Shown: in pieces, positions 1 to 64,000 of the stretch
Layout: every line of letters starts with the position of its first letter
How positions within the stretch are numbered: the stretch's first letter is position 1
Assembly: GCF_003325755.1 (NCBI RefSeq)
Contig: NZ_QORI02000021.1
Coordinates: forward strand, 1 to 64,000
Direction: 5' to 3'
DNA from: Pseudomonas sp. SST3
GTDB taxonomy: Bacteria > Pseudomonadota > Gammaproteobacteria > Pseudomonadales > Pseudomonadaceae
DNA length: 64,000 nt
Program-made: the position numbers and the translations under genes
Notes under the pieces: model-generated
Database searches by the model: none
What the model saw: only the letters and a program-made list of their open reading frames with translations
Told to the model about the DNA's origin: nothing

Positions 1-1
1 C

Positions 2-298
2 TCCATTGGCAAACCTGCCTACTACGAGCAGAAGCCAGCCGTGGACAAGGAAATCGTCAAGGCGTACGGCCTGACTATCCAGTATTTCGCAGCAAACGAG
101 CGCATCGTGCTGATCGATCAGGCGAAAGTGGTGCAGGAAGGCAATACTTTCGAAGGCGAAAAGATTGTCTATGACACTCAGCGGCAGATCGTCAACGCCG
201 GCCGTGCTACCAATGCCGATGTCACCACGCCACGCCCTCGCGTGGATATGGTCATCCAGCCGCGCAAGAAAGAGCAGGCAGCGGAGCAGACCGAGTAA
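2..298 (+). CDS. lptA: LPS transport periplasmic protein LptA (C-terminal part; start lies outside the window)
   Basis: The reading frame is already open at base 2, so the gene is cut by the window edge and only its last 98 residues are visible. The visible part holds [10 protein letters not shown] and [15 protein letters not shown], typical of the OstA/LptA beta-jellyroll, and ends in a charged, disordered tail. LptA forms the periplasmic bridge that carries lipopolysaccharide from the LptBFG extractor to LptDE in the outer membrane. Its TAA stop shares one base with the ATG of the next gene, lptB, which implies translational coupling and agrees with the function. The lptC gene would be expected just upstream. 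Confidence 0.93.
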
Positions 299-1023
299 TG
301 GCAATCCTGAAGGCCCAGCATTTGGCGAAAAGCTACAAGAGCCGCCAGGTCGTACGCGATGTCAGCCTGTCCATCGAAAGCGGACAAATCGTCGGCCTTC
401 TAGGGCCCAACGGTGCAGGCAAGACGACGTGCTTCTACATGATCGTAGGCCTGGTCAAAGCCGATCAGGGGCGGGTATTGATCGATGAGCAGGATGTCAC
501 CCATCTGCCGATGCATGGCCGCGCCCGGGCCGGTATCGGCTACCTGCCGCAGGAAGCTTCAATCTTCCGCAAGCTGTCAGTGACCGACAATATCATGGCG
601 ATCCTGGAAACCCGCAAGGATCTCGATCGCAGCGGTCGCCAGCAGGCGCTGGAAGGGCTGCTGCAGGAGTTTCACATCCACCATATCCGCGACAGTCTCG
701 GCATGAGCCTTTCCGGAGGCGAGCGGCGTCGCGTCGAGATCGCTCGCGCGCTGGCCACGGCGCCCAAGTTCATCCTTCTTGACGAGCCATTCGCCGGTGT
801 CGACCCGATCTCGGTTGGTGACATCAAACAGATCATCCATCATCTGAAGGCCAAGGGCATCGGCGTGCTCATCACCGATCACAACGTACGCGAGACGCTA
901 GACATCTGCGAAACCGCTTACATCGTCAATGACGGTCAGCTGATCGCCGAGGGCGACGCTGAGACGATCCTGGCCAACCAATTGGTGAAGGAAGTCTACC
1001 TCGGACACGAATTCCGCCTCTGA
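298..1023 (+). CDS. lptB: LPS export ABC transporter ATPase LptB
   Basis: LptB is the cytoplasmic ATPase of the LptB2FG complex, which pulls lipopolysaccharide out of the inner membrane. The 241 residues match the usual length of the family. The Walker A motif GPNGAGKT is at about residues 36-43, the ABC signature LSGGE at about 138-142, Walker B FILLDEP at about 158-164, and the switch histidine follows in LITDHNVRE. The ATG overlaps the lptA stop. About 150 bases separate it from rpoN, a gene order conserved in pseudomonads and many other proteobacteria. Confidence 0.97.
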
Positions 1024-1083
1024 TCCTACTTTTTTCCACCGAGACGCACGCCTAGGGCTAGGCAAAGGCTTCTTCAGCAGGCA

Positions 1084-1089
1084 TATAAT
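1084..1089 (+). promoter_or_regulatory. Candidate sigma-70 -10 element (TATAAT) upstream of rpoN
   Basis: A perfect TATAAT hexamer lies 83 bases before the rpoN start, in the lptB-rpoN gap. I find no good -35 hexamer at 16-18 bases upstream, so the promoter call rests on the -10 alone. It would allow rpoN to be transcribed apart from lptAB. Confidence 0.4.
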
Positions 1090-1171
1090 TTGCTTACATC
1101 GGCGCCAGCAGCGCCAGCGAAATCGGAACAGGCGCGGTTGCGCCGGCAAACAAGGTTCGAAGTCCTCTGCC

Positions 1172-2680
1172 ATGAAACCATCGCTAGTCCTGAAGATGGG
1201 CCAGCAGCTGACGATGACACCGCAGCTGCAACAAGCCATACGATTGCTTCAGTTATCCACGCTCGATCTTCAGCAGGAGATTCAGGAAGCGCTGGACTCC
1301 AATCCCATGCTCGAGCGCGAAGAGGACGGAGACGACTTTGATAACTCCGACCCGATGGCCGAGTCGATCGAGAAAAAGCCGGAAAACACCTCCGCCGAGC
1401 AGAGCGAGCCGGACAATCACTACGAGGAACCCATCAACACGGTGGAGAACCTTGAGGAAGGCGACTGGAGCGAGCGCATCCCTAACGAGCTGCCCGTGGA
1501 CACGGCCTGGGAAGACATCTACCAGACTAGCGCCAGTAGCTTGCCCAGCAATGATGACGATGAGTGGGATTTCACCAGCCGCACCTCCACCGGCGAAAGC
1601 CTGCAGAGTCATCTGCTCTGGCAACTCAATCTGGCCCCAATGAGCGACACTGACCGTCTCATCGCGGCCACCCTGATCGATTGCATCAACCCACAGGGTT
1701 ATCTCGACGAAACCCTCGAGGAGGTGCTCGAGTCGTTCGATCCGGAACTGGAAATCGAACTCGACGAGATCGAAGTGGTGCTGCGCCGCATCCAGCAGTT
1801 CGAACCGGCCGGCATCGGCGCCCGTGACCTGCGCGAGTGCCTGTTGTTGCAGCTTCGCCAGCTTCCCGAGCGAACCCCCTGGCTGAGCGAGGCAACGCGA
1901 CTTGTCAGCGATCACCTGGATATCCTCGGCAGCCGCGACTACAGCCTGCTGATGCGCCGCATGAAGCTCAAGGAGGACGAGCTGCGCCAGATCATTGATC
2001 TGATCCAGACGCTCAATCCCCGCCCCGGCTCACAGATCGAAGCAGGCGAGCCGGAGTACGTCGTGCCTGACGTGATCGTGCGCAAGCACAATGGCCGCTG
2101 GCTGGTCGAGCTGAATCAGGAAGCGATGCCGCGCCTGCGGGTGAACGCGCAGTATGCAGGCTTCGTCAAACGTGCCGACGCCAGTGCCGACAATACCTTC
2201 ATGCGTAACCAGTTGCAGGAAGCGCGCTGGTTCATCAAGAGCCTGCTCAGCCGTAACGAAACACTGATGAAGGTCGCCACGCAGATTGTCGAGCACCAGC
2301 GCGGCTTCTTCGAACACGGCGATGAAGCCATGAAGCCGCTGGTGCTGCATGACATCGCCGAGGCGGTAGGGATGCACGAGTCAACGATCTCCCGGGTCAC
2401 GACGCAGAAATTCATGCATACGCCCCGCGGCATCTACGAACTGAAATACTTCTTCTCCAGCCACGTCAGCACAGCCGAGGGCGGCGAATGCTCGTCCACA
2501 GCGATACGGGCGATGATCAAGAAGCTGGTCGCGGCGGAAAACGCCAAAAAGCCATTGAGTGACAGCAAGATCGCTGATCTACTGGAGGCACAGGGTATTC
2601 AAGTTGCGCGTCGCACCGTCGCCAAGTACCGCGAGTCACTCGGTATCGCGCCATCCAGCGAACGTAAGCGACTGATGTAA
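1172..2680 (+). CDS. rpoN: RNA polymerase sigma-54 factor RpoN
   Basis: Sigma-54 directs RNA polymerase to -24/-12 promoters and needs bacterial enhancer-binding proteins. The 502 residues show the full architecture: a glutamine/leucine-rich activator-interaction region I at the N-terminus ([18 protein letters not shown]), an acidic region II at about 45-130, the core-binding region III, a helix-turn-helix ([16 protein letters not shown]), and the RpoN box near the C-terminus ([14 protein letters not shown]). Hpf, ptsN, rapZ and ptsO follow on the same strand, the classic rpoN cluster in which the nitrogen PTS proteins modulate nitrogen and carbon responses. Confidence 0.98.
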
Positions 2681-2759
2681 ATGCCAGGCACCTGATTGAT
2701 GTCTTCCGGTGGCGGGTCCTCAGCCCACCAATCCGTTTGTGGCAAAAAGGAGATGCAGT

Positions 2760-3068
2760 ATGCAAGTCAACATCACTGGCCTTCACCTGGAAATCACAGA
2801 AGCCCTGCGTGACTACGTCGACGAGAAGTTCGATCGACTGGAGCGGCATTTCGATCGCATCATTGCCATTCAGGTCATCCTTCAGGTCGAGAAACTCAAG
2901 CAGAAAGCCGAAGCCACGCTGCACGTAGCCGGGCGCGAAGTCGTCGCCAATGCCGAACATGGCGACATGTACGCAGCCATAGACCTGCTTGTCGACAAGC
3001 TGGACCGACAGCTCATCAAGCACAAAGAAAAACAGCTCGACCATAACCAGGGCGCCCTAGCTCGCTGA
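2760..3068 (+). CDS. hpf: Ribosome hibernation promoting factor, short form
   Basis: This 102-residue protein belongs to the HPF/YfiA (sigma-54 modulation protein) family, which binds the 30S decoding site and promotes inactive 100S dimers in stationary phase. I chose the ATG at 2760 because AAAGGAGA lies just upstream and the N-terminus MQVNITGLHLEITEALRDYV matches the family; an in-frame start 51 bases earlier has no such support. It lacks the C-terminal dimerisation domain of long HPF. The gene sits between rpoN and ptsN, with 6 bases between its stop and the ptsN start. Confidence 0.95.
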   Translation: MQVNITGLHLEITEALRDYVDEKFDRLERHFDRIIAIQVILQVEKLKQKAEATLHVAGREVVANAEHGDMYAAIDLLVDKLDRQLIKHKEKQLDHNQGALAR

Positions 3069-3074
3069 CCCATC

Positions 3075-3539
3075 ATGATCCGAATCGAAAACATACTGAC
3101 CCCCGGACGTTCTCTGGTGAACGTACCGGGCGGCAGCAAGAAACGCGTCCTGGAACAGATCGCCAAAGTGCTCGGCCGAGACCTTCCAGACCTCGACTCC
3201 CAAGCCATCTTCGAAAGTTTCGTTGCTCGTGAGAAGCTCGGCTCTACCGGCTTCGGCAACGGAATTGCTATTCCTCATTGCCGGATGCCCGGCTGCACGT
3301 CACCGCTCAGCGCGGTGCTGCGGCTCGATACACCAGTGGATTTCGATGCCATCGATGGTGCGCCGGTCGATCTGCTGTTCGTTCTGCTGGTGCCGGAAGC
3401 AGCGACCGACGAACACCTTGAACTGCTTCGGCAAATCGCCAGCATGCTGGACCGCGACGAGGTCCGCGAACGCCTCCGCCAGGCCAATACGGGACCGGAC
3501 CTGTATCAGGCCGTCGTCGATATTCAGAGCGGTCGCTAG
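3075..3539 (+). CDS. ptsN: Nitrogen-regulatory PTS protein EIIA-Ntr
   Basis: PtsN is the terminal phosphate acceptor of the nitrogen PTS (PtsP to PtsO to PtsN), a regulatory chain without a sugar permease that affects potassium transport, nitrogen responses and cell-envelope functions. The 154-residue length is normal. The phosphorylated histidine is His68 in the motif GNGIAIPHCRMPG. The stop codon TAG is part of a CTAG tetramer that is also the left edge of a decayed mobile-element remnant (3536-3603), so the reading frame ends exactly where the insertion begins. RapZ and ptsO follow on the same strand. Confidence 0.96.
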   Translation: MIRIENILTPGRSLVNVPGGSKKRVLEQIAKVLGRDLPDLDSQAIFESFVAREKLGSTGFGNGIAIPHCRMPGCTSPLSAVLRLDTPVDFDAIDGAPVDLLFVLLVPEAATDEHLELLRQIASMLDRDEVRERLRQANTGPDLYQAVVDIQSGR

Positions 3540-3603
3540 GGCCTGTTGACGTTTCGCTGTGGCCGCAACCGAGGCCCTGACGAAACGGCATTCATCGCCC
3601 TAC
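3536..3603. mobile_element. Decayed MITE-like remnant at the ptsN stop codon
   Basis: Starting with the CTAG that holds the ptsN stop, about 31 bases (3536-3566) match the inward-reading right end of the 270-bp element at 26398-26667 with only a few differences, sharing CTAGGG, CTGTTG and CGTTTCGCTG. The right side (3581-3603) still carries CGAAACGGC and ends in CCCTAC, a one-base change from the expected CCCTAG. The middle is almost gone, leaving about 68 bases. It fills much of the ptsN-rapZ gap and has no coding capacity. Confidence 0.6.
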
Positions 3604-3707
3604 GCTGAGTGAGGAAGAGACGTGCCCAAAACCTGCAAACTCCCACCCTACCCGCGCTGCGTACAGCATGGCTGTCAGGCCCGCGTCCTGTCGAACGTGA
3701 CACTGCA

Positions 3708-4565
3708 ATGCGCCTGATCATCGTCAGCGGCCGCTCCGGTTCCGGCAAGAGCACGGCGCTCGATGTGCTCGAGGACAACGGCTTCTACTGTATCGACAAC
3801 CTGCCCGCCGGCCTTCTACCGGAGCTGGCAGAACGGGCGCTGCTGCACACGGAGCTGCTGCAGCCGCAGGTCGCAGTCTCTATCGATGCGCGCAATCTAC
3901 CCAGCCAACTGAAGCGCTTCCCCGAACTGCTCGAGGATGTCCGCGCCCGCTATATCCAGTGCGATGTGCTGTACCTCGACGCCGCAGACGAGACGCTACT
4001 CAAGCGCTTCTCCGAAACGCGCAGGCGTCATCCGCTGACCAACCAGAACCGCTCCCTGGCCGAAGCCATCCGTGACGAAGAGCTGCTGCTGGCCCCCATC
4101 ATTGATCACGCCGATCTGAAGATCGACACGACGCACCTCAACCTGTATCAACTGCGCGACACGCTGAAGCTGCGCCTGCTCAACAAGCCTGAACCGGGCA
4201 CGGCGTTTCTCTTCGAGTCATTTGGCTTCAAGCGCGGCATGCCGGTTGACGCCGACCTGGTGTTTGATGTCCGTTGTCTGCCCAACCCGTACTGGAAGGC
4301 AGATCTGCGCGATTTTTCGGGACTGGACCAGCCCGTCATCGATTACCTGGCCACGCAAGCAGATGTTGAAGAGATGTTTCAGGACATCCTTGCCTATCTG
4401 AGCAAATGGCTTCCGCGCTTCGCGGCCAGCAATCGCGCCTATGTCACTGTCGCTATCGGCTGCACAGGTGGGCATCACCGCTCGGTCTACCTGGCTGAGC
4501 GGCTCGGGCAGGCACTGCGCGAACCCCTGAAGAACGTTCAGGTCCGTCACCGCGACCTGGCTTAG
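3708..4565 (+). CDS. rapZ: RNase adapter protein RapZ (P-loop NTPase family)
   Basis: RapZ is an RNA-binding P-loop protein that, in enterobacteria, guides RNase E to the small RNA GlmZ and so controls glucosamine-6-phosphate synthesis. The role in pseudomonads is less clear. The start at 3708 gives 285 residues, the normal size, and puts the Walker A motif GRSGSGKS at residues 8-15. The C-terminal domain has the conserved [17 protein letters not shown] segment used for RNA and metabolite binding. A longer in-frame start exists at 3609 but runs through non-conserved sequence. PtsO begins 8 bases after the stop. Confidence 0.95.
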
Positions 4566-4573
4566 GAACCTAC

Positions 4574-4846
4574 ATGCCTTCGTGCGAAATCACAATCATC
4601 AACAAGCTGGGCCTGCATGCCCGCGCAGCCGCCAAGTTTGTCGGTGTCGCTAGCCGTTTTCCGTGTGACATCCGGGTCGGGCGTTGCCCCGCCAGCCTCA
4701 TCGATGGCAAAAGCATCATGGCCGTCATGATGCTTGCCGCCAGCAAAGGCACCACGCTTCACCTGCACACCCAGGGCGAACAGGACCAGGAGGCACTCGA
4801 GGCGTTGACCGCGCTGATCGAAGACTATTTCGAGGAGGGCGAGTAG
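4574..4846 (+). CDS. ptsO: Phosphocarrier protein NPr (HPr-like, nitrogen PTS)
   Basis: This 90-residue HPr-fold protein passes phosphate from EI-Ntr (PtsP, not in this window) to PtsN. The active-site histidine is His15 in NKLGLHARAAAKFV. The conserved serine region is DGKSIMAVMMLAAS at about 44-57. It ends the lptAB-rpoN-hpf-ptsN-rapZ-ptsO run. Directly after its TAG stop begins a nine-copy heptamer array, so the transcript probably ends or is processed in or near a repeat tract. Confidence 0.95.
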   Translation: MPSCEITIINKLGLHARAAAKFVGVASRFPCDIRVGRCPASLIDGKSIMAVMMLAASKGTTLHLHTQGEQDQEALEALTALIEDYFEEGE

Positions 4847-4850
4847 CCGA

Positions 4851-4913
4851 GCTGGAAGCTGGAAGCTGGAAGCTGGAAGCTGGAAGCTGGAAGCTGGAAG
4901 CTGGAAGCTGGAA
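4851..4913. repeat. Heptanucleotide tandem repeat (GCTGGAA)x9
   Basis: Nine perfect, uninterrupted copies of GCTGGAA run from 4851 to 4913, starting 5 bases after the ptsO stop, in the convergent gap before pmbA. A looser repeat (AGCTTCAAGCTTGCAGCTGC, 4957-4976) follows. The same heptamer occurs in six copies at 27652-27693. Perfect copies of a 7-base unit suggest a slippage-prone variable-number tract. It is outside coding sequence here. Confidence 0.95.
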
Positions 4914-5012
4914 GCGAAACAGTGTCGAGCCCGGCCAAGCCCTTTCAACCTTTTAGCTTCAAGCTTGCAGCTGCTATTCCGTCCAGCTTTCCATCTGCTT
5001 CCCGATTGCGGC

Positions 5013-6359
5013 TTAACTCCCCGCCACCTTCATCCGCTCGATCAGCACTGACCCGGTGTGAATGCTGCTACGCGTCTCGACATCGCAACCCACCGCGACG
5101 ATCTGACGGAACATTTCGCGCAGGTTGCCGGCAATGGTGACTTCCTGCACCGGGAACTGGATTTCACCGTTCTCGACCCAGAAACCGCCGGCACCACGCG
5201 AATAGTCGCCCGTAACCAGGTTCAAGCCCTGCCCCATCAGCTCGGTGACCAGCAATCCACGTCCCATACGACGAATCAAAGCCGCCTGATCTTCATCACC
5301 GTGAGTGACGAAAAGGTTGTGCACGCCGCCGGCATTGGCAGTGCTGGCCATGCCCAACTTGCGCCCGGAGTAGGTGCCCAACACATAGGAGAGCAGTTTG
5401 CCGTTCTCGACGAACGGCTTGGCATAGGTCGCCAGGCCATCGCCGTCATAGGCCGAACTGGCCAATCCGCGCGGCAGATGCGGACGCTCGTCGAGACTTA
5501 ACCACTCGGGAAATAGCGTTTGCCCCAACGCGTCTTCCAGATAAGACGACTTTCGGTAGAGATTGCCGCCCGAAATCGCAGCGAGGAAATGGCCGAACAG
5601 CCCCGTCGCCAGCTCCGACGAGAACAGCACCGGTACATCGCAGGTCGGTACGGGACGAGCACCCAGGCGGCGAACCGCGCGCTCGGCGGCACGTCGACCA
5701 ATGGACTCGGCGGACGCCAGGTCACCAGCGACTCGGGAGACATCGTAGTGGTAATCCCGCTGCATCTGCCCTTCGGCCTCGGCGATCATCACGCTACTAA
5801 GACTGTGGCGAGAGCTGCAGTAGGCTCCGATGAAGCCATTGCTATTGCCGTAACCCCGGCAGCCCTGGTGGGTGCTCAAGCTGGTACCGTCAGCGTTGAG
5901 GATGCGCTTGTCGGTAGCGAAGGCTGCCGCCTCGCAGCTGAGCGCCAGCTCTACCGCCTCGTCGGGGGAAATGCTCCAAGGGTGGTACAGATCCAGATCC
6001 GGCACGCCCTTCGCCATCAACGCCGGATCGGCGAGACCGGCAAACTCATCTTCGGAGGCATGTTTGGCGATCGCTAGCGCGGCAGCCACCGTTTCTCGAA
6101 TCGCCTCTTCGCCGCTGCCGGTGGTACTGGCCGAACCTTTGCGCTGGCCGACGTAGAGGGTAATACCGAAGCCCTGGTCGCGATTGAACTCGACCGTCTC
6201 TACTTCGCGCTGACGGACCGTCGTTGACAGGCCCTGCTCCATCGAGACGGACACTTCGCAGGCACTTGCGCCCTGTCGACTGGCCTCCTCTATGATCCGC
6301 GCGACCTTTTCGCGCAGTCCGGGTAACGCGTGCGGACCGATCCCCTCAATTTCACTCAT
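5013..6359 (-). CDS. pmbA: Metalloprotease PmbA (TldE), partner of TldD
   Basis: PmbA/TldE forms a heterodimer with TldD that degrades unfolded peptides and matures some ribosomal peptides such as microcins; it also affects the CcdA antitoxin in E. coli. The 448 residues fit the family. Like other PmbA subunits it has no HExxxH zinc motif, which is present in TldD instead. The ATG at 6359 is preceded by GGAG at 8 bases and gives the typical MSE start; an in-frame codon 27 bases upstream lacks a binding site. The gene is convergent with ptsO and divergent from yjgA, with tldD just beyond. Confidence 0.95.
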   Translation of the reverse strand: MSEIEGIGPHALPGLREKVARIIEEASRQGASACEVSVSMEQGLSTTVRQREVETVEFNRDQGFGITLYVGQRKGSASTTGSGEEAIRETVAAALAIAKHASEDEFAGLADPALMAKGVPDLDLYHPWSISPDEAVELALSCEAAAFATDKRILNADGTSLSTHQGCRGYGNSNGFIGAYCSSRHSLSSVMIAEAEGQMQRDYHYDVSRVAGDLASAESIGRRAAERAVRRLGARPVPTCDVPVLFSSELATGLFGHFLAAISGGNLYRKSSYLEDALGQTLFPEWLSLDERPHLPRGLASSAYDGDGLATYAKPFVENGKLLSYVLGTYSGRKLGMASTANAGGVHNLFVTHGDEDQAALIRRMGRGLLVTELMGQGLNLVTGDYSRGAGGFWVENGEIQFPVQEVTIAGNLREMFRQIVAVGCDVETRSSIHTGSVLIERMKVAGS

Positions 6360-6465
6360 AAACACTCCAACAACTGATTCGATCAAGTCGCAGCCAAGGG
6401 TGCTCGATTGAGCTCCGCGGCAAGGCTGCTGTTATCATGGCGGCATTTCCTACTGGACCAGCCCC

Positions 6466-6987
6466 ATGCCTGATATTTCCGATCTCGACGGCTTCGAGGA
6501 GAAAAGCAAAACCCAGGTCAAGCGTGAGCTGCACGCCCTCCAGGAGCTGGGTGAACGCCTCACGACTCTCAAGCCCGATGTACTAGACCGTCTGCCACTC
6601 ACCGATGCACTGCGCAAAGCAATGGCCGATGCGCCGAAGCACACGGCCCATATCGCGCGCAAACGCCATCTGCAGTACATCGGCAAGCTGATGCGCGATC
6701 AGGACGTCGACGCCATTCTGGCTCTGGTCGACCAACTCGATGCCTCAACCCGCCAATACAACGAGCGCTTCCATGCACTGGAACGCTGGCGCGACCGTCT
6801 GATCGCCGGCAACGACGAGACCCTCGAAGCCTTCGTCACTGACTACCCCGAGGCCGACCGTCAGCACCTGCGTGGGCTGATTCGCCATGCCCAGCACGAA
6901 GCGGCGCGAAACAAGCCGCCGGCCGCCAGCCGCAAGATCTTCAAGTACATCCGCGAGCTGGACGAGACCCAGCGCGGGCTGCGCTAA
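6466..6987 (+). CDS. yjgA: Ribosome-associated protein YjgA/DarP (DUF615)
   Basis: DUF615 proteins, named YjgA or DarP in E. coli, bind late 50S ribosomal assembly intermediates. The 173 residues are mainly alpha-helical and highly charged. The conserved opening is [20 protein letters not shown], and [14 protein letters not shown] follows. Its place next to pmbA on the opposite strand is the usual arrangement in gammaproteobacteria. It runs convergently toward tldD, with only about 80 bases between the two stops. Confidence 0.93.
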
Positions 6988-6990
6988 CCA

Positions 6991-7060
6991 AGCAGCTGCA
7001 AGCTTTACGCTTCAAGCGACACAGTAACAAAGCGCACCTTGCGCTGGCTTGAAGCTGAAG
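6991..7060. repeat. Degenerate AGCTGCAAGCTT/GCTTCAAGC repeats between convergent genes
   Basis: The yjgA-tldD gap carries AGCAGCTGCAAGCTT and GCTTCAAGC near 6991-7017 and GGCTTGAAGCTGAAGC near 7046-7061. A short hairpin (AGCGCA at 7031-7036, TGCGCT at 7040-7045) lies between them. These resemble the loose repeats beside the two GCTGGAA arrays. No T-tract follows the hairpin, so I do not call it a terminator. Confidence 0.5.
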
Positions 7061-7066
7061 CCCTCG

Positions 7067-8509
7067 TCAGGCCCCTGTTCCTCCCACCGTTATGCCGTCT
7101 ATCTTCAAGGTCGGCTGACCGACGCCGACCGGCACCGACTGGCCATCCTTGCCGCAGGTGCCGACACCACTGTCCAGAGCCAGGTCGGTACCGACCATCG
7201 AAACCTTGTTCATCACCTCCGGTCCGTTGCCGATCAGGGTAGCGCCCTTCACTGGCGCGGTAATCTTGCCGTCCTCGATCAGATAGGCCTCGCTGGTCGA
7301 GAACACGAACTTGCCGCTGGTGATATCCACCTGTCCGCCACCGAGGCTCGCGCAGTAGATGCCCCTCTTCACCGAGCGGATGATTTCCTCCGGGTCGCTT
7401 TCGCCCGCCCGCATATAGGTGTTGGTCATCCGTGGCATCGGCAGGTGCGCGTATGATTCGCGCCGGCCGTTGCCGGTGGGAGCAACGCCCATCAAGCGCG
7501 CGTTGAGCTTGTCCTGGATGTAGCCTTTGAGTATTCCGTTCTCGATCAGCGTGGTGCACTGAGTCGGTGTGCCTTCGTCATCGACGCTCAGCGAGCCGCG
7601 CCGGTTGGCCAGGGTGCCGTCATCGACGATGGTGCACAGCTTGGAGGCAACCTGCTGGCCGATCCGGCCGCTATAGGCTGAACTGCCCTTGCGATTGAAA
7701 TCGCCTTCCAACCCGTGACCGACGGCCTCGTGTAGCAACACGCCCGACCAGCCCGGCCCCAACACGACTGGTAAAGTACCCGCTGGCGCCGCAACGGCTT
7801 CGAGATTCACCAGCGCCTGTCTCAGCGCCTCCCGAGCATAGCTCATCGCTCGGTCTTCGCTGAGGAAGTAATCGTATCCGGTACGGCCGCCGCCACCATG
7901 CCCGCCGCGCTCGCGGCGCCCGCTCTGTTCGACGATGACGCTGACGTTGAAGCGCACCAGCGGGCGTATATCGGCCGCCATGCCGCCGTCCAGACCGGCC
8001 ACCAGAATGTGCTCCCAGACGCCTGCCAGGCTCACAGTGACCTGTTTGATGCGTGGATCCAGCGCTCGCGTGGCGACGTCGATCCGCTTGAGCAGCTCGA
8101 CTTTCTCCGCCCGGCCGAGCCCATCCAACGGGTTGTCGCGGTCATACAAAGAGGTGAACGCAGCCTTGGACAGCACCTGAACGCGGCCCTGCTGACCGCC
8201 GCGAGCGATCGAGCGGGCCGCTTCGGCGGCCTGGCGCAGCGCATCGGCAGTGATCGCATTGCTGTAGGCGAAGCCGGTCTTTTCACCGGATAGCGCGCGG
8301 ACGCCCACGCCTTGCTCGAGGTGAAATCCGCCTTCTTTGACGATGCCGTCTTCCAGCACCCAGGACTCGGTCACCTGATCCTGAAAATACAGATCCGCGG
8401 CATCGATACCGGGACCAGCCAGTTCGCCGAGCAAGCCTGGCAGATCATCGAGCCCCAGCCCGCCCGGCGTCAGCAGGCGCTCGGTAACAGGTAACAACAG
8501 TTCACTCAT
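7067..8509 (-). CDS. tldD: Metalloprotease TldD
   Basis: TldD is the zinc-bearing subunit of the TldD/PmbA peptidase. The 480-residue product has the diagnostic HEAVGH motif within [19 protein letters not shown], where the two histidines bind zinc and the glutamate is catalytic. The start at 8509 is preceded by TTGGAGC and matches the family start [10 protein letters not shown]; an upstream in-frame extension of 52 residues is not conserved. The ATG overlaps the TGA of the nitrilase gene as ATGA, so the two are translationally coupled. Confidence 0.96.
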
Positions 8510-9357
8510 ATTTGCTCCAAAGTGTCCGAGACCATGCAGGGCGCGGTGAATCGGCGATGGTCCAGCACTGGCATGCGCTGGCGCGTATCCGCCTGTCCCG
8601 CCGGGTCTCGGTCGGCAACCAGTGCCGCTTCGCCAGATGTATGTGTGCTCAGCACGCGTCCCCAATGATCCACGATAGACGAATGACCGTGGGTAAGCCG
8701 CCCGCCAGGATGTTCACCGCCCTGCGCTGCCGCCAGCATATAACATTGAGTCTCGATGGCCCGCGTGCGAATCAGCATCTCCCAATGCGCCTGGCCTGTC
8801 ACGCTGGTAAAAGCCGATGGCGCGCTGATCAACTCAGCGCCGGCCAGGCGCAGCGCCGAATACAGCTCGGCGAAACGCAGGTCGTAACACACCGTCATGC
8901 CGAGTCGGCCTACCGGGGTATCGACCACCACCAGGCGCTCTCCCGCCGCGTAGTCATCCGATTCCCGATAACGCCCACGCGCATCACTGACTTCCGCGTC
9001 GAACAGGTGCAGCTTGTCGTACCGCGCAACACGCTGTCCCTGGTCATCAACCAGCAGCGAGGACGCCCTGACTTTCGATCGCGGCTGGCCATCCGGCGGC
9101 AGCGGCAGCGTGCCGGCGACTATCCATAACCTGAGGTCACGTGCAGTCCGTTTCAACCATGGCAGGATTGGCCCGATCCCCTCGGCTTCGGCACGGCCGA
9201 TCGCCGGCAAGTCGGTCCGCCCCATTGCGGCAAAGTTCTCCGGCAACACCGCAAGCCGTGCACCGGTCTCGGCGGCCTGCTCCAACAAGCGCCTGGCGAC
9301 CGCTAGATTCGCCTGAATGTCGGCCTGGCTGATCATTTGAATAACGGCTAGGGTCAT
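8506..9357 (-). CDS. Carbon-nitrogen hydrolase (nitrilase superfamily, Nit-type amidase)
   Basis: This 283-residue enzyme has the Glu-Lys-Cys triad of the nitrilase superfamily: AVLPENF (Glu), RYDKLHLFD (Lys) and [10 protein letters not shown] (Cys). It resembles the Nit1/NitFhit branch, whose known members include deaminated-glutathione and omega-amidases; the exact substrate cannot be read from the sequence. The start was placed at MTLAVIQM (9357). It lies between yhdP and tldD on the same strand, a common order in pseudomonads, and its stop overlaps the tldD start. Confidence 0.9.
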
Positions 9358-9402
9358 AGATGAATACGCTCCGCATGCTCGGCCCACTGCAGAACACTAC
9401 AG

Positions 9403-12400
9403 TCAGTTGGGCTTCTCGAAAGGCTTGTCGAAGGTAATTTTGGGCGCCTGCCAAGGGCCCTCGACCTTGTACTGGACCGTCGCAAAGCGCGCGACTTTGT
9501 CTCCCAGCAACTTGTCGACGACAAAAAGGGCGCCGCCAATGGCCGGTGCGCCAACAATCAATGCGGCCAGCGGCAGGTTGTTGCTGACCGGAAGCGTGAC
9601 CAGCAGCTTGGCGTCGATACGATCATTTACCATATCCAGTTTGCCATCCAGCTCAAGATTGCTGGACGGCCCGGTGACCGTCAGCGGCTGAGAGGTCACG
9701 TAGATACCGTCGGTCGCGACCAGCTCGGCCTTGATCCGGTCGTAGCTCAAGCCCTTGCTGAACAGATCCGAGAAGTCCAGCCGCAGCCGCCGACCGATTG
9801 AATCGAAATTGAGCAGACCAAACACCCGCAGCGCCTGCGCGCCGCCATCCACCTCGCGAAGTTGGCCATTGCGCAGCCGAGCGTCGAGTTGGCCGGACAA
9901 CCGATTCAGCGCGAAGAATGCCGGCGAGCCCGGCCAGCTGGCGTCCACGTCCAAGCGAAAATCCTCGCTGGTAGTTGAAGGCGCGAAACCCCAAGCCAGC
10001 AGTACATCGGCGAGATTCGCCCCCTCCAGCCGCCCTTTGTACCAGGTTCGCGATCCACTCCAGCCACCGTTGCCACCAAGTTTCAAACCCTTGAGATCCA
10101 GATCGAGATCTGAGAACGCCACCCCCTCCGCGCTCGGCCGCACCTTCAACGACCATGCACCCAGCGACTCCTCGCCCCGCAGCAACTCGGCTACGGCAAT
10201 ATCCATGGCCGGCAGGCGCTTCGGATCGACATCGGCCAGCGCATCGCTGGGCTGCGCCTGCGCCTGATCCGTGGCGGCCGCTGGCAGACGCAATCGCGAC
10301 AGATCCAGCGCGATGGGCTCACTGCCGTTATCCGGCAGGCGAACGGCGCCGATGACGGTCTCACTATCCAGTCCGAGCAACCAGCCTGTGGGAAGTCGCT
10401 GCACGGCGACTCCGAGATTGTCGATCTGAGTGCCGAAGCCCTCGAAGGTGCCGATATCGAGCTGGACCTGGCGCAACATCGAGGCCCCCGTCTCATTCGT
10501 CGAGGCCTCGCCGTAGGTCGCCAGCAGCGCTTGCCATTCGCTCAGATCGAAGCGCGAAATATCGCCGCGAACATAAAGGCCCTGGTCTGTGCGCAGGTTC
10601 GCCGCCGCGCCGCCCAACACCAGTTCACCGCCGCCCTCGCTCCAATTGCCGGTCGGCGCGACGAAGGTCAGCGCCGCCAGTGCGTCGTGTCTGAGCGTGT
10701 AACGCTGGCGCTCGCCACCCAGGGTCATTCGCAGCGTGGTATCACGCCGCTCCTTGGATGCCTTGCCGAACGGCGCCGGAAGCGCCAGCTCGGTACCCAA
10801 CAACGACGAATCCACCTGAAGACGGTTCTCGGTACCGCCCAGTAAAAGCGTCAGCCGCAGCGGCAGATCCCCCGAAGCCGGCAGCGGTTGTTCGATTTTT
10901 CGCCACGCCAGAAGGCGATCCAACGTTACCGTGCCGGACGCCTCGATCCGTGTGGATGGCTTGCCTGGCTTTCCAGTGGCGATTGCCTTGCCTTGTACCG
11001 AGGCGCCCAGCGTACGGCCACGAAATGTCTTTGCACTGAAACCTTGCTCACTGTCATAGCGAAACTCACCGCCCAGCGCTTCGAGCTGCAGATCCGCCTG
11101 CGCGATGAACAGTGACGCATCGCTGCTGGCAAACTCGGCCACAACCTGAGGCCGACCGCCCTGGGCCAGTGGAATACCCAGTTCGAGCGTCCCGCTCAAC
11201 GGGCCATCACCACGCCAGCCGGCGAACAGTTCACCGGTGCCGATCGGCGCCACCTGCATCAGCGCCAACGCATCTCGCAGGTAGCCATCCACCTGACCCT
11301 CGACATCTAACCGCAGTGGCTGAGCGCCACGGTTGCGAGGAACTTCGGCCGTAGCGTCATGTACAAGGCTGTCGAGCATGCGTGCCTCAGCCAGGCGTAC
11401 CCGCACGCCCCTATTTTCGATCAGCACCTCGCCGCGACCTTCGCGCAACACCGGCCAGCCGGGTTGAAACGCAAGCTCGGCATCTTTCACCTTGAAATAG
11501 AGGCTCAGGCTCCGCGCGGTGTCGTCAGCGCCCGCAGCCAGCGCGCCCTGATACTGAAAGTAGCCCTGCTCGACCGTGCCACCGCGAATCGCCGTATTCA
11601 GCCACTCGCTCAACGCCGGGCTCAGCGCGGGCGAACGTGTCGGCAGATACTTTTGCGTGTAGCGAGCATCCCCGTCAGAGATGCCGACCCGCAGGTCCAT
11701 GTAATCTTCTACCGCCGGATCGCGCATCAGGCGGATCAGGAAATCGCCGGCGATGCGCCCCTCTTCACCGTCGACCTGCAGATAGGGCGCGGCGAGCGTG
11801 ACGGCCTGGTCATCCAGCGTCCAGCGTAGGCTGCCACGGGCACGATGGTACTCCCAGGGACGCGGGAATAGCTGGGCCAGATGCAGCGCGAAATCACGAT
11901 TATCGAAACGCAGCTCGCCCCCGGAAAGAGTGCCCTGTACGGCGCCGCTGACGTTGCGCACGGCAGGCACCCAGTTGTGTGCACTGATGCTGACCGAATC
12001 GAGATTGGCAGAGAACACCAATTGCTCGGCGCTGGGCGCCGCCGGGCGATAGTCGAGCTGCAGATTGCGCAGCGTTCCGCTCGGTGCCAGCCCGAGCAGG
12101 TACTCGTTTGCCAGCTCAGGCAATGGCGCCACGGCGTGAACCAGAGCCGCCACCGGCCCGACAGCAAGGTGATCGGCCTGCAGACGCCAGCGATCTTCGG
12201 CGGCGTGTTGTTGGATCACTACTGCGGTATCCCGCCAGCGCTCCCCTTCGAGCGTGAAGGCCAGACCATCGAGCTGCAAGCGATAGCCATCAGCCGCCCG
12301 ATCGAGATAAGCGTTCACAGCCAGATCCTCAATCAGCATGGGATCACGTTGCTGTCGCCTCAATTGCAGTGTCGGCGCATTCAATCGAGCCACCGCACGC

Positions 12401-13206
12401 GCCAATCCCTGTGCGCGCCAGTCAATCCATATCTCGCCGCCAGCCTGGAGCTGCTCAAGGCTCCAGCTGCCGGCCAGGCCCGCCGGCACCCAGGCGGCCC
12501 AATCGCTCTGCGGCAGGCTCAGATAGAGCTTGGCCTCACTGGCCTGCCAGTCGTTTGTTTGCACCAGTGCCTGGGCCCCCAGGCTCAGTGGCTGGCCATT
12601 CGGCAGCAATACACGACCATCCAGGCGCAAGCGCTCGCCGGCGATGCGCAGCTCCAGGTTGGCATACGTCAGGGTCAGCGGCGCTTCGGCATGCGCCTCG
12701 AAAGTAATCTGGCTATCCAGAAGCCGCAGACTTCGAATTCGCTGCAGCTCGGCAAAAAGCTTTGCCGGGTCGGCCGGCGACTGTTCGTCGCGTTCAGGCA
12801 GCCCATCGATACGCCATTTGCCTTCGGCGTTTTGCACCAGACTCAGATGGACACCGGTGAACTCGATGGCCTTCAGTTGCAGCTGACGGGACAGGAGAGT
12901 GGCCGCAACGTCCGGCACCAACGCCAGGCGATCCAGCCGCACCGCTGCATCGCCTTCGCCTAGAATCACATCGTGCCCCAGTAACCGCGGCGAAAAGCCC
13001 TCCCAGCGACCTTCCAGCCTGCCGAGCGCGACCGGCATATCCAGCAGCTCATGCGCCTTGTCCTGGATTTCGAGGCGATACTCGGCTACCAGCGGGACCA
13101 ATTGCCGGCCAAGACTCACATAGAGCGCAAGCAGCATCAGCCCGATTGCGCCCAGCCAGAGGCTGCGGCGCAGGAAAACGAGCACAAGGGCCAGAAGCCG
13201 ACTCAT
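9403..13206 (-). CDS. yhdP: YhdP family AsmA-like envelope protein (DUF3971)
   Basis: YhdP is a very long inner-membrane-anchored periplasmic protein of the AsmA/TamB-like superfamily, implicated with TamB and YdbH in moving phospholipid to the outer membrane. This copy has about 1267 residues, the usual length, with one N-terminal membrane helix (about residues 5-35, LALVLVFLRRSLWLG and beyond) and then repeated beta-rich DUF3971 and AsmA-like segments. The ATG at 13206 has GGAG at 9 bases; a GTG 15 bases upstream would add the five residues MERIR and is a real alternative. It is downstream of rng and upstream of the nitrilase gene. Confidence 0.93.
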   Translation of the reverse strand: MSRLLALVLVFLRRSLWLGAIGLMLLALYVSLGRQLVPLVAEYRLEIQDKAHELLDMPVALGRLEGRWEGFSPRLLGHDVILGEGDAAVRLDRLALVPDVAATLLSRQLQLKAIEFTGVHLSLVQNAEGKWRIDGLPERDEQSPADPAKLFAELQRIRSLRLLDSQITFEAHAEAPLTLTYANLELRIAGERLRLDGRVLLPNGQPLSLGAQALVQTNDWQASEAKLYLSLPQSDWAAWVPAGLAGSWSLEQLQAGGEIWIDWRAQGLARAVARLNAPTLQLRRQQRDPMLIEDLAVNAYLDRAADGYRLQLDGLAFTLEGERWRDTAVVIQQHAAEDRWRLQADHLAVGPVAALVHAVAPLPELANEYLLGLAPSGTLRNLQLDYRPAAPSAEQLVFSANLDSVSISAHNWVPAVRNVSGAVQGTLSGGELRFDNRDFALHLAQLFPRPWEYHRARGSLRWTLDDQAVTLAAPYLQVDGEEGRIAGDFLIRLMRDPAVEDYMDLRVGISDGDARYTQKYLPTRSPALSPALSEWLNTAIRGGTVEQGYFQYQGALAAGADDTARSLSLYFKVKDAELAFQPGWPVLREGRGEVLIENRGVRVRLAEARMLDSLVHDATAEVPRNRGAQPLRLDVEGQVDGYLRDALALMQVAPIGTGELFAGWRGDGPLSGTLELGIPLAQGGRPQVVAEFASSDASLFIAQADLQLEALGGEFRYDSEQGFSAKTFRGRTLGASVQGKAIATGKPGKPSTRIEASGTVTLDRLLAWRKIEQPLPASGDLPLRLTLLLGGTENRLQVDSSLLGTELALPAPFGKASKERRDTTLRMTLGGERQRYTLRHDALAALTFVAPTGNWSEGGGELVLGGAAANLRTDQGLYVRGDISRFDLSEWQALLATYGEASTNETGASMLRQVQLDIGTFEGFGTQIDNLGVAVQRLPTGWLLGLDSETVIGAVRLPDNGSEPIALDLSRLRLPAAATDQAQAQPSDALADVDPKRLPAMDIAVAELLRGEESLGAWSLKVRPSAEGVAFSDLDLDLKGLKLGGNGGWSGSRTWYKGRLEGANLADVLLAWGFAPSTTSEDFRLDVDASWPGSPAFFALNRLSGQLDARLRNGQLREVDGGAQALRVFGLLNFDSIGRRLRLDFSDLFSKGLSYDRIKAELVATDGIYVTSQPLTVTGPSSNLELDGKLDMVNDRIDAKLLVTLPVSNNLPLAALIVGAPAIGGALFVVDKLLGDKVARFATVQYKVEGPWQAPKITFDKPFEKPN

Positions 13207-13255
13207 ACGGATGCGCTCCACCCTTCCAGGGCCGGATGGCTAGGTTTGCATCTAT

Positions 13256-14713
13256 TCAGAGCAGCACCACGTCGTACTGTTCCTGGGAGTACATGGTTTC
13301 GACTTGGAACTTGATCGAACGACCGATAAAGCTTTCGAGGTCCGCCACATTGCCCGACTCCTCATCGAGCAGCCGATCGATAACCTTCTGGTTCGCCAGC
13401 ACACGGTAGCCTTCGGGTTGGTAGGCGCGCGCCTCGCGCAGGATTTCACGGAAGATCTCGTAGCAAACGGTTTCCGGCGTTTTCAACTTGCCGCGCCCTT
13501 GGCAGCACAGGCAGGGCTCGCACAGCACCTGCTCAAGGCTCTCGCGCGTGCGCTTGCGGGTCATCTGAACCAGGCCCAACTCGGTAATGCCGATGATGTT
13601 GGTCTTGGCGTGGTCACGCTCCAGCTGCTTTTCCAGCGTACGCAAGACCTGCCGCCGATGTTCCTCGTCCTCCATGTCGATGAAGTCAATGATGATGATC
13701 CCGCCGAGATTGCGCAGCCGCAACTGGCGAGCAATGGCGGTGGCCGACTCCAGGTTAGTCTTGAAGATGGTTTCCTCAAGCGTCCGATGACCAACAAAGG
13801 CGCCAGTATTTACATCGATGGTGGTCATCGCCTCGGCCGGGTCGATGATCAGGTAACCGCCGGACTTGAGCATGACCTTGCGTTCGAGCGCCTTCTGGAT
13901 CTCGTCCTCGACGCTATAGAGATCGAAAATCGGCCGTTCGCCTGGGTAATGTTCAAGATGCTCACTCAGCTCGGGCATCAGCTCGCCGACGAACTGGCTG
14001 ACCTTCTGGAAGTTCTCGCGCGAGTCGATACGAATCTTCTCGATACGCGGATTGACCAGATCGCGGAGGGTGCGCATGGCGAGCGACAGATCTTCATAGA
14101 TGACCGAGGGCGCGCCGGCGGTTTTCATCTGGCCGTCGATCTGCTCCCACAGGCGGCGCAGATAGCGAATGTCCATCAGGATTTCGTCGCTGCCGGCCCC
14201 CTCGGCGGCGGTGCGCAGGATGAACCCGCCAGTTTCCTTGATGCCTTCGGCCGCGACGCACTCGGCGACCACCTGTTTGAGTCGGTCACGCTCGGCTTCT
14301 TCTTCGATGCGCAGGGAGATCCCGACATGGCTGGTCTTGGGCATGTAGACCAGATAGCGTGAGGGTATCGACAACTGCGTGGTCAGCCGCGCGCCCTTGG
14401 TACCGATCGGGTCCTTGGTGACTTGCACCACCAGCGCCTGCCCCTCATGGACCAGCGCGCTGATGGGTTCGACCGCATTGCCTTCACGGCTGGATATTTC
14501 CGACGCATGAATAAAAGCCGCGCGCTCGAGGCCGATGTCGACAAACGCCGCCTGCATACCGGGAAGCACCCGCACTACCTTGCCCTTGTAGATATTGCCG
14601 ACGATGCCGCGGCGTTGGGTACGCTCGACGTGCACCTCCTGCAGGACGCCGTTTTCCACCACCGCCACCCGGGACTCCATGGGGGTGATGTTCATCAGGA
14701 TCTCTTCGCTCAT
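13256..14713 (-). CDS. rng: Ribonuclease G
   Basis: RNase G is the 485-residue single-strand endonuclease of the RNase E/G family, which matures the 5' end of 16S rRNA and degrades some mRNAs. It opens with MSEEILMNITPMESRVAVVE and an S1 RNA-binding domain (VGNIYKGKVVRVLPGMQAAF). The catalytic core includes TTIDVNTGAFVG and IIIIDFIDMEDEEHR with the metal-binding aspartates, then the cysteine-bearing CEPCLCCQGRG. It lacks the long RNase E scaffold tail. It sits between maf and yhdP, as in many gammaproteobacteria. Confidence 0.96.
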   Translation of the reverse strand: MSEEILMNITPMESRVAVVENGVLQEVHVERTQRRGIVGNIYKGKVVRVLPGMQAAFVDIGLERAAFIHASEISSREGNAVEPISALVHEGQALVVQVTKDPIGTKGARLTTQLSIPSRYLVYMPKTSHVGISLRIEEEAERDRLKQVVAECVAAEGIKETGGFILRTAAEGAGSDEILMDIRYLRRLWEQIDGQMKTAGAPSVIYEDLSLAMRTLRDLVNPRIEKIRIDSRENFQKVSQFVGELMPELSEHLEHYPGERPIFDLYSVEDEIQKALERKVMLKSGGYLIIDPAEAMTTIDVNTGAFVGHRTLEETIFKTNLESATAIARQLRLRNLGGIIIIDFIDMEDEEHRRQVLRTLEKQLERDHAKTNIIGITELGLVQMTRKRTRESLEQVLCEPCLCCQGRGKLKTPETVCYEIFREILREARAYQPEGYRVLANQKVIDRLLDEESGNVADLESFIGRSIKFQVETMYSQEQYDVVLL

Positions 14714-14800
14714 TGTTATTCTCGGCCGATGGGCGGGTGAACAGCCGAAGCTGACGAGTTTGGCTCGATTCTAACGGCATACGCCGCCGAGCCACAGGCT

Positions 14801-15391
14801 CTAGACGGAGCTTTTAGTCCAGTACCCGATGCCATAGGCGTCTAGCATTTGAGCCGTTTCGCATAATGGCAGGCCGACCACACCCGAGTAGCTGCCTTCC
14901 AACGTGCTGACGAAGATTGCGCCCCAACCCTGAATGGCGTAGCTGCCTGCTTTGTCCTGGGGCTCGCCGCTGGCCCAATAGGCCTCCATCTCGTCGGGCC
15001 GGATCGAACGGAAGCGCACCCGACTGGTGACCAGCCGAACCACGCAATCCGACTGGCTGGCCAGCGCGACCGCCGTCATCACCTGATGCTCGCGACCGGA
15101 CAACGCCTGCAGCATCGCTAGTGCGTCCGCCTTATCAGCCGGCTTGCAGAGGATCTGCTGATCCAGCACCACCGTGGTATCGGCACCCAGCACGCAGGCC
15201 GAGGCGTCACCGACCAGCGCCAGTCCCGCCAGCGCTTTCTCGCGCGCCAAGCGTTGCACGTAGGCGTCTGGCGATTCGGCCACAGCGGGCGTCTCGTCGA
15301 TCGAGACCGAAAGAAGGGAAAACGGAACGCCGATCTGCGTCAGTAGTTCACGGCGTCGTGGTGACGCGGAGGCAAGAAACAATGCGGGCAT
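14801..15391 (-). CDS. Maf family nucleotide pyrophosphatase (dTTP/UTP type)
   Basis: Maf proteins hydrolyse non-canonical or excess nucleotides. The member beside rng and mreBCD corresponds by position to E. coli YhdE, a dTTP/UTP pyrophosphatase. The 196 residues begin with the family signature [14 protein letters not shown] and contain ADTTVVLD and [13 protein letters not shown]. The start at 15391 is preceded by AAGGAG; 45 residues of upstream open frame are not conserved. It follows mreD by 67 bases. Confidence 0.93.
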
Positions 15392-15458
15392 GCCGGCTCC
15401 TTGGAGAAAAGAGCGAAGCAGGTTCGCATATCCAGGCGATGCCCGAAAGCACGACGGG

Positions 15459-15947
15459 TCAGTAGACGTTGAAGCGACGCCGCGCCCATTGCAGGGCGAC
15501 GAACACCCAGGGCCAGAGCAGCGCACTGACCGGCACAGGAATGAGGAACAGCAGCGTCGGCGGACGATTGCCAGTCAGCGTATTGAGCCACAGCTGCACC
15601 AGCTGAGCGATCCCCAGAATCACCAGTAGCACCAGGCTCTGTTGCAGGAGTGGGAACATGCGCAGGCGCTGCTGCAGACTCAGCACCAGGAAGGTAAGCA
15701 GGATCAGCGGAAGACCGTTCTGCCCGAGCAAGGTGCCGGACAGGACGTCGAGCATCAGGCCGAAGAAAAACGCCGCACCCATGCCACCGCGATGGGGCAA
15801 GGCGATCGCCCAGTAGGCGATGAACATGCCGAGCCAGAGGGGACGCGCTAGCCCGAAGCTAGCCGGCATGGGTGCCACGCTGAGCAGCAACGCCAGCATC
15901 AGCGATAGCCAGATGACCCAGCCGTTGTTCGGCCGCCCGTTGATCAT
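15459..15947 (-). CDS. mreD: Rod-shape determining protein MreD
   Basis: MreD is a small inner-membrane protein of the elongasome, which positions lateral cell-wall synthesis. The 162-residue sequence has five to six hydrophobic segments and the conserved [19 protein letters not shown] region. Its ATG overlaps the mreC TGA as ATGA. It lies downstream of mreB and mreC on the same strand. Confidence 0.93.
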
Positions 15948-16909
15948 GGCCGAACCTCGCTTGCCGGGGGTGCCGCGTCCGGTACAGTCGGGGCGGCTTC
16001 CGGTTCTTGTGATTCCGGGGCCGCTTCAGCAGGGGCAGGTGCTGCCTGCTCGGCGGCCTCGCGATCGGCCGACTCCTGAGCTTGCGCCGCGGCCGTGGCA
16101 CGCTCCTCGGGACTCCGCGAATCGCTGAAAACCAGCAAAAGATAGCGGCTGCGGTTGAGCATCGCGGTGGGAATGGCGCGGACGATCAGGAACGGCTGAC
16201 CGGAGCCGCGTACCACCTCGGTGACCTGAGCAACCGGATAACCGGAGGGAAAGCGCTGCCCCAGTCCGGAACTGACCAACAGATCGCCTTCTTTGATATC
16301 GGCCGTCTCGGCGACATGACGCAACTCGAGGTAATCGGGACTGCCGGTGCCGACCGCAATCGCCCGCAGGCCGTTGCGATTGACCTGCACCGGAATGCTA
16401 TGGGTGACATCCGTCAGCAACAGCACCCGGGCGGCGTAGGGCATGACTTCGACAACCTGCCCCATCAATCCGCTGGCGTCGAGCACCGGCTGGCCGAGAA
16501 ACACGCCGTCGCGCTCGCCTTTGTCGATCAGAATACGGTGTGTAAAAGGGTTGGGGTCCAGGCCTATTAGCTCGCCGACGATCACCTTGTCATCGACCAG
16601 AGCTGCAGAGTTGAGCAGCTCGCGCAGGCGCACATTCTGCTCAGTCAGCATCGCCAGCTTTTGCAGCCGCCGCTGCATCAGCAGCGCTTCGGCCTTAAGC
16701 TTCTCGTTCTCCGCCGCCAGGCTGGTACTGCTGCTGATCTGCTCGGTCGCACGCTGCCAGGTGCGTACCGGTAGATCGGCCAGCCAGTAGAAAGGCGTCA
16801 GCACCAGCCCCATCTGGCTGCGCAAGGGCTTCAGCGTCTCGAAGCGAGCGTCGACCACCATCAGCGCGACACAGAGCACGGAAAGCACCAGCAGGCGCAC
16901 TCCGAGCAT
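15944..16909 (-). CDS. mreC: Rod-shape determining protein MreC, with a long Ala/Pro/Glu-rich tail
   Basis: MreC is the periplasmic scaffold of the elongasome that links MreB/MreD to PBP2. It has one membrane helix near the N-terminus (LLVLSVLCVALMVV), a coiled coil at about 60-105, and the two-barrel core to about residue 265. Beyond that is a tail of roughly 50 residues rich in alanine, proline and glutamate (for example EQAAPAPAEAAPESQEPEA), probably disordered. Its TGA overlaps the mreD ATG. A hairpin and repeats lie between it and mreB. Confidence 0.94.
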   Translation of the reverse strand: MLGVRLLVLSVLCVALMVVDARFETLKPLRSQMGLVLTPFYWLADLPVRTWQRATEQISSSTSLAAENEKLKAEALLMQRRLQKLAMLTEQNVRLRELLNSAALVDDKVIVGELIGLDPNPFTHRILIDKGERDGVFLGQPVLDASGLMGQVVEVMPYAARVLLLTDVTHSIPVQVNRNGLRAIAVGTGSPDYLELRHVAETADIKEGDLLVSSGLGQRFPSGYPVAQVTEVVRGSGQPFLIVRAIPTAMLNRSRYLLLVFSDSRSPEERATAAAQAQESADREAAEQAAPAPAEAAPESQEPEAAPTVPDAAPPASEVRP

Positions 16910-16977
16910 GGGTCCTTTGGCGAATAGTGGCTTGATGGGCGGATCCTCGCAGCTGCAGGCTTCAAACTAAACGCGAC

Positions 16978-17011
16978 AAGCCGAGAGCAGAGCTGACCCT
17001 GCTTTCGGCTT
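16978..17011 (-). terminator. Hairpin between mreB and mreC, possible mreB terminator or attenuator
   Basis: AAGCCGAGAGCAG (16978-16990) pairs with CTGCTTTCGGCTT (16999-17011) with one mismatch and an 8-base loop. Read on the minus strand it follows the mreB stop and is followed by GTCGCGTTTAGTTTG, only partly T-rich. It could lower expression of mreCD relative to mreB. Loose AGCTGCAGGCTTCAA and GCTTGTAGCT repeats flank it. Confidence 0.5.
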
Positions 17012-17036
17012 GCGCTTGGAGCTTATCGCTTGTAGC

Positions 17037-18388
<1,352 letters not shown>

Positions 18389-18676
18389 ATGGCGCTTGAA
18401 CGCTCCGAAGTGGAAAAGATCGCTCATCTGGCCCGCCTGGGTCTGAATGAACACGACCTGCCCCGCACCACCGAGACCCTGAACAACATCCTCGGCCTGA
18501 TCGACCGCATGCAAGCGGTCGATACCGCCGGCATCGAGCCGCTCGCCCACCCGCTGGAAACCCACCAGCGTCTGCGTGCAGATGAAGTCACCGAGCACAA
18601 CCAGCGCGACGCCTATCAGACGGTCGCACCGGCCGTGGAAGACGGCCTGTACCTGGTTCCGCGAGTGATCGAGTAA
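18389..18676 (+). CDS. gatC: Asp-tRNA(Asn)/Glu-tRNA(Gln) amidotransferase subunit C
   Basis: GatC is the small stabilising subunit of the GatCAB amidotransferase, which converts misacylated Asp-tRNA(Asn) and/or Glu-tRNA(Gln) to the amide forms. The 95 residues start [19 protein letters not shown], the family pattern, with CTGGAGAA just upstream. A longer in-frame extension is not conserved. It is followed by gatA and gatB. Confidence 0.95.
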
Positions 18677-18690
18677 TGAAGGACGCCGAC

Positions 18691-20274
18691 ATGCATCAAC
18701 TGACCCTCGCCGAGATCACCCGTGCACTGGCCGACAAGCAGTTTTCGGCAGAAGAGCTGACCCGCTCGCTGCTGGAACGCATCCAGACGCTCGACCCGCA
18801 ACTGAACAGTTTTATCACCGTCACCGAAGAACAGGCGCTTGCCCAGGCAAAAGCCGCCGATGCCCGCCGCGCCAATGGCGAGAACGGCGCGCTATTGGGT
18901 GCGCCGATCGGTCACAAGGACCTGTTCTGCACCCAAGGTGTGCGCACCAGCTGCGGCTCGAAGATCCTCGATGGTTTCAAGTCACCCTATGACGCCACGG
19001 TCGTCGAGCGGCTCGCTGCAGCGGGCGCCGTATCGCTGGGCAAACTGAACATGGACGAATTCGCCATGGGCTCAGCCAACGAGTCGAGTTTCTACGGTGC
19101 GGTGAAAAACCCCTGGGACCTCACCCGCGTGCCTGGCGGCTCCTCCGGCGGCTCGGCGGCGGCGGTTGCCGCTCGCCTGCTACCGGCGGCAACCGGCAGC
19201 GACACCGGCGGTTCGATCCGCCAGCCTGCGGCGTTGACCAACCTCACCGGTCTCAAGCCCACCTACGGACGCGTCTCGCGCTGGGGCATGATCGCCTATG
19301 CCTCCAGCCTCGATCAGGGCGGCCCGCTGGCCCGCACCGCCGAGGACTGTGCGTTGATGCTAGGCGCCATGGCCGGCTTTGATCCGAAGGATTCGACCAG
19401 TGTCGACCAGCCGCTGGACGATTACCTGGCCGCTCTGACCAAGCCACTGACTGGCCTGCGCATCGGTCTGCCGAAGGAATACTTTGGCGATGGCCTGGAT
19501 GCCAAGATTGCTACGGCAGTCATGGCCTGCGTCGAGGAGCTGAAGAGGCTCGGCGCCACGGTGAAGGACATCAGCCTGCCGAACATGCAGCACGCCATCC
19601 CTTCCTATTATGTAATCGCCCCAGCCGAGGCCTCCTCGAACCTGTCGCGTTTCGACGGTGTGCGCTTCGGTTATCGCTGCGCGGACCCGGTCGACCTGAC
19701 CGATCTCTACAAGCGTTCCCGTGCCGAAGGGTTCGGCGACGAGGTCAAACGGCGCATCATGGTCGGCACCTATGCGCTCTCGGCCGGTTATTACGATGCC
19801 TACTACCTGAAGGCGCAGAAGATCCGCCGCCTGATCAAGAACGACTTCGTCAACGCCTTCGATGAGGTCGACGTGATTCTCGGCCCGACCACGCCGAACT
19901 TGGCCTGGAAACTCGGCGAGAAGAACGCCGATCCGGTCTCCGCCTACCTCGAAGACATCTACACCATTACCGCCAACCTCGCGGGGATCCCGGGGATCTC
20001 AATGCCGGCGGGCTTTATCGACGGCCTGCCGGTAGGCGTTCAGCTGCTCGCGCCATACTTCCAGGAAGGTCGCCTGCTCAACGTTGCGCACCAGTACCAA
20101 CAGGTCACCGAGTGGCATAAACAAGCACCGGCCGGTTCTGAGGAGATTGATGATGCAATGGGAAACCGTAATCGGGCTGGAGATTCACGCACAGCTCGCC
20201 ACCCGTTCGAAGATTTTCTCCGGCAGCGCCACCACATTCGGCGCCGAACCCAACACCCAGGCCAGCCTGGTTGA
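18691..20274 (+). CDS. gatA: Amidotransferase subunit A, with a read-through C-terminal extension
   Basis: GatA is the amidase subunit that releases ammonia from glutamine for GatB. The Ser-cis-Ser-Lys machinery is visible: APIGHKDLF (Lys), [13 protein letters not shown] and [14 protein letters not shown] use the ATG at 18691 (MHQLTLAEI) with AAGGA upstream; an earlier ATG at 18676 overlaps the gatC stop. The frame does not end after about 482 residues as in related proteins. It runs 45 residues further, through the gatB ribosome binding site and first 120 bases, to 20274. Adding one T at 20136-20137 would restore GGT TTC TGA ending at the expected place. The extension is likely an indel or a sequence error. 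Confidence 0.9.
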
Positions 20275-21598
20275 TCTGGGTATGCCGGGCACCCTGCCGG
20301 TGCTCAACGCAGAAGCCGTGCGCATGGCCTGCAAATTCGGCTTGGCGATCGATGCCGAGATCGCCGAGAAGAACGTCTTCGCGCGCAAGAATTACTTCTA
20401 CCCGGACCTGCCCAAGGGTTACCAGACCAGCCAGATGGACCACCCCATCGTCGGCAAAGGCTTCCTCGACATTACCCTGGAAGATGGCACGCAGAAGCGC
20501 ATCGGCATCACCCGTGCGCACCTGGAAGAAGACGCCGGCAAGAGCCTGCATGAAGATTTCCACGGCATGAGCGGCATTGACCTCAACCGTGCCGGCACGC
20601 CGCTGCTGGAGATCGTCTCCGAACCGGACATCCGCAGCGCCAAGGAAGCAGTAGCTTACGTCAAAGCCATCCATGCCCTTGTGCGTTATCTGGGCATCTG
20701 CGACGGCAACATGGCCGAAGGTTCGCTGCGCTGCGATTGCAACGTCTCGGTACGCCCGAAGGGACAGGCTGAGTTCGGCACGCGGGCCGAGATCAAGAAC
20801 GTCAACTCCTTCCGCTTCATCGAAAAGGCAATCAACCACGAAGTGCAGCGGCAGATCGAGCTAATCGAGGATGGTGGCAAGGTCGTTCAGGAAACTCGTC
20901 TGTACGACCCGAACAAGGACGAAACGCGCTCCATGCGCAGTAAGGAAGAAGCCAACGATTACCGCTACTTCCCCTGCCCCGATCTGTTGCCGGTGGTCAT
21001 CGAGCAGCGCTTCCTCGACGAAGTGCGCGCCAGCCTGCCGGAACTACCGGTGGAGAAGCGCGAGCGTTTTCAGCGCGAATACGGCCTGTCCGCCTACGAC
21101 GCCGACGTGCTGGCTGCGAGCCGGGAAATGGCCGATTACTTCGAAGGGGTGCAGCAGGTCTGCGGCGACGCCAAACTGGCCGCCAACTGGGTCATGGGCG
21201 AACTCTCCAGCCTGCTCAACAAAGACAATCTTGATATTGACCAGTCGCCAGTATCGGCTGAGCACCTTGGCGGCATGATCCAACGCATCAAGGACAACAC
21301 CATCAGCGGCAAGATCGCCAAGATGGTGTTCGAGGCGATGGCGGCAGGCGAAGGCTCGGCCGACGAGATCATCGAGAAGAAGGGCCTCAAGCAGGTGACT
21401 GATTCCGGTGCGATCGAGAAGATGCTGGATGAGGTGCTCGCCGCTAACGCCGAGCAGGTCGAGCAGTACCGCGCCAGCGACGAAGCCAAGCGCGGCAAGA
21501 TGTTCGGCTTCTTCGTCGGTCAGGCCATGAAGGCCTCTAAGGGCAAGGCCAATCCTGCGCAGGTCAACCAACTGCTCAAGACCAAGCTCGAGGGCTGA
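20153..21598 (+). CDS. gatB: Amidotransferase subunit B
   Basis: GatB binds the misacylated tRNA and activates the carboxyl group with ATP before amidation. The 481 residues begin [20 protein letters not shown], the conserved start, with AGGAG seven bases upstream (an ATG one codon earlier is too close). The core motifs [12 protein letters not shown] and [11 protein letters not shown] are intact, and the YqeY-like tail domain reaches the C-terminal [17 protein letters not shown]-rich hairpin follows the stop. Because gatA reads over its start, gatA and gatB overlap by about 120 bases in different frames. Confidence 0.96.
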
Positions 21599-21604
21599 TC
21601 GGGC

Positions 21605-21629
21605 GAGGCGGTCCGCCCAGGGCCGCCTC
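21605..21629 (+). terminator. Rho-independent-like terminator after gatB
   Basis: GAGGCGG (21605-21611) pairs with CCGCCTC (21623-21629), followed by GTTTCC. The T-tract is short, so termination may be partial. Confidence 0.5.
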
Positions 21630-21768
21630 GTTTCCATTGGACCGCCGCATTTGCCACCGCGCACCAAACCGTTGAACGGCTGCGTCCAGTAGCGCTCAAA
21701 GTTTTTCGAGGCCATAGAACCCATCCGCTGGCCGGCATCAGATTGGTCCCGCTCGGAAGGATTGGCTC

Positions 21769-22149
21769 ATGCGAAGACTGCTGCTTGTTCCGCTGTTCCT
21801 CGGTCTGTTTGGTGGCTGCGGCGATAACCAGGATGCTCACTCCAAAGCCGAGACCACCTTTACCCAGCAGGGCAAGGCCTCGTATTACGCGCGCGCCTTT
21901 CATGGCGAGGAGACCGCCAGCGGCGAAACCTTTAATCAGAACGAACTGGTCGCCGCACACAAAACCTTGCCATTCGGCACGCGGGTGAAGGTAACCAACC
22001 TGGACAATGGCAAGCAGGTCACGGTGCGTATCGTTGATCGCGGTCCCTTCGAGCCGGGACGCATCATCGACCTTTCGCGGGTCGCCGCCGCCAGGCTCGA
22101 CCTGCTCGACGACGGCATAGTCGACGTGAAGATCGAAGAACTGAACTGA
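21769..22149 (+). CDS. RlpA-like double-psi beta-barrel lipoprotein
   Basis: The 126-residue protein has a lipoprotein signal ending in LFGGC and a single RlpA-like double-psi beta-barrel: GKASYYARAFHGEETASGE, then PFGTRVKVTNLDNGKQVTV and VDRGPF. In full-length RlpA this domain is a lytic transglycosylase acting on peptide-free glycan. Here there is no SPOR domain, so septal targeting by denuded glycan is not expected. The histidine and aspartate positions of the catalytic domain (AAHKTLPFG, RIVDRGPF) are present. Two exchanger genes follow on the same strand. Confidence 0.85.
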   Translation: MRRLLLVPLFLGLFGGCGDNQDAHSKAETTFTQQGKASYYARAFHGEETASGETFNQNELVAAHKTLPFGTRVKVTNLDNGKQVTVRIVDRGPFEPGRIIDLSRVAAARLDLLDDGIVDVKIEELN

Positions 22150-22182
22150 CAGAACCCGCAGATTCAATCACACGGAGCTTTG

Positions 22183-23268
22183 ATGAGTTTGATGATATTC
22201 GCCTACCTGATCGGCGGGCTGGTCTTGCTGGTAGTAGGTGCGGAGGCGCTGGTACGCGGCGCTGCGAAACTGGCGGCACGCTTCGGTATCTCGCCATTGA
22301 TCATCGGCCTGACCGTTGTCGCGTTTGGCACCAGCGCGCCGGAAACGGCGGTGAGCATCCAGGCCTCCATGAACGGCAATGGCGACATTGCCGTCGGCAA
22401 CGTGATCGGCAGCAACATCGCCAACATTCTGCTAATCCTCGGGCTATCGGCACTGGTGGCGCCTCTGCTGGTATCGCGCCAGCTCGTGCGCCTCGACGTG
22501 CCGGTGATGATTGGCGCCGGGCTACTGACCGTTGCGCTCGCCTGGAACGGCAACGTCAGCCGGCTGGACGGCTGCATCCTGCTGGCGCTTCTGCTGCTCT
22601 ACACGCTATTCCTGGTCATCGCCAGCCAACGCGACAAGCAGCGCATGCAAAGGGATGAATTCACCTTCGAGTATGGCCCCGAGGACCAGACCAAACCATT
22701 CGACTGGGCGCTCCAACTATTGCTGATCCTGCTTGGGTTGGGCCTGCTGGTGCTCGGATCCAATCTACTGATCGAGGGCGCGGTAGCCCTGGCACGTGCG
22801 CTTGGCCTGTCGGAGCTGGTGATCGGCCTCACCGTCATCGCCGTCGGGACCTCGATGCCCGAGTTGGCGACCTCGCTGCTGGCGGTTTACCGCGGCGAGC
22901 GCGATATCGCGGTGGGCAACGTGGTTGGCAGCTGCATTTTCAACCTGCTGTTGGTACTGGGTGCTGGGGCGCTGATTTCGTCCGACGGGCTGTCCATCTC
23001 GCCTAATGCACTGGCCTTCGATCTGCCGGTCATGCTGGCGGTATTTGCGGCCTGCCTGCCGATCTTTTTCTCGGGATATCGCATCAACCGCTGGGAAGGC
23101 ACGATGTTCCTGGGCTACTACTTCGCCTATACGCTCTATCTGGTGATGTTCTCCACGGGCCTGCCGGCTATCAACCTGTTGCGCCATGCAATGACTTGGT
23201 ACGTATTGCCCTTGACCGCCATCACGGTTTTGGTGATCTTTCTGCGCGCCTGGAAACACCAGCGCTGA
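22183..23268 (+). CDS. Calcium/sodium antiporter, CaCA family (first tandem copy)
   Basis: This 361-residue integral membrane protein has about ten hydrophobic segments and both alpha-repeats of the CaCA exchangers: GTSAPETAVSIQASMNGNGD with AVGNVIGSNIANILLILG in the first half, and GTSMPELATSLLAVYRGERD with AVGNVVGSCIFNLLLVLG in the second. The family includes E. coli YrbG. The start at 22183 has CGGAG upstream; a TTG one codon earlier is possible. A close paralogue follows 34 bases after the stop. Ion specificity cannot be settled from sequence. Confidence 0.9.
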   Translation: MSLMIFAYLIGGLVLLVVGAEALVRGAAKLAARFGISPLIIGLTVVAFGTSAPETAVSIQASMNGNGDIAVGNVIGSNIANILLILGLSALVAPLLVSRQLVRLDVPVMIGAGLLTVALAWNGNVSRLDGCILLALLLLYTLFLVIASQRDKQRMQRDEFTFEYGPEDQTKPFDWALQLLLILLGLGLLVLGSNLLIEGAVALARALGLSELVIGLTVIAVGTSMPELATSLLAVYRGERDIAVGNVVGSCIFNLLLVLGAGALISSDGLSISPNALAFDLPVMLAVFAACLPIFFSGYRINRWEGTMFLGYYFAYTLYLVMFSTGLPAINLLRHAMTWYVLPLTAITVLVIFLRAWKHQR

Positions 23269-23302
23269 GCCTTCTGCTTTCCTTCCCTGGAGCGACCTTT
23301 TC

Positions 23303-24391
23303 GTGACCCTGATGACCTTTGTGTACTTGATAGCCGGCCTGGTGCTGCTCGTTGCTGGCGCCGAAGTATTGGTACGAGGGGCGGCCAAGCTGGCCGCGCA
23401 GTTCGGCATCCCACCATTAATCATCGGGCTCACCGTGGTGGCCTTCGGCACCAGCGCGCCGGAAACGGCGGTGAGCGTGCAGGCGTCACTGAACGGCAGT
23501 GGGGACATCGCCATCGGCAACGTGCTCGGGAGCAACATCGCTAACGTGCTGCTGATTCTCGGCATGACATCCCTGGTTGCGCCGCTGATCGTCTCGCGTC
23601 AGCTGATCCGCCTCGATGTACCGATCATGATCGGCGCCAGCTTGGTTACCTACGCACTGGCCTGGGACGGCGCATTGAGCCGACTTGATGGTGCGTTGCT
23701 ATTCGCTGCCGTAATCGCCTACACACTGTTCCTGATCATCAGCAGCCGCCGCGCCAACGCCGCCGCGACAGCGGACGATGAATTCGCCAAGGAGTTCGGC
23801 CTCGATGCCCAGCCCAAGCCCTACGCCAGCCTGATCAACGCCGGCCTCGTACTTGCTGGCCTGGTGCTGCTGGTAACCGGCTCAAACTTTCTGGTGGAGG
23901 GCGCCGTGTCGCTGGCCCGGGCGCTGGGCCTGTCGGAGCTGGTGATCGGCTTGACTGTCATTGCCGTGGGTACCTCGCTCCCGGAGCTGGCGACCTCGAT
24001 ACTTGCAGCCATCCGCGGTGAGCGCGATATCGCCGTAGGCAACATCGTCGGCAGCAATATCTTCAACCTGCTCTGCGTGCTGGGACTGGCATCGCTGGTA
24101 TCGCCGCAGGCCATCGGCGTCGCGGCCAACGCGCTGGCCTTCGACTTCCCGGTCATGATCGCTGTGGCATTGGCCTGCCTGCCGATCTTCTTCACCGGCT
24201 ACAGCATCAACCGCTGGGAAGGCCTGCTATTCCTGGCCTATTACGTGGCCTACACCGTCTACCTGGTGATGATCAGCACGGGGCGCCCATTTGCTGAAAC
24301 CTTTGGCGACGCAATGATCGGTTATGTCCTACCGCTGACTGCGGTGACCTTGATGGTGATCGCCAGCCGCGCCTGGAAGCAGCAGCGCTGA
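23303..24391 (+). CDS. Calcium/sodium antiporter, CaCA family (second tandem copy)
   Basis: This 362-residue protein is the paralogue of the gene before it and aligns along its whole length, from MTLMTFVYLIAGLVLLV to the C-terminal RAWKQQR. Both exchanger motifs are intact: GTSAPETAVSVQASLNGSGD and GTSLPELATSILAAIRGERD, each followed by a VGNxxGSNI segment. I use the GTG at 23303, which keeps the N-terminus parallel with the first copy and has TGGAG about 10 bases upstream. The charged central loop differs from the first copy (ANAAATADDEFAKEFGLDA here). Transcription is probably shared. Confidence 0.9.
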   Translation: MTLMTFVYLIAGLVLLVAGAEVLVRGAAKLAAQFGIPPLIIGLTVVAFGTSAPETAVSVQASLNGSGDIAIGNVLGSNIANVLLILGMTSLVAPLIVSRQLIRLDVPIMIGASLVTYALAWDGALSRLDGALLFAAVIAYTLFLIISSRRANAAATADDEFAKEFGLDAQPKPYASLINAGLVLAGLVLLVTGSNFLVEGAVSLARALGLSELVIGLTVIAVGTSLPELATSILAAIRGERDIAVGNIVGSNIFNLLCVLGLASLVSPQAIGVAANALAFDFPVMIAVALACLPIFFTGYSINRWEGLLFLAYYVAYTVYLVMISTGRPFAETFGDAMIGYVLPLTAVTLMVIASRAWKQQR

Positions 24392-24460
24392 TCCGATAGC
24401 GCTCACGCAAAGCGGCTCAAACCAGCTGAGTGCCGGATCTTCGTCCGGCAATCTCTGGCT

Positions 24461-24886
24461 TCAACCCTCGCCAACTTGCAGCCGCGGCAGCTCGACGACC
24501 TGCCCGGTCTCCTCGTCGTCATCCATTCGATTGAGCGTGCCGTCGACGACGGCACCGTTCTCCATGCTCAACTGACGATAGCGGATATTGCCGCGCACTC
24601 GCGCGTTGGAATGCAGTTCGAGCAGGTGCTCGACAACCAGGTCGCCGACGATGGTGCCGTCGATCAGCGCATCGTAGCTGCTGACGTTACCTTCTATCCG
24701 TCCTTCGGCGCTCAGTGCCAGCAAGCTGTGCGTCCCTGGCTTGTGGCAGACGTTGCCGCACACCGTGCCGCTGACCTTCAGCCCCTCTTCGAATGCCATG
24801 TCGCCCACCAGCGAGACGTTACCGGAAATCAGGCTCGAGAACTGGTCAATGATGACCCGAGGCACCGGCTTTTTCTTGTTGAACAT
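24461..24886 (-). CDS. Bactofilin (polymer-forming cytoskeletal protein)
   Basis: Bactofilins polymerise without nucleotide into beta-helical filaments that place cell-envelope enzymes. The 141 residues show a short N-terminal segment (MFNKKKPVPRVIIDQFSSLI), a repetitive beta-helix rich in glycine and valine (GNVSLVG, GTVCGNV, GRIEGNVSSYDALIDGTIVG), and an acidic tail (MDDDEETGQ). The start at 24886 has GGAG six bases upstream. It lies last in a minus-strand group with a coiled-coil membrane protein and an M23 peptidase, matching known bactofilin-peptidase partnerships such as Helicobacter CcmA with Csd1. Confidence 0.9.
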   Translation of the reverse strand: MFNKKKPVPRVIIDQFSSLISGNVSLVGDMAFEEGLKVSGTVCGNVCHKPGTHSLLALSAEGRIEGNVSSYDALIDGTIVGDLVVEHLLELHSNARVRGNIRYRQLSMENGAVVDGTLNRMDDDEETGQVVELPRLQVGEG

Positions 24887-24902
24887 CATGTACTCCAATG
24901 AA

Positions 24903-25259
24903 TTAACGGGCTTTCTTCTGCTGACGGAAGAAAGCCAGGTCTGTCTGCAAGCGCTCGATCTGCGCGGACAACTTGGCGATACGCCCGAGCAGTTGCTCTT
25001 GTGTCGCCTCGGCTTCCTGATGTTGAAGGGCACCCTGTGCAAGAGCGTCCTGAAGCGATTGATTCTCCGCTGTCAGTGCGATGAGCTGCTGCTCATGGGC
25101 GGCACCCTCGCTGATACGCAGATTCACCAACGCGGCGATCATGCAGAGCATGACCAATACTACCCAGAGCCACGAGCGCGACCGGCGCGTGATCAGCAGC
25201 CGATGCTCGGCACGAACCAGCTGGCGCGTATCGGGCGTTCTAGTCTTCAGCCAGAGCAT
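24903..25259 (-). CDS. Small membrane protein with a periplasmic coiled coil
   Basis: I do not recognise a named family. The 118-residue product has a basic N-terminus (TRRSRS), one membrane helix at about 31-51 (WLWVVLVMLCMIAALVNL), and a helical heptad-like region to the end (ALTAENQSLQDALAQGALQ, LLGRIAKLSAQIERLQTDL). The start at 25259 is inside the end of the M23 gene, a 20-base overlap, so the two are coupled. The bactofilin starts 17 bases after its stop. A role as a linker between the cytoplasmic bactofilin polymer and the periplasmic peptidase is an inference from order and topology. Confidence 0.75.
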   Translation of the reverse strand: MLWLKTRTPDTRQLVRAEHRLLITRRSRSWLWVVLVMLCMIAALVNLRISEGAAHEQQLIALTAENQSLQDALAQGALQHQEAEATQEQLLGRIAKLSAQIERLQTDLAFFRQQKKAR

Positions 25260-26226
25260 TGCTGACCCGCTCCAGATCACCCAGGGCAAGGAAACGCTGA
25301 GGGTCGACGAATCGCCCCTTATGCAGCACCTCGAAATGGAGGTGCGGGCCAGTGGAGCGCCCGGTCGATCCGACGGCTCCAATCAGCTGCTCTGGCGTGA
25401 CCACATCGCCTCTCTTAACGTGCATCCGTGACAGGTGCGCATAGCGAGTCACGAGCTGATTGCCGTGATCGATTATCACCAGCTTGCCGTATCCGCCACG
25501 AGTGCCGGCGAAGCGAACCCGACCGCCTGCGGCGGCGAGCACATCCGAGCCGGAGCGCAACGAAAAATCCACTCCCGAATGGAAAGCGGCCTGCTTTTTG
25601 AACGGATCGATGCGGTTGCCATAGGCCGAACCCAGGCGCGCCTCACCGACAGGCCGGCGGGACGGAATGGCCATCAGCGCCGCATTGCGTTCTGCTACGC
25701 GCTGCATCATTTCATCCAGCACAGCACGCATGCAGCTGGCGGACGTCTCGGTGCGCTCCAGATCGGCCAGCGATACGTTGTCCGCTGTCAGCAACAGCTC
25801 ACCCGAGCAGCCTTGCGGTGGTAGCAAGATACCGCCCTGCCCTGCGCTGCCACTGTGCGAATCCTTCGGCAGCAACAGTGGCAACAGGCTTGGATCAAGA
25901 GCCGAAAGTTGTGCGCTCAGAACGCGCTGCTCGCCCATCATCTGCTGCAGTGCGAGCACATCGGACTCCAGCGACTTTAGCCGTCCCACAACTTTGCCGA
26001 CACGCGCAATGGCGAAACGTCCTTCGTTGCCAAGGCCCGGCTCTTCCAGGCTTACAGGTTGCTGTACAGCATCTAGATCCCGCCCGATCCAAACGCCACC
26101 GGCGAAGGTGCCGAGATTCAGCAGCAGTAGCAACGCCAGACCGGGACCGAGCTTGCGGCGTAGGTTGACGACGCGATTGGCATCGCGGGTCAGCGAACGG
26201 CTCGAAGGTGTAAATAGCGACATCAT
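25240..26226 (-). CDS. M23 family metallopeptidase, membrane-anchored
   Basis: M23 (LytM/lysostaphin-type) zinc peptidases cleave peptidoglycan cross-links. This roughly 328-residue protein has a membrane helix (GPGLALLLLLNLGTFAGGVW), a helical periplasmic linker, and a C-terminal peptidase domain. The zinc ligands are intact: FHSGVDFSLRSG (HxxxD) and GPHLHFEVLH (HxH), so it should be active. The start is one of two adjacent ATGs (26226 or 26223) after GGGAA. It is first in the group with the coiled-coil protein and bactofilin. Confidence 0.92.
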   Translation of the reverse strand: MMSLFTPSSRSLTRDANRVVNLRRKLGPGLALLLLLNLGTFAGGVWIGRDLDAVQQPVSLEEPGLGNEGRFAIARVGKVVGRLKSLESDVLALQQMMGEQRVLSAQLSALDPSLLPLLLPKDSHSGSAGQGGILLPPQGCSGELLLTADNVSLADLERTETSASCMRAVLDEMMQRVAERNAALMAIPSRRPVGEARLGSAYGNRIDPFKKQAAFHSGVDFSLRSGSDVLAAAGGRVRFAGTRGGYGKLVIIDHGNQLVTRYAHLSRMHVKRGDVVTPEQLIGAVGSTGRSTGPHLHFEVLHKGRFVDPQRFLALGDLERVSNALAED

Positions 26227-26397
26227 GCGATTCCCAGAACTCAAGGCGGCCGGCCCCTGATTGGTAAGCCGTCGATTGTCCGAGGCAATGTGACGGAAAC
26301 GGGTATTTTTTTCTGAGGCCTATTGATGATTACGACCGCCCTAGGCTTTTCTTAAGCTGCAAAAGCCGACACCGATCACAACAACGACAGGCGGAGC

Positions 26398-26667
26398 CTA
26401 GGGTCTGTTCCCGTTTCGTCGCGGCCGCGACGGAGCCGGTTATTGCGCGAGACAAGGCACGAGTCGCGCAGTTTGGTCGTTCCAAATAAGCGACGAGAAA
26501 CGCCGTATCGCACAAAAACCGGCCCGTCCCTACGGGTTGCGCGGCAAATCTCGCCATGCGGCGTTGCGGGACTTGGTAAGGGAGCGACCATTACCTGCGT
26601 CCCGCGCCTTGCCTGGCGAGATTTGGCGCAGCAACGCGGTCCGCAGCGAAACGGCAACAGACCCTAG
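26398..26667. mobile_element. MITE-like element, 270 bp, flanked by CTAG
   Basis: CTAGGGTCTGTT at 26398 and AACAGACCCTAG ending at 26667 open terminal inverted repeats that match at 20 of 21 positions (the exception is C versus G at the 13th base). If CTAG is the target duplication, the repeats themselves begin GGTCTGTT. Inside is another inverted pair (26541-26556 with 26614-26629, 15 of 16). I find no reading frame with transposase features. The right CTAG contains the stop codon of the AEC gene read on the minus strand. CTAG-type target sites and GG(T/C)CTGTTG-type ends resemble IS5-family elements, which suggests the mobilising transposase. A decayed relative is at 3536-3603. Confidence 0.75.
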
Positions 26668-27605
26668 ATCCACCCCAGCCAGCCGAGCAGGAACAGCCCG
26701 GCATTGATGCTCACCGCGGCCATGAGTGTGGTGATCACGATGATGACCGCGGCCAATTGATGATTGGCGTTGACCGCCCGCGCCATGACGAAGCTGGCCG
26801 AGGCCGTCGGGCTGGCGAAATACAGAAACAGGATGCCCAGCTCCGCGCCGCGGAACCCAAAGAGCCCGGCGCCAAGCGTGGCGAGCGCGGGGAGCCAAAC
26901 CATTTTCATCAGGCTTGAGCTCATCGCCATACGGCTGCTCTCGCGCAGAACCGAAAGTGACAGCGTGCCGCCGATGCAGATAAGCGCCAACGGCAGGGTC
27001 ATCTGGGCGAAGTACTGGCCGGAGGTCATTAGCCAGTCCGGCAACGGAATCTGCCAATAGGCAACGGGAACGGCAGCCGTCACGCCGATCACCAACGGGT
27101 TACGCAGGATGCTGAACAGAATGGCGCCAGCACTGACACGTCCGTCCGGGCTGTAGATGGCCAGAATCAGCGCCGACAGGCTGTTGTAGACGAGTATCAC
27201 CACACCGGCCAGAACGCCGCCCAGCGACAAGCCATAGTCACCATAGAGGCTGGTTGCGAGCGCCAGGCCGACGATGCCGTTGTTGCCGCGAAACGCGCCT
27301 TGGATATAGACGCCGCGATCCGCCTGCGGGCAGCGCCAAAGTGCCCAAACCCACGCCAGAAGAAAGGTCGCCACGGTGGCCATGACGTAGTAGAACAACA
27401 GGCCCGGCTGCAGCGCAGCGTCCAGGTCGGCATTGATAATCGAGAGAAACAACAGGGTCGGCATCGTGGCCTTGAACACCAGAGCCGATGCGGTCTGGAC
27501 GAACGCCGCATCGATCCAGCCCAGCCGCTTGAGCGCAACACCGATGAACAACATGATGAAGACCGGAGCGGTGATGCCCAGGGTCTGAATGGCAACGGAA
27601 AGCAT
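26664..27605 (-). CDS. AEC family transporter (auxin efflux carrier-like permease)
   Basis: The 313-residue protein has about ten membrane segments in two halves and resembles the AEC family, whose bacterial members export or import small organic acids such as malonate (MdcF-like). Recognisable segments are APVFIMLFIGVALKRLGWID near the start and FRGNNGIVGLALATSLYGD in the middle. The substrate is unknown. Its stop TAG falls inside the CTAG that edges the 270-bp MITE-like element. Upstream, between its start and roxR, lies a six-copy GCTGGAA array that would sit in its leader or promoter region. Confidence 0.85.
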   Translation of the reverse strand: MLSVAIQTLGITAPVFIMLFIGVALKRLGWIDAAFVQTASALVFKATMPTLLFLSIINADLDAALQPGLLFYYVMATVATFLLAWVWALWRCPQADRGVYIQGAFRGNNGIVGLALATSLYGDYGLSLGGVLAGVVILVYNSLSALILAIYSPDGRVSAGAILFSILRNPLVIGVTAAVPVAYWQIPLPDWLMTSGQYFAQMTLPLALICIGGTLSLSVLRESSRMAMSSSLMKMVWLPALATLGAGLFGFRGAELGILFLYFASPTASASFVMARAVNANHQLAAVIIVITTLMAAVSINAGLFLLGWLGWI

Positions 27606-27651
27606 GAGCGAGCTCGAGTGCGAAGAGGCCGCCTATGGTAATCGCTTACGA

Positions 27652-27693
27652 GCTGGAAGCTGGAAGCTGGAAGCTGGAAGCTGGAAGCTGGAA
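27652..27693. repeat. Heptanucleotide tandem repeat (GCTGGAA)x6
   Basis: Six perfect copies of GCTGGAA run from 27652 to 27693, ending in GTATGGG. The array starts 47 bases upstream of the AEC start codon and lies downstream of the roxR stop, both on the minus strand. A loose ACAGCTTGAGGCTGC follows at about 27716-27730, repeating the pattern seen beside the nine-copy array at 4851. Confidence 0.95.
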
Positions 27694-27735
27694 GTATGGG
27701 CTGCCCCAAACCGCTTACAGCTTGAGGCTGCTTTT

Positions 27736-28296
27736 CTACCGCCTTACCGGGCGCTTTTGCAGTTTGCGCTGCAGCGTCCGGCGGTGCATGCCCAGTGCCC
27801 GTGCCGTGGCGGAGATGTTACCGTCGTGCTCGGCGAGCACGCGCTGGATGTGCTCCCATTGCAGGCGATCCACCGACATCGGGTTCTCCGGCACCAGCGT
27901 ATCCAGGTCGGCATGCTTGGAGAGCAGCGCGGCCAGCACATCGTCAGCATCGGCGGGTTTGCACAGGTAATTGCACGCGCCACGCTTGATGGCTTCGACG
28001 GCGGTGGCGATGCTCGAATAACCGGTAAGAATCAGCACCTTCATTTCCGGGTCCAACTCGAGCAGCTTGGGCAACAGGACCAGGCCGGAGTCGCCCTCCA
28101 TCTTCAGGTCCAGCACTGCGTAGTCGGGCAGGTCCTGCTTCGCCATTTCCAGGCCTTCCTCAGCCGACCCGGCGATGCTGACCTGTAAACCGCGACGGCT
28201 CATGGCTCTCGCCATGACTCGGGTAAACGTCGGATCATCATCCACCAGCAGCAGATGGGGCTGTTCTTCGCCTTCGTGCTGCAACTCTTCGGTCAT
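27736..28296 (-). CDS. roxR: Redox response regulator RoxR (PrrA/RegA/ActR family)
   Basis: RoxR is the response regulator of the RoxSR system, which controls terminal oxidases and other respiratory genes in pseudomonads and is the counterpart of RegA/PrrA. The 186 residues carry a receiver domain (LLLVDDDPTFTR, phosphorylated aspartate in AVLDLKMEGDSG) and a Fis-type helix-turn-helix at the C-terminus (ISATARALGMHRRTLQRKL), typical of the short RegA family. The start at 28296 gives MTEELQHE. The gene for its kinase ends 23 bases upstream. Confidence 0.94.
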   Translation of the reverse strand: MTEELQHEGEEQPHLLLVDDDPTFTRVMARAMSRRGLQVSIAGSAEEGLEMAKQDLPDYAVLDLKMEGDSGLVLLPKLLELDPEMKVLILTGYSSIATAVEAIKRGACNYLCKPADADDVLAALLSKHADLDTLVPENPMSVDRLQWEHIQRVLAEHDGNISATARALGMHRRTLQRKLQKRPVRR

Positions 28297-28318
28297 GCTT
28301 AGATTCCTCGCGTTAGGG

Positions 28319-29572
28319 TCAGACCCGCACCGAGCCATGCGGCAGGCGCAACTCGGTCAGGGTGCCACCGTCTTCATGATTGTAGAGCTTCACCGTACCG
28401 CCAGCGCGCGTGACGCTGGCCTGGCTCAGGAACAGGCCGAGGCCGAATCCCTTGCCCTTGGTTGTAATGAAAGGTCGGCCGATTTGTTCCGCGATGGCCA
28501 AAGGCACACCGGCGCCGTGATCGCGAATCGTCAATTTGATCCACTGCGCATCCCAATCCAGACGGATATCGAGGTTGTCCGGACTGGCATCGGTCGCATT
28601 GTTCAGCAAGTTAAGCAACGACTGGCCCAGATCCGCCGGGGGCATCAGACGAGGTGGGGTACCCTTGCCCAGACACTGGAAGCGATAGGTTGCCTCGGGG
28701 TGCATCAGATGCCAACGCTGCAGGACCGACGCAACCCATTCCCGCACGGTCTGTTCAACGACGGCCTGACGGCGATCCGCCTCGGCTGCGCGCACCAACT
28801 GGCGCAGACTCTCCTTGCATAGCTGAACCTGTGACTGGAGCAGAGCCAGGTCTTCGTTCAGCTGAGGTTGCTGGTATTCCTGGCGCAACTCTTTGAGCAG
28901 CACGCTCATGGTCGCCAGCGGCGTGCCCAGTTCATGCGCGGCACCGGCAGCCTGGGTTGCCACGGCCAATAACTGCTGGTCGCGCATGCTCTCTTCGCGG
29001 CGCTGGGCCTGGAACTGTTCCTGGCGTCGCAACTGTTCGGCCATGCGCGCAACGAAGAAGGTGATCAGCGCCGCGGCCAGCGCAAAGCTCAGCCACATCC
29101 CGTAAACCAGCAACGTCGTGCGATCGACGGGCGGTGCGATGACCGGGTCGTACCACACCAGCATCAGCGTATAACCCACCAGTGCCAGGCCGGACAGTAC
29201 GATCGAATACAACCACGGCAGCGTTGCCGCGGCGATGGTGAGCGGCACCAGATAGTAGGAAACAAATGGATTGGTCGAGCCGCCGGAGTAATACAGCAGC
29301 GCGCTGTGAATCAGCAGGTCGGCGGCCAGGTGCACCGCGTATTCGAGCTCGGTCACCGGCCAGGGTCCACGCAGCCGTAATGCCGTGCCCAGGCAGATCA
29401 ACGCGGAGACGGCCAATGTGATGCCCAGATGCAACCATGGCAGGGCAAACAATTGAGTCGCATAGGCGAGCCCCACTGCACCCGCCTGAGCAGCGAGCAC
29501 GAGGATGCGGATCAGGGTGAGCAGACGGAGGTTCTGACGGCTGGCAGACAGCAGATGAACGGATGCGTACAT
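28319..29572 (-). CDS. roxS: Redox sensor histidine kinase RoxS (PrrB/RegB family)
   Basis: RoxS is the membrane sensor kinase that pairs with RoxR. The 417 residues have about six membrane helices in the first 190 residues, including SGGSTNPFVSYYLVPL, the segment that in RegB binds ubiquinone and senses the respiratory state. The phosphorylated histidine lies in AAGAAHELGTPLATMSVL, and the ATPase domain has DHGAGVPLAIAEQIG and GKGFGLGLFLSQ. The start at 29572 has GGAG eight bases upstream. It is divergent from the SIMPL gene. Confidence 0.94.
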   Translation of the reverse strand: MYASVHLLSASRQNLRLLTLIRILVLAAQAGAVGLAYATQLFALPWLHLGITLAVSALICLGTALRLRGPWPVTELEYAVHLAADLLIHSALLYYSGGSTNPFVSYYLVPLTIAAATLPWLYSIVLSGLALVGYTLMLVWYDPVIAPPVDRTTLLVYGMWLSFALAAALITFFVARMAEQLRRQEQFQAQRREESMRDQQLLAVATQAAGAAHELGTPLATMSVLLKELRQEYQQPQLNEDLALLQSQVQLCKESLRQLVRAAEADRRQAVVEQTVREWVASVLQRWHLMHPEATYRFQCLGKGTPPRLMPPADLGQSLLNLLNNATDASPDNLDIRLDWDAQWIKLTIRDHGAGVPLAIAEQIGRPFITTKGKGFGLGLFLSQASVTRAGGTVKLYNHEDGGTLTELRLPHGSVRV

Positions 29573-29721
29573 GGGGTCTCCAAAGGAGTCGCGAGTATAA
29601 CCAAGCCATCGGAAAGACAGCTGATCTGCGGCAACGCGACGCACGGAAAATCTGCGGCGCTCGCACCAAAGGGCTAAAGTCTCTGCGCCGCACCGTTGGT
29701 GCATCGAACTCAGGAGCCTTC

Positions 29722-30414
29722 ATGTTCGTATCCGCCCCCCGCAGCATTGCGCTGCTGGCCTGCATCGCCTGCCTTCCCGCTGTTGCCGACGAGCAACGCT
29801 ACAACCAGATTTCGCTGCGCGCCGAGGCCAGCAGCGAGGTGGCACACGACCGCATGCACGTCACGCTATACAGCGAAGCTCAGCATCAGGACCCGGCGCA
29901 ATTGGCCGCGCTAACCACCGAAGCCATGAATAAAGCCTTGCAACGGGCACGGCAGGCGAAAGGCATCGTGGTCAGCCAGGGCAGCCGCAGCAGCTATCCG
30001 GTCTATGAGGAAAAGGGCCAGCAGATCACCGCCTGGCGCGAGCGTGCCGAGCTGCGCCTGGAAAGTGGCGACTTTGCCGCTCTGTCCAAACTGACCGGTG
30101 AGCTGATGCAGGGCCTGAAGATGGGCAGCATGCACTTCAGCGTTTCCGATGCCATCCGCAAGCAAAATGAAGATGCCCTGCTGAAGGACGCCGTCGACGC
30201 CTTCCGCGCCCGTGCACAACTGGCTACCGAGGCGCTAGGCGGTTCCGACTACCGCATCGTCAATCTCAACCTGGGTAGCGGTGGCGGTTACCAGCCGGTA
30301 ATGCGCAACTTCGCCATGAAAAGCATGGACTCGATGCCGACCCCGGAGGTCGAGGCCGGGAGCCGCCAGGTCAGCATCAGTGCCGACGGCATGATCGAAG
30401 TGCTGATGCCATGA
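29722..30414 (+). CDS. SIMPL domain (DUF541) periplasmic protein
   Basis: The 230-residue protein has a signal peptide (SIALLACIACLPAVAD) followed by a SIMPL/DUF541 domain, a family that includes BP26/YggE, linked to outer-membrane integrity and oxidative stress but without a firm biochemical role. The start at 29722 is preceded by CAGGAG. The conserved pattern RAEASSEVAHDRMHVTLYSE begins the domain. It is transcribed away from roxS with 149 bases between starts. Confidence 0.88.
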   Translation: MFVSAPRSIALLACIACLPAVADEQRYNQISLRAEASSEVAHDRMHVTLYSEAQHQDPAQLAALTTEAMNKALQRARQAKGIVVSQGSRSSYPVYEEKGQQITAWRERAELRLESGDFAALSKLTGELMQGLKMGSMHFSVSDAIRKQNEDALLKDAVDAFRARAQLATEALGGSDYRIVNLNLGSGGGYQPVMRNFAMKSMDSMPTPEVEAGSRQVSISADGMIEVLMP

Positions 30415-30770
30415 CATTGTGAATGCCAGTTTGGTAGCGCTGCACGCCTGCTAAAGAGGCGTCAGATACACCGGCGCCCTCGAGCGTGTCCCTCGGGCGC
30501 CGCGACTCCACGCTATCGCATTGCGCGCGGAGACTCGCCACCCAGGCGCGACGCCCGCCATCCACGCTCGCTACAGCCTGAAATCGCTCCGCAGCCCCGC
30601 CAGAACACAATCGCAACAAATTGACACATAACCGCAACGCCTGGCCCGTCCGGGCATCGAGGCGTTCCAACGCGGTTGTTCATGAAATTCTGATGCGAAT
30701 CATGTTTAGCTGCGGGCGAGAATCACTATCATGCGGGCTGCGAATAATTCTTGATAGTAAGGAGCCATGG
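30415..30770. other. Intergenic region upstream of the TonB-dependent receptor
   Basis: This 356-base region between the SIMPL gene and the receptor has no reading frame that I can support. Its last 80 bases are AT-richer than the surroundings and hold a Fur-like site. GGAG at 30761-30764 is the receptor's ribosome binding site. Confidence 0.6.
30718..30736 (+). promoter_or_regulatory. Candidate Fur box upstream of the receptor operon
   Basis: The 19 bases GAGAATCACTATCATGCGG match the consensus GATAATGATAATCATTATC at 11 of 19 positions by my count. A weaker, partly overlapping pattern (GCGAATAATTCTTGATAGT) follows at about 30740. The site is about 50 bases from the receptor start, where a Fur repressor would act. 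No experiment supports it. Confidence 0.5.
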
Positions 30771-32987
30771 ATGTACGCCCCCTTCGCCCGCACCGCGCTC
30801 GCCAGCGCCGTATTAGTTTTTAGCCTCGATGTCATCGCAGCTGATCCTGTCACGCTAAGCGACACCGTTGTCAGCGCCTCGGGTTTCGAACAGAAAATTA
30901 CCGAGGCGCCAGCCAGCATCAGCGTGATCAGCCAAGAAGATCTGCAGCAGAATCGCTATAGCAACTTGGCGCAGGCGATTGACGGGGTCGAGGGCGTGGA
31001 TATCCGGCAAAGCACTGGCAAGACAGGCGGCCTCAATATCAGCATTCGCGGCATGCCCAGCGAATACACCCTGATTCTGATCGACGGCCGCCGACAAAAC
31101 CCTGCCGGCAGCGTTACCCCGAACGGCTTTGGCGATACATCCACTAGCTTCATGCCGCCGATGTCAGCCATCGAGCGAATTGAAGTGATCCGCGGCCCAA
31201 TGTCTACCCTGTACGGTTCGGACGCAATGGGCGGCGTGGTCAATATCATCACCAAGAAGGTCGCGTCCGAATGGGGCGCCTCCATCAGCCTGGACCATAC
31301 TTTCCAGGAAGATAGTAGTTACGGAGACTCCAGCAACACCAGCTTTTACACCAGTGGTCCGCTGATAGACGACTTGGCCGGGCTGACCCTTCGCGGCAGT
31401 CTGTACGACCGGGACGCATCCGATCTCACGTTCGACAACAACACCGAGGTCACCAAGCGAGGTGCCTCACCGGTGGAGGGTCGCAACTACAATATCGGTG
31501 GCCGCCTGAGCCTTACTCCTCATGAAGACCATGATTTCTATCTGGACCTCGAACGTGGCCGCCAGGCCTACAACAACGATGAATGTCAGCTAGGCACGCT
31601 CGATGGCAGGGATAGAAATTGCGCCGATTCACCCGGCACGGCAAACGGCTACGCGGACGAGCTTCGCTTCGAGCGCGACCAGTTCGCATTGGGCCATAAC
31701 GCGCGCCTGAATTTCGGCACGCTCGAAAGCAGCGTGACCCACAACACCACCGAAACCATCGGCCGCACCATTGCCGGAACCGTTGGTGTTCCCTACGCAC
31801 CGCCTTACGCCTCGATTGTTGGCGGTGGCGACCGTGAGCTCGAATCCACCGACCTGATATTCGATACGAAACTGGTAGCGCCGCTTGGCGACGCTCATCT
31901 GCTTTCGGTTGGCGGTCAGTATTGGGACGCTGAGTTGACTGACGGCATCGCCGGTGAAGACTTCCAGCAGACCTCCTGGGCGCTGTTCGTAGAGGATGAG
32001 TGGCGTCTGCGCGACGATTTGGCTCTGACCTTGGGTGCCCGTTACGAAGATCACGAGGCGTTCGGCGGCCATGTCAGCCCGCGTGCTTATCTGGTCTGGA
32101 ACACCACCGATAGCTGGACCATGAAAGGCGGCGTTAGCAAGGGTTACCGAACGCCAAGCCTCAACCAGCTGCACGACGGCATCAATGGCGTCACCGGTCA
32201 GGGCACCATCCTGACCATCGGCAGCCCGAATCTTGAACCAGAGGAAACAACCAACACCGAGCTGGGCGTCTACTACGACAACCTCGTCGGCTTCAATGCC
32301 AACGCCACGCTCTTCCATAACGACTTCAAGGACAAGATCGATACCGGCACGCCAGTTCCGAACTGCTTTTCTGCGGCCAATCCGAACCAGCCGGGCTGCG
32401 TCGGCTATGGCAGCGGTTTTACCCAAGACAGCTTTGCCCAAGAGATCAACATCGGCGAAGCCGAAACCCAAGGCCTGGAGCTGGCGGCCAGCTGGGAATT
32501 CGCGCCGCGCTGGACGCTAAGCGGTAACTACACCTACAGCGATAGCGAACAGAAAAGCGGTGCCAACAAGGGTGCTCCCCTGACCAATACCCCCGAACAT
32601 ATGGCCCACGCGCGGCTGAACTGGAACGCCAGCGACCGCCTGACACTGTGGCTTAAGGGCGAATACCGCGGAGAACGAACCCGATTCACCGACACATTCG
32701 CAAACCTCGCCGCAGACGACCAGGCGCTGCAGAATCAGGTTGGCGACCTCGAGGCTTATAAAGTATTTCACCTCGGCGGCTCATTCCGCGCCTCGGAGAA
32801 CCTGACCCTCAACGCGACTATCTATAACCTGTTCAACAAGGACTTCCTCGAAGGCGATTACTACACCGACAGTGCTGGCGACACCCAATGGGCATCCAGC
32901 TACGCTCACATTTCTCGAGGCGCGGCCGGGGCAGGCACCATCGAAGAAGGCCGCCGTCTCTGGCTTTCGGCGAACATCACGTTCTGA
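30771..32987 (+). CDS. TonB-dependent outer-membrane receptor (CirA/FepA-like)
   Basis: The 738-residue protein has a signal peptide (to about residue 23), a plug domain with the TonB-box-like DTVVSASG and ITEAPASISVISQEDL, and a beta-barrel ending in the canonical terminal phenylalanine (LWLSANITF). NIITKKVASEWG marks the plug end. It looks like a catecholate-type ferric-siderophore receptor, but the ligand cannot be read from the sequence. The ATG at 30771 follows AAGGAG; a longer frame upstream overlaps the Fur-like site. It leads a metal-reduction gene set. Confidence 0.92.
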   Translation: MYAPFARTALASAVLVFSLDVIAADPVTLSDTVVSASGFEQKITEAPASISVISQEDLQQNRYSNLAQAIDGVEGVDIRQSTGKTGGLNISIRGMPSEYTLILIDGRRQNPAGSVTPNGFGDTSTSFMPPMSAIERIEVIRGPMSTLYGSDAMGGVVNIITKKVASEWGASISLDHTFQEDSSYGDSSNTSFYTSGPLIDDLAGLTLRGSLYDRDASDLTFDNNTEVTKRGASPVEGRNYNIGGRLSLTPHEDHDFYLDLERGRQAYNNDECQLGTLDGRDRNCADSPGTANGYADELRFERDQFALGHNARLNFGTLESSVTHNTTETIGRTIAGTVGVPYAPPYASIVGGGDRELESTDLIFDTKLVAPLGDAHLLSVGGQYWDAELTDGIAGEDFQQTSWALFVEDEWRLRDDLALTLGARYEDHEAFGGHVSPRAYLVWNTTDSWTMKGGVSKGYRTPSLNQLHDGINGVTGQGTILTIGSPNLEPEETTNTELGVYYDNLVGFNANATLFHNDFKDKIDTGTPVPNCFSAANPNQPGCVGYGSGFTQDSFAQEINIGEAETQGLELAASWEFAPRWTLSGNYTYSDSEQKSGANKGAPLTNTPEHMAHARLNWNASDRLTLWLKGEYRGERTRFTDTFANLAADDQALQNQVGDLEAYKVFHLGGSFRASENLTLNATIYNLFNKDFLEGDYYTDSAGDTQWASSYAHISRGAAGAGTIEEGRRLWLSANITF

Positions 32988-32997
32988 TCAGCTCGTA

Positions 32998-33029
32998 CAC
33001 GGCAAAAGACGTACCCGTCTTTTGCCGTG
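32998..33029. terminator. Long perfect hairpin between receptor and PepSY gene
   Basis: CACGGCAAAAGACG (32998-33011) pairs perfectly with CGTCTTTTGCCGTG (33016-33029) around a 4-base loop, starting 10 bases after the receptor stop. There is no T-tract after it, so it may act as a stabilising or attenuating structure rather than a full terminator. Confidence 0.7.
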
Positions 33030-33137
33030 GCTATCCCAGCGCCAAACGCGAATGTATGTCGTCTGTAAATTCCTAGCATCCGCGCGCACCCCGCCTTTAG
33101 AATCCTGCCATCCATCCCCTCGCTTTCAAGGACCACC

Positions 33138-33731
33138 ATGCACCTTTGGCTCGGCACCCTGCGCCAATGGCACTGGATCAGCTCCGCGCTGTGCCTGGTC
33201 GGTATGCTGCTGTTCGCCGTGACAGGCATCACGCTCAATCATGCGGCACAAATCGAGGCGAGCCCTCAGGTAATCGAACGTCAGGCCCGGCTTCCCGAAG
33301 CACTGCAGCGCGAACTGCAGGCTCAACCACCCGAAGCGGGTATGCCGGAACCCCTGCGCATCTGGCTTGAAAGCGAACTGGAAATCGACCTCACCGAGCG
33401 CGATGCCGAGTGGACTGACGGCGAACTCTATGTCGCGCTGCCCCGCCCCGGCGGTGATGCCTGGCTGAGCCTCGAACTGGAAAGCGGTGAGCTGCTCTAC
33501 GAATTCACCGATCGCGGCTGGATCTCCTACCTCAATGATCTGCACAAGGGCCGAAATACCGGCGTCGCCTGGAACTGGTTCATCGACATCTTCGCCGGGG
33601 CCTGCGTGGTCTTCAGCCTCACCGGCCTGCTTCTGCTGCAGCGCCACGCGGCCGGCCGCCCGACCACCTGGCCACTGGTGGGCCTGGGGTTGGTGGTGCC
33701 GGTGCTGCTGGCCCTGCTGTTCATTCATTAA
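33138..33731 (+). CDS. PepSY-associated membrane protein (putative ferric-reductase component)
   Basis: The 197 residues show an N-terminal membrane helix (RQWHWISSALCLVGMLLF), a periplasmic PepSY-like domain, and C-terminal membrane helices starting at WNWFIDIFAGACVVFSL. Histidines at the membrane edges (RQWHW, LNHAA, LHKGRNTG) fit the haem-binding pattern proposed for PepSY_TM ferric reductases. AAGGA lies before the start. The DUF2271 gene begins 9 bases after the stop, so it is part of the same operon. Confidence 0.82.
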   Translation: MHLWLGTLRQWHWISSALCLVGMLLFAVTGITLNHAAQIEASPQVIERQARLPEALQRELQAQPPEAGMPEPLRIWLESELEIDLTERDAEWTDGELYVALPRPGGDAWLSLELESGELLYEFTDRGWISYLNDLHKGRNTGVAWNWFIDIFAGACVVFSLTGLLLLQRHAAGRPTTWPLVGLGLVVPVLLALLFIH

Positions 33732-33740
33732 GGATCTGCA

Positions 33741-34250
33741 ATGCGAAAAACCCTGCTGTTGCCCCTCGCCCTGCTCAGCGCACCGCTGATGGCGGCCGAC
33801 CTGCAAGTCTCCGTCGAAATTCCTCGATTGCAGGTCGCCGAGTACCACCGCCCTTACGTCGCGCTCTGGCTGGAACGTCCGGATCAGAGCCATGCTGCCA
33901 ACCTGGCGGTGTGGTACGACCTGAAATTGAAGGATCAGGAAGGCGAAAAATGGCTCAAGGATATGCGCCAGTGGTGGCGGCGCAGCGGCCGTAGCCTGGA
34001 GATGCCGGTGGACGGCGTCAGCTCGGCCACCCGCGCGGTGGGCAGCCACACGCTGAAGTTCGACGACACCCAGGCACCGCTGAAAGACCTGCCCGCTGGC
34101 GAATACCGGCTGGTGGTCGAAGCCGCTCGTGAAGTCGGTGGCCGCGAGTTGCTGCGGGTGCCCTTCAGCTGGCCAGCAACCACTCAACAGACGCATAAGG
34201 CTCAGGGCGAAAGCGAACTGGGTGCCATCTCCGTCACTGTTAATCCCTGA
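33741..34250 (+). CDS. DUF2271 periplasmic protein
   Basis: DUF2271 is a family without a settled function, frequently found next to PepSY and DUF4198 genes in iron-regulated clusters. The 169 residues start with a signal peptide (LLLPLALLSAPLMAAD) and contain the conserved RPYVALWLERPDQSHAANL and WLKDMRQWWRRSGR segments. It begins 9 bases after the PepSY gene and ends 14 bases before the DUF4198 gene. Confidence 0.85.
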   Translation: MRKTLLLPLALLSAPLMAADLQVSVEIPRLQVAEYHRPYVALWLERPDQSHAANLAVWYDLKLKDQEGEKWLKDMRQWWRRSGRSLEMPVDGVSSATRAVGSHTLKFDDTQAPLKDLPAGEYRLVVEAAREVGGRELLRVPFSWPATTQQTHKAQGESELGAISVTVNP

Positions 34251-34264
34251 ATAAGGAAGCCGAC

Positions 34265-35137
34265 ATGAAACCGATGATCAAATGGACCGCGCTGGCACTT
34301 GCCGTCTGCCTGCCTCTTTCTGCCCAGGCGCACCGCGCTTGGATGCTGCCATCCGCGACCGTGCTTTCCGGCGAAGACCCGTGGATCACCGTCGATGCGG
34401 CGGTTTCCAACGACTTGTTCTACTTCGAACATTTCCCGCTGCGCCTCAAGGGCATCGGCAATCTCGATAACGCCCCTGCCGGCGGCCCGCCGGGCATGCG
34501 TCGTCCAGTGCCGGAACTGCAGCTGATCGCGCCGGACGGCTCTCAGCTCAAGGCCGAAAACGGCAATCTGGGCCGCTACCGCAGCACCTTCGACCTGCAC
34601 CTGCCCCAGAAAGGCACCTACAAGCTGGCCGTTGCCAACGACGGGTTGTTCGCCAGTTGGAAAGAGAATGGTGAAACACGCCGCTGGATGGGCAGCCCGG
34701 ACAGCTTCGCCAAGGATGTGCCAGCCGAGGCGGACAACCTGAAAGTGAGCCAGAACAGCAGCCGCATGGAAGTCTTCGTGACCTCCGGCAATCCCACCGA
34801 GACAGTGCTGAAAACCACTGGCAAAGGACTTGAGTTGGCACCGGTCACCCACCCCAACGACCTGTTCGCCGGCGAAACCGCAGACTTCGCCTTCCTGCTC
34901 GATGGCAAGCCCGCCGCTGGCGTCGAGATCAGCGTGATTCCAGGCGGCAATCGTTATCGCGACCAGTTGGGCGAGATCAAGGCGACAACCGACGCGCAAG
35001 GCAAGGTCGGCATAACCTGGCCGGAAGCCGGCATGTACTGGCTGGAGGCCGAGCTGAAAACGGATAAAGGCGTGAGTAAGCCTGCCACCGAACGTCGCGC
35101 CAGCTACAGCGCCACGCTGGAAGTACTGCCGCAGTAA
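34265..35137 (+). CDS. DUF4198 periplasmic protein
   Basis: The 290-residue secreted protein has the signal peptide ALALAVCLPLSAQA and begins its mature part with HRAWMLPSATVL, the characteristic DUF4198 opening, whose N-terminal histidine is often thought to bind metal. The remainder is beta-rich with a C-terminal Ig-like or carboxypeptidase-regulatory-like segment (DLFAGETADFAFLLDGKPA). Related NikK proteins bind nickel; the metal here is unknown. The flavoprotein gene follows after about 165 bases. Confidence 0.85.
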   Translation: MKPMIKWTALALAVCLPLSAQAHRAWMLPSATVLSGEDPWITVDAAVSNDLFYFEHFPLRLKGIGNLDNAPAGGPPGMRRPVPELQLIAPDGSQLKAENGNLGRYRSTFDLHLPQKGTYKLAVANDGLFASWKENGETRRWMGSPDSFAKDVPAEADNLKVSQNSSRMEVFVTSGNPTETVLKTTGKGLELAPVTHPNDLFAGETADFAFLLDGKPAAGVEISVIPGGNRYRDQLGEIKATTDAQGKVGITWPEAGMYWLEAELKTDKGVSKPATERRASYSATLEVLPQ

Positions 35138-35303
35138 GAGAGCAAGAATCGCAGCGGTGAAGGTAGGCTGCCGCTGCACTTTCTCGACCATGGCATAACA
35201 CAAGACTGAACGTATCCGTGCTCGCGGCCATGGCGAGCATTTGGCGCATCGATTGGATGTTTTGCCCAACTACCGCTTCGCCCACTGCAGGAGACGGTCG
35301 ACC

Positions 35304-36863
35304 TTGTTTCGCTTCCGCGCGCTCGCGCGCTATGCCCCGCTGCTGGCGTGCCTGGTGCTCGCCGCGCTGCTGTTCAGGTGGCAGCCCCCGCGGGAAGTCT
35401 CTGCGCTACTGATCGTCATCGCCTATCTCGGTGTATGCCTGGCCATCTGGCATCGCCATCGAGCGGATGCCGCCACTTCGACTCGGCCCAGTGCCGACAC
35501 CCTACTGATCGCCTATGCCAGCCAGGGCGGGCAAGCCCGCGAACTGGCCGAGCGCAGCGCCGAACAGCTTCGCACTGCAGGTGTGGCGGTCGAAGTGCTG
35601 CCATTGAACGCGCTTGGTCAGACGGCACTCGCGAGACAGCGCCGCGTACTCTTCATCGTCAGCAGTTATGGCGAAGGCGAAGCGCCGGACAACGCGGCTC
35701 ACTTCGAGCGACGACTGTCGAATGTGAATGTCGATCTTTCCGCGTTGGAATTCGCCCTGCTCGCTCTCGGTGACCGTCAATACCGCCGCTTCTGCGGCTT
35801 TGGCCGGCGACTCGATACCCGACTACGCGAGCTCGGCGCCATGCCGCTGTTCGATCGCCTGGAAGTCGACCGTAACGATGCCGGTGTGTTGCGCCACTGG
35901 CAGCAGCAGCTCGGTCACATCAGTGGTCGCAGCGACTTCACCGACTGGCAGCCGGTGCCGTACCAGCATTGGCACCTTGATCTGCGTGAATGTTTAAACC
36001 CCGGCAGTCAGGGTGCGCCGGTGTTTCATTTGGGTTTGAGCGCACACCACGGCACACACGACTGGCGCGCCGGGGACATCGCAGAGATCGGCCCGCGCCA
36101 TTCGCTGGCCGCGATGGACGCGCTGCTGCGACGCCTGGGTCATGAGCCGCAGGCGTCAATCGCCCATCACACGCTCGCCGAAGCGCTGTCCATGCGACGG
36201 CTGCCCGAAGAAACCACGCTACGCGGGCTTGATGTCGACGGGCTAGTAACACTTCCGCTTTTGCCGCATCGCGAGTACTCCATCGCCTCGGTTCCCGCTG
36301 ATGGCCAGCTGCAACTCCTTGTTCGCGAAGCGCGACATGCCGACGGTCGTCTGGGAATAGGTTCTGGTTGGCTCTGCCACCATGCCGCAACCGGGCAGCA
36401 GATCGATCTACGGGTACGCAGCAATCCGAGCTTCCACGGGCCCGCTGCCGACACGCCGATGATCCTGATCGGCAACGGGACCGGTCTTGCTGGGCTGCGC
36501 GCCCATCTGCGCGAGCGCGCCGGCACGCCGGGCTCCGTAAACTGGCTGCTGTTTGGCGAGCGCAGCGCAAAGCACGATCACTTCTTTCGTGACGAGCTAC
36601 AGGGCTGGCTGCAATCGGGCCATTTGCAGCGGTTGGACCTGGCGTTTTCCCGCGATCAGCCGGAGAAGATCTATGTACAGCACCTACTGCGCGATGCGGC
36701 CGATGAATTGCGGCGTTGGGTCGATGCAGGCGCCGCGCTTTATATCTGTGGCAGCCTCGAAGGCATGGGGCGCGAAGTGCAGCAGATCCTTGCCGGCACA
36801 CTCGGTGAAGAGCGGTTGCAGCAGCTGACGGAACAAGGTCTCTATAAACGGGATCTGTACTGA
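35304..36863 (+). CDS. Membrane-anchored flavodoxin/NADPH flavoprotein reductase (sulfite-reductase alpha-like)
   Basis: The 519-residue protein has two membrane helices at the N-terminus (YAPLLACLVLAALLF, ALLIVIAYLGVCLAIW), a flavodoxin domain (LLIAYASQGGQARELAERSA), an FAD-binding domain and an NADPH domain (ILIGNGTGLAGL, YICGSLEGMG), ending in YKRDLY. This is the CysJ/cytochrome P450 reductase layout. I prefer the TTG start at 35304, which follows AGGAGA, over an in-frame TTG at 35241. As the last gene of the cluster it probably supplies electrons to the PepSY membrane component for metal reduction. The gap from the DUF4198 gene is 166 bases. Confidence 0.88.
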   Translation: MFRFRALARYAPLLACLVLAALLFRWQPPREVSALLIVIAYLGVCLAIWHRHRADAATSTRPSADTLLIAYASQGGQARELAERSAEQLRTAGVAVEVLPLNALGQTALARQRRVLFIVSSYGEGEAPDNAAHFERRLSNVNVDLSALEFALLALGDRQYRRFCGFGRRLDTRLRELGAMPLFDRLEVDRNDAGVLRHWQQQLGHISGRSDFTDWQPVPYQHWHLDLRECLNPGSQGAPVFHLGLSAHHGTHDWRAGDIAEIGPRHSLAAMDALLRRLGHEPQASIAHHTLAEALSMRRLPEETTLRGLDVDGLVTLPLLPHREYSIASVPADGQLQLLVREARHADGRLGIGSGWLCHHAATGQQIDLRVRSNPSFHGPAADTPMILIGNGTGLAGLRAHLRERAGTPGSVNWLLFGERSAKHDHFFRDELQGWLQSGHLQRLDLAFSRDQPEKIYVQHLLRDAADELRRWVDAGAALYICGSLEGMGREVQQILAGTLGEERLQQLTEQGLYKRDLY

Positions 36864-36864
36864 C

Positions 36865-36998
36865 CCTGGCTCACCGGTGACCGTAACGCTGTCCAGCTCC
36901 ATCGGTGTTGCGCTATTGGTCGCCTCTGCAGCGATACTGGCACCCGCCCAGGAGGCGACAGCGACGCCAATGGTCGATGCCAGCAGGCGACGCTGCGG
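36865..36998 (-). pseudogene. Remnant of a TonB-dependent receptor N-terminus
   Basis: Read on the minus strand from 36998, an open frame begins after a stop (TAG at 37001-36999) and reads RRLLASTIGVAVASWAG, then SIAAEATNSATPMELDSVTVTG before running into the end of the flavoprotein gene. This is a signal peptide followed by the usual mature start and TonB box of an outer-membrane receptor. No start codon or plug domain remains. It appears to be the 5' scrap of a deleted receptor gene, joined to the 3' end of the reductase. A proper start codon seems lost. Confidence 0.6.
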
Positions 36999-37035
36999 CT
37001 AAAGCGGGTCGTGCGAACGTCAACGTGATGAATAG

Positions 37036-37059
37036 AAAAACCCGCCGAAGCGGGTTTTT
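37036..37059 (-). terminator. Rho-independent terminator of the ornithine decarboxylase gene
   Basis: AAAAACCCGC, a short GAA-containing loop, and GCGGGTTTTT form a symmetric hairpin 17 bases after the decarboxylase stop. The A and T runs give it termination capacity in both directions. Confidence 0.85.
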
Positions 37060-37075
37060 CCAAGCCTAATGACTC

Positions 37076-38239
37076 TTAGATGTAAAAGGCCTTCAGCGGC
37101 GGGAAGCCGTTGAACTCCACCGCGCTGTAACTGGTGGTGTAGGCACCGGTGGAGAGCCAGTACATACGGTCGCCGATGGCCAGGTTCAACGGCAGGCCGT
37201 ACTTGTAATTCTCGTACATGATGTCGGCGCTGTCGCAGGTCGGGCCAGCGATGACCACCTCTTCCATCTCGCCCTTCTTCTCGGTCCAGATCGGGAACTT
37301 GATGGCTTCGCCCATGGTTTCGATGAGACCGGAGAACATGCCCACATCGGTGTAGACCCAACGCTCGACGGCGGTCCGCGACTTGCGTGCCACCAGCACC
37401 ACTTCGCTGACCAGAATGCCCGAGTTGGCGATCAGCGAGCGGCCCGGTTCGAGGATGATTTCCGGCAGGTCGTCACCGAAGTCTTCCTTGAGGAAGCGGA
37501 TGATTTCCTCGGCGTAGGTCTCCAGGCTGTTGGTGCGGGTGATGTAGTTGGCCGGGAAGCCGCCACCCATGTTGATCATCTTCAGTTCGATGCCATCTTC
37601 TTCTTTCAGGCGCTCGAAGATCACCTTGACCTTGGCGATCGCGGCGTCCCATACGGAGATGTCGCGCTGCTGGGAACCCACGTGGAAGGAGATGCCGTAG
37701 GGCTCTAGCTTCAACTGGCGCGCCAGGATCAGCAGATCCATCGCCATATCGGTCTGGCAGCCGAACTTGCGCGAAAGCGGCCAGTCAGCCGTAGTCGAAC
37801 CTTCGGTGAGAATCCGCACATAGACTTTCGAACCCGGTGCGGCCTTGGCGATGTTGCGCAGGTCGGCTTCCGAGTCGGTGGCGAACATACGCACACCCTT
37901 GTCGTAGAAGTAGCGGATGTCCTTGGCTTTCTTGATGGTGTTGCCGTAGCTGATGCGCTCCGGGCCAACGCCGCGGGACATGACTTTGTCCAGCTCGTAG
38001 ATCGAGGCGATGTCGAAGTTCGAGCCCTTGTCACGCAACAGGTCGATGATCTCGACCGCCGGATTGGCCTTGACCGCGTAGTAGACCTTGGCGAACTCGA
38101 AACCGGCGCGCAGCTCGTCGTACGCCTTGTCGATGGTCTGGGTATCAATGACCACGAACGGCGTTTCGTGCTGGTCAGCGAAATCCTTCATCTTCTGGAA
38201 AGTGGGACGGGAATAGTAGTCTTCGATCTTGATCGACAT
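37076..38239 (-). CDS. speC: Ornithine decarboxylase, PLP-dependent fold III type
   Basis: This 387-residue enzyme makes putrescine from ornithine. It belongs to the alanine-racemase-fold (eukaryotic-like) decarboxylases, not the large E. coli type. The PLP lysine is in VYYAVKANPAVE, the phosphate and substrate contacts in ISFHVGSQQ and EPGRSLIANSG, and the catalytic cysteine in GPTCDSADIMYE. The start at 38239 gives MSIKIEDYYSRPTFQKM, matching pseudomonad homologues of PA4519. A strong terminator follows, and upstream a long gap separates it from prfC. Confidence 0.94.
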   Translation of the reverse strand: MSIKIEDYYSRPTFQKMKDFADQHETPFVVIDTQTIDKAYDELRAGFEFAKVYYAVKANPAVEIIDLLRDKGSNFDIASIYELDKVMSRGVGPERISYGNTIKKAKDIRYFYDKGVRMFATDSEADLRNIAKAAPGSKVYVRILTEGSTTADWPLSRKFGCQTDMAMDLLILARQLKLEPYGISFHVGSQQRDISVWDAAIAKVKVIFERLKEEDGIELKMINMGGGFPANYITRTNSLETYAEEIIRFLKEDFGDDLPEIILEPGRSLIANSGILVSEVVLVARKSRTAVERWVYTDVGMFSGLIETMGEAIKFPIWTEKKGEMEEVVIAGPTCDSADIMYENYKYGLPLNLAIGDRMYWLSTGAYTTSYSAVEFNGFPPLKAFYI

Positions 38240-38758
38240 GCATGGCTCCAAATCGGGAAAACGTAAAGTCGGATTAGGGGTGAACGCCTGATCAGTTTCC
38301 CCACTTTGGTTCGCCTACTTCCCAAGGCATGTCGCCGAGCATCACGGCCAGGTCCACGGCAACTGCCGCAGCGGTCTGGTGAAAATCGTGATCTCTCGTC
38401 GTCAGTACTTGAGCCGGATGGATCGTTGCCAGCATGGACGTTCGGGCGCGAACTTTAGAACCACAGCTGATTGAGATCAACGAAAAATCCGCGCTCACTC
38501 CTTTTTTTGACCATTCGGCAAACCTACCGTATTCAAACCGACCGATATGACGCGGGGATGTTCCTCAAGCAAGGCGGACGGACGCCGGTCAGAGCCCCCG
38601 ATGCTCGCTCGATCACCACGCCCTTCTGCGACCCAACGGGCCCTTTGAAAAACGGGTGCCCCCGACACGACGGGTGCCTCCGGCTATTGCCATCGCTCCC
38701 ACGGCATTGCGCTATAATCGCCGGCTTTTTCCGACACGCTTTCTATACCGGGACCGCC
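38240..38758. other. Divergent speC/prfC intergenic region
   Basis: This 519-base gap holds the promoter regions of speC (minus strand) and prfC (plus strand). A 68-codon minus-strand frame (38292-38498) has no family resemblance or ribosome binding site, so I do not call it a gene. CGGGTGCC motifs recur at about 38653 and 38671. I see no riboswitch-like structure or mobile element. Confidence 0.5.
38713..38718 (+). promoter_or_regulatory. Candidate -10 element (TATAAT) upstream of prfC
   Basis: A perfect TATAAT sits 41 bases before the prfC start. TTGCCA at 38687-38692 resembles a -35 hexamer, but the 20-base spacing is too long for an ideal promoter. Confidence 0.45.
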
Positions 38759-40342
38759 ATGACCTCTCAGGCCGCCGAAGTCGCGAAGCGCCGCACCTTC
38801 GCCATCATTTCCCACCCCGATGCGGGCAAGACCACCATCACCGAAAAGCTGCTGCTGATGGGCAAGGCCATTGCCGTGGCCGGTACCGTGAAGTCGCGTA
38901 AATCCGACCGCCACGCGACCTCCGACTGGATGGAAATGGAAAAGCAGCGCGGCATCTCCATCACCACCTCGGTGATGCAGTTTCCCTACCGCGAGCACAT
39001 GATCAACCTGCTCGACACCCCCGGCCACGAAGACTTCTCGGAAGATACCTACCGCACTCTGACTGCAGTGGACTCGGCGCTGATGGTCCTCGACGGCGGT
39101 AAAGGTGTCGAGCCGCGCACCATCGCCCTGATGGACGTCTGCCGCCTGCGTGACACGCCCATCGTCAGCTTCATCAACAAGCTCGACCGGGACATTCGCG
39201 ACCCCATCGAACTGCTCGACGAGATCGAGGCGGTGCTGAAGATCAAGGCCGCGCCGATCACCTGGCCGATCGGCTGCTACCGCGACTTCAAAGGCGTGTA
39301 CCACCTCAAGGACGACTACATCATCGTCTACACGCCAGGCCACGGGCATGAGCGCACCGACGTCAAGATCATCCAGAACCTGGATTCCGACGAGGCGCGC
39401 AAGCACATCGGCGACGAGTACGACCGCTTCGTCGAACAGCTGGAGCTGGTCCAGGGCGCCTGCCACGAGTTCGACCAGGACGAGTTCATCCAGGGCCAGC
39501 TGACCCCGGTGTTCTTCGGCACCGCGCTAGGCAACTTCGGTGTGGATCACGTACTCGATGCGGTCGTTGACTGGGCGCCGCGCCCGCTGCCACGCGCCGC
39601 AAACGAGCGGGTGGTCGAGCCGGTCGAAGACAAGTTCACCGGTTTCGTCTTCAAGATCCAGGCGAACATGGATCCCAAGCATCGCGACCGCATCGCTTTC
39701 ATGCGCATCTGCTCGGGCAAGTACGAGAAAGGTATGAAGCTGCGCCATGCGCGCATCGGCAAAGACATCCGCATCGCCGATGCCCTGACCTTCTTCTCCA
39801 GCGAGCGTGAGCAACTGGAAGAAGCCTGGGCTGGGGACATCATCGGCCTGCACAACCACGGCACCATCCAGATCGGCGACACCTTCACCGAAGGCGAGAA
39901 CCTCGGTTTCACCGGCATTCCGCACTTCGCGCCGGAACTGTTTCGCCGCGTACGTCTGAAGGATCCGCTGAAATCCAAGCAGCTGCGCCAAGGCCTGCAG
40001 GAACTGGCCGAGGAAGGCGCCACCCAGGTCTTCTTCCCCGAGCGCAACAACGACATCATCCTCGGCGCGGTCGGCGTGCTGCAGTTCGACGTCGTCGCCA
40101 GCCGGCTGAAAGAGGAATACAAGGTCGAGTGCGCCTACGAGGCGATCAACGTCTGGTCGGCTCGCTGGATCGAGTGCGACAACGAGAAGAAGCTCAAGGA
40201 GTTCAGCGACAAGGCCTATGAAAACCTGGCGATCGATGGCGGCGGGCACCTGACCTACCTCGCACCGACACGGGTGAATCTGGCACTGATGGAAGAGCGC
40301 TGGCCGGAAGTGAAGTTCAGGGCTACGCGGGAACATCACTAA
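38759..40342 (+). CDS. prfC: Peptide chain release factor 3
   Basis: RF3 is a translational GTPase that recycles RF1/RF2 from the ribosome after termination. The start at 38759 gives 527 residues, exactly the family length, beginning [21 protein letters not shown]1 is HPDAGKTT, switch II lies in [13 protein letters not shown] and G4 is NKLDRD. A long in-frame extension to 38471 is non-conserved. A REP pair begins about 35 bases after the stop. Confidence 0.96.
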
Positions 40343-40377
40343 GCGACGGACGGAGCGGCAATCGCGAGCAGCTTTTT

Positions 40378-40437
40378 GTAGGAGCGAGCTTGCTCGCGAA
40401 CCGTCCCAAAAAGCTTCGCCAGCAAGCTGGCTCCTAC
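40378..40437. repeat. Inverted pair of REP sequences upstream of the RAYT gene
   Basis: GTAGGAGCGAGCTTGCTCGC (from 40378) and, inverted, GCCAGCAAGCTGGCTCCTAC (ending 40437) face each other across a 14-base spacer. Each is a short imperfect palindrome; the two differ at the stem pair (GCGAGC versus GCCAGC). A truncated relative, CTGCTCGCGAATCTCGCC, follows at about 40462-40479. Such pairs are the BIME units mobilised by RAYT enzymes. Confidence 0.88.
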
Positions 40438-40540
40438 AAAGCAACGACACCCCGTGGGAGGCCTGCTCGCGAATCTCGCCAGCAGCCGCAAGCGCGGCAC
40501 TGGGACACAAGTTCGGTATGAATCGGAAGGACGCAACGGA

Positions 40541-40993
40541 ATGCGCTTTCACGGACGCGATTTACGCAAAGGGCGAGTCAACCTACCCGACCAAACCTAT
40601 GTACTAACCTGTGTGACGCTGGGCCGAGCCGCAGCATTTGGCGAGTGGCCGGCAGCGTCGTTGCTGGCGCAAGAGATTCATCAGACTGGACAATCGGACG
40701 CGATTCAGTCCCTGGCCTGGGTAGTAATGCCCGACCATCTGCACTGGCTTGTGCAGTTGAAAACCGGCTCGTTGAATCAGCTGATGCAGCGCCTAAAATC
40801 GCGGAGCGCAATCTCCTTGAACAGACTCCACGGCACACACGGGGCAATCTGGCAAAAGGGGTATCACGACCGTGCCATTCGCAATGAGGAAGACCTGCGC
40901 GACGTAGCGCGCTACATCGTAGCGAACCCGTTGCGGGCCGGGCTGGTCAAGCGCATCGGCGACTATCCGTTCTGGGATGCGACTTGGTTATGA
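40541..40993 (+). CDS. REP-associated tyrosine transposase (RAYT)
   Basis: RAYTs are domesticated IS200/IS605-like Y1 transposases that are thought to spread REP sequences. The 150-residue product has the metal-binding HxH in AWVVMPDHLHWLV and a candidate catalytic tyrosine in GAIWQKGYHDRAIRNEED, followed by the conserved helix RYIVANPLRAGLVKRIGDYP. The start at 40541 gives MRFHGRDLRKGR; a longer frame to 40454 begins inside REP-like sequence. It is immediately bracketed by REP sequences on both sides, the classic RAYT arrangement, and looks intact. Confidence 0.92.
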   Translation: MRFHGRDLRKGRVNLPDQTYVLTCVTLGRAAAFGEWPAASLLAQEIHQTGQSDAIQSLAWVVMPDHLHWLVQLKTGSLNQLMQRLKSRSAISLNRLHGTHGAIWQKGYHDRAIRNEEDLRDVARYIVANPLRAGLVKRIGDYPFWDATWL

Positions 40994-41013
40994 TGATGCT
41001 CATCCTCAAGAGC

Positions 41014-41328
41014 TTCGCCAGCAAGCTGGTCCTACTTGAGCAACAACCACCTCGCCCGTAGGAGCGAGCTTGCTCGCGAATCGCCCTGAAAGCTTCGCCA
41101 GCAAGCTGGCTCCTACAAAAAGCACGCGCGGACAGGGTTCGATCCCTCGAAGCAATGCCTTTGGGAGAAACAACACGGTCGAAGCAACCTAGACCCGTAG
41201 GAGCCAGCTTGCTGGCGATCCTGGGCATTCCCGACAACCGCAGAATGCTAGGAAGACAGCCGATCGCCAGCGAGCTCGCTCCTACAAAAAACAGCGTGCG
41301 CCCTCTTAGGAGCGAGCTTGCTCGCGAA
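41014..41328. repeat. REP cluster downstream of the RAYT gene
   Basis: At least six REP copies lie in this stretch: 41014-41034, 41058-41080, 41094-41116, 41197-41218, 41264-41285 and 41306-41328. Two versions alternate, one with GCGAGCTTGCTCGC and one with GCCAGCTTGCTGGC, mostly in opposite orientations; the copy at 41264 is a hybrid (GCCAGCGAGCTCGC). The whole gap (40994-41368, 375 bases) holds no gene and ends at the 3' end of the nuclease gene. Confidence 0.88.
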
Positions 41329-41368
41329 CTGCTTCATGTCACGACGCTCAGCAGAGGTCCTGCCGAAC

Positions 41369-43708
41369 CTACCGTCCCAAATCCACCCCAATCACCAACG
41401 GATCATGATCCGACGCCCGGTAAGGCTCGGCGCTGTACATCAAGCTCTGCTGGCGTGGCGTCTTGAACTCCAGGTTGTAGTCCAGCACACGCGGTTCGTC
41501 GGCGTTGATGTGCCATTCGGTGGCGCCCTTGATCTGTGGCGTCAGGCTGGCGCTGGCGAGGCTGTGGTCGAGGTAGCCCGATTCGCCAGAGAATACGTAC
41601 GAGTAGGCTTTGCCATCACCGAAGCGCGCCAGCAGATCGGTATAGCCCGCCGCGCGGATGACGTTGATCGGATCTTCCTTGGCGTAGGCGTTCAGGTCGC
41701 CAATGATCAGCAGGTCCGGATCGTAGGACCGGGTCGGATCGCGACCCAGCCAGTCGACCAGTGCCTGGGCCGCGCGTACGCGAGTCAGGTTGCAGTTGCC
41801 CTGGCCGTCGCCCACATCCTTGTCGCCACGATCATCGCAACTCGAGCCCTTGGATTTCAGGTGGTTGACCGCCACGGTCAGCCGCTCGCCGCTACGCCGC
41901 TCGCGGAAGGTCTGCGCCAGCGCCGGGCGGTTACGGGTGTCGTCGAAACGTGGATCGACGGATGCGTCCAGCACCGCCGCAGCCTTGTGCGGGCTGACCA
42001 TGTCCTGGCGGTAGATCAGGCCGACGGCAATTGCGTCTGTGCCTAACCGGCTGCGGCGCGGGTCGATGAAGGCGTAGCGGTCCCGGTTCGGTGAAGCGGC
42101 GTTGAGTCCGGCCACCAGATCGGCGATGGCGCTGTTCTCACCGTAGCCATCGTTCTCGATTTCCATAAGCCCTATGATGTGGGCATCGGCGCCGAGTATC
42201 GCCGCGATGATCTTGTCGCGCTGGCGGTTGAATTCCTCGACGGTATCGGCGCCCCGCGAGGTCGGGAAACCGGCCCCACGACCGTCGCCGTTGAAGTAGT
42301 TGAGTACGTTGAAACTCGCCACACGCAGTCGCCCATCAATGGACGCGGGCGATCTCGGCCGGGGGTTTTTCGGCACGAACTGCGGCGTCTGCGTGGGCTG
42401 CACCCGATAGCTACCGGCCAGGTAGTGCAAGACGCCCTGCACCTCGTTGACCTCGTAACCAACCCGCAACGTGCGGTAGGCGTCGAGCTCCGGTGAGGGA
42501 TAGCGAACCGGATCGGGGTTTTGCCCGCTGCGACCGTCATCAAGGACGATTCGGTTGAGATTGTTCTGCGCCTGCAGCTGCCGAGCCGGCTCGCCGGGCG
42601 AAACCTTGTTCGTGGGAATCCACAGCCGTCCGCCAGACGACAACACGACCTCACCGTAACGGCCCAGATTGTAGACCTCGCTGACGGTCAGGGTCTGGGC
42701 GAAACGCACCTGCATGCCCTCGTAGCGTTCCAGCGCATCAGGAGCGGAAACCGGCAAGCTGATCTGCGTCACGGCCGGCAGCGGCTGGGCGCGTGCCAGC
42801 ACGCTGACCTGAGGCAAGGTCAGCTCGGTAAGACCGTTGTGTTCGGCAACTGTCCCGCTGACCTGGACGCGATCACCAACCTGCACGTCCGTTCCCTTGC
42901 CGGCGTCATAGACGTACAACCCTTCTGAGGTCAACGCGTCGTTGTCCGTCTCGCTGTCCGGTGCCTGGATAAAGAAACCGCCCAGCTCGCCCGCACCCTG
43001 GAAGTCGGCAACCACGATGCCTTCGACGATGACGCGCTGATCCACCAGCGGACTGACATCGTTGCGACCTTGCACCTCGGCAATCGAGCGGCGCCCCGCA
43101 TCGCCACCGCCCGGCTCACCTTCACCACCGTATTGGCCGAGATAGGCAAAAGTGTTGACGGCGTAACCCTGCCACTCGGTCGATGGATCGAACGCGTCTT
43201 GCGGGTTGCGATCGCCGGTTCGGATCGATGTTCTGCGGGTCAGCGTGCGATCAGCAGTCTGCGTTTGCCCCACGCCCCACGCACTGCCCGGATCGATGCC
43301 GAGCTGGCCGATGCTATCCAGAACCTCACCGGACGGCCCGCGCAACACGATGGCATCGTCGCCGTTGTACCAACTGCCGCTGCCGCGCTGGTTCGCCGTG
43401 GCTTGCAACGCGGGGTCGCCGCTTTCGTGCGCCAGGACAAGCACGCCACCCGGTGCCACTTCGCCCGCCAGACTGATGCTTCGGCCGCTGGCGGTCGACC
43501 CATTGAAGTAGAAGTCGACCCGGTACCCGTCGAGGGAAATCGCCGTCTCGCCAACGTTATAGAACTCCAGCGCCTTGTTATTGCCGCTGCCCTCCACATA
43601 TTCGGAAATCAGCAGGTCGGCCGCAGCCATTGAGCTCGCGCCCAACGAGGCGATTGCCAGCAAGGCGGCAGACAGGGGGTGCGGTTTGAATCGGACGTTG
43701 CGGCGCAT
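41369..43708 (-). CDS. Extracellular nuclease of the ExeM/NucH type
   Basis: The 779-residue secreted protein has a signal peptide (AALLAIASLGASSMAAAD), a lamin-tail domain (LLISEYVEGSGNNKALEFYN), an OB-fold-like middle part (VEGIVVADFQGAGELGGFFI) and a C-terminal endonuclease/exonuclease/phosphatase domain (ASFNVLNYFNGDGRG, HIIGLMEIENDG, LIIGDLNAYAKEDP, YRASDHDPLVIGV). ExeM-like enzymes degrade extracellular DNA, including biofilm DNA. The start is 18 bases after the PhoD stop, so the two genes form an operon for phosphate release from DNA. Confidence 0.92.
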   Translation of the reverse strand: MRRNVRFKPHPLSAALLAIASLGASSMAAADLLISEYVEGSGNNKALEFYNVGETAISLDGYRVDFYFNGSTASGRSISLAGEVAPGGVLVLAHESGDPALQATANQRGSGSWYNGDDAIVLRGPSGEVLDSIGQLGIDPGSAWGVGQTQTADRTLTRRTSIRTGDRNPQDAFDPSTEWQGYAVNTFAYLGQYGGEGEPGGGDAGRRSIAEVQGRNDVSPLVDQRVIVEGIVVADFQGAGELGGFFIQAPDSETDNDALTSEGLYVYDAGKGTDVQVGDRVQVSGTVAEHNGLTELTLPQVSVLARAQPLPAVTQISLPVSAPDALERYEGMQVRFAQTLTVSEVYNLGRYGEVVLSSGGRLWIPTNKVSPGEPARQLQAQNNLNRIVLDDGRSGQNPDPVRYPSPELDAYRTLRVGYEVNEVQGVLHYLAGSYRVQPTQTPQFVPKNPRPRSPASIDGRLRVASFNVLNYFNGDGRGAGFPTSRGADTVEEFNRQRDKIIAAILGADAHIIGLMEIENDGYGENSAIADLVAGLNAASPNRDRYAFIDPRRSRLGTDAIAVGLIYRQDMVSPHKAAAVLDASVDPRFDDTRNRPALAQTFRERRSGERLTVAVNHLKSKGSSCDDRGDKDVGDGQGNCNLTRVRAAQALVDWLGRDPTRSYDPDLLIIGDLNAYAKEDPINVIRAAGYTDLLARFGDGKAYSYVFSGESGYLDHSLASASLTPQIKGATEWHINADEPRVLDYNLEFKTPRQQSLMYSAEPYRASDHDPLVIGVDLGR

Positions 43709-43726
43709 GGCTATCGCTCCGTTCTC

Positions 43727-45307
43727 TCAGGCGTGCTGGGGTTCGAGGGTTCTGGAAAAGACCGAGGTGCCATCGATGTCGCGAAGGGTGACGCTCAAGG
43801 TGCCGCTGCGGGAGTCGATTTCGACTTCACCAAAAAACTGAAAACCGGCATAGGGCGATGCGTTGGCGGTCGGGGGCGCCTTCTGAAAGACCACTTGCGG
43901 ACCGAAGGTGGCGTCCAGCGGGTTGGGACCAAAGCTACCCGCATTCAGCGGCCCGGCGACGAATTCCCAGAACGGATCGAAATCCTGGAAGACTGCGCGG
44001 TTGGGATGGTAATGGTGCGCCGCGCAATAGTGCACATCGGCGGTGAGCCACAGGGTGTTGCGCACCCGGTGGCGGCGAAGGAAGCCGAGCAGATCGGCGA
44101 TCTCCAGCTCGCGCCCTGCTGCCGGACCGTCCTGCCCATTGGCGATCGCCTCCCAGCGCGCCCGGCCGGCCGCATCGGTGCCATCCGGAACGTGCAGGCC
44201 GATGGGCATGTCGGCAGCGATGACTTTCCAGGTGGCGCGTGAGCGGCGCAGTTCGCGTTTGAGCCAGGCCAGCTGCTCGGCACCGAGGAAAGCGGTCTCG
44301 GGGCCCTGTTCCGATTGCAGGTTATGGGTGTTGGGGCCGCGGTAGCTGCGCATGTCCAGCACGAACACATCCAGCTGCGGGCCGTAGGCAATCTTGCGGT
44401 AGACCCGACCGGACGCATCCCGGCCAACCAGGCGCATGGGTGCGTACTCGAGAAACGCCTGGCGACCACGACGCGCCAGCAATTCAATGTCCTTGACCTG
44501 ATAGCGATCGTCCAGCTGCTTGTCCGGCGACCAGTTGTTAGTCACCTCATGATCGTCCCATTGCCAGATCTGCGGCACCTCGGCGTTGAATTGGCGCAGG
44601 TTGTGGTCGAGCAGGTTGTAGCGGTAGTTGCCGCGAAACTCGTCCAGCGTCTCGGCGACCTTGGTTTTGGCTTCGGTGACGATGTTGCGCCAGAGGCGCC
44701 CGTCCTCGGCCGTCACTTCAGCCTGGATGACGCCGTCGGCGTAGATGGCATCGCCACTCTGGATGAAGAAGTCCGGACGGCGCTGGCGCATCGCTTCATA
44801 GATGCGCATGCCGCCGAAATCCGCGTTGATGCCCCAACCCTGGCCGCAGGTATCGCCGCCCCAGACGAAACGGATATCCCGCGCTCGCCTGGGTGCAGTG
44901 CGCAGATGGCCCATCCAGGGTTCGCTGCGGACATGATCGCCAGCATCCTCGAAATAGGCCCGGTAGAAGATCGATTGATCCGATGGCAGCCCTCGCAGAT
45001 CGAGGCGCGCCGTGTAGTCGAGCCGTTCATCCGTAACGGGTGAGATCATCCGTCGGGCATTGCCGAACCCGCTGGTGGTATCCCATTCCACGACCAGCCG
45101 TGCCGGCCGATCACAGCGGCTCCAGATCACGGCGCGGTCGGCCAGCACGTCGCCGGATTGGACCCCGTCAGTGATCCAGGGACGCGCAGTAGGCGCCGCG
45201 ATGATCGCCGGCGATACGCCAATGGCTGGCAGCGCCAGGCCCGCGCCGATGCCTTGAACGAGGCGGCGGCGTGTCTGGTCCAGTTCGGCTTTGGTTGATC
45301 TGGTCAT
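43727..45307 (-). CDS. phoD: PhoD-like alkaline phosphatase/phosphodiesterase, Tat-exported
   Basis: PhoD enzymes release phosphate from phosphomono- and diesters outside the cytoplasm. The 526 residues start with a twin-arginine signal (DQTRRRLVQGIGAGLALPA), then the PhoD N-terminal domain and a metallophosphatase domain with GDAIYADG, WDDHEVTNN, VFVLDMRSYRG and WLTADVHYCAAHHYHP. AAGGGGA precedes the ATG. A probable Pho box lies about 50 bases upstream. The extracellular nuclease gene follows directly. Confidence 0.92.
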   Translation of the reverse strand: MTRSTKAELDQTRRRLVQGIGAGLALPAIGVSPAIIAAPTARPWITDGVQSGDVLADRAVIWSRCDRPARLVVEWDTTSGFGNARRMISPVTDERLDYTARLDLRGLPSDQSIFYRAYFEDAGDHVRSEPWMGHLRTAPRRARDIRFVWGGDTCGQGWGINADFGGMRIYEAMRQRRPDFFIQSGDAIYADGVIQAEVTAEDGRLWRNIVTEAKTKVAETLDEFRGNYRYNLLDHNLRQFNAEVPQIWQWDDHEVTNNWSPDKQLDDRYQVKDIELLARRGRQAFLEYAPMRLVGRDASGRVYRKIAYGPQLDVFVLDMRSYRGPNTHNLQSEQGPETAFLGAEQLAWLKRELRRSRATWKVIAADMPIGLHVPDGTDAAGRARWEAIANGQDGPAAGRELEIADLLGFLRRHRVRNTLWLTADVHYCAAHHYHPNRAVFQDFDPFWEFVAGPLNAGSFGPNPLDATFGPQVVFQKAPPTANASPYAGFQFFGEVEIDSRSGTLSVTLRDIDGTSVFSRTLEPQHA

Positions 45308-45354
45308 GTTCGGTCCCCTTCATCAGTGACTGAAGAAGGGTTTAAGCGACACGC

Positions 45355-45372
45355 TTGACAGAACCGTGACGC
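45355..45372 (-). promoter_or_regulatory. Candidate Pho box (PhoB site) upstream of phoD
   Basis: On the minus strand, GCGTCAC-GGTT-CTGTCAA forms two direct repeats at 11-base spacing against the PhoB consensus CTGTCAT-NNNN-CTGTCAT; the second half matches 6 of 7 and the first keeps the GTCA core. A TTAAAC, usable as a -10, lies about 10 bases downstream. It is about 48 bases before the phoD start. Confidence 0.6.
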
Positions 45373-45439
45373 ACCGACGAGTGGTAGTCAGGAAAACGTC
45401 TTGGTGAACCTCGAATTTTTCACCGCTGCAGACAACGGG

Positions 45440-45466
45440 AAAGGCGTCGCTGGGAGCGACGCCTTT
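45440..45466 (-). terminator. Terminator-like hairpin between gcd and phoD
   Basis: AAAGGCGTCGCT (45440-45451) pairs with AGCGACGCCTTT (45455-45466) around a 3-base loop. It lies just after the gcd stop and upstream of the phoD promoter, so it should insulate the two. Each arm ends in A or T runs, so it could work both ways. Confidence 0.8.
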
Positions 45467-45488
45467 GCTCAGCGGAGCGTTCTTGCCG

Positions 45489-47894
45489 CTATTGCTCGTC
45501 CTCAAGCGTCCAGGCAATCACCGAGTCGCCGATCTTGGTGCCGAACGACCCATGACCGCCCGCCACCTGCACCACGTACTGTTTGCCGGTTTGCTCCGAG
45601 ACGTAAGTCATCGGCGTGGCCTGACCGCCCGCGGGCAACCGCCCTTTCCATAGCTCCTCACCGGTCTGCAGGTCATAGGCGCGCAGGTAGTAGTCCAAGG
45701 TTCCGCTCATGAAGGCCACCCCGCCGGCCGTGACGATCGGACCGCCCAGGGCCGGCGTACCCACCGGGAAGGGAATGCCCAGCGGTGCACTGTCGCGGCT
45801 GGTGCCGTTCTTGTGCATCCAGACCTTCTTCATGGTGCGCAGGTCGACGGCGGTGACATAACCCCACGGCGGGCTCTGGCAAGGCAGGCCCAGCACCGAC
45901 AGGAAGGGTTTCAGACTCACCATATACGGCGCGCCAAGGTTGGGTTGCAGTCCTGTCTCGCCACCCCCGGTGCGCGCCTCGGGATCGACCCCGCTGCGCT
46001 TGAACATCTGCGAGACGAATGCCAGGTAGTTCGGCGCGCCGAACAGCAGCTGGCGGCTGGGGTCGACCGCCACGGACGGCCAGTTGAACGTGCCCACGTT
46101 GCCCGGGTAGATCAGCGAACCCTTTTCCGACGGCGGGGTGAAGTCGCCCTCGTAACGCAGTTTGCGGAACTGAATGCGGCACATCATCTGATCCAGCGGC
46201 GTGCCGCCCCACATGTCGCGTTCGTACAACGGCTCTTCAGGTGCATAGCTGAGCGCGGAAACCGGCTGAGTGGGCGCGGTGAAGTCACCGTAGTCGGTGC
46301 CCTGCGGAACAGGTATTTCCTCGACTGGCACGATGGGCTCGCCGGTGCGGCGGTCCAGCACATAGAGGTCGCCACGCTTGGTCGCCTGGATGATCGCCGG
46401 TACCTTGCCTTCCGGCCGGTCGATATCCACCAGCGTTGGCTGAGAGGGCAGGTCGCGGTCCCAGAGGTCGTGGTGCACGGTCTGGAATTCCCAGCGCACC
46501 TTGCCGGTCGCCAGGTCCAGCGCGATAAGGGCATCGGTGAAGCGCTCGGTCTGTGCCGTGCGGTCAATCGCCCATTGGTCCGGCGTTTGATTGCCGGAAG
46601 GGATGTAGACCAGGCCCAGCGCCTCGTCAGCCGTCGCCACGGTCCAGGAATTCGGCGTACTGCGCACGTAGGTTTCGCCCAATGGCAACGGCTCGGTAGC
46701 GTCCGGATTGCCCGGATCGAAATTCCACACCAGGCGGCCAGTCTTCACGTCGTAGGCGCGAATGACGCCGCCGGGAGAATCCACGGCACCATTGTCGGTG
46801 ACCGAGCCGCCCACGATCACCAGCTTCTCGGTTACGACGGGTGGCGAGGTCGGCAGGTAAATGCCCAATGCGCCCTCACCCAGGCGCAACTTCAGATCGA
46901 CAACACCGGCCTCGCCGAAATCCTCGCAGGGTTTGCCATCTTCTACATCGAGCGCGATCAACGTGGCGTCGTTGGTGGGCAGAAACAGCCGACGCACGCA
47001 ACGTGCGGTTGGTTGGTTCGGCTGGCCGTCTGCCGAACCCGGAGAGGAATAACGGGTGCCGTCGTGGAAGGCCAGGCCGCGGCAGGTCATGTGTTGGTAG
47101 TACGCGGCATCGCGATTGATGCTCGGGTCGAAGCGCCAGCGTTCCTCACCGGTGTCGGCATCCAGGGCGATAGCGATGCTGTGTGGTGTGCAGATGAACA
47201 GGCTATTGCCAACCTTGAGCGGCGTTACCTCGTAAGTGAATTCGCCTGGATCGTTCGGGCCCGGCAAATCACCCGTGTGGTACTCCCAGGCTTTCTTCAG
47301 CTTGCCCACGTTTTCAGGGGTGATCAGAGCAGCCGTCGAATACCGATCGCCCTGCTCTGACCCGCCGTAGGAAGGCCACTCGCTGTTCGAGCGACCAGCC
47401 TGCCCCTGCGGATCGAGACCCTGCATCTGCGCGTCGCTGAACGCCCCCTTGATCGAGTGGTAATCCTGGGTCAGCGAGAACCCCGCCATCAAGGCCCCGG
47501 CCAGCAGACCGAGCCCGAGCAGGCCGCTGGCGCCGTCACGCCAGACAAGCCGGTCGCTCACGCAGCGATTGACGAAGGGCAGGATCAGCCAGAGGCCGAG
47601 GATGCACCAGAGATCAATCCGTGGCGCCAGCTGCCACCAGTCGAAACGGACCTCATAGATCGACCAGGCCAGGGTCGCCAGCAGCAACACGGCGTACAGC
47701 CAGATAGCCGCGCGACGCCGGGCGAACAGCAGACCGGCGACAACAAGCAGTCCGATACCCGCGGCCAGGTAGTACCAGGACCCGCCTAATATCGCGAGAT
47801 AGCCACCGCCGACCGTCATGAGTACACCCAACACCAGCACGACAATGGCGGTCAGGGTGATACGCAAGGGACGCGGCCCGTATTCGATGCTCAT
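45489..47894 (-). CDS. gcd: Membrane-bound PQQ-dependent glucose dehydrogenase
   Basis: This quinoprotein oxidises glucose to gluconolactone at the periplasmic face and passes electrons to ubiquinone, the first step of the direct oxidative pathway of pseudomonads. The 801 residues have five membrane helices in the first 140 residues, then an eight-bladed PQQ propeller with WPSYGGSEQGDRYSTAALI and HHDLWDRDLPSQPTLVDI. The start at 47894 (MSIEYGPRPLR) is preferred to one 57 bases upstream. It lies beside the fructose PTS genes. PQQ synthesis genes are not in this window. Confidence 0.95.
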   Translation of the reverse strand: MSIEYGPRPLRITLTAIVVLVLGVLMTVGGGYLAILGGSWYYLAAGIGLLVVAGLLFARRRAAIWLYAVLLLATLAWSIYEVRFDWWQLAPRIDLWCILGLWLILPFVNRCVSDRLVWRDGASGLLGLGLLAGALMAGFSLTQDYHSIKGAFSDAQMQGLDPQGQAGRSNSEWPSYGGSEQGDRYSTAALITPENVGKLKKAWEYHTGDLPGPNDPGEFTYEVTPLKVGNSLFICTPHSIAIALDADTGEERWRFDPSINRDAAYYQHMTCRGLAFHDGTRYSSPGSADGQPNQPTARCVRRLFLPTNDATLIALDVEDGKPCEDFGEAGVVDLKLRLGEGALGIYLPTSPPVVTEKLVIVGGSVTDNGAVDSPGGVIRAYDVKTGRLVWNFDPGNPDATEPLPLGETYVRSTPNSWTVATADEALGLVYIPSGNQTPDQWAIDRTAQTERFTDALIALDLATGKVRWEFQTVHHDLWDRDLPSQPTLVDIDRPEGKVPAIIQATKRGDLYVLDRRTGEPIVPVEEIPVPQGTDYGDFTAPTQPVSALSYAPEEPLYERDMWGGTPLDQMMCRIQFRKLRYEGDFTPPSEKGSLIYPGNVGTFNWPSVAVDPSRQLLFGAPNYLAFVSQMFKRSGVDPEARTGGGETGLQPNLGAPYMVSLKPFLSVLGLPCQSPPWGYVTAVDLRTMKKVWMHKNGTSRDSAPLGIPFPVGTPALGGPIVTAGGVAFMSGTLDYYLRAYDLQTGEELWKGRLPAGGQATPMTYVSEQTGKQYVVQVAGGHGSFGTKIGDSVIAWTLEDEQ

Positions 47895-48014
47895 CTGCAG
47901 TCTCCAACCGACTCGTTTCAAGGCAACCTGCGGCGAAACCTTCTGAAACAAACTCCCACCCGCTATCAGTGGATACGGTCGCGGGGCCTTAGTTCAGCCT
48001 TTTCAGGCAGATGC

Positions 48015-49754
48015 TCAGGCGACGGCCCCGACGGCAAGCGGTTGCGCCTCGGATTTCTTGATCACGGCGTAGATCACCCCGGTGAGCAGGCTGCCGGCCA
48101 GGATCGCCAGCAAATACAACAGCGCGTGATTGATGGCGTTGGGAATCAGCAGCACGAACAGCCCTCCGTGGGGCGCCAACAGCTTCGCGCCGAAGGCCAT
48201 GGACAACGCGCCGGTCAGGGCACCGCCGGCGATGCTCGCCGGGATCACCCGCAGCGGGTCCTTGGCAGCGAACGGAATGGCACCTTCGGAAATGAAGCAG
48301 CAACCCAGCACCAGCGCCGCCTTGCCGGCTTCCCGTTCGGTCTGGGCGAACTTGCGTCGGGCGATAATCGTCGCAATGCCCATGCCGATCGGCGGCACCA
48401 TGCCCGCCGCCATGGTCGCGGCCATCGGCGCGTAGCTCTGCGACGCCAGCAGGCCCACCGAGAATGCATAGGCCGCCTTGTTCACCGGCCCGCCGAGGTC
48501 GACGCACATCATGGTGCCGAGTAGCAGCCCGAGCAGGATGGCGTTGGAGGTGCCCATGGTGTCGAGGAATCCGGTGAGTCCGGCGAGCATTTTCGCCACC
48601 GGCGTGCCAACCACGTAGATCATCACCAGGCCGGTGAACAGGCTGGCCAGCAGCGGGATGATCAGAATCGGCTTGAGCGATTCGACGCTGGCCGGCAAGG
48701 GAATCCAGCGATTGATGGCCTTGGCCGCGTAGCCCGCGACGAAGCCGGCGATGATCCCGCCAATGAAGCCCGCGCCGAGGGTGCCGGCCAGCAAACCGCC
48801 GATCATGCCCGGCGCAAGGCCTGGCCGGTCAGCAATCGAGTAAGCGATGTAGCCCGCCAGCAACGGCACCATCAGCTGGAAGGCTGTTTCCCCGCCGATC
48901 TTCATCAAGGCGGCAGCCAGGGTGCCCTCCTCCTTGAACGCCTCGATGCCGAACACGAACGACAGCGCGATCAGCAACCCGCCGGCGACCACCATTGGCA
49001 GCATGTAGGACACGCCGGTGAGCAGGTGCTTGTAGACCCCCGTTTTCTCACCCTTCTGCTCGCCATTTGCACTGGTTGCCGCTGCATTACCGCTGAGCAC
49101 TGCACCCTCTTCCAGCGCGCGATCCAGCGTCGCCTCGGGTTGCTTGAGCGCAACGCCGGTGCCGCAACGGAACACCCGCTTACCGGCGAAACGGGAGACG
49201 TCCACCTCGATATCCGCGGCCAGCAGCACCACGTCAGCCTCTTCGATGGCCTGGGGTTCGAGTACGTTGCGTGCGCCCACCGAGCCGCGGGTTTCCACCT
49301 GCAGATCGTAACCTTTGCGAATGGCGGCCTGCTGCAAGGCTTCAGCCGCCATGAAGGTATGTGCAACACCGGTCGGGCAGGCCGTGATAGCCACCAGCTT
49401 GGGCTTGCCGCTGGTGTGAGCGGCATCGGCGTCATCAGCCTCGTGCAGCTCGGTCGCCGTATCGGCGGCACTGCGCAGGAAGCCTTCAGGATCGAGCAGG
49501 GCTTCGGACGGCGTCGATTGCACGACGCGCTTGCCGACGAAGCGCTGCAACGACAGCGGCCCGGTTTTCACCACAACGACCAGACCGGCGTTAGCAATCT
49601 GCGCGGGTGTCAGCGGCGAACCGATGGCCTTGGGATCGTGGACTTCCACGGCAGTCGACCATCCCAGACGATGGGCGGCCGCTTCAAGCAGGCGTGACGT
49701 CAGCACGCTGGTGACCATTCCGTTGGGGCAGGCCGTGACGATGAGAAGATTCAT
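48015..49754 (-). CDS. fruA: PTS fructose transporter subunit IIB'BC
   Basis: FruA imports fructose and phosphorylates it to fructose-1-phosphate. The 579-residue protein has a degenerate IIB' domain (LLIVTACPNGMVTSVL), the active IIB domain with its cysteine (LVAITACPTGVAHTFMAAEA), and a nine-helix IIC domain (for example GLAPGMIGGLLAGTLGAGF). It is last in the fruBKA operon, 20 bases after fruK, with GAGGTG before the start. In pseudomonads this is typically the only complete sugar PTS. Confidence 0.96.
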   Translation of the reverse strand: MNLLIVTACPNGMVTSVLTSRLLEAAAHRLGWSTAVEVHDPKAIGSPLTPAQIANAGLVVVVKTGPLSLQRFVGKRVVQSTPSEALLDPEGFLRSAADTATELHEADDADAAHTSGKPKLVAITACPTGVAHTFMAAEALQQAAIRKGYDLQVETRGSVGARNVLEPQAIEEADVVLLAADIEVDVSRFAGKRVFRCGTGVALKQPEATLDRALEEGAVLSGNAAATSANGEQKGEKTGVYKHLLTGVSYMLPMVVAGGLLIALSFVFGIEAFKEEGTLAAALMKIGGETAFQLMVPLLAGYIAYSIADRPGLAPGMIGGLLAGTLGAGFIGGIIAGFVAGYAAKAINRWIPLPASVESLKPILIIPLLASLFTGLVMIYVVGTPVAKMLAGLTGFLDTMGTSNAILLGLLLGTMMCVDLGGPVNKAAYAFSVGLLASQSYAPMAATMAAGMVPPIGMGIATIIARRKFAQTEREAGKAALVLGCCFISEGAIPFAAKDPLRVIPASIAGGALTGALSMAFGAKLLAPHGGLFVLLIPNAINHALLYLLAILAGSLLTGVIYAVIKKSEAQPLAVGAVA

Positions 49755-49774
49755 TCTTTCACCTCTTATTCGAA

Positions 49775-50713
49775 TTATTGGCTGAGCAACTGCAGGCGCA
49801 CCGCAGCTTCAAGCTCGGCGAGTCCATCCGTGTCGGTGATGCCGAAGCCGACCTGCCCAACCGCCTGCGCGGCGATGGCGGTGGCGTGTGTGAGCGTGCG
49901 CTCAGCCGGCCAGCCTTCCAGCAGGCCGTGAAGCATCCCGGCCAGCAACGAGTCCCCTGCGCCAACGGTGCTGACCACCCGAACCTTGGGCGGATTGGCA
50001 TGCAGTGCCGCGCTCGGCGAAAACCAGCTGACGCCGTCAGCGCCCTGCGAAACCACCACATGCTCAATGCCTTCAGCCTGCAAGCGCCAAGCCTCACGGG
50101 CTAGCGCCTCTGGCTCGACAAACTCGATGCCGCGCGCCTCGGCCAGCTCTTCTTCGTTGGGCTTGATCAGCCAGGGCGCGGTTGCCAGCCCCTCACGCAG
50201 CGCCGGGCCACTGGTGTCCAGCGCCACGCGTGCGCCAAGTCCCTTGAACGCTTGTAGCAGCTCAACGAACCACTCGCTGTCGACGCCGCGCGGCAGGCTG
50301 CCGGCCACCACCACCAGCTCATGCGCCGGGGCCAGCCGCTTGATGCGCTCCAGCAGTTCGCTACGGTGCGCATCACCGACCACAAGTCCAGGGCCGTTGA
50401 TATCGGTGACCTGCCCGTCCGCCTCGGCCAGTTTGATGTTGCTGCGGGTTTCGCCCGCGACGCGGACGAACTCATCGGCGAAACCACGTGTGGCGAACAA
50501 CTGCTCAAAGGCGTGCGGATTGGCCTCTCCGAGGAACCCGGTGACGGTCAGCTGGTGGCCGAGGTCGGCCAACACCTGGGCCACGTTGAGACCTTTGCCC
50601 GCAGCATGAACCTGCAGGCTTTCGCCGCGGTTGACCTCACCCAGGCGCAGCGATGGCAGCTGCACGGTCAAATCAAGCGCGGGATTGAGCGTGACGGTCA
50701 GGACGCGGGCCAT
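49775..50713 (-). CDS. fruK: 1-phosphofructokinase
   Basis: FruK converts fructose-1-phosphate to fructose-1,6-bisphosphate with ATP. The 312 residues are a PfkB-type ribokinase fold: GESLQVHAAGKGLNVAQVLA near the N-terminus and the C-terminal anion-hole and base motif VVSTVGAGDSLLAGML. The ATG at 50713 shares one base with the fruB TGA (TGATG), so translation is coupled. FruA follows. Confidence 0.95.
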   Translation of the reverse strand: MARVLTVTLNPALDLTVQLPSLRLGEVNRGESLQVHAAGKGLNVAQVLADLGHQLTVTGFLGEANPHAFEQLFATRGFADEFVRVAGETRSNIKLAEADGQVTDINGPGLVVGDAHRSELLERIKRLAPAHELVVVAGSLPRGVDSEWFVELLQAFKGLGARVALDTSGPALREGLATAPWLIKPNEEELAEARGIEFVEPEALAREAWRLQAEGIEHVVVSQGADGVSWFSPSAALHANPPKVRVVSTVGAGDSLLAGMLHGLLEGWPAERTLTHATAIAAQAVGQVGFGITDTDGLAELEAAVRLQLLSQ

Positions 50714-53595
50714 CAGCAATGCTCCCCGACGAAGGCACGCACTTCATGGGCACCGGGCAGCATCAAGGCTTGCTGAGCCAATTGTTGGCAGGCGGCGAAA
50801 TCCAGCTCGCGCACCCGTGCCTTGACCAGCGCGATGCTGCGTGCCGACACACTCAATTCGTCGACGCCCAGGCCCACCAGCATCGGCACCGCCAACGCAT
50901 CGGCGGCCAGCTCACCGCAAACACCGACCCACTTGCCGTGCGCATGCGCCGCCTCGACCGTCATGCCAATCAGCCGCAATACCGCCGGGTGCAGCCCATC
51001 GGCCTGACCGGACAGGCTCGGGTGGCCGCGGTCGATGGCCAGGGTGTACTGGGTGAGGTCATTGGTGCCGATGCTGAAGAAATCGACTTCCTGCGCCAGC
51101 ACCGGCGCGATCAACGCGGCGGACGGGATCTCGATCATGATTCCGATCTGTAAATCGGCCACGGGCAGGTCAACACGCAGACGATCGACCATGGCCTTGG
51201 CGGTGCGCCACTCATCGATGTTACCGACCATGGGGAACATGATTCGCAGCGGTCGCCCATCGGCCGACGCGAGCAAGGCACGCAGCTGGGTTTCGAGAAT
51301 GTCCGGGCGCTGCAGGCTCAGGCGAATCCCGCGCACGCCGAGGAAAGGGTTTTCCTCGGCGGGCATCGGCCAATACGGCAGCGGCTTGTCGCCGCCGACG
51401 TCCAGCGTGCGCACCACCAGCGGCCGCCCTTCGAGCGCTTCCAGCACACGGCGGTACTCCGCTTCCTGGGTCGCCTGGTCCGGCGCCTGGGTGTGGTTCA
51501 TGAACACCAGTTCGGTACGCAGCAGGCCGATGCCTTCGGCGCCCATCGCCACCGCTTCGGGGGTTTCGCCGGCTGCGCCGATGTTGGCAGCGATTTCCAC
51601 CGGATGGCCGTCGCGAGTCATTGCCGGTTCCATCCGTCGCTCATCGGCCAAGCGCTTGCGTTGCTCGCGCGTGTCGCGTTCGCTTCTTGCCTGTTCCAAC
51701 TGCGTCGCAGTCGGCGAAACCAGTAGTTCGCCGCGCTCGCCATCGAGCAACAACAAGGTGTTTCGCGCCAACCCGAGCACACCCGGCCCGGCGCCAACGA
51801 TGGCCGGAATACCCAGTGCGCGGGCGATGATGGCGCTGTGTGAAGTGGCGCCACCGCCTGCGGTCAGGATGCCCGCCACGCGCTGGGCATTGAGCGTGGC
51901 AACGTCCGAAGGCGCCACCTCATCCATCACCAGGATGTAGGGTTCGTCCGGTGCCTGCTCGGCTTCGATGCCGGTCAAACAGGCCAACACGCGGCGACCC
52001 ACGTCACGCAGGTCGGCGGCACGCTCGGCCAGTAGCTTGTCATGCAGGGATTCCTGCTGCTGCGCCGCGCTCTCGATTTCCTCCATCCAGGCCGCTTCGG
52101 CGCTCAAGCCTTTTTGCAGGCGAACCTGCACTTCCTCGCGCAGCGCCGGATCACGGAGCATGGCCTGATGGGTGGTGAAGATGTCGCGAATGCTTTCGAC
52201 CTGGCTTTCCCTGATCAGCACGCCGATTTCGCTATGCACACGATCCAGCGCCGCATCCAGACGTTGCAATTCAATCGCCGGCGACTTGCCCCGCTTGGGG
52301 TAATCGATCACCTGCGGCTTGCGCACCAGTACCGGGCCGATGGCGATGCCGGGCGACGCCGCAATCCCGTTCACCTGATCACCAGCGCGCAATGCGGCCT
52401 GCTCGATGGCCGACTCATCTGGCTGCGCTGCGATGAACGGTTGCTCCGCGCCCTCACCCTGGGCAGGCAAGGGCTCGACTTGTTCGCCCAGCCCCTCTTC
52501 CACAGCACGTACCAGCGCCGGCAGTGCATCGCCAGCAATTGAAGGCTCGGCGATAAACTCGAGCAGCTGACCGCGATGCGCGCCCATCGCCAGCAATTTG
52601 CTCAGGCTCTTGACCGACACCCCCGCGCTTTCACTACCGGCCAGGCGCACGCGAATCTCGCCATCGAAGGCTTGCGCGACCTCGGTCAACGTCTTCGCCG
52701 GGCGCGCATGCAAACCATGGGCGTTGGCCAGCGGCACCTGGGCGCTCGGCCAGTCTGCCGGCACCTCACCGCCCAAGGCTTCGAGTACCACACGACTGGA
52801 TGTCGCCTGGCTCAGCTCCTGCCCGCGTCCTTCGATCAACAGATTGCACAAGCGCTCGAGCATGGCTTGATGCGCCTCGCCCAGGCTGGCCAGCACGAAC
52901 AGCCCGTTTAGCGGCTGGCCCAGATGTTCAAGGTTCGAGGCCGGCGTGACGAACGCCAGCCCCGGGCTCTGCACCGACTGCTCGCTACTGAGCCACCAAA
53001 GACCGTCACCCAGCGGCAGCGCCTGGCTCAGCGGCAGGCTGGCATTGAAGCCAGGCTCCACGCATTGCGCGCGCTTGAGCAGTTTGACGCCCTGCCAGGC
53101 CAGCTCGTCGAAGTCGTCGGCGGCGACGCCCAGCCCCACCAGCTCGCCGTCCAGCGCCAGCGCCTGCGGCGCGCCTTGCAGCAGCTCAATGATCACTTCG
53201 GCGGACTCCGCCTTCTGCAGCGCCTCGCTCAGATCGCCCTCGCCCAGCGCTCGGGTCAGCAACTGCAGCAGGCGCAGATGCTCATCCGAACGCGCGGCAA
53301 TGCCGATCGCAAGATAGACCTGCTGGCCGTTGCCCCAATCGACTCCATTAGGGAAGTGCAGCAGCCGGACGCCAGTGGTGAACACCTGATCGCGGGTCTC
53401 CGGCGTCCCGTGGGGAATGGCAATACCTTGTCCCAGAAAGGTCGAACCCTGCGCTTCCCGCGCGCGCAGCCCGTCGAGGTAACCGGGCGCCACCAGCCCG
53501 TCGGCAACCAGCACCTCGCCCAGCAGGGCCAAGGCCGCGGGCTTGTCCGCCGCGGCCTGATGCATGTGGATATGCTGGGCATTCAACTCAAGCAT
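50713..53595 (-). CDS. fruB: Multiphosphoryl transfer protein FruB (EIIA-HPr-EI)
   Basis: FruB combines all soluble phosphotransfer steps of the fructose PTS in one 960-residue chain. The EIIA-Fru domain is N-terminal with its histidine in [16 protein letters not shown], the HPr domain is central with [13 protein letters not shown], and enzyme I is C-terminal with [18 protein letters not shown] and [18 protein letters not shown]. The start at 53595 gives [13 protein letters not shown]; a 40-residue upstream frame would overlap the FruR operator. It leads the fruBKA operon and is divergent from fruR. Confidence 0.96.
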
Positions 53596-53687
53596 GGAGA
53601 ACTCCTTGCGGGCTCGCGATTGTTTATGTCGGCTGAGGCGCCGACACGGCCCGAATCCTGGGCTGGCGCTTATGACCGAATAGCTGC

Positions 53688-53699
53688 TGAAACGTTTCA
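53688..53699. promoter_or_regulatory. FruR/Cra-type operator between fruB and fruR
   Basis: TGAAACGTTTCA is a perfect 12-base palindrome and matches the core of the known Cra/FruR operator (GCTGAAACGTTTCA is present in full here). It is 93 bases from the fruB start and 77 bases from the fruR start, a suitable place for joint control relieved by fructose-1-phosphate. Confidence 0.85.
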
Positions 53700-53775
53700 C
53701 CAAAGGCTGGCACATTACGCAATATTGGGTAATTCTAGAAGCCCGAGTTCATACCACCCGTCTCAGGACCCTCTG

Positions 53776-54765
53776 TTGAAACTGACCGACATCGCCCGCC
53801 TCGCCAACGTTTCAGTGACCACCGCCAGCTACGTCCTCAACGGCAAGGCCGCGCAGCGACGGATCAGCCAGGCGACGGTCGAGCGAGTCATGTCTGTGGC
53901 CGAACAGCAAGGCTTTCAGCTCGATCAACAAGCCGCTGGTCTGCGCCGCGGACAGTCGCGCACGCTCGGTTTCATCGTCCCGGACCTGGAAAACCCCAGC
54001 TACGCACGCCTGGCCAAACTGCTCGAGCAACGTGCCCGCCAGCGCGGTTACCAGCTGCTGATCGCAGGCTCCGATGACGAGCCGGACACCGAGCGCCAAG
54101 TCATTCAGATGCTGCGCTCGCGCCGCTGCGATGCACTGATCGTCGCCAGTTGTCTGCCGCCGGACGACGGGAGCTACCTCAAGGTCCAGGCGGGCGGGAC
54201 GCCGGTGATCGCCCTCGACCGCGCGCTGGATGCCGGGCACTTCTGCTCGGTCATCAGCGATGACGGTGAAGCGGCGGCGCGGCTGACCCGCTCGCTGAAC
54301 ATCCCAGCCGACGCGCACATTGCGCTGATCAGCGCACGGCCGGGCCTGCATATCAGCCAGCAGCGTGAGGAAGGCTTTCGCCAAGCGCTTGCTCAGCATC
54401 AGGGAAAGATCAGCGTGTTACAGGCCGATCAGTTCAGCCGCACCGGTGGCCGCGAGCAAATGCTCGCCCTGCTCGACCACGGGCCGATGCCCGATGCACT
54501 GATTACCACCGCTTACGTGTTGCTCGAGGGCGTCTTCGATGCGCTGCGCGAGCGCGACCTGCTGTGGCCCGAAGCACTGCGCCTGGCCACCTTTGGTGAT
54601 GCGCAGCTGTTGGATTTTCTGCCGATCCGGGTCAACGCGATTTCCCAGCAGCACGAGCAGATCGCGGAACGGGTGCTGGAGCAGGCGATCCGGGCCATCG
54701 AGCAGGGCGATTACCGTCCCGGTGTGCTGGCCATCGAACGCGAACTCAAGGTACGACGGCTCTGA
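53776..54765 (+). CDS. fruR: Fructose repressor FruR (LacI family)
   Basis: FruR represses the divergent fru operon and responds to fructose-1-phosphate. The 329-residue product starts at a TTG (MKLTDIARLANVSVTTASYV) and has the LacI helix-turn-helix, then a periplasmic-binding-like sensor with LGFIVPDLENPSYARLAKLL and ISDDGEAAARL. The TTG is the only codon that gives the conserved N-terminus; an in-frame ORF extending far upstream is the antisense shadow of fruB. The perfect operator upstream may also permit autoregulation. Confidence 0.93.
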   Translation: MKLTDIARLANVSVTTASYVLNGKAAQRRISQATVERVMSVAEQQGFQLDQQAAGLRRGQSRTLGFIVPDLENPSYARLAKLLEQRARQRGYQLLIAGSDDEPDTERQVIQMLRSRRCDALIVASCLPPDDGSYLKVQAGGTPVIALDRALDAGHFCSVISDDGEAAARLTRSLNIPADAHIALISARPGLHISQQREEGFRQALAQHQGKISVLQADQFSRTGGREQMLALLDHGPMPDALITTAYVLLEGVFDALRERDLLWPEALRLATFGDAQLLDFLPIRVNAISQQHEQIAERVLEQAIRAIEQGDYRPGVLAIERELKVRRL

Positions 54766-54949
54766 ACGCCCTGCCCCTTGCGGGCACTGGCGCACTGACG
54801 GAAGCTTATGGCCTGTTTGGCTTGATCGGTTTCCGCATCCATGGCGCCGATTCGGTGTTGCCGCTCCTTGCCTCGAACCACGAGCATCCGAACTGAGTGC
54901 ATTCACCCGCCGCACAGACCATTTGCCTTAGCGAGCCCGCCTTTCCCTG

Positions 54950-55255
54950 ATGAACATCGACCACATTACCCAACGCCTGCACGCGATCCGCGATCGTAAC
55001 GACTGGCAGCGCTTTCATAGCCCAAAGAACCTTGCCATGGCCGCCAGCGTGGAGATGGCCGAACTGGTGGAAATCTTTCAATGGCTCGGCGAAGACGAAT
55101 CGCGCCAGTTACCGGCCGAAACGCTCGCGCACGCCGGCCAGGAGGTCGGCGACATCCTTATGTATCTGTTGCTGATGTGCAGCGAACTGGGCATCGACAT
55201 GGAACAGGCGCTGCTGGACAAGCTGGCCGACAACGAGCGGCGGTTCGCCCGATGA
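54950..55255 (+). CDS. MazG-like nucleotide pyrophosphohydrolase
   Basis: The 101-residue all-helical protein has the MazG/dCTPase metal-binding pattern ASVEMAELVEIFQWLGEDE and AGQEVGDILMYLLLMC, in which the EExxE-like and ExxD acids coordinate magnesium. Such proteins cleave non-canonical or excess NTPs such as modified dCTP; the substrate here is not evident. Its TGA overlaps the ATG of cmoM as ATGA, so the two are coupled. Confidence 0.9.
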   Translation: MNIDHITQRLHAIRDRNDWQRFHSPKNLAMAASVEMAELVEIFQWLGEDESRQLPAETLAHAGQEVGDILMYLLLMCSELGIDMEQALLDKLADNERRFAR

Positions 55256-56001
55256 GCGATCGCCATTTCGACGAGCTGGCGACGCGCTTCGCCGAGAAAA
55301 TCTACGGCGGCGCCAAGGGCGCGATCCGTCTCGCCGTGCTGCAGGCGGACCTTGCGGAGATACTGCCGCAGCGCCCGCTGCGGGTACTGGACGTCGGCGC
55401 AGGCCTTGGCCACATGAGCCTCTGGCTCGCGCAGCAAGGCCATGCTGTGACGTTAGCCGAACCTGCCGAACCGATGCTCGAAGGCGCTCGCGAGCGGTTC
55501 GCGGCGGCGGGCCAGGCCGCCACTTTTATCCAGGCGCCCTGGCAGGACGTTGAAAACCACGTCGCGGACCGTTTCGATCTGGTCATCTGCCACGCGGTAC
55601 TGGAATGGCTAGCCGAGCCCCAGGCGATCCTGCCAGTACTGCATCGTCTGGTTGCGGCCGACGGCTGGCTGTCACTGGCCTTCTACAACCGCGATGCGCT
55701 GATCTACCGCAACCTGCTCAAAGGCCACTTCAAGAAGCTGCGCAGCCAGACCTACGCCGGTGAACGGAAGAGCCTGACACCGCAACAGCCACTTGATCCG
55801 CGCGAGCTGGCCGCGCAACTCGCGCCGCACTGGCGTGTCGAATCAACCAGTGGCGTGCGTGTGTTTCACGACTACATGCCCGCCGATTTCCAGGCCCGCA
55901 CCGAGCCTGCCGAGCTGATCGAGATGGAATTGGCCTACCGCCGCCATCCCGCGTTTGCCGGCCTCGGGCGCTACCTGCACTGGTTATGCCGGCCGAGCTG
56001 A
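55252..56001 (+). CDS. cmoM: tRNA 5-carboxymethoxyuridine methyltransferase CmoM (SmtA)
   Basis: CmoM methylates 5-carboxymethoxyuridine at position 34 of certain tRNAs to mcmo5U. The 249-residue class I methyltransferase has motif I VLDVGAGLGHMSLWLA, and HAVLEWLAEP later, with a long C-terminal part close to E. coli CmoM (RDALIYRNLLKGHF). The start at 55252 (MSDRHFDELATRFAEKIYGG) overlaps the preceding stop. A longer open frame upstream lies within that gene in another frame. Confidence 0.9.
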   Translation: MSDRHFDELATRFAEKIYGGAKGAIRLAVLQADLAEILPQRPLRVLDVGAGLGHMSLWLAQQGHAVTLAEPAEPMLEGARERFAAAGQAATFIQAPWQDVENHVADRFDLVICHAVLEWLAEPQAILPVLHRLVAADGWLSLAFYNRDALIYRNLLKGHFKKLRSQTYAGERKSLTPQQPLDPRELAAQLAPHWRVESTSGVRVFHDYMPADFQARTEPAELIEMELAYRRHPAFAGLGRYLHWLCRPS

Positions 56002-56020
56002 GCGCCGGCCGGAGGTATTG

Positions 56021-56632
56021 ATGCTGACACGCGCAGGGCTGTCCCTGCTTTGCCTGAGCCTCGCGGCCTGCCAGAGCAGTAATCCTTACACCAGCGAATC
56101 CAATCCGATCCCGCCGGCGCCGCCGGTCGAGCAGGTGCAGTCGCCGACCTACCCGGCCGCACCGCGGGACTTTTCCAGCTATCAGAACTGGAGCTGGCGC
56201 AACCCGCCGGCTGGAACGGCTTCGCTCGCCGCCGAGGAGCTGCAGGACATGGTGTCCGGCGCCCTCGATCAACGCGGCCTGCGCCCGGCGCCCGAAGGCG
56301 CCAGGGGTGATGTGCAGATCAGTGCCAGCGCCAGCATGGAGACGCGGGTGCGGCAGGTCTACGATGACTATGGCACCCGCGTCGGCGCCGGTCGCTATGG
56401 CGGATACGGTCCCGGTTACGGCTCGGGCGTGGGTATCGGCGCCAGCGCGCCGTTGGTGCGCAACTACGAAGAGCAGGTCATCGCAGTGCGCATCGAAATG
56501 ATCGATAGCGCGTCCGGCCAGACCGTGTGGAGCAACCGCGCCGAAGCCCTTAGCGGCAGCAGCCAGGCCGAACGCAAAGACGCAGCACGCGATGCAGTGA
56601 ACCGCGCGCTCGCCGACTATCCGCCGCGCTGA
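56021..56632 (+). CDS. DUF4136 lipoprotein (first tandem copy)
   Basis: The 203-residue protein has a lipoprotein signal (LCLSLAAC) and a DUF4136 domain beginning APRDFSSYQNWSWRNPPAG. A glycine/tyrosine-rich stretch (YGGYGPGYGSGVGIG) interrupts the domain at about 130-145, which the second copy lacks. The end has TVWSNRAEALSGSSQAERKD and a C-terminal NRALADYPPR. The family's function is unknown. GGAGG lies upstream of the start. A related gene follows after 27 bases. Confidence 0.85.
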   Translation: MLTRAGLSLLCLSLAACQSSNPYTSESNPIPPAPPVEQVQSPTYPAAPRDFSSYQNWSWRNPPAGTASLAAEELQDMVSGALDQRGLRPAPEGARGDVQISASASMETRVRQVYDDYGTRVGAGRYGGYGPGYGSGVGIGASAPLVRNYEEQVIAVRIEMIDSASGQTVWSNRAEALSGSSQAERKDAARDAVNRALADYPPR

Positions 56633-56659
56633 TCGCGCGCCCCTGCGAGGAGAACCGCC

Positions 56660-57220
56660 ATGTTCCGCTCACTACTGATGCTTCCCTTGCTGGTGTTGCT
56701 GACCGCCTGCCAGACCACGCAGGTGCAGCGGGATTTCGATCCGCAGCGAGACTTTTCTGCCTATCGCAGCTGGAGCTGGAAAGAGCCGGCGCTGCAGTAC
56801 CGCCCGGATGACCCGCGCATCAAGAGCGACCTCACCGAGCAGCGCATTCGCAGCGCGATCAGCGAGCAACTGGATCAGCGTGGCCTTCGCCAAGCCCAGC
56901 CCGGCGCTCAGCCGGACGTGCTGATTCAGGCCTGGTTCATCATCGATGAGCGCAGCCAGCAGTACACCACCACCTCAATGAGCGCTTGGGGCAGTCCTTG
57001 GCATGGTTTCTGGGGCGGGCCAACCTTCGCCGATACACGGACCATCCATTACCAGGTCGGAACCCTGCAGATCGACTTCTATGATGCCGATGACGGCAAG
57101 CTGGTTTGGCGTGGCAGTGCCGAGCAGGTGCTGCGCAACGATCCCGGCGGCCCCCAGGAGCGCGCCGGGATGTTCCGTGAAACGGTCACCGAGGTACTTT
57201 CGCAATACCCACCGCAGTAG
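56660..57220 (+). CDS. DUF4136 lipoprotein (second tandem copy)
   Basis: This 186-residue lipoprotein (signal ending LLTAC) is a paralogue of the gene just upstream: both share DFSxYxxWSW near the start and end in a YPP motif (VLSQYPPQ here). DUF4136 proteins are cell-envelope lipoproteins of unknown role. The insert differs; here it is WGSPWHGFWGGPTFAD. CGAGGAG precedes the ATG. The two copies are probably co-transcribed. Confidence 0.85.
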   Translation: MFRSLLMLPLLVLLTACQTTQVQRDFDPQRDFSAYRSWSWKEPALQYRPDDPRIKSDLTEQRIRSAISEQLDQRGLRQAQPGAQPDVLIQAWFIIDERSQQYTTTSMSAWGSPWHGFWGGPTFADTRTIHYQVGTLQIDFYDADDGKLVWRGSAEQVLRNDPGGPQERAGMFRETVTEVLSQYPPQ

Positions 57221-57440
57221 AATGCGCTCCGTTCCGAACCCGGCCTGCCGCAGTGACGGGCTTCGGATTGCCAAAACGGCAATGCTTCGCCCCGAAAGCG
57301 GGCCTCCTGCGCTGAATCCGGCGTTTACCTTCTAACGGGTTGAGGCGCCTCGCGGCGAATTCGGCGCCTATAAACGATCTCTGACTCGCCGCAGCGATGA
57401 GCGGCGGGCGTTCTGTCTATTCAAACGGAGTAAAATTCGC

Positions 57441-57890
57441 ATGCCTGTCGTTGCCTGGTGGCTCCTTGTCCTGCCTTTGATTGCCGGGTCATTTCTGCCG
57501 CTGCAGGCTGGCATCAACGGGCAGGTCGCCAAACACCTGAACAGCGTTATGGGCGCAGCGCTGCTGTCCTTTGCAATCGGCACCGTGGCGCTGATCTGCG
57601 TGGTTTTGATCCAGCGAGACGTGCCTTCGCTTCAGGAATTGAAAAGCCTGAACTGGTGGCATTGGACGACCGGATTGCTGGGCTGCGTCTTCATCGCCAC
57701 CGCGGCTTTTGCCGGTCCGCGTATCGGCGCACTGCTGTTCATGGCGTTGGTGTTGGCAGGGCAGCTGGGCATGGCGCTGCTGCTCGATCACTTCGGCTGG
57801 GCGGGGTTCCGGCAGTCCTCGGTGTCCCTCGGCAAGATTGCCGGATTGCTGCTGATCTTCGGCGGCGTGTGGATGATCCGTCGCGGCTGA
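57441..57890 (+). CDS. DMT-type small membrane transporter (DUF606/YdcZ family)
   Basis: The 149-residue protein has five hydrophobic segments and belongs to the DUF606/YdcZ family, half-size relatives of the drug/metabolite transporters that probably act as dimers. FLPLQAGINGQVAKHLNSVMGAALL near the N-terminus is the family signature (20 residues: FLPLQAGINGQVAKHLNSVM). The substrate is unknown. CGGAG precedes the ATG by about 10 bases. It is convergent with the next gene. Confidence 0.85.
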   Translation: MPVVAWWLLVLPLIAGSFLPLQAGINGQVAKHLNSVMGAALLSFAIGTVALICVVLIQRDVPSLQELKSLNWWHWTTGLLGCVFIATAAFAGPRIGALLFMALVLAGQLGMALLLDHFGWAGFRQSSVSLGKIAGLLLIFGGVWMIRRG

Positions 57891-57910
57891 TGGCGACGGA
57901 TCGAGAGCGG

Positions 57911-58846
57911 CTACTTGCGCTCGAAGGCGTAGAACAGGTTGGGTTCGCTGACCAGGTAGAGATTCCCCCGCGCATCGAAGGTCATGCCCTCGGCCTGTGG
58001 CACGCTGTTTTTCAGCCCTGCGAAACCACTCCATAGCGAACGAAAGCTGACCATCTCACCCTGGCTGTCGAGCTCCAGCATCATCTTCGCTTCGTCGCTG
58101 AGCAGCACCAGGTGACCGGTGCGCTCGTCGTAATGCACCGAAGCCAGATCGCTGGCCATGTCCTTGTCTTCTATCCAGGCCTCGCGGTCGATGACTTTCA
58201 GGTTCAGCTGGCCGTGCAGGCTGGCCTTGATTCCCTGGATCTCGTAGAGCTTGCGCGGCGTATGCTCTTTGACCACGAACAGCCGGTCACCGGCGCGATC
58301 GTAGCCAAGCCCCTCGAAGCCGGCATTATCCCCTTCCCCCAACCCCAGGGAGACAGATGCATAGTCGTCACGCTGCAGCTCACCGGGCTCCGCCGGCACA
58401 GGCATGATCACGATTGTTTGGCTTCGCTCCTCGACGACAGCAAGCAGGTTGTCGCCCAGGTAGGTGATACCTTCGACGTCTTCGAATCCCTTCAACGGAT
58501 AGCGCGCAAGGAACCGGCCATCCTGGTCCAGCGCAATCAGTTCCTCGGGGTTGTTCACCACGGCCCACAGATGATTGCGACGCTCATCAAAGGTCAGCCC
58601 AGAGAGGTTGTTCGCAACCGATGCCACCGGCAACGCATCGACACGCACCTGGTATTCGGGCAACCACAGGCTGCGTGACTCCCAACGGCTCTCATTCCAG
58701 GCCGATTGCACCGAGTAGAAGAGTCTTTCATCAAGATGAAGGGCGGCAGCGGCATAGAACGAACCGGCAACCAGCATACCCAGCGCCCAGAGTCGGGGGC
58801 GCGTACCCGACAACCACTGTGATCGCAGCTCGGTAACAATCGACAT
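57911..58846 (-). CDS. SdiA-regulated domain (YjiK-like) membrane-anchored beta-propeller protein
   Basis: The 311-residue product has an N-terminal membrane helix (LWALGMLVAGSFYAAAAL) and a six-bladed-propeller-like SdiA-regulated domain (NNLSGLTFDERRNHLWAVVN, FEDVEGITYLGDNLLAVVEE, GFEGLGYDRAGDRLFVVKE). YjiK-type proteins have no established function. It is convergent with the DUF606 gene, with 20 bases between stops. A GC-rich hairpin (58940-58960) lies upstream. Confidence 0.82.
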   Translation of the reverse strand: MSIVTELRSQWLSGTRPRLWALGMLVAGSFYAAAALHLDERLFYSVQSAWNESRWESRSLWLPEYQVRVDALPVASVANNLSGLTFDERRNHLWAVVNNPEELIALDQDGRFLARYPLKGFEDVEGITYLGDNLLAVVEERSQTIVIMPVPAEPGELQRDDYASVSLGLGEGDNAGFEGLGYDRAGDRLFVVKEHTPRKLYEIQGIKASLHGQLNLKVIDREAWIEDKDMASDLASVHYDERTGHLVLLSDEAKMMLELDSQGEMVSFRSLWSGFAGLKNSVPQAEGMTFDARGNLYLVSEPNLFYAFERK

Positions 58847-59056
58847 GGATTTATCTCATCAGAACAACGGCACACAGCCTGCTCGGGAAGGATTGCAATT
58901 GCATGACGGCGATGAGCCGGTGCCGACAGCCTTGTACTGACCCGCCCGCCACACGCGGGTTCAATCGATCATGGGAACTGCCAGGCGGATTGATAGCCCA
59001 ATGCCCCAAGGAAACGGCTGCGCCTGCAGCCTCGGATCGTATAGCAGGAGAGCAAC

Positions 59057-59350
59057 ATGCGGGTGGAAGGCTTTTTCGAATGGTTGGGCCAGGCGCTCGG
59101 CACGGTGATTCGGTACATCGTCGATGCGTTGAGCGGCTTCTTCGGATTGTTTGCCGATGCCGGTGCCAACTTTCTCGGGGGCCTGTCGCGGACCCTGGGC
59201 ATGGACCGCTCGCTGATCAGCCTGATTGCCTTGGCGATCGGCCTGATGCTGCTGATTGGCGCCTTCCGTGCGTTCTTCCGGCGCTCGTTCATCGCCGGGG
59301 TGATCTATCTGTTTCTGGGGCTCTGGTTGCTGAGCTGGCTGATTCACTGA
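59057..59350 (+). CDS. Small membrane protein of unknown function
   Basis: I do not recognise this 97-residue product. An amphipathic N-terminal part (VEGFFEWLGQALGTVIRYIV) is followed by a glycine-containing segment and two strong membrane helices: LISLIALAIGLMLLIGAF and SFIAGVIYLFLGLWLLSWL, with an arginine-rich loop (FRAFFRRSF) between. CAGGAG precedes the ATG. It stands alone between the SdiA-regulated gene and the MATE gene. Confidence 0.7.
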   Translation: MRVEGFFEWLGQALGTVIRYIVDALSGFFGLFADAGANFLGGLSRTLGMDRSLISLIALAIGLMLLIGAFRAFFRRSFIAGVIYLFLGLWLLSWLIH

Positions 59351-59482
59351 TTCGTAGCTGGTAGCCGCCCGGTGCCACGCTCTGACCTGTACCACATGCC
59401 CGCCTTCGGCGCACATGCGTCGCGCTTGGGCTGATTTCAGGACGACCGCGACGTATCATGCCCGGCTGTCTTGGAGTTTTAC

Positions 59483-60862
59483 ATGTCACGGCTACTGCTT
59501 GCCTGGCGGCACGCCCCCACCCATAAACGGGTCTGGGGGCTCGCTGCACCAATGATCCTGTCCAATCTGTCCGTGCCGCTGGTGGCCCTGGTCGACAGTG
59601 CCGTGATCGGTCATCTGCCGCATGCCCATCAACTGGCCTCGGTCGCAGTGGGCGGCAGCCTTTACACCCTGCTGGTCTGGGTCATGGGCTTTCTACGCAT
59701 GGGCACCACCGGTTTCGCGGCGCAAGCGGCCGGACGCGAAGATGGCGGTGCGCTGCGCCAGGTGCTGCTACAAGGGTTGCTGTTGGCAATTGCCTTCGCC
59801 CTGTTGCTGAGCCTCGTCGCATTGCCGCTCAAGGGCTACGCGTTGCAGCTGATGCAACCCTCGGCGGAACTCGATGCGCTCACCGAAAGCTATTTCCATA
59901 CGCGCCTGTTCGGCCTGCCCGCCGCCCTGGCGAATCTAGCCCTGATCGGCTGGTTTCTAGGGACCCAAAACGCTCGTGCACCGCTGGCCATTCTGCTCAC
60001 CACTAACCTGACCAACGTCGCGCTGGACCTGTGGTTCGTCATCGGCCTGGACTGGGGGGTGGCCGGTGCCGCGCGCGCTTCGGTGATTGCCGAATGGAGC
60101 GGCGTGCTCGTCGGCCTGACGCTGACCCGCGGAGCCCTGTTGCGCTATTCCGGCCGACTGGATCGCCATGCGATGCGCCGTTGGGCCAACTGGAAGCCGT
60201 TGATGTCGGTCAATCGGGATATTTTCCTGCGCTCGCTGGCGCTGCAGTTGGTGTTTTTCCTGGTCACGGTGCAAGGCACGCGGCTGGGTGATGCCACGGT
60301 CGCTGCCAACGCGCTGCTGCTCAATGGCCTGATGCTCACCGCCCACGCACTGGATGGGCTGGCTCATGCGGTGGAAGCCTTGAGCGGTCATGCCATCGGT
60401 GCGCAGAACCGCACCGAGCTGCGCCGGATCCTGACAGTCGCCGGAGGCTGGTCACTGCTCGCCAGCCTAGCCTTCGGCCTGTTCTTCCTACTCGGCGGCG
60501 AGCTGTTCATCAGCCTTCAAACCGACATCCCCGCAGTACGCGAAACGGCCATCGCCTACCTGCCTTATCTGGCGGCGCTGCCGCTGGTGGCCGTCTGGAG
60601 CTATCTGCTCGATGGCCTGTTCATCGGGGCCACCCGCGCGCGGGAAATGCGCAACGCGATGCTGCTGGCGGTGCTGATTTCGCTACCATTGGGCTGGCTG
60701 CTGCGCGCATTGGGCAATCACGGATTGTGGTTGGCCTTTCTCGCCTTCATGCTGCTGCGGGGTATCTGTCTCGGCAGCATCGCCCGACGCCTGCAGCACC
60801 AGCAGCAATGGTTCCGCTCGACCCATGCCGCCGCCGTAGCAACCCCACCGAAAGGACACTGA
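59483..60862 (+). CDS. MATE family efflux transporter (DinF-like)
   Basis: The 459-residue protein has about 12 membrane helices in two related halves. GLAAPMILSNLSVPLVALVD at the N-terminus and GHAIGAQNRTELRRI in the second half are typical of the DinF branch of the MATE family, Na+ or H+ coupled exporters of cationic compounds. TTGGAG precedes the start at 59483. The DUF2214 gene begins two bases after the stop, so the two are transcribed together. Confidence 0.9.
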   Translation: MSRLLLAWRHAPTHKRVWGLAAPMILSNLSVPLVALVDSAVIGHLPHAHQLASVAVGGSLYTLLVWVMGFLRMGTTGFAAQAAGREDGGALRQVLLQGLLLAIAFALLLSLVALPLKGYALQLMQPSAELDALTESYFHTRLFGLPAALANLALIGWFLGTQNARAPLAILLTTNLTNVALDLWFVIGLDWGVAGAARASVIAEWSGVLVGLTLTRGALLRYSGRLDRHAMRRWANWKPLMSVNRDIFLRSLALQLVFFLVTVQGTRLGDATVAANALLLNGLMLTAHALDGLAHAVEALSGHAIGAQNRTELRRILTVAGGWSLLASLAFGLFFLLGGELFISLQTDIPAVRETAIAYLPYLAALPLVAVWSYLLDGLFIGATRAREMRNAMLLAVLISLPLGWLLRALGNHGLWLAFLAFMLLRGICLGSIARRLQHQQQWFRSTHAAAVATPPKGH

Positions 60863-60864
60863 AA

Positions 60865-61323
60865 ATGGCCTACGCCGTCGCCGCCTACCTACATTTTGTG
60901 GCGATCCTCCTGCTCTTCGCCTTGCTGGCACTGGAGCACCAGTTGTTCAGCCAGCCGCTGGATTTCAAGCGAGCGCGCAGCCTGTTCCGCACCGATATCG
61001 CGTTCGGCATCGTCGCCGGCCTGGTGCTGATCACCGGCCTCGCCCGTGCCATGCGCTATGGCAAGGGCATGGACTACTACCTCAACAACAGTTTCTTTCA
61101 CGCCAAGATCACGCTGTTCGTGGTCGTCGCGTTATTGTCCATCTACCCGACGGTAACCTTTCTCAAGTGGCGTCCGGCCCTGAAAGCCGGCCAGGCCCCA
61201 ACCATCAGCCCGGCCAGTGCGCGCTGGGTCCGGCTGATCATTCGCGTCGAGCTGCTCGCGCTGCTGCTGATTCCTCTGTTCGCGACACTGATGGCACGGG
61301 GGTTCGGAGTAATTCCGCTGTAG
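60865..61323 (+). CDS. DUF2214 membrane protein
   Basis: The 152-residue protein has four membrane helices and the conserved His/Glu pattern of the DUF2214 family (AAYLHFVAILLLFALLALEH, FFHAKITLFVVVALLS), which resembles haem-binding membrane proteins of the CopD/HemJ type. No function is established. AAAGGA precedes the ATG, which lies two bases after the MATE stop. Confidence 0.85.
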   Translation: MAYAVAAYLHFVAILLLFALLALEHQLFSQPLDFKRARSLFRTDIAFGIVAGLVLITGLARAMRYGKGMDYYLNNSFFHAKITLFVVVALLSIYPTVTFLKWRPALKAGQAPTISPASARWVRLIIRVELLALLLIPLFATLMARGFGVIPL

Positions 61324-61455
61324 AACGGTGTCGCGAACGCCCCGTCCAGCAGCACGCCGCCCCGCGCACAGCGGTAGCGGCGACCTGAAAACACCACTTC
61401 TACGCCACTGATAGGCTTCGCCCCGGCATGATGCCGGAGCGTCCAGCCGTATCCA

Positions 61456-62868
61456 TCAGCGCCAGATGTTGTTGTTGATCTTCGCCTTCAGCTCCGGGTA
61501 ATCCGCCGCCTTGAAGGTTGGTACTTGGCCCGCCTTGATCTGCGTCATGTAGTCCTTGGTGAGCTTCACCACCGTCCCCGAGAGCAGCACGATGGCGATC
61601 AGGTTGATCGTCGCCATCAGGCCCATGGAGGCATCGGCGGCGTTGAACACGGTGGTCACCGCCTCGTAAGCGCCCCAGATAACCATGCCCAATGCCGCCA
61701 GACGCAGCAGAGTGAGCCCGAGCTTGTTGCCCGCGCCGAGGAAGATCAGCGCATTCTCGGCATAGGTGTAATTGGCGACGATCGAGGTGAAGGCGAAGAA
61801 CAGGATCGCGACGGCTATGAAATAGGTTCCGGCTACGCCGATATGGCTCTCCATCGCCTGCTGAGTGAGCTGTGTGCCGGTCACGCCCGAGCCCGGCTCC
61901 AGCACGCCCGCGAGCAGGATCATCACCGCCGTAGCGGTGCAGATGACAATGGTGTCGATGAACACGCCCATCGACTGCACCAGCCCCTGCGAGGAAGGAT
62001 GATGCGGCGCAGGTGTAGCGGTCGCCGCGACGTTCGGCGCGGAGCCCATGCCCGCCTCGTTGGAGAACAAGCCGCGCTTGATGCCGTTGAGCATCGCCGC
62101 CGTCACCGAGCCCGCCACACCGCCGGCAGCCTCCTCGAGACCGAAGGCGCTGCGGATGATGGTCATCAGCACACCAGGCACTTCGGTAATGTTCATCACC
62201 AGCACCACCAGAGCCATCAGCACATAGAGACCGGCCATCAGCGGTACCACCAGTTCGGCAAACCGTGCAACGGAACGCAGCCCGCCGAAGATCACCGCCC
62301 CCGCCAGTATCGCGACAGCGATGCCCACCCACAGCTTGGGAATGCCGAACGCGCCTTCCATCGCATCCGCAATCGAGTTGGCTTGCACGGCGTTGAACAC
62401 CAGCCCGAAGGAGATGATCAGCGCAACGGAAAACACCGCACCGGCCCACGGCGCCTTCAGGCCCTTGGCGATGTAGAACGCCGGACCGCCACGATACTGG
62501 CCCTCGCCATCGCGCACCTTGTAGAGCTGAGCCAGCGAACTCTCGGCGTAGGCCGTCGCCATCCCCACCAGCGCCACCATCCACATCCAGAAGATCGCCC
62601 CGGCGCCACCGAGATACAGTGCGACCGCCACGCCCGCCAGGTTGCCGGTACCCACCCGCGAAGCAAGGCTGGTACACAGCGCCTGGAATGGCGAGATACC
62701 GGACGCATCGCTCTGCCGTGCGCCTCTGATGGCCCGCACCATCTCGCCGAAATGCAGAAACTGCAGGAAGCCCAGGCGGACGGTGAAAAACACACCGACC
62801 GCCAGCAGGCCATAGATAAGTACGTAGCCCCAGAAGATGGTGTTGAGGAAGTCGATGATTGCGGTCAT
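61456..62868 (-). CDS. Alanine/glycine:cation symporter (AGCS family)
   Basis: This 470-residue sodium-coupled symporter has about 11 membrane helices. Family motifs include GTGNLAGVAVALYLGGAGAI, GSAPNVAATATPAPHHPSSQ (substrate-loop region) and GLFSNEAGMGSAP. It probably imports alanine or glycine. It is divergent from the NYN-domain gene. Confidence 0.92.
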   Translation of the reverse strand: MTAIIDFLNTIFWGYVLIYGLLAVGVFFTVRLGFLQFLHFGEMVRAIRGARQSDASGISPFQALCTSLASRVGTGNLAGVAVALYLGGAGAIFWMWMVALVGMATAYAESSLAQLYKVRDGEGQYRGGPAFYIAKGLKAPWAGAVFSVALIISFGLVFNAVQANSIADAMEGAFGIPKLWVGIAVAILAGAVIFGGLRSVARFAELVVPLMAGLYVLMALVVLVMNITEVPGVLMTIIRSAFGLEEAAGGVAGSVTAAMLNGIKRGLFSNEAGMGSAPNVAATATPAPHHPSSQGLVQSMGVFIDTIVICTATAVMILLAGVLEPGSGVTGTQLTQQAMESHIGVAGTYFIAVAILFFAFTSIVANYTYAENALIFLGAGNKLGLTLLRLAALGMVIWGAYEAVTTVFNAADASMGLMATINLIAIVLLSGTVVKLTKDYMTQIKAGQVPTFKAADYPELKAKINNNIWR

Positions 62869-63069
62869 GTAGGCGCCTTTTCGTGAGGGACGTAAGGGTA
62901 CTGCTTACTCTAGCCGCTAAGCAGGCCTGCACCAGCCGCAGCGCGTCTAGCAGACGGACGCAATCTCCGAACCGACTCGGCCGCAAGGGTTCAATCGAAA
63001 CGGCCGGCGCTATAGCACTGCGGCTGCAACTGGCGTTATGGTCGGTACACCTCCCTCCAAGGACGAACC

Positions 63070-63900
63070 ATGGCCGCGAAGCCCAGCAACACCCGTCAGC
63101 AGATCCATCTCGCCGTGCTCATCGACGCCGACAACGCGCCCGCCGCCATCGTTGAAGGGTTGTTCGAAGAAATCGCCAAGTACGGCGTCGCCAGCGTCAA
63201 GCGCATCTACGGCGACTGGACCAAACCCAACCTGGGCAGCTGGAAAAAGGTACTGCTCGATTACTCCATCCAGCCGATCCAGCAGTTCGCCTATACCTCG
63301 GGCAAGAACGCCACCGACAGTTCGCTGATCATTGATGCCATGGATCTGCTCTATACCCGGCGTTTCGATGGCTTCTGCCTGGTTTCCAGCGACAGCGACT
63401 TCACCCGCCTGGCCGCGCGTCTGCGCGAGGAAGGCCTGACCGTCTACGGTTTCGGCGAACAGAAGACGCCCTCGCCCTTCGTCTCCGCCTGCGACAAGTT
63501 CATCTACACCGAAATCCTCCGTGCCGATGCACCCAAAACGTCACAGGAGCCGCCGATCAATGGAGAAAAGCCGTCGGTACAGATCACGACTGACGATACC
63601 AAGGAAGACACCAAGACCACCGACAAGAGCGTTCAGGTCAAATCACAGAAGGTCCCGGTGGACTTCATCGCCAAGGTGCTCGCCGACATAGCCGATGATG
63701 AAGATGACTGGGTCCAGCTCGGCGAGCTTGGTTCCAATATCAGCAAACTCCGCCCCGCCTTCGACCCCCGGCTCTACGGGTTCAAGAAACTCAGCGACCT
63801 GATCAAATCCCAGCCAAAACGCTTCGAACTCGAAGCTCGCGGCACCACATCCACCGGCGGCAAGTCGCTCTATGCGCGCAATATCAAAGCGGCCAGATAG
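63070..63900 (+). CDS. NYN-domain protein with C-terminal OST-HTH/LOTUS domain
   Basis: The 276-residue protein has a PIN-like NYN nuclease domain at the N-terminus with the acidic catalytic positions in place: AVLIDADNAPAA, GKNATDSSLIIDAMDLLY and CLVSSDSDFTRLA. A charged linker (about 165-195) follows, then an OST-HTH/LOTUS-like domain (VPVDFIAKVLADIADDEDDW, LYGFKKLSDLIKSQPKRFEL) that in other proteins binds RNA. It is likely an RNA-processing enzyme; the target is unknown. The CCAAGG before the ATG is a weak binding site. The last 100 bases of the window hold no gene. Confidence 0.88.
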   Translation: MAAKPSNTRQQIHLAVLIDADNAPAAIVEGLFEEIAKYGVASVKRIYGDWTKPNLGSWKKVLLDYSIQPIQQFAYTSGKNATDSSLIIDAMDLLYTRRFDGFCLVSSDSDFTRLAARLREEGLTVYGFGEQKTPSPFVSACDKFIYTEILRADAPKTSQEPPINGEKPSVQITTDDTKEDTKTTDKSVQVKSQKVPVDFIAKVLADIADDEDDWVQLGELGSNISKLRPAFDPRLYGFKKLSDLIKSQPKRFELEARGTTSTGGKSLYARNIKAAR

Positions 63901-64000
63901 CGAGACGACGCAATGCGAAATGATGTGTCCATTATTTTGCAATCAATCCATACGACGAGAATCGAACCCATCCCCCTCGAACCCTTCTAAGCAGGCATCG

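Follow-up and report, generated by a model that had tools for sequence, protein, structure and literature searches.

The window analysed here, a stretch of 64,000 nucleotides of Pseudomonas sp. SST3, belongs by sequence to the Pseudomonas stutzeri group (Stutzerimonas). It carries on the minus strand a gene for an AEC-type transporter (26664..27605; PF03547, E 1.5e-18), the closest relatives of which are proteins from Pseudomonas sp. Q2-TVG4-2 (96% identity) and from S. stutzeri and S. zhaodongensis (90%), and the next gene downstream on the same strand encodes an M23 peptidase (25240..26244; PF01551, E 3e-34). At the 3' end of the AEC gene, the frame of which is unchanged, lies a transposase-free mobile element, GGGTCTGTT...AACAGACCC, of 264 bp (26401..26664), delimited from 66 copies and their flanks. 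CTAG stands at both of its edges (26398-26401 and 26664-26667), and the terminal inverted repeats, each taken together with its outer CTA, occupy 26398..26424 (plus strand, subtype TTCCCG) and 26641..26667 (minus strand, subtype TTGCCG), so that the two ends of this copy are of mixed subtype. The two repeats are identical at 24 of 27 positions; with CTAG counted in, 20 of their first 21 bases match, which bears out the near-perfect, CTAG-bounded repeats of the original prediction; the absence of a transposase frame, likewise claimed, agrees with the two short internal frames (74 and 93 aa), neither of which has a match in Pfam.

Duplicated TA dinucleotides are found at 26399..26400 and 26665..26666, and the right copy together with the terminal base of the element at 26664 constitutes the stop codon TAG of the minus-strand AEC gene; as predicted, the right-hand CTAG thus contains the stop. 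The duplication of 2 bp is deduced from the family, given that 2 and 4 bp are indistinguishable at the AEC site. Between 26200 and 26800 no promoters were found; terminator-like sites number three against 0.6 expected, each of them on the minus strand and thus in the sense of the AEC gene. A hairpin of 264 nt placed after the AEC stop might end or protect the transcript.

Empty Sites and Target Duplication

For the AEC locus we kept 80 of 126 related loci, including one (L042) with just 94 bases past the gene. A covariance model search found the element at the AEC stop in none of the 80; two of them (L015 and L070) contain full-size elements elsewhere in the locus, and L088 has one weak 64-bp match away from the AEC stop. 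Clean empty sites with a single TAG, which the prediction had proposed to look for in relatives, are seen in S. stutzeri 28a39 (L019) and SD25545 (L043), and both align with the window, with small differences only, once the element and one TA are omitted. The insertion has neither added nor removed a residue of the AEC protein, and the reading frame is the same as in these two strains, so that the stop was kept and the host gene left unharmed as anticipated. Of the 58 loci listed, 38 end the AEC gene with TAG, and a suitable target was therefore probably present before the insertion. That the element is instead an immobile palindromic repeat native to the AEC locus can practically be dismissed, given its absence from this site in 80 of 80 relatives, the empty sites and the copies at many other places; the two outcomes that would have spoken against mobility, no empty site and no other copies, are both contradicted. 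The element was inserted at the AEC locus.

Further copies, as the prediction had proposed to seek in related strains, proved to be frequent. By blastn, matches, some of them partial, were present in 22 of 38 genomes, all within the genus (22 of 25, as opposed to 0 of 13 outside); phages and E. coli genomes gave no blastn match, and plasmids gave matches in 5 of 72,556 records. We collected 66 full-length copies including that of the window, representing 63 sites (five copies share two sites), and 53 of them measure 269-273 bp counting the CTAG borders. At one locus (L160) two tandem copies have one CTAG in common.

The flanks of these copies require a revision of one claim, namely that CTAG is duplicated on insertion. 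TA is found on both flanks in 54 of the 66 copies, and the left and right 4-mers are equal in 28; among the 54 TA-flanked copies the bases immediately outside the two TA dinucleotides vary, and the element's own G (65/66) and C (66/66) at its edges hardly vary. In a later set of 120 copies, which included other genera and poorer-fitting ends, TA stands on both sides in 89. A further insertion site, at the end of a gene that we take to be proC, was compared across 29 loci (L381, at a contig end, was left out, and the site has matches in 56 genomes, many beyond these loci): 12 are empty, nine are filled and eight have a remnant of 41 extra bases. The empty allele reads CAATAAGG or close to it and the filled allele CAATA...CCCCTAAGG, which indicates a 2-bp duplication of TA; one filled copy (L380) has lost the left TA. 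CTAG as a 4-bp duplication is ruled out by the proC alleles and the number of equal 4-mers; it is the preferred target, and TA, usually within CTAG, constitutes the duplicated bases. The remnants at the proC site (L388-L395) retain the ends but are missing both arms, which looks like deletion at the base of a hairpin.

Insertion next to Stop Codons

The position at the AEC stop is shared in kind by other copies. Using a coding test that demanded an open frame of at least 80 codons in which G+C is highest at the third position and at least 0.72 there, 17 of the 66 copies adjoin a gene stop that consists of the target TA plus the following base, and two of the 17 do so at both edges; L102 and L104, both among the 17, are one site. 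Counted by flank (117 carry TA), stop phase occurs 19 times and other phases 12 times. As background we used 114 element-free CTAG sites, with near-identical contexts collapsed and the AEC stop excluded, among which 11 sites adjoin a stop and the flanks divide into 11 in stop phase and 60 in other phases. Gene-end copies are thus commoner than expected (Fisher 8e-6 for phase, 0.005 for sites). A first background (22 of 152 sites; flanks 22 against 74; Fisher 1.4e-4 for phase) was dropped as it included the AEC stop and its orthologues. CTAG is rare in the background, with 114 sites counted against ~1010 expected from length, a shortfall that is due in part to the collapsing and to end margins.

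At the proC site, empty loci (L383, L385) end the gene with TAA, and a filled locus (L102) and a remnant (L388) end it with TAG, the end of the protein being the same. We infer that selection against gene interruption would suffice for the stop-codon pattern. In L203 and L205 both edges test as gene stops, as between convergent genes. A relative on the P. aeruginosa plasmid NZ_CP017294.1 (L439) is flanked by two annotated genes with a common orientation, and its start is no more than a few bases away from the end of the first, which encodes an acyl-CoA dehydrogenase.

A Candidate Helper among IS5-Family Elements

Seven IS copies of 861-863 bp have ends like those of the element over ~19-24 bp, with CTAG on both sides. 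Three come from relatives (L220, L221, L230) and four from plasmids (L236-L239), and since the flanks of L236 and L237 are identical they amount to six insertion sites. C precedes and G follows TA at both borders in all copies, the search pattern having already required the rest of TAGGG. A 266-aa open frame is present in L230, L236, L237 and L238, and a transposase gene is annotated in L239; L220 and L221 are without a full-length frame, and four probe-matching loci (L219, L222, L231, L234) yielded no pair of ends. One of the plasmid records calls the IS ISPa67, and its transposase matches NF033580 with 277.9 bits (cut-off 110) as well as PF13340 and PF01609. The expectation of an IS5-type parent with matching ends is thereby supported for relatives and plasmids, for example by L230 with its 266-aa frame.

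The correspondence extends to the varieties of the ends. The IS end kinds TTGCC, TTCCC and TTGAC are also the main end kinds of the MITE, whose two ends are mostly of one kind (TCCCG/CGGGA in 14, TGCCG/CGGCA in 13, TGACG/CGTCA in 13 and TGCCA/CGGCA in nine of the 66 copies), and the left repeat of the window copy is identical to an IS end in L238 at 23 of 24 positions. Mixed ends occur in the window copy and in its 98.5% identical relative L095, which sit at different sites. We consider it probable, on the strength of these shared ends, that an ISPa67-type transposase moves the element. The body of the MITE has another source: a derivation from the IS interior was rejected, as blastn of the element against the seven IS copies returned the ends and, inside them, only matches with E 0.66 or worse.

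With a 64-aa transposase probe, matches were obtained in 20 of 56 genomes from the genus, 14 of the matches having at least 80% identity. It gave no match in G001, G014 and the element-rich G022 and G024, so that the helper may have been lost there or may be a different one. Ten of the 14 matches, from ten genomes (L210-L219), are one and the same truncated ISPa67-type transposase with a 163-aa frame, 98-100% identical over the probe, which is also found on a P. aeruginosa plasmid (hit H7); in one of the ten genomes it lies on the plasmid that was recovered as hit H6 too. The truncated transposase of L210-L219 and H7 may have travelled on a larger mobile unit.

A Two-Armed Fold with Covarying Pairs

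Folded as a single strand, the window element reaches -165.8 kcal/mol (z -11.6), and none of 200 shuffles is as good. Of the 53 copies that remained after a 95% redundancy filter, 52 (all but L070, of 299 bp) were aligned to derive the family structure. In it the terminal repeats pair together and enclose two hairpin arms, which we mapped by hand from the alignment columns to 26429..26528 (helix 3, with a conserved head at ~26453-26505) and 26536..26635 (helices 8 and 9) of the window. The second arm repeats the first in inverted orientation: the reverse complement of either resembles the other, and the head of the second is the inverted counterpart of the first; the head reads near ggCAAGGCgcgaggaGcg..gt.TggT.attcca.atgaacGacg.gcAACGCcGC, and the conserved heads stay unpaired. 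Pairing of the two hairpins head to head looks plausible by eye in some copies and not in others.

Double changes are found at 35 of the 82 pairs, 98.0% of cells are standard pairs, and none of 500 shuffles reaches the observed value on any of five measures; these counts were made on the same alignment from which the consensus structure was derived, which favours the structure. When the partner is slid by 1-3 columns, pairing falls to 36.5-42.6%.

Strong covariation of stems together with conserved unpaired heads is what a structured RNA would display, and the interior could accordingly encode such an RNA, either a small one or a 3' regulatory element, under selection for some role in the host cell, a reading to which the excess of gene-end copies would also lend itself. 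We regard this as improbable. In Rfam 15 no family was reached, the best being Collinsella-1 with 14.6 bits against a cut-off of 35. Among pairs predicted on both strands, G-U and A-C account for 71 and 91 of 4873 cells (60 and 47 of 4456 in a set of 49 elements), and G-U being about as frequent as A-C offers no hint that one particular strand is transcribed, although much of this represents decay in place, with little bearing on the mobile phase. Furthermore, pairing is not kept in resident copies, which speaks against a visible function of these copies.

This last point became apparent from a comparison of copies at the same and at different sites, in which compensated changes are those where both partners changed with Watson-Crick pairing before and after. 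Across 1323 different-site pairs, one-sided changes average 2.3-3.4 in every divergence class, and compensated changes climb with divergence from a mean of 1.2 to 12.8. The eight proC-site copies (L382, of 330 bp, was dropped) show pairwise up to 19 one-sided and at most one compensated change. Summed over the most divergent pair of each of seven sites, there are 37 one-sided changes against one compensated (4:0, 0:0, 12:1, 1:0, 14:0, 1:0 and 5:0 by site), a sum in which one site is without any pair change and two sites account for 26 of the 38. L380, the most decayed copy, has three pairs that are altered on both sides and have not regained pairing. In resident copies the palindrome decays roughly as would be expected of neutral DNA, and it is in moving elements that covariation arises or is maintained; as resident copies lose pairing one-sidedly and different-site copies compensate, renewal of the fold takes place in the lineage that moves.

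Two explanations of this renewal were weighed. Folded DNA could be needed for mobilisation, for instance as a cruciform or a single-strand hairpin that holds the ends together, which we think somewhat the better supposition. Alternatively, the palindrome could be kept by a mutational process in which one arm is copied onto the other through template switching or hairpin repair, with no selection on the fold. Such copying would fit the rarity of shared mismatches in the 70 both-strand pairs, where states common to at least three copies comprise 92 Watson-Crick, one G-U and two A-C, as well as the alignment by eye, in which adjacent bases often differ together between copies. Yet it is unseen in resident copies, which change one-sidedly, and it would have to act during movement. 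Since the window copy and L095 have the mixed ends in common at different sites, a mismatch can pass through a move; the conserved heads remain unpaired; and shared G-U (8) and A-C (11) states do occur in the one-strand-only pairs. Arm copying consequently seems to us unlikely, if still to be taken seriously, and we lean towards selection for a folded substrate over repair during movement.

Distribution of the Family

The covariance model built from the 52 copies has 271 positions and 0.59 bits per position, and its E-values are rough; the window copy scores 301.8 bits, a match by construction as this copy is in the model. Matches were obtained in 108 of 198 genomes of the Pseudomonadaceae (14 of 19 genera), in 99 of 369 genomes of the same class (78 of 271 genera) and in 88 of 398 genomes of the same phylum (47 of 212 genera), 51 of the 88 being outside the class and mostly from one family; some genomes are counted in more than one of these searches. 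Among the matches listed, most are full length, near 270 bp. Because a palindromic model may reward any palindrome, a sequence-only profile was run on 55 model-matching loci (29 from the class search, seven from the phylum search and 19 others, with L303 and L321 being one place). Of these, 54 matched with an E of at most 1e-3, though only weakly in the case of L317, L318 and L323, and L320 gave no match; the profile recovered all 13 loci from outside the class at E 7.5e-7 or better. Block-shuffled versions of the 55 loci gave no matches, and the 80 AEC loci gave just the two known elements.

For ten loci (L269-L271, L279, L284, L286, L288, L290, L293 and L297) the best profile match covers the core only, starting between profile positions 19 and 44 and stopping between 229 and 249; in L269, L279, L288 and L293 the ends seem to bear no relation to GGGTCTGTT. 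Judged by these matches, some relatives have the same core with other ends. In five distant genomes with other-ended elements (G511, G256, G403, G249 and G326) no IS with those ends was found; the search covered those ends that had no partner within the retrieved loci, and for G249 it drew on part of the matches. By eye, one frame in L353 resembles an IS5 transposase. Outside the class, L313-L316 are relatives of 179-220 bp with one arm seemingly reduced or missing.

Shorter forms are also seen. A second stretch of the window, 3536..3603, is probably a remnant of the same family with an internal deletion (covariance model 14.6 bits, E 0.0072, together with its end sequences); it begins exactly at the TAG stop of a 154-aa frame (3075-3539), presumably ptsN, and lies upstream of a frame at 3609-4565. 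A weak covariance model match at 60441-60520 (15 bits, E 0.0055) is possibly another. In G024 there are micro-palindromes of 56-62 bp (L165 1038-1099, L166 1018-1079, L167 999-1060 and L168 961-1016), consisting of little beyond the two ends with CTAG on both sides, which are either deletion remnants or independently mobile.

Discussion

The element is short (264 bp) and without a transposase gene, its ends are common over ~19-24 bp with an autonomous ISPa67-type IS, and it shows a target duplication, dispersed copies and empty sites. The predicted reading as a MITE, to which the other copies, the empty sites and the absent transposase all speak, is hence upheld. Since it encodes no transposase, it is not itself an IS5/ISPa67 insertion sequence: it has the end kinds, the length of terminal repeat and the CTAG borders of the ISPa67-type IS, but the latter has 861-863 bp and a transposase gene and matches the element inside the ends at chance level only. 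Two of its traits, the 264 bp and the IS5-type ends, do not suit the REP/BIME palindromes, which measure 20-40 bp. REP/BIME palindromes are linked to a RAYT transposase.

The kind of element is already known, in that MITEs with IS5-linked ends and CTAG targets exist. MITEPsy1 of P. syringae pv. phaseolicola, in the part of the report available, is an IS5-linked MITE with a CTAG or YTAA target that was trapped moving by its authors; it has 100 bp with the ends GGAAGGTCTGAAAAAGCC / GTATCCTCTGAAAAAGCC, a reported 4-nt duplication and a link to ISPsy2, and a 99-nt relative is mentioned in P. stutzeri ATCC 17588 (PMC3189936). By that partial account the likeness consists in the IS5 link and the CTAG target, and MITEPsy1 has other termini and is without the two-armed core; with 264 bp and ends of the GGGTCTGTT type, the element is not MITEPsy1. 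Excerpts on P. fluorescens SBW25 describe the MITE-like repeats R0 and R2, the ends of which equal those of a resident IS (PMC2718517); this resemblance to our element is one of description, not of sequence. An ISPa67-like IS5 element is listed in P. syringae pv. actinidiae in the section seen of a further source (PMC6053426). MITEs in general are characterised, in the available part of one account, as short and non-autonomous, with terminal repeats shared with an IS and able to fold (PMC10969869), to which the present family adds a nearly fixed size, a fold that covaries across several classes and varied termini on one core, for none of which that part has a counterpart. We found no description of the two-armed family in Rfam or in the open-licence literature as far as it was accessible, and reports on single genomes may exist elsewhere.

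Taken as a whole, the observations are probably explained by a MITE that is mobilised in trans by an ISPa67-type IS5-family transposase, has TA/CTAG as its target and possesses a two-armed folded body not derived from the IS. In this scenario the transposase would act on the matching ends. The element enters at TA, mostly inside CTAG, and duplicates the TA; at the AEC gene it used the CTAG that holds the stop codon, its terminal G restoring TAG. The body is a two-armed folded module of nearly fixed size with an origin separate from the IS interior, shared across Pseudomonadota and bearing other ends in some relatives, and the fold may aid movement, for instance by keeping the two termini in contact. 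More tentatively, and with rather less confidence than in the folded substrate itself, we suggest a phylum-wide class of non-autonomous elements in which one folded core has its ends swapped between transposase specificities, the DNA fold being selected or rebuilt by mobilisation and decaying in resident copies.

The duplication of TA, joined to the terminal G of the element, can produce a TAG stop at either edge and thereby provides a simple, gene-sparing route for mobile DNA. A MITE is commonly regarded as a leftover of an IS, its interior being arbitrary, whereas the interior described here is conserved as a folded module and occurs in many genera. Resident copies offer a built-in neutral control for this module, and the role of the hairpin in movement is directly testable.
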